Shown: positions 1-24,409 of the stretch, one piece after another
Layout: each line of letters opens with the position of its first letter
Numbering within the stretch: the stretch's first letter is position 1
Virus record (IMG/VR): IMGVR_UViG_3300020473_000120
Span: 1-24,409 of that record
From: a virus
DNA length: 24,409 nt
Reading direction: 5' to 3' (one strand)
The notes under the pieces: model-generated
Seen by the model: only the letters and a program-made list of their open reading frames with translations
What the model was told of the DNA's origin: nothing
The model's database searches: none
Position numbers and translations under genes: made by a program

Positions 1-711
1 CCCAGCCGCTACACGATCCTGAGTTATCTTGTCAGGTGCAGTAATAACACCAGTAGTCTCATCCTTTTGAAGTGGAATTTTCTGACCGAACACCTGTTCA
101 GTCCACTTATCCCAATGCTTAGGAAGAATCTGCCAACGTCCAACAGCACCAGTATCAGGATCAACAGCACTGTAATTATTATTAGAAGTAATAGAACCCA
201 TCACACGCAAAAACTTTTTACTAGCTTCATCTATAGGAATACGCCTGTTGTTAGTTTCTCTAGAAGCATTCATTACTTCTTGATCCCCGTAATGCATTTC
301 ACCTAACACACGATCAAACCCTCTAGCAATACCCTCATTGCCATCAGCGATAGACTTACTCAAATACTTATCCGCTTTTACACCAGGAGGTTTAAGTACA
401 CCTTCGCGTAAACCTAAAGGTTCAACATGCCAAGGAGTATTACCATCAAACTTTAAACCGTGTCTCACTGCTATACGTTTAGCTCTCTCCATTTTATGAG
501 GAGGGATATGCACAGTTGCCGCAAGACCATCAACGTAAGGGCTTTCTTCAGCAGTAGTCCAAGGAACACCAGCAGGGTTAGTGGCACGAATGCCGTCTAT
601 GATCTGCTGTTCTTGTTCAGGTGTTGTAACACCACGAATAACTTTACCGCCTACATCATCAATCCACCTGTGTAGATTGTTTTCAAATGGTTCCCAAAGT
701 GTGTCTGCCAT
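1..711 (-). CDS. Virion cell-wall-type protein with degenerate M15-like and lytic-transglycosylase-like segments (3' end outside window)
   Basis: The first 237 residues are visible; the gene runs off the left edge. The ATG at 711 shares one base with the stop of the previous gene (TAATG). Residues about 60-110 read like an M15 D-Ala-D-Ala peptidase: SPYVDGLAATV aligns with S-x-H-x-x-G-x-A-x-D, and a later PWHVEP aligns with E-P-W-H-x-E. Only the last His is kept: the first metal His is Tyr, the Asp is Thr and the catalytic Glu is Thr. Residues about 165-237 resemble an SLT/goose-lysozyme-like transglycosylase: ITSNNNYSAV, then GAVGRWQILP, then a TQDRVAAG tail. The expected ESGGNY catalytic Glu is Thr (TSNNNY). 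The fold assignments come from motif memory; loss of activity is inferred. It follows the 622-aa protein with its peptidoglycan-binding-like segment, so a role in wall contact or penetration during ejection is plausible. Confidence 0.72.
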   Translation of the reverse strand, partial: MADTLWEPFENNLHRWIDDVGGKVIRGVTTPEQEQQIIDGIRATNPAGVPWTTAEESPYVDGLAATVHIPPHKMERAKRIAVRHGLKFDGNTPWHVEPLGLREGVLKPPGVKADKYLSKSIADGNEGIARGFDRVLGEMHYGDQEVMNASRETNNRRIPIDEASKKFLRVMGSITSNNNYSAVDPDTGAVGRWQILPKHWDKWTEQVFGQKIPLQKDETTGVITAPDKITQDRVAAG

Positions 712-2579
712 TAAAACCCTACTTTTCCTGTGCTAGCAATAGACCGCAAAACATTACTTATAGCGGCACCCATATTAGGATCGTAGTTCTGGTTGTCAGG
801 TAGATTCAAAGCATCAATAGCATTTTGAGCCATATCACTATGTATATCTTGTGCAGTTGTATCAACTGGTTGTGCAGTTAACCAATCTACACCAGCCGTA
901 CTACTCATAGAATCTACAAGAGCTTGTATACGAGAATCATCATACCCGTTAGTAGCACCTGTAGCTTTACCAAACGTGTTGTTAAAAGAACGAAGAATAT
1001 CTGTATCAGATTTACTTCGGCTAGGGTCATTAGGATCATAACCTGCCATATCGAAATGGTATTTCATAGCTGACCTAGCTATATCAACTGAATTAGCTTC
1101 AAGCTTGCTTCTAATCTGTTGCGCTCTAGCGCGCTGATCGGCAGGTAATTTACCGACAGGTGTTGAAAGAATACGCGCTTCTTCTTCTGTTATATGCCCG
1201 GACATTAAAGCCCAATGGCCGTAATCATTGTTTGAATTAGCACCAACAACAATACTGTCTGCCCAGTCGCTTGCGAAAGTACCATCCGAATAGTAGGTAG
1301 CAAGCAACTGTTCAATTCTTTCATTATCAGCGGCTTGACCAGCTTCTGATAAAGCAATTTGGTCTTCACTTGAAAGATTTGCAAATCCTTCAGACATAAA
1401 AGAATTGAAAAGTTCCTTACCTCTTTCAGTAAGAACTGCACCTGATTCATCTAATGCAACTGTTAAAGCTTGTTGCCCTATCTGTCCAGCATTATTAATC
1501 ATCATGTTACGAGTCTGTCTTATCGCTTCGCTATCAGCGTCACTTGTTATTTGTCTATGGCGAGCAACATTTTCTAAACGCTTTTCAAAAAGAAAATCGT
1601 GTACAGAATAATCCCCACCATTATTTACTTTTGCTTTTAACAAATCGTGAGTAAAATTTAACACCGCTTGATGAGTAGCTTCATCAGAAGTTATACCAAA
1701 CTTAGGCATTAAACGCGCCCCGTCTTTAGTGTCAAAATATCCAAGCTCCTGCAATCTTGACTGTATAAGACTCATCTCTTGGCTATCTAAACTTCCTAAC
1801 CTCTTTACTATTTCTTGTGGGGCAAGTGACATGCCAGAAATTAAATCATCCAAACTGTCAATAACACCTTGTGGAGTGCCATCGAAAGTTATTTGGATAA
1901 AGTCTTGGAATTGTGTCGGATCTTTTTCTATTTCTTCGACAAGCGCAGACATATCTTCGTCAGTAGTAGTCGCTAACATTCCTGCAACCGTTCCAGTAGC
2001 TAAAACAAATCTGCTGTTATGGCGAAGATTCTCAATGTAATCATTAATCATTTGTTCTTTTACTTGCTCTGAGTTGTAAAACTCTTTTTCAAAATCTTCA
2101 GGCGTGTACCCAAAAGTCTTTTCAAAAATAACATCTGTAGACAAAATCCTTGACATTTGCATTACGCCTTCGGGCTTACCTAAATCAATTCTTTGAGCGC
2201 CATCAGCTTCCATAAAGTGCTGTCGGCTACCAGTACCCATCATGGATTCCCAAAGGCTGTCAAGAGTTCCAGTACCGCTTGTCCCACCTAACGTAATAAT
2301 AGATCGGTCAGATAAAAATGCTATGAACCTTTCCCAATTTTTATCTGGTCCTTCAAGCTCTGCCACAATGTTTTTTGCTAAAGCTAGTTCATCTGTAAGC
2401 CCAAGATCTTTAGGCAAATCTTCAAGTTCAGGATATTGAGCGCGAAGTTCAGCTATAGTTTTATATCCTGATGGAGAAGGTTCATCCGATCCATCAATAC
2501 CAACTAAATCTTGTGCTAGTTCGGTTACATCCCCAATAGCGTCTGCAACATTTTCTACAATACCTGGAATCTTTACCAT
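711..2579 (-). CDS. Virion-associated protein with peptidoglycan-binding-like segment, 622 aa
   Basis: I do not recognise the whole protein. I chose the ATG at 2579 over an in-frame start at 2600 because it makes a TAATG overlap with the giant gene, the pattern used at many junctions here. Residues about 266-312 look like a PG_binding_1-type repeat: LIQSRLQELGYFD, then PKFG, then TSDEATHQAVLNF, matching the family pattern of helix, GYYD, G-x-x-D and T-x-x-AV-x-x-F. The rest is mainly acidic and probably helical, with an amphipathic start (MVKIPGIVENVADAIGDV) and no signal peptide. It lies between the giant virion protein and the M15/SLT-like protein, so it is probably an internal or ejected virion component that touches the cell wall. 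That role is inferred from context and one weak domain. Confidence 0.8.
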   Translation of the reverse strand: MVKIPGIVENVADAIGDVTELAQDLVGIDGSDEPSPSGYKTIAELRAQYPELEDLPKDLGLTDELALAKNIVAELEGPDKNWERFIAFLSDRSIITLGGTSGTGTLDSLWESMMGTGSRQHFMEADGAQRIDLGKPEGVMQMSRILSTDVIFEKTFGYTPEDFEKEFYNSEQVKEQMINDYIENLRHNSRFVLATGTVAGMLATTTDEDMSALVEEIEKDPTQFQDFIQITFDGTPQGVIDSLDDLISGMSLAPQEIVKRLGSLDSQEMSLIQSRLQELGYFDTKDGARLMPKFGITSDEATHQAVLNFTHDLLKAKVNNGGDYSVHDFLFEKRLENVARHRQITSDADSEAIRQTRNMMINNAGQIGQQALTVALDESGAVLTERGKELFNSFMSEGFANLSSEDQIALSEAGQAADNERIEQLLATYYSDGTFASDWADSIVVGANSNNDYGHWALMSGHITEEEARILSTPVGKLPADQRARAQQIRSKLEANSVDIARSAMKYHFDMAGYDPNDPSRSKSDTDILRSFNNTFGKATGATNGYDDSRIQALVDSMSSTAGVDWLTAQPVDTTAQDIHSDMAQNAIDALNLPDNQNYDPNMGAAISNVLRSIASTGKVGF

Positions 2580-5500
2580 TACAACGTAACTCCTGTCCAC
2601 TCACGATCAGGTATAATCTTCGGTGCAATCCTTATAAGCCCTGCTCTAAACTGACCAACCCATTCCTGATTCAAATAAGGGATAACAAGGTTATTTAACA
2701 AAGGTTGTAGATGCGGTTTGCCTGCCACTTTTTCCTCAATTCGTCTTAAAAAGAATGCTTTCACAAAACTCCTATAGTCTTCAACATTTGGTCTTTTATT
2801 AATAACTTCCAATTCGTAGTTTAATCTAACAATGTCCATCATTACATCTAAAATCTCATTCTTATAAGGTGAATCAGGTATCATTTCAGGGTTTCTAACA
2901 ATCTTTCTAAACTCTTGGAACGTAGCTTCACGCCTTATAGATGAACGTCCCTTCTGAGTTTCAACAAAGAACACAGGATGTCTGTCCATGAAACCTTTAT
3001 CCCAAATATTGAACCTTTCAGTAAGTTCCTTAGCCGCTTTCATTTGATTCTGTGATTGTAAAACTGCAACAGCATAAGCATTGCGTTGTTTACGGTCATA
3101 ATATTCTGAAGCCGCGCCATTAAAATAGAAATCTTTAACGTATTCTTCTTTGCTTTTAAGTTCTCTTAAACCTTTAGCTATCTGACGTTGCTTCCAACCC
3201 CAAGCCATGTCTTCGTTGTATTCCAAACCAACTTCGTAAGGAACTAAGAAGCTGGTTGAATGAGGGAAATTCATAGCCCATTCACCGTTTTCTGTTAACC
3301 ATTTATCAACAGCCTTACTTTGTTGTGTGTAACCAACACCTGTTTTTTTGCTGGTACCAGTCTGGAAGAGAGACATCTTTGTTTGAGTTTCCCAAGAGTC
3401 TTTATCAAAATCTTCATCATACTTATGGTTGTCATAGAACATCAGCAAAGCTTCATCATGTGTCCATCCTTGCTGAATGTACCAATGCAACTCAGAGTTC
3501 CAATCCCAAGCATCACCGAAACGTAAATCTTTGTTTGTTCCTTTACCTGTACCTAAGAACCATGTAGTGAAATTCATGCCCATTATCTGTTGCGCTTCAT
3601 GGTCTAACTGTTCCATGAACTCTTCATTGAACAAATCAGGGTCTTCTTTTCTGGATATCTGATCTTGTGTAGGCATACGCCCTGTTGCTTGACGAAGTTT
3701 AACTGCTTGTATTTGTGCAGAAGCGAACTGTTCTCCCCTGTTCCAATGCTGTTGTGTCATAATTAATCCCTGAGATATTGGATAAGGGAAGAAAGCATCA
3801 AGGAAATCATGCAGTTTTGAATTACCAGCATCTTCAGCATCTCTATTGTCTGCTACATAAGCAAACCGTTCTTGCATGAAAGGACTTATATCTTCAAAAA
3901 TTGTAGGATCAGACACAGCTAACCGTGTCAATGGGTAAGAAATAAACGGTCCGACTTGTGGCCTGCCAACAGTTTCTAAATCGTATCCTGGCATAAGTCT
4001 GTCAAGTCTGAACATTTGGTCAACTGTAGGTATGCTTGCTACACCTGCAAGATATCCACCTATAACTGGTATTTCATGTAAAGCATCCATTAAAACTTGA
4101 CTTGACGGCAACGTAGCAGGAATAATCAAGTACCTTCTCCCATTCTGATCTTCTCTAACAAGCCCTGCTTTTTCACCGCCACGAATAGTTAACTGAAGAT
4201 TACGTAACATCAAAGGATTTTGTGTCAAGCCTCTAACCCAACGTCGTAAATACAAATCTTCAGCAAACCAGAATGGGATTAATGATCCCATCATTTCTTG
4301 GAATTGTGACCGTATACGATGATCGTCAATGAATGAAGCTGTAACTGAACCTGCTTTTTCCATAGCATGATTGACACGGTTCTGATGTGCGTTGAATCTA
4401 CGGTTAGAGTATTTAGTTAATTCTCTAATAGCTCCTGCTTTATTATTACTCTTTTCTATAAGAGCTTTCATAAAATCAAGATCAGAGTTTCTTGCTATAA
4501 GTTCTGCAACTTGAGCGTGATCGCCTTGAGACATAGCATAAGCAACTCTTGACAATGCATCATTGGGATCTAACGCTTGGTTAGACCATACGTGCTTAAT
4601 GAAATCTTCCAACTGAGGAATAATATCTGCTTCATCTACAGTGGAGAATAATCCAAGCTTGTTTAAAATAGGAGATTCTTTCGCGGCGTTAATCATGTAT
4701 GTGCCTTCAGTTTTCTCATACAATCTCCACGCTTCAGCAAAGTAATGAGTGAACATTGGTTCACGTACCATAGCTTCCATAGCAGGATGAATCACACCAT
4801 CGAACCATGCGGTAAGAACTTTATTCCAAAGGTAATCAAACTTTTGTTGCCCTTTAAATTCGTGCGCGCCTACTCCTATTTCTGCATAAATACTTTGCGG
4901 TAGATCAGAACGTTTCCCATTAGCCATTAAGCGAGAAGGAATAACCTCGTCATCTAAAAGTTCAAATAAGATTTCATGCATAGCAGTTTCAGATGTTTGA
5001 GATAAAGTTATTTTCTTTAACCCTTCCAACTGGACTCGTGCCATATCTTCAACCATTGCATCAGTGTCGTTTAACACTGTGTAAAATTCGTCAGCTATTT
5101 CCCAATCGTCAGGGTTGAAATCTTTGTTTGTGTAATTTGCTTGAGATGTGTAATATTCCGTTTTCCCAGTCGTAGGATCTTTACGCTTATATGTTCTCTT
5201 TAAAATAACTTGAGGAACAGAATCTTGTATCTGTACCACACCTCCGGGTTGAGCAAGAACGTCTTGTGCTACAGCGAACACTGATTGGTTTTCAAAACCA
5301 CCGACATCTTCAGGAGAGATTATGCTTCCGTCATCTCCAACAGTGTAAAAAATTCTTGAACCATTTGGTTCTATACCAGCTACTTCTGAAACAACTGTTC
5401 CATTCTGATTCACACGAGGCGTTGTACCATACTGATTAGTTAACCGAGCTTCAGTAAGACCCGGCTTAGCAAAGAAAGCATCCGAACTAATATCCCTTAC

Positions 5501-8500
5501 TTCTAATTTAGGTCCGATCCAATCAGTACCAACCCCTGTACCTGACCGTATTTCAGCTACCTCACGTAAGGCTTCATCTATAGCTTCACCTATTGAATGA
5601 GCAACGTGAGGATCAGATGATGCAGTTAACAAAGGTATATGTGTTTGTTCAGCCGCTTGACTGAAACCAATCATGTCTTCAAAAGAACCAATCGTTCTAT
5701 TCTGATAAGGAGTAGCTGAAGGATGTATAAGACTCAATACTTTGTCAGCTACCTTTTCTCTATCAGGTAAAGTTTGAGGCAATCTTCTCATCAATTTTCT
5801 GTAGATAGCATTTTGTATATGTATAACAGAATCAGGATCTTGCCCTGCCATAATGAAATAATCAGCAAGAACACGTATAGCTGGTTCAGAAAGTTTAGGA
5901 GTCCAAACACGAACCGCTCCTCTTTGTGGAGGAGCCATGCCTGTTTGTCCTGCTATACCATGACCACCTAATTCATAAGCAACCATTGAATGAGCCAACT
6001 GTTGACCTTGCGGACTACGCATATATGTTGTATTAGCGTCATGTGCCAAAGCTAAAACTTCATCAAGATTAGAACTCATTCTTGTAGAATCTGGTGCTAT
6101 TAAACTCATAGCCATTAAACGAGACATAGCAGTGCTACCTGTCTCATCACCTAATCTAGCTATCATCCAGTCTTGATTAATTATAGATGTCCAAAAATTC
6201 ACATCAGTTTTACTAGGAGTCTTTGGATCAGTTAACAAACCTACAAAAATTTCCATAAGGTTATTATCGTCACCTACATTATTAGCCCAGTTGTCGAACT
6301 GTGTATGAAAATGTGTAGGCGCATCAGCATCAGGCGACAACGTAAGATTACCTGTGCCATTATAAAGTTGTTTTAATGCTCTTCTTTCTTGAACAGATAA
6401 TCTTTCTATTATGCGAGCAACTTCACGACTTGCACCTATCGGATCATCAGCATCAAAAACAATACCTAGCTCATCTAAAATAATTCGGTTTGTTCTTTCA
6501 GCTTGAACACTAACATATTGAGATAACTCTCTAGCCATAAGAACATGCGCTGGACTTTGACTCATTTCAACTAATTGTGAATTAAGACCGTTCCAATAAT
6601 CTAAAGTTCTGTCTCCATCCTTATCAACCCAAGTAAAATCTGATCCCGCATAATTTAAAGGTATACGATGTCTAGCTTGTATAGCCTTACCGAATCCACC
6701 TGATCTCATAGCTTGATCTAATGAATGTTGAGGATTCAAATACGGATCGTAAGTATTAAACAGATCGCGCATAAACGAATCTCGTACACTTGGATGCGAT
6801 AATAGAATATCCATTGCGTCCATGTGCGCTTCAAATTCTGTTTCATCAGTTAACTTCTTACCGAACCATTGAGCAGTAGCCGCTTTGCTAGGTAACCCTG
6901 CGCTATTAGCGAACTTGTGCATTACCTCACTTGATCGTGCCGCCGCCCACTGACCTAACACCCAGTTACGGTAAAAAATTTTACCTCTTATAGTTGACGA
7001 CATTTCAGAACGCACGATTTTTCTATTGTCTTCAAACATTTTGCGTTGAGTTTCCCAATCAGAGAATTGGAACTTTCGTCTTTTAGTTGGGTCGTCAGTT
7101 AAACGTTTCAAAGTTTTACGTGTAACTGCAATATCTCCAACACCGCTTATTTCTGATGCGAAACGAAGCGGAGCCGTAAGTAATCCCATAAATTTATTGT
7201 GATGAACCTCACCCATAGATTTAAGGTTCAGATTTGCTATTTGTTTAAGATCAGAACCAACAAGCAAATCTTCATATTCGCCTTTACGAATACGTTTTCC
7301 TGTTACAGGATCAAATACATCATGGACTGCTCGACCTTTGTAAACAGGGATCTTGGTTCCATACTGGTCGAACATTACTGTTCTTCCATTAACTACTCGT
7401 GCTAAACGACCACGTATAGTTGCGCCCATCCCTTCGCGTAAAACAAACTGTAAAAGCTCGTCGCCACCATTTCTCGGAACGTAACCAAACCGTAACAATA
7501 CTGATGGTCGCCAAACTTTACTGAACATTTTATCAATAGTGGGCAAGCTCATAGCCCAACCCATATGTCGAATGAATCCCATGTACCTAGCGATACCTGC
7601 TAGTTCCCGAAAATCAGGAATGATATTCATTTTTGACAACTGGGCTGATTGAGCAGGCCCCGGAACTACCGCTCGTTTAACTTCAAACCCACCAAAGAAA
7701 TCAATATTGTCTTGCCTGTTAATGTCATATACATGATCTGCTTTGCTAATGAAACGTCGCATGAATGTTTCAACTTTTGGACCACCATGCAGTATCGCTC
7801 CTGATCTGGCCATGAAATCCATAAGGAACTCGACTTGCACATTCCATCTTTGAGCTTCCGTTCCATTAATGAACGTGTGTTTAAAATGTTCAATAACTTC
7901 ACGAGGCATGTCAGCAAGAATGCCCATCTCTACAAGAGCATCAAATTCTTTCAAAGCAGTCTTATCATCCAAAACATCAATAATATTATTTAAAGGAACA
8001 TGCGTTGTAAGTTTCTTAGCTAGTTTCGCTGGGTGATACATAAGTTGCACAGCGACTGCTTTAACATGATCTCCTACACCTAACGCACCAGCTTTAAGAC
8101 CACCTATCAATTCATAGTTTCTACTTCCCGGCTTGTGCCTAGCATGTTCAAGATAATTATTGTAAACACGGAACCATCCACTGAAAGTTTCAGGGCGTTG
8201 ACCTGTCTTAATATTTTTCAATACATCTTGGTCAGCAATATTTATTCCTTGATCTGCATAGAAGTTAAACAACTCGTCAAACATTGATTGCTTTGATGCA
8301 TAATCAACAAATTCTTTCTTTAAAGTCTCAGCAGTTTTAATAAGATCTTCTACTTGAGCAGGATCGCTAATACCCATACTTTGCAGAAGCCGACTATCAA
8401 CAGGCCCATCAGCAGTCGATTGTAAAATAAGACCAATCGACCTAGCATCTAATGGTTTTTTAAGATCCTTAATCACAATACGATTAGCGTCACCTACAGG

Positions 8501-10546
8501 TAAATTCATACGATCAGATAATTCTCTAGCAACCCAACGTCCTTGTTGAGCTAAATACTGCATTCCGATACGAGACATGTCTTTAGCTAAAGCAGTAGTT
8601 TGGAAATTTCTAGCACCAAAATCTACAATTACATCTATATGTTTGCGCGCTAAACCTAATGATCTACCGACTACACCAGTTGGGAGCAACACGGCATTAG
8701 CCGCGCCTCTGCCACCAAAGCCTGTTGATAAAGCCGCAGTACCAGCCTCACTGTACATAAATTCCCATATGCCATCAGGAGTTGAAAGCCCTGTATTAGC
8801 TTTTGTAAACCCAGCCGTGTACATGTTTTCCATAGCTTCGCGCCCAAGAGTTTGCGTACCTACAGTTTCAACAAATGTTTCCCATACGTCACCTTTAGGA
8901 GCGACATATTGTAAAGTTCTTTTTTGTTTATGCCATGCTTTCATTCTTTCATAAACAGGTTTTAATCCTTTATATTTTTGAAGCAGATAAGTTTCAGGAT
9001 GAATCCAATCAGGGTTAGCTTTTGTTAATCTGCTTTCAGCTATAAGCTCAGCATCTTTTATTGTTATTTTTTTACCAGCTTCAGCGGCTTCTCTGAAAAT
9101 TTCACTAGTTAAAGTATCCAACTCGTCTAAACTTTTAAACGATTCAGCAACTTCATCTTGGAACTTGATTAACTGTCTACCTCTCCAAAGAAGAATAGGT
9201 TTAATACCACCAAAGAAATTTTCTGATCTGGCTTTACTAAACCAGTCAGCCATCTCATCTGCACCTGAAGTTCCACGTAACGAATACTTATTGTTAGCTC
9301 GCATCGCGTCAGTTAAATTATTCCAAAAATCAATATTATTCCACGTAGATTCTCTTGCTTGCCAAGGGCCTTTCTTAAGATCCTTACCTTGAATACGAGC
9401 TTTGTTTTTTAAGAAAGTTCGCTTAACTAAACCGGGACGAACCATTGCCATTTGAGCAGGGCGTGTCAACTTAATAGCTTTCATCCAGATTCCACCAGCC
9501 CAAGTAGTTGGGTCTAACAAAATCTCAGTAGTCATTGAACCAGCGAAACCTACAATGGTTCCATATGTAGTTCCACGTTCAGCATCAGGTAAAAAAGCAT
9601 TATTCTTATTCCAGAACTTGCGTGAATACTCCATTGTGTCCACGCGACCTTCATCAAAAACATTTATAGCTTCACGCGCACGATCAGAATTAATCCAGTC
9701 CATTTCTTTTTCAAATTCTTGACGAATAGATTCATCGTCTTCTAAACCTGTTCGACGGACAATAAGATCCCACACGCCGTTCTGTCCGAAACCTGCGTAC
9801 ATTCTCAGCATCTCTACTTGAGAATCATCAAATCCCATTTTCATTACTTGAGCGTAAGAGTTCTCATCAAAAGAAGTTTCCGCATGTTCAGTCATACGCC
9901 AACCATCCATCACAGAACCAATGTCACCAAGGAAAGATCCTTCTTTAGCATCTGTGTAAGCAAGCGATCTTCCTGCACGTTGAGCGAAACGCCCCGACAT
10001 CATAAGAAGTTCCCAAGCTTTATCAAGCTGAACTATTTTCGCGCCAATGCCTAAACCTTTAACAGAAAGTTTTGTAACCCCTTTAACAAAATCACCAACA
10101 TAAGGAATACCACCAAGACCCCAAGCAAAACCGGGGCCTTTCTCTCCGGGTGGCCTGTATCCTATATCACGTAATCTTTTCTGAGCGGCTGGTGGAAGAT
10201 TAGCAAACTCTTGTTCTTGAATCGGATCAGCCATACTTTCCAACATGGATTTACCATCAGATACAGATTCAGCATTACGTGTAGTTAAATACTCATCTAA
10301 CATGTCGTCATCGCTTGTATCAGCCATGACAATATCTGTTAATTGGTCAAGATCCCCACCGAATATTCCGAACCCACCATTGTTTGATATGAGTTCAAAC
10401 CTGTTATTAAGACGTACGTCCTCATAAGAAGGAGCATGGTCATAATTTTCTGGAACATCAGAATCCGGCAACTCATAATTATTTGAGCCACTAAAAAATG
10501 GCGATACGCGAGTTCTACTATATGGAACTAATTGTTTCTCAGCCAC
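2579..10546 (-). CDS. Giant virion protein, about 2655 aa, probable internal or DNA-ejection protein
   Basis: One uninterrupted frame of almost 8 kb, about a third of the window. No ATG start is available near the 5' end. The GTG at 10546 gives an 8-base overlap with the upstream gene (GTGGCTGA), like the ATGCCTAG overlap one junction earlier; a TTG at 10555 is the alternative (2658 aa). Visible features are a hydrophobic, glycine-rich stretch near residues 135-170, the motif WRPSVLLRFGYVPRN near residue 1010, and LIPFWFAEDLYLRRW near residue 2090 followed by an aromatic- and proline-rich region. The remainder looks mainly helical. I found no nucleotide-binding loop and no single-subunit RNA polymerase motifs. 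Its place after the portal and before cell-wall-type genes suggests an internal protein like T7 gp15/gp16 in role, or a large polyvalent phage protein. Existence as a gene is certain; the function is inferred. Confidence 0.85.
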   Translation of the reverse strand: MAEKQLVPYSRTRVSPFFSGSNNYELPDSDVPENYDHAPSYEDVRLNNRFELISNNGGFGIFGGDLDQLTDIVMADTSDDDMLDEYLTTRNAESVSDGKSMLESMADPIQEQEFANLPPAAQKRLRDIGYRPPGEKGPGFAWGLGGIPYVGDFVKGVTKLSVKGLGIGAKIVQLDKAWELLMMSGRFAQRAGRSLAYTDAKEGSFLGDIGSVMDGWRMTEHAETSFDENSYAQVMKMGFDDSQVEMLRMYAGFGQNGVWDLIVRRTGLEDDESIRQEFEKEMDWINSDRAREAINVFDEGRVDTMEYSRKFWNKNNAFLPDAERGTTYGTIVGFAGSMTTEILLDPTTWAGGIWMKAIKLTRPAQMAMVRPGLVKRTFLKNKARIQGKDLKKGPWQARESTWNNIDFWNNLTDAMRANNKYSLRGTSGADEMADWFSKARSENFFGGIKPILLWRGRQLIKFQDEVAESFKSLDELDTLTSEIFREAAEAGKKITIKDAELIAESRLTKANPDWIHPETYLLQKYKGLKPVYERMKAWHKQKRTLQYVAPKGDVWETFVETVGTQTLGREAMENMYTAGFTKANTGLSTPDGIWEFMYSEAGTAALSTGFGGRGAANAVLLPTGVVGRSLGLARKHIDVIVDFGARNFQTTALAKDMSRIGMQYLAQQGRWVARELSDRMNLPVGDANRIVIKDLKKPLDARSIGLILQSTADGPVDSRLLQSMGISDPAQVEDLIKTAETLKKEFVDYASKQSMFDELFNFYADQGINIADQDVLKNIKTGQRPETFSGWFRVYNNYLEHARHKPGSRNYELIGGLKAGALGVGDHVKAVAVQLMYHPAKLAKKLTTHVPLNNIIDVLDDKTALKEFDALVEMGILADMPREVIEHFKHTFINGTEAQRWNVQVEFLMDFMARSGAILHGGPKVETFMRRFISKADHVYDINRQDNIDFFGGFEVKRAVVPGPAQSAQLSKMNIIPDFRELAGIARYMGFIRHMGWAMSLPTIDKMFSKVWRPSVLLRFGYVPRNGGDELLQFVLREGMGATIRGRLARVVNGRTVMFDQYGTKIPVYKGRAVHDVFDPVTGKRIRKGEYEDLLVGSDLKQIANLNLKSMGEVHHNKFMGLLTAPLRFASEISGVGDIAVTRKTLKRLTDDPTKRRKFQFSDWETQRKMFEDNRKIVRSEMSSTIRGKIFYRNWVLGQWAAARSSEVMHKFANSAGLPSKAATAQWFGKKLTDETEFEAHMDAMDILLSHPSVRDSFMRDLFNTYDPYLNPQHSLDQAMRSGGFGKAIQARHRIPLNYAGSDFTWVDKDGDRTLDYWNGLNSQLVEMSQSPAHVLMARELSQYVSVQAERTNRIILDELGIVFDADDPIGASREVARIIERLSVQERRALKQLYNGTGNLTLSPDADAPTHFHTQFDNWANNVGDDNNLMEIFVGLLTDPKTPSKTDVNFWTSIINQDWMIARLGDETGSTAMSRLMAMSLIAPDSTRMSSNLDEVLALAHDANTTYMRSPQGQQLAHSMVAYELGGHGIAGQTGMAPPQRGAVRVWTPKLSEPAIRVLADYFIMAGQDPDSVIHIQNAIYRKLMRRLPQTLPDREKVADKVLSLIHPSATPYQNRTIGSFEDMIGFSQAAEQTHIPLLTASSDPHVAHSIGEAIDEALREVAEIRSGTGVGTDWIGPKLEVRDISSDAFFAKPGLTEARLTNQYGTTPRVNQNGTVVSEVAGIEPNGSRIFYTVGDDGSIISPEDVGGFENQSVFAVAQDVLAQPGGVVQIQDSVPQVILKRTYKRKDPTTGKTEYYTSQANYTNKDFNPDDWEIADEFYTVLNDTDAMVEDMARVQLEGLKKITLSQTSETAMHEILFELLDDEVIPSRLMANGKRSDLPQSIYAEIGVGAHEFKGQQKFDYLWNKVLTAWFDGVIHPAMEAMVREPMFTHYFAEAWRLYEKTEGTYMINAAKESPILNKLGLFSTVDEADIIPQLEDFIKHVWSNQALDPNDALSRVAYAMSQGDHAQVAELIARNSDLDFMKALIEKSNNKAGAIRELTKYSNRRFNAHQNRVNHAMEKAGSVTASFIDDHRIRSQFQEMMGSLIPFWFAEDLYLRRWVRGLTQNPLMLRNLQLTIRGGEKAGLVREDQNGRRYLIIPATLPSSQVLMDALHEIPVIGGYLAGVASIPTVDQMFRLDRLMPGYDLETVGRPQVGPFISYPLTRLAVSDPTIFEDISPFMQERFAYVADNRDAEDAGNSKLHDFLDAFFPYPISQGLIMTQQHWNRGEQFASAQIQAVKLRQATGRMPTQDQISRKEDPDLFNEEFMEQLDHEAQQIMGMNFTTWFLGTGKGTNKDLRFGDAWDWNSELHWYIQQGWTHDEALLMFYDNHKYDEDFDKDSWETQTKMSLFQTGTSKKTGVGYTQQSKAVDKWLTENGEWAMNFPHSTSFLVPYEVGLEYNEDMAWGWKQRQIAKGLRELKSKEEYVKDFYFNGAASEYYDRKQRNAYAVAVLQSQNQMKAAKELTERFNIWDKGFMDRHPVFFVETQKGRSSIRREATFQEFRKIVRNPEMIPDSPYKNEILDVMMDIVRLNYELEVINKRPNVEDYRSFVKAFFLRRIEEKVAGKPHLQPLLNNLVIPYLNQEWVGQFRAGLIRIAPKIIPDREWTGVTL

Positions 10547-10970
10547 GAGACTCAAACGATTCTACAAGAGCAGTCAAGTTAGGATTGCCTGTAGTCATAG
10601 CGAGTCTCTTAATCAATCTGTTACTTCTCTCAGAAGAGTAAGTACCCAACTGTGCGCCCGGCATAGGTTGAGGTTCAATACCAGCAGTCAACCCAAGATC
10701 AGGGCGATCATCTGCCGCTGTTAAAGGAGTGACATTAGGTATCCACTGCTGTGCTAAATCCAAAGGTGCATTAACAGCACCTTGAGGTTGAGCCGCCGCT
10801 ACCTGACCATCAGGTGTACGCGCAGTATCATATTTAGTTTGCATGTTAGGAAGAGCTATACCACCCTCGTTAGGATTTTGAGCCTGAAGATTCTCAGACT
10901 TCTCACCATATGAAGCACCAGCTTCCAAACCCGGAGCTTTAGCTCCTTGAGTTTTCTTAGCTCTAGGCAT
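10539..10970 (-). CDS. Small Pro/Ala/Gly/Gln-rich protein after portal, 143 aa
   Basis: I do not recognise a family. The ATG at 10970 overlaps the portal stop by 8 bases (ATGCCTAG), and the stop overlaps the giant gene by 8 bases, so it is translationally embedded between two virion genes. The N-terminus is basic (MPRAKKTQGAKAPG). The middle is rich in Pro, Ala, Gln and Asn and looks disordered. The C-terminal 40 residues (SSERSNRLIKRLAMTTGNP, then ALVESFESRG) look helical. By position it could be a scaffolding-like, head-joining or adaptor protein, but nothing in the sequence decides this. Confidence 0.75.
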   Translation of the reverse strand: MPRAKKTQGAKAPGLEAGASYGEKSENLQAQNPNEGGIALPNMQTKYDTARTPDGQVAAAQPQGAVNAPLDLAQQWIPNVTPLTAADDRPDLGLTAGIEPQPMPGAQLGTYSSERSNRLIKRLAMTTGNPNLTALVESFESRG

Positions 10971-12768
10971 TAGCGCCTGCTAACAATGCGGCTCTCATCT
11001 CAGCTAAACCCGGAGGAGCTTGTTCAGGAGGAGCGCCAGCCGCCATCTCTGGACCACCGGCTAATCCTGGTGCCGCTTCAGGAGCCATCATTTGACCTTC
11101 GGCAGGTTCAGGAATTTCCTGAGCTTGTTCTTGGCGTAGCTCTTCGTCAGCCCTACGGATAGACTCAAAAATGTCATGTCCATCCTTTCTGAACTTTTCG
11201 ATTTTCGCTACATAAACAATAGGCATAGTTCCTTGAGCGGCTTGTTGTTGTATACCTGCCATTACCGCTTCTTCTAATTGTTCCTCATCAACCCTTCTGC
11301 CTTCAGCTTCAGGATCGTCAACGAAAGGATGCTTCACACGAAAAGTATTAAGACTAATACCTTTCATCTGTAGCAACTGACCTAACTGAATTGTTGTACC
11401 CTGAACATCTGCTCCGGGTATTGAATGAGAAACAACATTATCGAAAGACTCGAAATGTTCTTCAGGTGTGAACTCTACGTGACCGAAGTCACCTGAGTAG
11501 CCTGTGAATGTAACAAACTTTTGTTGATCGAAGTAACCTCTGTAACAAGCAAAGATGCATTCATTCAAATAGGGAAGATGTGCTTCCATTGTCTCTTGAA
11601 GCTCCTGCACACGTGGATCAAGAGAAGCGCCCATGAGAGCGTCAATGCCCCTACCAGTCCGTAAAGCACCGTAACTTTCTCCACCGATCTGGGGAACCGT
11701 GCCAGTAGAGATCCTCGCATTACGTTCAAGTCTATCAATGGCGATATTGGTCGAGGGATCGGGTGAGGAGCGAAGCTCTCCAATTTGTTCTGCGTCAAGC
11801 AGTACGTTGACTTCACCTTCGCGCCCATCTTTCCATTCACCTCCTACAATCATAGGCACTTGACCTGAACGGCCAATGATGTACCTATCAGGGAAAATTG
11901 CTTTCTCCTGTGCGATTATTTCCAAAGCCATAAGCTTTGCCATCAAGTCTGTCATACCAACAACATTTGAAACTGATGAAGCTATCTTATCTAAAGTGAT
12001 ACGTCCAGGAGTTATTACACAAGGCATGCCTGCTCTGTTAATAGCCCTTGACAATTCTAATTGTGTGCTGTGATAAGAATACGTTGAGTTGTGATAACCA
12101 TAACGTGGCCCCATTATTCCAATGACGATATGTTCACCGTCAATCCATTCGCATACATCCCATAGTTCTTGCCTAGCGTTTTCATCTGAATCTATAGGCC
12201 CACCGTTTTCAGTTCTAGAAGCAGGATAATTTGCGCGTAGCCAGTCACCAGACTTGCCGTACACAAAACCACAGTTACGAGGAACATCATAATTCTCAGC
12301 GGCTTGTGGTTCAGGATAAACACCTAAAGGATCACGTACCTCTATCTTTGGCATACCTAACTTGAAATCAGGGTATACGCATAAAGCTGTCGTAGCATAA
12401 CCAGCGAGGTGACGATACGCTCTACGCATCTTAACTTTGAAACGATTCTGATACCACGTAGCGGCAAGCGCACGTTTACGCACATCAGCATATTGTCTCG
12501 ATCTTCTACCTCTTTCTTTGCTAGGGTCTATAGCAGGACATCCGATAAATGGCATAACAGATGCGGCTCTTTGAGCTACAGCATCAATGTTCTCAGAAAT
12601 TAAAGAAGGAGTTAATGGAGGAAGAATAGGTTCTTCATCCATAGAAGGAAGCGGTATAACATAATCACCGTTATAACGTTCTTTGATATCAAGCATACGT
12701 TCTAATAAAGGAGACTGTGCTTCTTGCCGCTGTCTTATTATTCCAACTATTTCTTCAAATGTGTACAT
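10963..12768 (-). CDS. Portal protein, 601 aa
   Basis: The portal is the ring at the capsid vertex through which DNA is packaged and ejected. It lies directly after the terminase (TAATG overlap at 12768), the classic order. The length is normal for a portal. The N-terminal part (LLERMLDIKERYNGDYVIPLP, split here by eye into a helix and a PLP turn) and the region around residues 85-150 (repeated Arg clusters, a YRHLAGYATTALCVYPDF-type segment, then dPLGvYPEP) resemble portals of actinobacterial podophages as I remember them. A long central helical region includes RISTGTVPQIGGESYGALRTG, in part the crown or stem area. The last 60 residues are Pro/Ala/Glu-rich and probably disordered. The assignment rests on position plus overall pattern, not on a diagnostic catalytic motif. 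Confidence 0.85.
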   Translation of the reverse strand: MYTFEEIVGIIRQRQEAQSPLLERMLDIKERYNGDYVIPLPSMDEEPILPPLTPSLISENIDAVAQRAASVMPFIGCPAIDPSKERGRRSRQYADVRKRALAATWYQNRFKVKMRRAYRHLAGYATTALCVYPDFKLGMPKIEVRDPLGVYPEPQAAENYDVPRNCGFVYGKSGDWLRANYPASRTENGGPIDSDENARQELWDVCEWIDGEHIVIGIMGPRYGYHNSTYSYHSTQLELSRAINRAGMPCVITPGRITLDKIASSVSNVVGMTDLMAKLMALEIIAQEKAIFPDRYIIGRSGQVPMIVGGEWKDGREGEVNVLLDAEQIGELRSSPDPSTNIAIDRLERNARISTGTVPQIGGESYGALRTGRGIDALMGASLDPRVQELQETMEAHLPYLNECIFACYRGYFDQQKFVTFTGYSGDFGHVEFTPEEHFESFDNVVSHSIPGADVQGTTIQLGQLLQMKGISLNTFRVKHPFVDDPEAEGRRVDEEQLEEAVMAGIQQQAAQGTMPIVYVAKIEKFRKDGHDIFESIRRADEELRQEQAQEIPEPAEGQMMAPEAAPGLAGGPEMAAGAPPEQAPPGLAEMRAALLAGANA

Positions 12769-14465
12769 TATGTTACGACTTTCGCAGGTGTCTTCAACTT
12801 ACTCCAAGGTAGCGCTTTAAACTTAAATTGTGAAGAGTCAACGTCAAATGCTTGCTTCCTTTGTCTCCATAAAATCCATATGAACCAGAGTGCCATTACC
12901 TGATCCTGTCTTAGTTTAGTACCCCTTTTTAATGGCCGCCATGATTTTAGCTGTCTAATTAGCTGGTCAGCCTGATGTCTTGTTGACGGATCATCAGCGT
13001 AAGGTATCTCAATTTCCTCACGCATAAACGATAAAGCCATAGAAGGAACACCTATAGTTTCATCATATTTGTTCACACCTGTCAGATGTTCCCTTACTCT
13101 AAACCCATATTTATCTGTCATTTCAATAAGACGTTCATCACGAGATAACCCTTTTTGAAACACCATTGCTTCAATAACAACATCAGAAACAGTACTACCA
13201 TTCTTCATACACCTGAGTATCGCGTCTTCAACTACTTGCAATATTTGTTCATTACGTGTCAACCCAATATCTTCACGAACAAAAAGAATCTTCAACTTTC
13301 CTTCATGGGGTGTCGCCGCAACAACACAATTATTGGAACCCAACGCAGGGTCTAACCCAATGTAAACACTGCACTCTTTAGGTGGGTCATGTAATACCGA
13401 CCTTAAAGGATTTAAACATTTCTTTATAGCATCATCTGTAAATGTCGCAGAAAGAGAACTGGTAGGTTCCTGCATGTAGTTTCTTGACCATGCTTCTTCA
13501 CCAACCTTACGACGAATACGATCAAGCTTTTCCATAGAAAACATTTCAGGCCATAACGGTTCAGGTTCACCCTCATCGTTTGTAACGATTGCAGGAAACT
13601 TAATAACAGTAAGGATGTCTTCATCTATTTCATTCATTACTCTTTCATAGAAATCATCCTCACCTACCCTTGTGCCATTAATACTTGTGCGCCCATTCTC
13701 ACCCGGACGAGTCAACCAGTCCTGTCGGAACACCTCGAACATTTGTTCTGTAAGGTTTAACGAAACACGAGACTGAATATCATCCACATGCAAATGGTCG
13801 GTTCGAGTACCAGCAATTTTAGATCGCCAACCCAAAGCCACCATCGAATAGTCACGCTCATCATGCCTTTGCTTTTTGAAAACATCAAAATAATCAGCCC
13901 CCCACATTTGAGCAGTCTTACGACCACTCTGGTTCTGTGGAACAAACGGTCCGAACTTGCTTACATATTTAGGGAAAGGACCATGAGGTTCCATACGTGT
14001 ACGGATACGCCCAAGAATTTTACGGCTCATATCCTGCCCTTCAGAACCAACAGTGATTCTGAACTCAGGGTTCGTAGCCAGCTTGTAACAAAAGTAATCC
14101 TCAGCAAGAGTAGTTTTACCATGCTCAGGTGGCCACAAGATAAGAGTTAAGTTACCCGGAGGTGTATTCTCATACGCATTGATAGCTTGAAGATGAAACC
14201 AAGGTGACATATGTCCGAAGTATTCATCTCTGAAACTTTTAAAAGAACCGTCCCATTCTTTCTTAGGTTCATTAATTGAGAGTTCATTTCTTAAAGCATC
14301 AGCTTTAGCCGCGAACTCTGGGAACCTTTGTCTCCACTTCTCATAAGCAGAACGTGTAACACCAACAATGTTACAAGCACCCTGGACTGTCCCTTGATCT
14401 TCTAAAGCTTGAAGAAACAGTTTCCTATTCTTCTCGCCTCGATCTTTACTAGCGTTTTGTGTCAT
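12768..14465 (-). CDS. terL: Terminase large subunit with N-terminal helix-turn-helix (TerS-like) region, 565 aa
   Basis: This is the ATP-driven DNA packaging motor and headful or end-cutting nuclease. Residues about 12-60 form a helix-turn-helix block (FLQALEDQGTVQGACNIVG, then VTRSAYEKWRQRFPEF) typical of small terminase subunits. The ATPase has Walker A PPEHGKTT at 112-119, Walker B LHVDDI at 225-230 (Asp-Asp rather than the usual Asp-Glu) and a coupling motif NGTR near 263. The nuclease acidic residues are seen as GLDPALG (D372), VVIEAM (E432) and RQDQVMAL (D521). The ATG at 14465 lies 3 bases after the upstream stop. No separate small terminase gene was seen in the operon, which fits a fused protein, although one could lie outside the window. 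Confidence 0.93.
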   Translation of the reverse strand: MTQNASKDRGEKNRKLFLQALEDQGTVQGACNIVGVTRSAYEKWRQRFPEFAAKADALRNELSINEPKKEWDGSFKSFRDEYFGHMSPWFHLQAINAYENTPPGNLTLILWPPEHGKTTLAEDYFCYKLATNPEFRITVGSEGQDMSRKILGRIRTRMEPHGPFPKYVSKFGPFVPQNQSGRKTAQMWGADYFDVFKKQRHDERDYSMVALGWRSKIAGTRTDHLHVDDIQSRVSLNLTEQMFEVFRQDWLTRPGENGRTSINGTRVGEDDFYERVMNEIDEDILTVIKFPAIVTNDEGEPEPLWPEMFSMEKLDRIRRKVGEEAWSRNYMQEPTSSLSATFTDDAIKKCLNPLRSVLHDPPKECSVYIGLDPALGSNNCVVAATPHEGKLKILFVREDIGLTRNEQILQVVEDAILRCMKNGSTVSDVVIEAMVFQKGLSRDERLIEMTDKYGFRVREHLTGVNKYDETIGVPSMALSFMREEIEIPYADDPSTRHQADQLIRQLKSWRPLKRGTKLRQDQVMALWFIWILWRQRKQAFDVDSSQFKFKALPWSKLKTPAKVVT

Positions 14466-14468
14466 AAG

Positions 14469-14771
14469 TTAAGCGTGGTCAAATACCGATTTGACTACCT
14501 CTAATTCAACCGTTTCTGCGGCAATGATACCTTCACTACCAACAAACCTTATTGTGTGAACACCTATCTGATCTAATGTGAAATCTTTATAATACACACC
14601 TGTACCAGATCGTGTCATACCACTTGACCCTGTGTAAGAAGTGTTAGTTCCATCAGGTTTATTCCAAGTAATAGTCACATCATCTTCATTATCTGTTGGA
14701 TCGTCAGCAGTCCCACCAGTTGTAAACGTGGCAGTTACGCGCACTTGGTCATTTTTATCGTATGTTGCCAT
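14469..14771 (-). CDS. Ig-like beta-sandwich virion protein, 100 aa
   Basis: A short, acidic, all-beta protein. It begins YDKNDQVRVTATFTT, followed by a TITWNKPDGT strand, YYKDFTLDQIGVHTIRFVG and AAETVELEVV. The alternating strands, the WxxPDG turn and the G-x-H-x-I-R-F-x-G segment are typical of Ig-like or PKD-like domains found as small decoration or fibre-attached proteins in phages. The start at 14771 overlaps the upstream stop in TAATG. It sits between the repeat protein and the terminase. Probably a surface-exposed decoration or connector protein; the exact role is not shown by the sequence. Confidence 0.78.
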   Translation of the reverse strand: MATYDKNDQVRVTATFTTGGTADDPTDNEDDVTITWNKPDGTNTSYTGSSGMTRSGTGVYYKDFTLDQIGVHTIRFVGSEGIIAAETVELEVVKSVFDHA

Positions 14772-15463
14772 TAAACACCTACTGTAATCGAAACGTCATC
14801 TACTAAAGATGATACAAGAGTAACATCGCTTGGCAAAGAAACTGCCAAAGTTACATGAGGATTTGGTCTGTTAGTCTCAATAGTGCAACTAATTGTTGCC
14901 GATCCTGTAAGCGAAGCGGCTATCAAAGCCTCCTCGATAATAGCTGTTAACGTAGAACCAGTAGAAGAAAGCGACTCGCCAGTAAGATAATGTTTTTGAA
15001 ATATCGTAGCTGACAGTGACGAAGATGCTGATATGCCTGCACTCAACAAAGCTTCTTCGATGATTGCAGTTACTGTAGAACCAGTAGCTGAAAGCGAAGA
15101 ACCTATAAACTGTGTTGATTGAACAGTCGTTGAAGTGGAACCCGACCCAGTGACACTACCCCCAATAAAGTTCGTCATCTGCAATGTGACACTGGAAGAA
15201 CCAGAAGCAGATATTGAAGCTGCTATTGTGTGCGTTTCGTAAGAAGCTGCACCGTCGTAACGCCAGTCGGCGCTTCGGTAACTTACATTAGCTTTCCGAT
15301 ACCCGATATTGAATGTTTGATCGGCATACTCGGTTGTTACATGGTTGTAATTTAATCCGGGTTCGCTGTATTTGTAAGTTGATCCTGTATACGCAGAAGA
15401 TCCACCAGAATACTCTAATGTGGTTGAGCTATAGTCTTGTCCGGGTGCTGGATATACAGGCAT
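14771..15463 (-). CDS. Virion protein with about six 20-residue Ser/Thr/Gly beta repeats, 230 aa
   Basis: I do not recognise the family. The first 75 residues are rich in Tyr, Ser and Gly (SSTTLEYSGGSSAYTGS; repeated Y-x-Y and YRSADWRYDGA). Residues about 77-200 are tandem units of about 20 residues, for example IGGSVTGSGSTSTTVQSTQF and IGSSLSATGSTVTAIIEEAL, with small-residue turns (S/A-T/S-G-S) and alternating hydrophobics; the unit ending TAIIEEAL occurs twice. A C-terminal tail (about 200-230) has strands without the repeat. This suggests a beta-solenoid or stacked-strand fibre. It lies 8 bases after the tail-assembly chaperone gene and overlaps the Ig-like gene in TAATG. Likely a tail or appendage structural protein. 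Confidence 0.75.
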   Translation of the reverse strand: MPVYPAPGQDYSSTTLEYSGGSSAYTGSTYKYSEPGLNYNHVTTEYADQTFNIGYRKANVSYRSADWRYDGAASYETHTIAASISASGSSSVTLQMTNFIGGSVTGSGSTSTTVQSTQFIGSSLSATGSTVTAIIEEALLSAGISASSSLSATIFQKHYLTGESLSSTGSTLTAIIEEALIAASLTGSATISCTIETNRPNPHVTLAVSLPSDVTLVSSLVDDVSITVGV

Positions 15464-15471
15464 TAATCACG

Positions 15472-15780
15472 TTACTCTTCGGCTTTAGCTTTAGCTGTAG
15501 GAGGGTCATCAGGCCAAACAACTTCGGACACCTTGCTATATGTTGCAGGTAGGTCACGTAGTTCTTGACGGTATGTCGCCCATTCTTCAGCAGTATGATC
15601 GCCTAATACTGCGTCTGCAATTTGAGTCCAATCACAGTCACGCAACAATGCGTTACGATGCACTCTGGTAAAAGTGAAATCCAAATCCATTGCTGTGGCT
15701 CTATCTTCCATTTCTTTTATTTCTTCTGCCGTGAGTTCGATATACTCACCGTTCACGACCTTATATCTTGGTTCTGCCAT
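15472..15780 (-). CDS. Tail-assembly chaperone-like protein (Phage_tail_APC type), 102 aa
   Basis: The centre matches the small tail or fibre assembly chaperone family: RNALLRDCDWTQIADAVL, then EEWATYRQELRDLP, then a VVWPDDPP end. The R-x-x-LL-x-x-xDWT, W-x-x-YRQ-x-LRD-(I/L)P and WPxxP positions are the hallmarks I know for it. Members usually occur near tail fibre genes and are thought to help fibre assembly, which fits this place after the adhesin-type genes. The start at 15780 is preceded by a strong ribosome site ATAGGAG, whose TAG is also the stop codon of the upstream gene. The length is typical. Confidence 0.85.
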   Translation of the reverse strand: MAEPRYKVVNGEYIELTAEEIKEMEDRATAMDLDFTFTRVHRNALLRDCDWTQIADAVLGDHTAEEWATYRQELRDLPATYSKVSEVVWPDDPPTAKAKAEE

Positions 15781-15788
15781 ATTTTCTC

Positions 15789-16316
15789 CTATCCTGCTCC
15801 ATTTATTCCATATAATGTAAAAGTGCTGTATTGCACAAAATCTCCACTGGCGCCATAAACTATGTATTTAAAAGCGTTAACAGCGGCAGTATTGTTCCAA
15901 AGGGTTCCCGCCATATCAACAACGATTTGACCACCTGTAGTCGAATTATTAGGTGAAGTGGCTCTTGACAACACAGATTTTTTATTAGTGCTGTTTGCAT
16001 AGTTAGGTATCCACATTTCCACACAACCAAAAGTGTCCGCTAAAACAGAAGCGGCGGGACAATAACCGCCCCAAGCATACGCTCCAAAACCTGTAGAACC
16101 TGTCCCACTGTTAGCATATAAAAACTGATAATCATAATTAACATCTGTTGTGTCTCCATTCAAAGCAAAATGACACCAATCTTCATAAGCGCTAGTATCT
16201 GCTCTAACTGAGGCTACAAAATACAAATGATCGTAAGACGAAGGGATCGAAGTTTTCTCATAGTAATTAGCCGCTCCGCTAAACTCTGTGTGATCTATAA
16301 CATTCCAAACAGCCAT
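15789..16316 (-). CDS. Beta-rich appendage protein, third member of a tandem paralogue trio, 175 aa
   Basis: No named family is recognised, but it is related to the next two genes upstream. Shared landmarks with the 172-aa neighbour are SIP-x-x-Y-D/E-H-L near residue 25, N-x-x-K-x-SVL in the middle, LW-NTAA near residue 140, and the ending S-x-FTLYGI. Composition is rich in Tyr, Trp, Ser, Thr, Asn and Gly, as in jelly-roll or lectin-like receptor-binding domains. There is no signal peptide or membrane segment. The start overlaps the previous stop in TAATG (16316). Probably a virion surface or tail appendage protein; receptor binding is inferred from composition and the adhesin-rich neighbourhood. 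Confidence 0.75.
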   Translation of the reverse strand: MAVWNVIDHTEFSGAANYYEKTSIPSSYDHLYFVASVRADTSAYEDWCHFALNGDTTDVNYDYQFLYANSGTGSTGFGAYAWGGYCPAASVLADTFGCVEMWIPNYANSTNKKSVLSRATSPNNSTTGGQIVVDMAGTLWNNTAAVNAFKYIVYGASGDFVQYSTFTLYGINGAG

Positions 16317-16834
16317 TATGAACTCTTTATCCCATATAGTGTGAACTCTGAACCACGCCTCATGTTTCCGTTAGCAGGCGTAAATTTTATTTGTGTAATA
16401 GCCGCCGTGTTATCCCAAAGACCGCTACCCCACCAGATCCTTCTATTAGTATTACTAATCGACTGACCGCCAAATAATAAGACGCTTGTATTTTTGTTCG
16501 TGTTCGTATAATCCAAAACATCCATTATCATCGTTGCATATTCACTGACATCAGTATTGACACCCTGAGTGCCATCCCAAATTTTAACATATGCCTGAGA
16601 AGTCAAAGCATCTGCATACTGGGTGGCACCGCTTCCCCTCCAAATAAATGATGAGTAAGCCGTTCCAGCCGATCCGTTAAATTCAATGTAAAAAGCCTGA
16701 CCAGTAGACGCCCCTGTTGCCGCATCCGATCCACGTACTTGCAAATGCTCGTATGTTGCAGGAATAGACGAGAACGTTACTGACGCAGCGTCGGCTTCTA
16801 AATACTGTGTTGCGATTGCTTCCATAATAGCCAT
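16316..16834 (-). CDS. Beta-rich appendage protein, second member of the paralogue trio, 172 aa
   Basis: Paralogue of the flanking 175-aa and 194-aa proteins. It has SSIPATYEHLQVRGS near residue 22, a FYIEFNG strand, MDVLDYTNTNKNTSVLL near residue 110, LWDNTAAITQIKF near residue 140 and the FTLYGI ending. I kept the ATG at 16834, which overlaps the upstream stop in TAATG; an internal Met at residue 4 is possible. Mainly beta strands with small polar residues, no catalytic motif. Likely a virion appendage or decoration protein of the same role as its neighbours. Confidence 0.75.
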   Translation of the reverse strand: MAIMEAIATQYLEADAASVTFSSIPATYEHLQVRGSDAATGASTGQAFYIEFNGSAGTAYSSFIWRGSGATQYADALTSQAYVKIWDGTQGVNTDVSEYATMIMDVLDYTNTNKNTSVLLFGGQSISNTNRRIWWGSGLWDNTAAITQIKFTPANGNMRRGSEFTLYGIKSS

Positions 16835-17418
16835 TATGCTGTCACCATCCTTGGGAGAATCCCAAACAAATCAAAACGTGTACCTGCCTCTCCAGCAGCA
16901 GCACTTACACCTGTAAGATCAATTTCCGTAATTGGTGCTTCATATTTCCACACATTTGCAAAAGTAGCGATGTAATTAGTGACATCATTAGTCTCACCAG
17001 ACCATGCCATAACGGACTTGAATTTACCGCTGTTAATGTCAAACAAATCTATAACCACAGTCGAAAAAACGTTGGCAGTAGCATTGTCACCTGCAACCCA
17101 TCCTGCATAAGCATAAGTCGTTGTGGCTGTACCAGAGGCAACAGTAGTACCACCGCCGTATAAATACTGCATGGAGTAGTTGTTGCCGTAATCATTGTTC
17201 AAATTTAATAAAAGAGAAGTTGATACTGCGGCTTTGGAAGTTCGCACATAGCCAATAATTTTAAGATCCATGTACTGTGACCAGTCGTTAGCACCAGTCG
17301 TAGAAGTGAAAACCACATCTGCGGCAGATGGTGTTGCTGTACCAAGAGCAACCCACGCTTCACCATCAGTGAGAACGCCGTCAACTATGTAATCAGGTGT
17401 TGCTGTGTTTACTGTCAT
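16834..17418 (-). CDS. Beta-rich appendage protein, first and most diverged member of the paralogue trio, 194 aa
   Basis: The start is taken as ATG 17418, whose A is the last base of the preceding TGA (TGATG); an in-frame GTG one codon upstream is less likely. It keeps the trio layout: a YMDLKIIGYVRT strand where the others have HL-x-V, LNLNNDYGNNYSMQYLYGG matching the N-G/Y-F region, VIDLFDINSGKFKSVMAW matching the D-x-x-N-x-x-K-S-V block, an APITEIDLTG strand, and GTRFDLFGI where the others end in FTLYGI. It has an extra N-terminal strand pair and no catalytic motif. Probably a tail or capsid appendage; function is inferred. Confidence 0.75.
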   Translation of the reverse strand: MTVNTATPDYIVDGVLTDGEAWVALGTATPSAADVVFTSTTGANDWSQYMDLKIIGYVRTSKAAVSTSLLLNLNNDYGNNYSMQYLYGGGTTVASGTATTTYAYAGWVAGDNATANVFSTVVIDLFDINSGKFKSVMAWSGETNDVTNYIATFANVWKYEAPITEIDLTGVSAAAGEAGTRFDLFGILPRMVTA

Positions 17419-18269
17419 CACGCCACCGCATATCTGATTAGAACAATACCCGTTGCGCCCGCTGCTGAAACGGTTGATGAATAACCGCCGCCCCCGCCAC
17501 CACCAGTGTTGGGGACACCGCCTCTGGCATAACCCGCACCAGCGGCACCGCCGCCACCGTCACCGCCGAGAGAATCGCCACTACTTCGACCGCCACCGCC
17601 ACCGCCCGCATAATATGGAGTCGTAGCAGTGATTCCATAACCCGTGGCACCGTCGCCGCCGTAACCCGCAGCATCAGTACTGCCCGCTTCGGCTTTGCCG
17701 CCACCACCGCCGTAAACATAACCAGCAGGAATGTCAACAGCGCCGCCTGCGTTACCCTGACCTGCTGTACCAGCCCCAGCCGCTCCTACACCAGAAGCAG
17801 TAGTGTTCCAACCAGCGCCGCCGCCAGAACCACCTGCTGAGCCGTCATAACCGCTTGTGTAACTGTTTCCTCCGTGACCTCCACCCGTCGCTGTAACACT
17901 CAACGCTACAGAGTTAGCCCCGTTGGTGGCTGTCCCTGTCGCACCGTTTTCTCCACCGTCGCCGCCTGTACCTACGGTGATTGTGTACGGACTAGAAGCC
18001 GCATCAACGGTAACACTTGTACCTGTCAACATACCACCAGCGCCGCCGCCACCTCTGCCACCGCCACCAGCGCCTCCTGCGACTATCAGATAGTCAACGT
18101 CAGCGGAACCAGCAGAAACAGTTAATGTGCCAGTACCCCTGAAAGTATGGACACGATATGTTGTACCAGAATCCTCATACTGTGTGATAATCCCACCAAA
18201 AGCAGTCATAGGAATAGCACCAGCACCACTAGCGGAAACCGAACCAGCTAAAGCATGTATGAGAGACAT
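17418..18269 (-). CDS. Glycine-rich tail adhesin-type protein, copy 2, 283 aa
   Basis: A short N-terminal segment is followed by the typical start of phage glycine-rich proteins (YRVHTFRGTGTLTVSAG, then DVDYLIVAGG). About 190 residues follow with runs of GGGG, GGAGG and GGSGGG, ending in GIVLIRYAVA, the usual closing strand. The glycine runs suggest packed polyglycine II helices, as known for the tips of some T-even fibre adhesins (gp38 type); this is an inference. It directly follows the 280-aa fibre gene (1-base gap) and is a paralogue of the 306-aa protein at 19538-20458. Likely the receptor-binding tip or partner of that fibre. The GGN codons make the DNA strongly G+C-rich and create open but meaningless frames on both strands. 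Confidence 0.85.
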   Translation of the reverse strand: MSLIHALAGSVSASGAGAIPMTAFGGIITQYEDSGTTYRVHTFRGTGTLTVSAGSADVDYLIVAGGAGGGGRGGGGAGGMLTGTSVTVDAASSPYTITVGTGGDGGENGATGTATNGANSVALSVTATGGGHGGNSYTSGYDGSAGGSGGGAGWNTTASGVGAAGAGTAGQGNAGGAVDIPAGYVYGGGGGKAEAGSTDAAGYGGDGATGYGITATTPYYAGGGGGGRSSGDSLGGDGGGGAAGAGYARGGVPNTGGGGGGGYSSTVSAAGATGIVLIRYAVA

Positions 18270-18270
18270 G

Positions 18271-19113
18271 TTAAGCCTGCAAAGCGCCGATAAGCTGCCA
18301 AGTATCTGTAGCTGTCTTAATTATCGTCACCGAAGCGTGTTGCCCATCAATCGCCTTCTCACTGTCTTTACTGTTAATCGTCACTCCTGACCCTTGAGCC
18401 AAAGTTACTTTACCAGCACCTATACCAATAATCGTGATAGCTGTACCAACATCGAAAGCCACACTTGAATTAGGTGGAACAGTGTAAGTCTGAGCGGAAC
18501 CGTTACTAGCTGTAACAAGTTTACTTGCGTCAGCGGCGACAAAGGTATATGTAGTTCCTGTTTGAGCGTTTATAGCAAGAGGAGCAACGACACTACCAGC
18601 AGTCACAGCACCAGTAACAGTTAAAGAAGTAAGAGTACCAACAGAAGTAATCGCCGATTGAGCCGCTCCAGTAACAGTCGCGGCTGTACCCGAAGCGTTA
18701 CCAGTAACATTACCAGTAAGAGGACCAGAAAAAGCTGTCGCTGTTAAAGTCCCAGTCCCAGCATTATAAGTTAAACCCCCATCCGATTTAGGAGCAAGAT
18801 CACCAGTAGCTGATTCAAACAAAGCCACCGAACACGAAGTATCAGTAGTGTCCGCTACCGTAATAGCAGTAGGTGTAGCAGGAGCATTCCAAGCTGTCGT
18901 TCCGCTACCTGTATGAGTCAAAATAGTGTTAGCTGAAGCTGAAGCGGCGTTTGCTGAACCTATACCAACTTTGGTTTCAAGTTCAATAATGGCATCAGAA
19001 TGGTTCGTGTGAACCAAGTGATGCTCGTAACCGGATGCGTCAAGGTCAGTTGTCGCTCCGGGAGCCGGTTGCTGTGTCGCTGTATCTAGTGAGGTCGGGT
19101 AATTACTTGCCAT
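18271..19113 (-). CDS. Tail fibre protein, copy 2, 280 aa
   Basis: It begins NYPTSLDTATQQP, then GYEHHLVHTNHSDAIIELE, the N-terminal pattern of many aquatic-phage fibres (YPTSLD, later H-x-x-x-H-x-N/D-AI-x-x-LE-x-K-x-G) thought to anchor the fibre. The middle has the repeat-type shaft (LTGNVTGNASGTAATVTGAA, then AITSVGTLTSLTVTG). The C-terminus is a conserved beta module (TGTTYTFVAADASKLVT, then VPPNSSVAFDVGT). A good ribosome site (TAGGAG) lies in the 41-base gap before the ATG, one of the few real gaps in the operon. It is a paralogue of the 337-aa fibre, lacking an internal block of about 55 residues. Followed by its glycine-rich partner gene. Confidence 0.9.
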   Translation of the reverse strand: MASNYPTSLDTATQQPAPGATTDLDASGYEHHLVHTNHSDAIIELETKVGIGSANAASASANTILTHTGSGTTAWNAPATPTAITVADTTDTSCSVALFESATGDLAPKSDGGLTYNAGTGTLTATAFSGPLTGNVTGNASGTAATVTGAAQSAITSVGTLTSLTVTGAVTAGSVVAPLAINAQTGTTYTFVAADASKLVTASNGSAQTYTVPPNSSVAFDVGTAITIIGIGAGKVTLAQGSGVTINSKDSEKAIDGQHASVTIIKTATDTWQLIGALQA

Positions 19114-19154
19114 AGTTATCTCCTAGCATAAAGTAGATTCAATTTGAAATCCAC

Positions 19155-19535
19155 TCATATCTGATCCCAAGTTTGTGTATCTTCGTTCCATTCATAAAAC
19201 GTGTCTATAAACCCTTTTTCGTTTGGTTCACCAATAGGTCGAGCGACAGGTGGTTGCCACCGAAAATTTTCATCTAAAGCCCACGATGGGAAAGGTTGTG
19301 GTGCATGAAAAGCATCATTACTTGGATCGTAAATGTGATTTATTCCTGCATAATTAAAACGCATGTTTTTGTTATAAGATGTTTGCACCCATGTTCCAGA
19401 ATCAGGTAATAAGTCGTTAAGAAAATCAATTCCTAACTGTTCGTTTTCTACACCGTCAACAGTAGTTATATCGTTACTAATAACAAGCACTTGAAGGACT
19501 TTGTTGTTTTCGTCTAGTTCCGCGAAATGAGCCAT
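19155..19535 (-). CDS. Small conserved phage appendage protein, 126 aa
   Basis: The pattern MAHFAELDENNKVLQVLVI near the start, then QTSYNKNMRFNYAGINHIYD, then AFHAPQPFPSWALDE, W-x-PP and an acidic YEWNEDTQTWDQI end is one I recognise from small proteins that accompany tail fibre genes in many marine phages, especially T4-like cyanophages. I do not know an established function. It is rich in Trp, Tyr, Phe and Asn, with no catalytic motif. It lies between the two fibre/glycine-rich cassettes, 2 bases after the 306-aa gene, so it probably belongs to the host-recognition apparatus. Confidence 0.82.
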   Translation of the reverse strand: MAHFAELDENNKVLQVLVISNDITTVDGVENEQLGIDFLNDLLPDSGTWVQTSYNKNMRFNYAGINHIYDPSNDAFHAPQPFPSWALDENFRWQPPVARPIGEPNEKGFIDTFYEWNEDTQTWDQI

Positions 19536-19537
19536 AC

Positions 19538-20458
19538 TTACCCCAATGCCGCTGTTAAGAAACGAACTACAACAATTCCAGAACCACCAAGCGAGTCAGC
19601 GCTGTAAGCTGAACCGTCATAACCGCCGCCACCGCCGCCTGTATTAGCAGTTCCAGATCCGGGGTTAGTAGAATTTTGTTCACCGGCACCCCCACCGCCA
19701 GTACCGCCGGTACCATAACCACTCTGACCGCCACCACCGCCACCCCCACCGGCGTAAGCTATATTTGAGCCTGTCCGATAATCATTATTTGAACCATTAC
19801 CACCTGCTCCTGCCGCCGCTGGCCACCACATCCAACCATTCCAAGAGCCATAACCTCCATAACCAGTCTGACCGGCACCGCCACCACCACCAGAAGTAAA
19901 CGGACCACTTCCACCAGCGGCGGCACCAGCACCGCCGCCATTTCCTTGAGATGGACTTGTTGAAGGAGTATTACCCGAAGCACCATATTTGTTGTAACCG
20001 CCACCGCCACCTGAACCACCTGCTACGGCAAGATAACCTGTAGCAGAGTGACCGCCACGACCACCACCATTACTTGTGTATGATCCGAACGAAGTGTCGC
20101 CACCCTGATTTGGCGACCCAGTAGTATTAGAAGCAAAACTGCCTGCTCCACCAGCCCCGATTGTAACTGTGTAAGTTTGAACCGTTGGAATTAAATTAAC
20201 CGTACGCAAACCGCCAGCACCACCACCACCTGTAGGTGAACCGTATTCAATACTTGCCGCTCCACCGCCTACAATTAAAACATCTATAGCGGCTCCAGCA
20301 CTATTGTCTGTTACTTGAAAAGAACCTGAGCCTTGAAAAGTAACCGAAGTGTAAACGCCGTGAGTTTGTGGTGTTTCATTACCTGAAGCGGTATAAGCGA
20401 GAACACCACCTGCACCAGATTCTTGAATCGCTCCCACTATAAGTGGATTAAAAGTCAT
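19538..20458 (-). CDS. Glycine-rich tail adhesin-type protein, copy 1, 306 aa
   Basis: Same design as the 283-aa protein at 17418-18269: an N-terminal strand block (GVYTSVTFQGSGSFQVTD, then IDVLIVGGG), about 200 residues of glycine runs interrupted by aromatic loops (GSWNGWMWWPAAAG is distinctive), and the closing strand SGIVVVRFLTAALG. The start at 20458 shares one base with the stop of the 337-aa fibre gene (TAATG). The family is common beside phage fibres. The aromatic-rich loops would be natural host-range determinants, but this is inferred. Low-complexity GGN codons explain the open frames on the other strand and in other phases. Confidence 0.86.
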   Translation of the reverse strand: MTFNPLIVGAIQESGAGGVLAYTASGNETPQTHGVYTSVTFQGSGSFQVTDNSAGAAIDVLIVGGGAASIEYGSPTGGGGAGGLRTVNLIPTVQTYTVTIGAGGAGSFASNTTGSPNQGGDTSFGSYTSNGGGRGGHSATGYLAVAGGSGGGGGYNKYGASGNTPSTSPSQGNGGGAGAAAGGSGPFTSGGGGGAGQTGYGGYGSWNGWMWWPAAAGAGGNGSNNDYRTGSNIAYAGGGGGGGGQSGYGTGGTGGGGAGEQNSTNPGSGTANTGGGGGGYDGSAYSADSLGGSGIVVVRFLTAALG

Positions 20459-21471
20459 TACTTCAGCTTACCGATAAGTGTCCAAGCATCAGTGGCAGTT
20501 TTAATCAAACATGCCGAAGCGTATTGACCGTCGATCTCTTTGTTGGAATCAACAGACGTTATCGTCACCCCGGAGCCTTGAGCCAACGTGCAGTTAGCTG
20601 AACCAATGTTCTGAACAATGATCTGAGTACCCACATCAAAAGCAACCGACGAGTTCGGAGGAACCGTAAAAGTTTGCGCTGAACCGTTAGAAGAAGTAAC
20701 AAGCTTACCAGCGTCTGCGGCCACGAAAGTGTAGGTGGTTCCAGTCTGGGCGTTTATCGCTATGGGAGCTACTACGCTTCCACCAGTTATAGCGCCTGTC
20801 ACAGCAAGATCATCAGCGACGGTAACATTTCCGTCAGCGATATCTAACGCTGTCGCAGAATTAGTACCTGTTATCGTGAGTTTCTCCTCAGAAGCATCCC
20901 ACACCATCGAATCGCCAGCAGTGTCAGAGTAGAAAGTAACATCCCCACCCGTACCGTCACTACCTACAGTCAAACCTGTTAAAGCCCCCAAAGAAGTAAT
21001 AGCTGTTTGCGCCGCGCCTGTGACAGTAGCCGCAGTACCAGAAGCATTCCCGGTCACGTTACCTGTCAAAGCACCAGCAAAAGCAGTAGCAGTCAAAGTA
21101 CCACTACTCGCATCGTACGTGGCACCACCATCAGTTTTCGGAGCGAGATCGCCAGTAGCGGACTCGAACAAAGCGACACTACAAGACGAATCCGTAGTAT
21201 CCGCAACAGTGATAACAGTAGGCGTTGCCGCCGCAGGAATAGCCTCCCACGCTGTACTACCATCAGCCTGCCTAGTCATAACATGACCGTCAGAAGCGTC
21301 TGCCGCCGCAGAAGCCCCAATACCCAGCTTTGTTTCTAACTGAATTAAAGCACCAGAGTGATTCGTGTGAACCACATCATGTTCCAAACCTGAAGTGTTT
21401 AAATCATCAGAAGCAGAAGGCGACGGTTGTTGCGTCGCCGTGTCAAGCGAGGTCGGATAATTTGTAGCCAT
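20458..21471 (-). CDS. Tail fibre protein, copy 1, 337 aa
   Basis: Same anchor as the 280-aa fibre (NYPTSLDTATQQP, then GLEHDVVHTNHSGALIQLE), the same shaft motif (LTGNVTGNASGTAATVTGAA) and the same C-terminal module (TGTTYTFVAADAGKLVT, VPPNSSVAFDVGT). It has an extra block of about 55 residues after the shaft (VGSDGTGGDVTFYSDTAGD, then MVWDASEEKLTITG), a widespread phage fibre segment (G-x-D-V-x-FYSD-x-x-G-D-x-M-x-WD). TAATG overlaps join it to both neighbours. Shared protein sequence with strongly different codons suggests the two copies diverged long ago or came from different phages. Confidence 0.9.
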   Translation of the reverse strand: MATNYPTSLDTATQQPSPSASDDLNTSGLEHDVVHTNHSGALIQLETKLGIGASAAADASDGHVMTRQADGSTAWEAIPAAATPTVITVADTTDSSCSVALFESATGDLAPKTDGGATYDASSGTLTATAFAGALTGNVTGNASGTAATVTGAAQTAITSLGALTGLTVGSDGTGGDVTFYSDTAGDSMVWDASEEKLTITGTNSATALDIADGNVTVADDLAVTGAITGGSVVAPIAINAQTGTTYTFVAADAGKLVTSSNGSAQTFTVPPNSSVAFDVGTQIIVQNIGSANCTLAQGSGVTITSVDSNKEIDGQYASACLIKTATDAWTLIGKLK

Positions 21472-21857
21472 TAAGCAAGGGTAACAGTTAGCTGACCTGC
21501 CGCGAGGGAAATCGTGTCACCAGAAGCCACAGCCTTAGAAGAAGACACAGCACCATGATACAAAAGATTCCCCGAAGAAGAAGCATCCCAAATACCTATA
21601 TGCGTAACAGTACACGCAGGCATATCAGTAAACTCCTCCGCAGTTGAATTAGTCACCGCACCACCTGTACCAGCGGCGGCATTAAAATCAATAGTCTGCC
21701 TAGCGTAAGACCCACCAGAACACTCCGCACCCGAACCAGCATCAGTCGGATCGGCAGTATGCAAAGCAAGATACGCTTGCGAAGGATGCGTAAAAGCGGC
21801 AGTCCCTAAAGTATGGTCAAGAAGCTTACGCTCCAAATAATCTGACATCGCGGCCAT
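21471..21857 (-). CDS. First gene of the structural operon: small virion/appendage protein, 128 aa
   Basis: The ATG at 21857 is preceded by ATAGGAG with 6 bases spacing, so the start is well supported. The protein has YLALHTADPTD near residue 28, CSGGSYARQTIDF near residue 47, THIGIWDASSSGNLLYHG near residue 86 and an SLAAGQLTVTLA end. This layout (LHTADPT, G-YARQ, G-I-WDA-x-SGN-LL) is one I recognise from small structural proteins near fibres and minor tail genes in many phages; no biochemical role is established as far as I know. It starts the leftward transcription unit and overlaps the fibre gene in TAATG. Confidence 0.83.
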   Translation of the reverse strand: MAAMSDYLERKLLDHTLGTAAFTHPSQAYLALHTADPTDAGSGAECSGGSYARQTIDFNAAAGTGGAVTNSTAEEFTDMPACTVTHIGIWDASSSGNLLYHGAVSSSKAVASGDTISLAAGQLTVTLA

Positions 21858-21863
21858 AAAAAA

Positions 21864-21870
21864 CTCCTAT
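21864..21870 (-). promoter_or_regulatory. Ribosome-binding site of the structural operon
   Basis: ATAGGAG on the minus strand, six T bases before the ATG at 21857. The same ATAGGAG occurs before the tail-assembly chaperone gene, and TAGGAG before the second fibre gene, so this is the strong Shine-Dalgarno form in this genome. Confidence 0.8.
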
Positions 21871-21954
21871 AAAGGTTTGAACATGTTCCAACCCATGATA
21901 TAAATATATAGCCCCTCCGTCCATACTACAGAGGAATAAATAAAAACGAAGTAT

Positions 21955-21999
21955 GCGGACCCTTATCAGGTTCAGTTCGCCCGTCAGAAGGGCATCCGC
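21955..21999. other. Nested stem-loop in operon leader region
   Basis: GCGGA at 21955-21959 pairs with TCCGC at 21995-21999, enclosing GCCC (21979-21982) paired with GGGC (21990-21993) around a 7-base loop. It lies about 100 bases upstream of the first gene of the leftward operon and would be in its leader if transcription starts further upstream. Short stems, so only moderate support. Confidence 0.35.
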
Positions 22000-22198
22000 C
22001 CCCTGCAATCAAGTCAAGCAGAGGCAGAGTAAAACGTGATCGCTCGAACTCGAAGTGGAGCCGTACTTAAAACGGTCGGAAGGCACACCCAGGGGAAACA
22101 AGGCTCAAAAACAACCAACGGTGGTGTCCACGAAAAGAACAACACCTCAGACATTTGTCTATATCTAGGGGGTCTGGTACATGGGGGGGATGTCGGGG

Positions 22199-22229
22199 TA
22201 AGAAAGGTAGCGTAGCGTACCCTTTCTTA
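22199..22229. repeat. Inverted repeat, 9-bp perfect stem
   Basis: TAAGAAAGG and CCTTTCTTA enclose a 13-base centre made of a short direct repeat (TAGCG TAGCG). It opens the dense hairpin cluster. No T-run follows on either strand, so it is not an evident terminator. Confidence 0.6.
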
Positions 22230-22253
22230 GGGCGACGCTCTTAGAAATCGCGT

Positions 22254-22287
22254 CGATATCTGAAGAGGCTATGCCTCGATGATATCG
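22254..22287. repeat. Nested inverted repeat (CGATATC outer, GAGGC inner)
   Basis: CGATATC pairs with GATATCG (7 bp). Inside, GAGGC pairs with GCCTC around TAT, separated by 4 and 3 unpaired bases. It abuts a 6-bp hairpin at 22233-22255 (CGACGC/GCGTCG). Confidence 0.6.
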
Positions 22288-22307
22288 GCTCACGGGTTTT
22301 AAAGAGA

Positions 22308-22350
22308 GGCGGATGCTAAAATGCGAAGCCTTTAGGCTTCAGCATCCGCC
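22308..22350. repeat. Bulged hairpin A: 10-bp outer stem, 7-base 5' bulge, 6-bp inner stem
   Basis: GGCGGATGCT pairs perfectly with AGCATCCGCC. The inner stem GAAGCC/GGCTTC closes a TTTA loop. The inner and outer stems are flush on the 3' side, and seven bases (AAAATGC) are unpaired only on the 5' side. The next hairpin, 10 bases on, has the same plan. Confidence 0.7.
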
Positions 22351-22360
22351 GAACGCATGA

Positions 22361-22398
22361 GCGCCGAGTATAATAGGAGCCGAAGGCTCACTCGGCGC
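22361..22398. repeat. Bulged hairpin B: 9-bp outer stem, 7-base 5' bulge, 5-bp inner stem
   Basis: GCGCCGAGT pairs perfectly with ACTCGGCGC. The inner stem GAGCC/GGCTC closes a GAA loop. A seven-base bulge (ATAATAG) lies only on the 5' side, as in hairpin A. The last stem base and the bulge together spell TATAAT, a perfect -10 hexamer, but I see no matching -35. Confidence 0.7.
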
Positions 22399-22507
22399 GA
22401 ATAAATCGCACACAGAGCGACGACAGGTCGCTAGAGGTGCATAAGTGCAGGTCAGAGTGTCTGTGGGGTTGTGTGTGGACAGCGCCTGTCGGGGCTGTGT
22501 GTGCGTA

Positions 22508-22538
22508 GAAAAAAGGGCGCCGGTAGGCGCACCGTTTT
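22508..22538. terminator. Possible weak terminator hairpin
   Basis: GCGCC (22517-22521) pairs with GGCGC (22526-22530) around GGTA. On the minus strand the stem is followed by C and six T; on the plus strand an alternative CGGT/ACCG stem is followed by four T. Short stems; direction not clear. Confidence 0.3.
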
Positions 22539-22704
22539 GGGTGGGGTCGAGGGGTCGCCGTAGGCGAGGGCTCGCAGGAAATGAGGCGAGCTTCGCTCGG
22601 CATTAATCAAAGGGGTGGGGCTTCGGGCGATTACGGCGAGACCGTTGGCTTTGCCAGCTGGTCGCCGTTATCGGGGGAAGGATTTTTGTGTGGTGTCGGC
22701 GAAT

Positions 22705-22799
22705 AAAAGAAGCTCTATTTCTGCGGTTTTCGCTTGCGAAAAAGTCCAAGTGAATGTTCTCTTTCATTCACCTGGACTAGTAGAAATGGCGCTTCTTTT
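22705..22799 (+). ncRNA. Predicted three-way-junction RNA element, 95 nt
   Basis: Seen directly: 22705-22724 pairs with 22780-22799 (20 positions, one T/C mismatch at 22714/22790, two G-T wobbles); 22727-22732 TTTTCG pairs with CGAAAA at 22737-22742 around a CTTG tetraloop; 22744-22756 pairs with 22765-22777 (13 positions, one A/C mismatch) around an 8-base loop. The linkers in the junction are GG, A and TA. Two of the imperfect pairs are G-U only in the plus-strand RNA and one only in the minus-strand RNA, so plus is mildly favoured. It ends 11 bases before an extended -10 box, so as RNA it would come from an upstream promoter. Otherwise it acts as a DNA cruciform or operator at that promoter. 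I know no family that matches. Confidence 0.55.
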
Positions 22800-22809
22800 G
22801 TGGAAACAC

Positions 22810-22818
22810 TGCTATAAT
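22810..22818 (+). promoter_or_regulatory. Extended -10 promoter for the rightward 287-aa gene
   Basis: TGCTATAAT is a perfect extended -10 element (TGn plus TATAAT). Transcription would start near 22825, giving a leader of about 44 bases. No good -35 is present; the expected position overlaps the 3' arm of the three-way-junction element. It looks like a promoter for the host's main sigma factor, consistent with early expression. Confidence 0.65.
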
Positions 22819-22868
22819 TTAAGGGTAGTCACAAAGGCTACGAAATATAAATAAATGAAAAGGCAATA

Positions 22869-23732
22869 ATGACAAACAAGAGTTCGAGCGGAACTAAAAC
22901 GCAAACCAAAAAATTGATTTCACCTGAAGATCAATTTGCTAGAGATCCAAACGCTAACCCTGAAAAGGCAAGCACTGGGCTCGATCCTATTACAGATGCA
23001 AAGCTAGAAATCCTTTCTACCGTTGCATCTGCTCCGGTGTTTTTTACTCCGGCGATAGCAATACCCGAAGCAATTCAAAACCTTTTAACTTGGGAAGATT
23101 CCAACTTGGAAAACGAATTGTATAGCCGAAATTTTAAGAACGTAATTTTGTCTAGAATTTCAGGCACTCCAACCAAGTTGGAAACTTATCAGGAAGCCAA
23201 CAAAAAAACCGGAGAACTAAAGGACAAGACACGAGTAATAAGTAACGTGACAATGCCTCATTCTTCGGGTGAGATTGTTGGACTTGAGGAAAACGGCAAA
23301 CAGAAAAGGGAACTCGCCTTTGCTGGTGGTCGTCTAATTCAAGTTAGCCTCACCGAACTAGGTGAAGCTTGCCCTTATTCAAAAATGACAGAAGGAACGG
23401 ACACGGTAGAAATGGTGGTGAATTTCTTCGAACTTCACCACGACCTGCGTCTATGGTGTGACGTTCACGAAGTCGGGCAACCAGTCCGAGAGGGAGTAGA
23501 AATAAATCTACGACCAGCACAAGGCAAAGAGGAAAAAGTTTTTGCCTGTGGTGTTGAGATTCTCCCACCTGATGAAAAGACGGGCGGAATGCGTACCCGT
23601 GCTTGGTGGGTTGCTCATGTTCCCGATTTCTCACATGAGAAACATGTGGAACAGGTCAACTTGAAGCTAGGCGCAAAACGTGCGACAGATAACGCACGCC
23701 AGCCGATGCCAAGCGAGCCTGAAAACTGGTAA
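22869..23732 (+). CDS. Rightward single gene of unknown function, 287 aa
   Basis: I do not recognise a family. The ATG follows AAAAGG with 5 bases spacing, the extended -10 promoter lies 50 bases upstream, and a strong terminator starts 9 bases after the stop, so it is a monocistronic unit opposite to the structural operon. The first 20 residues are Ser/Thr/Lys-rich and probably disordered. Residues 50-75 contain a hydrophobic, Pro-rich stretch (VFFTPAIAIPEAIQ). Residues 120-255 look beta-rich, with FELHHDLRLWCDVHEVG near 187-203, a Cys at 168 (GEACPY) and a Cys at 227 (FACGVEILPP), so a metal site is conceivable but unproven. The C-terminus is hydrophilic and ends PSEPENW. Probably an early or middle, abundantly made protein such as a DNA-binding or host-takeover factor; this is a guess from its layout only. 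Confidence 0.85.
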   Translation: MTNKSSSGTKTQTKKLISPEDQFARDPNANPEKASTGLDPITDAKLEILSTVASAPVFFTPAIAIPEAIQNLLTWEDSNLENELYSRNFKNVILSRISGTPTKLETYQEANKKTGELKDKTRVISNVTMPHSSGEIVGLEENGKQKRELAFAGGRLIQVSLTELGEACPYSKMTEGTDTVEMVVNFFELHHDLRLWCDVHEVGQPVREGVEINLRPAQGKEEKVFACGVEILPPDEKTGGMRTRAWWVAHVPDFSHEKHVEQVNLKLGAKRATDNARQPMPSEPENW

Positions 23733-23740
23733 AAAATTTA

Positions 23741-23774
23741 AGACGGGGGGCTTCGGCTCCCCGTCTTTTTTTTT
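23741..23774 (+). terminator. Rho-independent terminator of the 287-aa gene
   Basis: An 11-bp stem (23741-23751 with 23756-23766, one G-T wobble) closes a C(TTCG)G tetraloop and runs into nine T bases. A-rich sequence before the stem (six A, three T) gives it a weaker terminator form on the minus strand too. Canonical and strong. Confidence 0.95.
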
Positions 23775-23936
23775 GCGCCATAATTCGCAAGCAAATTACG
23801 CCGCTACGAAAAAAAACCGCCAAACCTCTCCGTTCCTGCCATCTCTTTAAAAACGGAGCCGTCGGTTGCTTTGCCGGTGACGGCGAACTGCTGAACAACT
23901 TTAAATAACTGACCAGCTATTAACATTCAAGACCAG

Positions 23937-23991
23937 TAAAGCTTTTGTTGTAATGCCGGAAGCGAAGGAGGCATTACATAAGAAAGCTTTA
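23937..23991. repeat. Long two-part inverted repeat (9 bp plus 9 bp)
   Basis: The outer arms TAAAGCTTT and AAAGCTTTA pair perfectly over 9 bp. The inner arms TGTAATGCC (23949-23957) and GGCATTACA (23970-23978) pair perfectly over 9 bp around a 12-base purine-rich loop. Internal loops of 3 and 4 bases separate them. It could be a structured RNA or a protein-binding palindrome. Confidence 0.6.
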
Positions 23992-24054
23992 AATTAGAAA
24001 AGGATCGCCGAAGGCGAGTGATATAAAAAAAATTTTTCCTCGCTACGCTCGGAG

Positions 24055-24082
24055 ATAAGACCGAACCTTCGGTTCGACTTAT
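24055..24082. repeat. Hairpin with CGAACC/GGTTCG core
   Basis: The ATAAG and CTTAT outer arms and the CGAACC and GGTTCG inner arms form a nearly continuous 11-bp stem around a TTC loop, with single unpaired bases between the parts. Confidence 0.5.
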
Positions 24083-24139
24083 TTCTTTCAGCCCTTTGCT
24101 CGTACCTCGCAAACCCCTGCCCCACCCTTAAATACTTTG

Positions 24140-24226
24140 GTTCAAGGTTATGAGTCTATAAGATTGGGATTCAAGGTTATGATTCTATAGTAGTGGGATT
24201 CAAGATTATGAGTCTATAGGAGTGGG
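24140..24226 (+). repeat. Three tandem 29-bp direct repeats (possible promoters or iterons)
   Basis: Units start at 24140, 24169 and 24198, exactly 29 bp apart with no spacer. All contain TTCAAG, then TTATGA, TCTATA and a TGGG end. The core of unit 3, GAGTCTATAGGAGTGGG, recalls T7-type phage polymerase promoters (CTATAGGGAG around the start site), and AGGAG could also act as a ribosome site for the ATG at 24227. Unit 1 differs most in the last third (TATAAGATTGGG). The precise head-to-tail order also fits iterons. Confidence 0.75.
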
Positions 24227-24385
24227 ATGTCACGAGTTGATTTTAAATATAAGGATGATAAATACACATATCTTTCAGGCTTTCATGGTAAAAGCTGGGG
24301 TATTTCTTTAACAGATTTTATACTCGGTTGCGTTTCACGCACCGAGCGTCAAGGTTCCGATTCTATAGGAGTGGCAGGTAGATAA
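24227..24385 (+). CDS. Possible small protein, 52 aa
   Basis: An ATG directly after the third 29-bp repeat, with AGGAG four bases upstream, opens a 52-codon frame ending in TAA at 24385. The product starts MSRVDFKYKDDKYTYLSGFH and continues with a KSWGISLTDFILGCVSRTER segment, a plausible mixed polar and aromatic protein. The last 13 codons are made of the fourth repeat copy, which argues that the end may be accidental. Codon choice resembles the neighbouring genes. No family recognised. Confidence 0.4.
   Translation: MSRVDFKYKDDKYTYLSGFHGKSWGISLTDFILGCVSRTERQGSDSIGVAGR
24347..24375 (+). repeat. Fourth, displaced copy of the 29-bp repeat
   Basis: Matches the tandem units over TCAAGGTT and GATTCTATAGGAGTGG, with differences at the first two, two middle and last bases. 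It begins 149 bp after the start of unit 3. It has lost the ATG found in the other three units but keeps the TCTATAGGAGTGG core, so this core is likely the functional part. It could drive or serve a gene just right of the window. Confidence 0.65.
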
Positions 24386-24409
24386 TCTTTCCTCTTGTGT
24401 GTTTCGGAT

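Follow-up and report, generated by a model that had tools for sequence, protein, structure and literature searches.

A three-way junction ahead of a promoter

The DNA analysed here (the window, 24,409 nt) is a 24-kb phage fragment in which the late genes, encoding a portal, a terminase, a 2,658-aa protein without family and a head protein, run leftward, and in which a gene-free gap of ~1 kb (21858-22868) separates these from the divergent early genes. Towards the right end of this gap, a first-pass annotation had described a 95-nt element that folds into a three-way junction just before a promoter, and had proposed it to be a phage small RNA, a leader-type regulator or a DNA cruciform. This raises the question of whether the fold is genuine and, if so, what such an element does between two divergent gene blocks.

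The three-armed fold at 22705-22799 is real. The closing stem described earlier (20 positions with one mismatch) is returned by both the MFE and the centroid structure as 9 bp, a U·C mismatch and 10 bp, and pairs an A tract with a U tract (AAAAGAAGC/GCUUCUUUU); the 6-bp hairpin with its CTTG loop is present in the + strand fold as a CUUG loop, and the second hairpin, given as 13 positions, folds over 13-14 positions with one A·C mismatch and an 8-nt loop. The linkers had been counted correctly as 2, 1 and 2 bases, with an extra A-U pair in the MFE making them 2, 0 and 1. Complementarity had been put at about 80 of the 95 bases and judged unlikely by chance: 76 are paired, and the + strand RNA fold reaches -43.5 kcal/mol (z -8.0), a value that was equalled in none of 200 dinucleotide shuffles, while the lowest of 2,000 further shuffles was -30.2 kcal/mol. 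The minus strand of the same segment is less stable, at -37.5 kcal/mol. In a z-score scan of the whole stretch (974 scan windows), those covering the junction rank first on the minus and third on the + strand, and extreme z-scores cluster in 22200-22450 and at the junction, which is the last structured element in a run filling 22190-22800 that the first-pass annotation does not mention.

The extended -10 box expected just after the element was indeed found, with 10 bases in between (Table 1), and it supplies the single occurrence of TGNTATAAT on the 81-kb contig that represents the same virus. The 287-aa protein encoded downstream has no PHROG or Pfam match. Its gene is directly followed by an intrinsic terminator at 23740-23775 (12-bp hairpin at 23740-23767 plus a T run) and hence seems to be a single-gene transcription unit. 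Further to the right lie noncoding, iteron-like direct repeats of 29 nt (TTCAAGRTTATGAKTCTATA...), three at 24141-24245 and a fourth at 24349-24379.

Table 1. Features of the gap and its flanks (positions in the window)
Feature	Position	Strand	Remarks
128-aa head protein (phrog_240)	21471-21857	-	left-hand gene, divergent
Extended -10 promoter of the putative large RNA	21896-21904 (TG 21896-21897, TATAAA 21899-21904)	+	kept in diverged homologues
Conserved 5' core of the putative large noncoding RNA	21911-22182	+	nhmmer, 47 distinct viral loci and L194
P1 hairpin, first helix of H-type pseudoknot	21914-21917 with 21931-21934	+	100% of cells paired; 3 of 4 pairs changed on both sides
P2 pseudoknot helix	21922-21927 with 21950-21955	+	97.7% of cells paired; 6 of 6 pairs changed on both sides
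P3 hairpin, 7-nt loop CUUAUCA	21957-21973	+	covariation
P4 hairpin GCCC/GGGC, loop GUCAGAA	21979-21993	+	changes to GUCC/GGAC
P6 hairpin CCGU/ACGG	22061-22075	+	UCGA/UCGA in L134, L145, L155
P7 helix, GGUGUC (22123-22128) with GACAUU (22150-22155)	22123-22155	+	varying pair mostly G-U, never A-C
Lineage-specific structured part	22183-22704	+	hairpins 22192-22236, 22308-22350, 22407-22505, 22621-22680; inverted repeats, z down to -7.9
Three-way junction	22705-22799	+	fold and shuffles; unique to the virus under study; probable 3'-terminal domain of the large RNA
Extended -10 promoter of the next gene, TGCTATAAT	22810-22818	+	read directly
287-aa protein	22869-23732	+	right-hand gene

The gap opens with a conserved RNA core

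A search with the head protein returned 80 related loci, in about 20 of which the first ~300 nt of the gap are roughly 70-90% identical. Two DNA patterns taken from this core added further loci, and profile searches settled at the number of distinct viral sequences given in Table 1. One contig with the core (L194) comes from an Actinomycetota MAG, a hint that the host is an actinobacterium; in bacterial genomes, a strict core pattern gave no match and a looser one gave 40, with this contig as the only clear homologue. Among cultured phages, the DNA of the core matched nothing beyond a 33-nt stretch at chance level, and a literature search to which subscription journals contributed little gave no description of an RNA bearing it. 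Numerous viral contigs stop within the core or directly behind it (including L008, L009, L011, L013, L014, L015, L090, L104 and L121), and the structured, variable tract that follows may break assemblies.

Covariation over P1 to P4 was analysed in an alignment of 29 sequences. The pseudoknot and the two tandem hairpins with 7-nt loops are paired in 96.4% of cells, against 15-46% in slid controls, and 12 of the 19 pairs have changed on both sides; the covariation score is 0.467, whereas shuffling lowers it to 0.115 and sliding the partners to about 0.07 or less. Coordinated changes across homologues are likewise seen in P6 and P7. For the 911-nt tract as a whole, the MFE includes a long-range closing helix that is incompatible with the covarying pseudoknot, and this fold was not used.

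In order to assign a strand, several lines of evidence have to be combined. Even very diverged loci retain an extended -10 of the type TGnTAnnnT, 20-30 nt ahead of the core. The head gene is the usual left-hand neighbour, with the core immediately upstream of it, and the promoter also persists where a different gene takes this place (L134, L145, L155, L141, L164 and L165). P7 and P1 vary through G-U pairs (in five homologues for P7; in L016, L017 and L176 for P1) and never through A-C, although some other core helices show A-C rather than G-U changes, so that this evidence is mixed; a strand call from G-U versus A-C over all pairs of perfect helices was dropped as too noisy. Amongst perfect hairpins with 4-nt loops after the core, a GNRA or CUUG loop falls on the + strand in 8 cases and on the minus strand in 1; the junction's own CUUG loop counts among the 8, and 7 of these are variants of a single hairpin in which stem and loop change with GNRA kept. 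Judged by alignment folding energy alone, the minus strand would have a slight advantage. Taking the extended -10, the G-U pairs at P7 and P1, the tetraloops and the promoter direction of a second RNA group (below) together, the large RNA is likely to be encoded on the + strand, with a start site that would lie near 21911.

This second group comprises phage RNAs of ~330 nt that lie directly after the large terminase gene (L140, L146, L147, L150, L163, L173, L175, L182, L190 and others), have a promoter TTGACA-17-TATGNT in the same direction and carry tandem P3-P4 hairpins like those of the core; the members tested have no Rfam match. Since the loci were fetched by a P4 pattern, P4 is not independent evidence of similarity, in contrast to P3 and the promoter.

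A structured, lineage-specific tract follows the core

The homologues show the same layout, in which the core is followed by a structured, lineage-specific tract. Where enough flank is available, roughly 400-1,250 nt of noncoding structured sequence come after the core, the next rightward gene lies about 670-1,510 nt from the core start, and in most loci the later tract contains one very stable element. Of all 100-nt windows after the core, 8.6% have z<-4, compared with 2.0% in coding parts of the same loci (Mann-Whitney p=2e-5; p=2.6e-4 without the virus under study). The sequence of this tract is poorly conserved: projecting the L016 fold onto L118 gave 8 compensatory and 29 broken pairs, and the L021 fold onto L136 gave 6 and 17, so that only part of the predicted folds is conserved between close pairs. 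A hairpin with a bulged U, GUGCAAUC-N3-GAUUGCUACG, recurs in the noncoding tracts of L017, L087 and L130, with several copies in some of them, which would fit growth of the RNA body by module duplication. In the virus under study, no convincing + strand intrinsic terminator was found between 21911 and 22705, and a promoter scan revealed no sigma-70-like promoter just upstream of 22705.

Compared with the core, the junction is far more restricted. Its sole other copy is on the 81-kb contig (L001), which is 99.9% identical and belongs to the same virus; across the whole gap the two differ at one base, 22691, which lies outside the junction. No diverged homologue was identified: the exact pattern of the long hairpin matched only this contig in viral_contigs, the junction was not found in the ~20 loci keeping the upstream core among the 80 compared, the 287-aa gene as an anchor for relatives matched only the virus under study, and a subtype search for close relatives of the window returned only its own virus and L101, which is the same contig as L024 and stops short of the position corresponding to the junction. 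A branched element does, however, precede the next gene in L019 and, less clearly, in L018; one idea is that the junction might be inverted relative to these three-way junctions in arm order and octaloop strand. The loop RAAGAGAA caps a hairpin in L016, in L130 and, on the minus strand, in the junction, whilst shuffled versions of the loop occur in none of the loci.

What the junction is

We consider it probable that the junction is the 3'-terminal domain of a + strand noncoding RNA of ~890-900 nt transcribed from the promoter at 21896-21904, and most likely this lineage's version of the strong element that closes the tract just before the next promoter. Transcription would proceed rightward from this extended -10, starting ~800 nt before the junction, and a single transcript would extend to about 22799. 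Read in order, such an RNA would consist of the 5' core (P1/P2 pseudoknot, P3/P4, P6 and P7), a fast-evolving structured body and a stable closing element. The junction would most likely cap and protect the 3' end, and its U-rich 3' arm (UUCUUUU) may contribute to ending the transcript just ahead of the next promoter, that of the 287-aa gene. A terminating role appears weak, given that there is only this UUCUUUU, that a canonical terminator follows the next gene and that most homologues lack a terminator here. As to the roles first proposed for the element, a cruciform is less likely than an RNA role, given the conserved + strand RNA locus around the element. Two of the three suggestions, however, fit poorly: the junction is probably not a stand-alone small RNA, there being no promoter found immediately before it, and it does not lie in the leader of the 287-aa gene, whose promoter starts after it.

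The main rival is a role at the DNA level, in which a cruciform or protein-binding hairpin controls the extended -10 located 10 bases downstream, independently of any upstream RNA. In favour of such a device, the element adjoins the promoter with the single TGNTATAAT on the 81-kb contig, overlaps the -35 region of this promoter with its 3' arm and shows near symmetry between the two strands; that it folds better as + strand RNA, has the stable CUUG loop of its short hairpin on this strand only and continues a structured run beginning in a conserved RNA, the core of which is kept in homologues without the junction, makes this explanation rather unlikely in our view. We give a similarly low probability to the junction serving solely as an intrinsic terminator of unusual form, shielding the 287-aa gene from upstream transcription. 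Its position between an upstream + transcript and a downstream + promoter would suit this function, as would the pairing of A and U tracts in the closing stem; yet the U tract is short and not continuous, at 23740-23775 this phage has a canonical terminator whose T run is longer, and at the corresponding place in most homologues a scan for simple hairpins found no intrinsic terminator. Intrinsic terminators typically consist of a G+C-rich stem with a U tract behind it. Such scans, which consider simple hairpins only, do not report the junction either, the U tract of which is paired within the closing stem.

A reversal of the whole arrangement, with the tract as the minus-strand leader of a late operon beginning with the head gene and the junction at its 5' end, would agree with the usual position of the core next to that gene and with the slightly lower alignment energies on the minus strand. 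We regard it as very improbable: five loci (L134, L145, L155, L141 and L165) have a different left-hand neighbour, the G-U, tetraloop and promoter evidence favours the + strand, and the promoter of the second RNA group points in the + direction. It is equally hard to see the junction as a recent insertion or relic without a role, for example a small inverted-repeat mobile element, despite its being unique to the virus under study, as most homologues with enough flank have a very stable element of their own late in the tract, the octaloop motif recurs in L016 and L130, and the exact pattern found no similar copy elsewhere in viral_contigs.

Comparison with known phage RNAs

The first-pass annotation knew of no RNA family with this layout, and this holds for the entire locus: Rfam 15 gave no family at E<=1 for 21700-22950, nor any on the RNA in homologues, and the models of GOLLD, ROOL and phi29-type pRNA do not match the large RNA. 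Large structured phage RNAs are few, GOLLD and ROOL being the main examples. GOLLD is a giant phage or prophage RNA with many members >800 nt, conserved in its 3' region and less so in its 5' region, whereas ROOL (659 nt in one example), also from phages or prophages, contains pseudoknots and has no known protein partner; both are often found near tRNA islands and form RNA-only homo-oligomeric cages (PMC12286853). The putative RNA described here resembles GOLLD in being phage-encoded, of similar length and highly structured with one conserved and one variable part, but its conserved part is at the 5' instead of the 3' end. With ROOL it shares pseudoknots, a phage or prophage origin and the lack of a known protein partner, but it has a different conserved core and no tRNA island, with ARAGORN detecting no tRNA genes in the window or in six loci. 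Membership in either family was ruled out by the lack of an Rfam match, the lack of nearby tRNAs and the different conserved part.

The pRNA of phi29 is a phage packaging RNA that is built on a three-way junction and works with the phi29-type packaging ATPase. The likeness lies in the presence of a three-way junction in a phage RNA; the junction at this locus, however, is not conserved in relatives of the phage, and the packaging protein is an ordinary large terminase (phrog_38 match, 1.5e-49) rather than a phi29-type ATPase.

Most likely, the locus belongs to a new large phage RNA family that is similar in kind to GOLLD and ROOL without being related to either, and that here has the junction as 3' domain. 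On balance we lean towards a widespread family of ~0.7-1.5 kb RNAs, with a conserved 5' core bearing a pseudoknot and a 3' body that is modular, specific to each lineage and closed by strong elements. This family may share its P3-P4 module with the second, shorter RNA group and may act as a structural or assembling RNA in infection; a structural role of the whole RNA would be analogous to GOLLD and ROOL. A further, unrelated family with a clear core, a promoter and ~50 sequences offers a target for marine metatranscriptomes and in vitro tests, and the locus illustrates how the variable end of a conserved RNA can pass for an isolated oddity.

Two small RNA elements were noticed on another phage contig, L026. 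A 95-nt tRNA-like domain of tmRNA without the mRNA-like tag part (GGGGGTGAATAGGTTTCGAC ... CCGGGGTTCGATTCCCCGCACCTCCA) lies at 2581-2675 on the minus strand (Rfam tmRNA, 56.8 bits), and ~320 nt upstream of it, at 2994-3064 on the same strand, is a candidate Pistol ribozyme that scores 33 bits, just under the Rfam threshold of 34.5.
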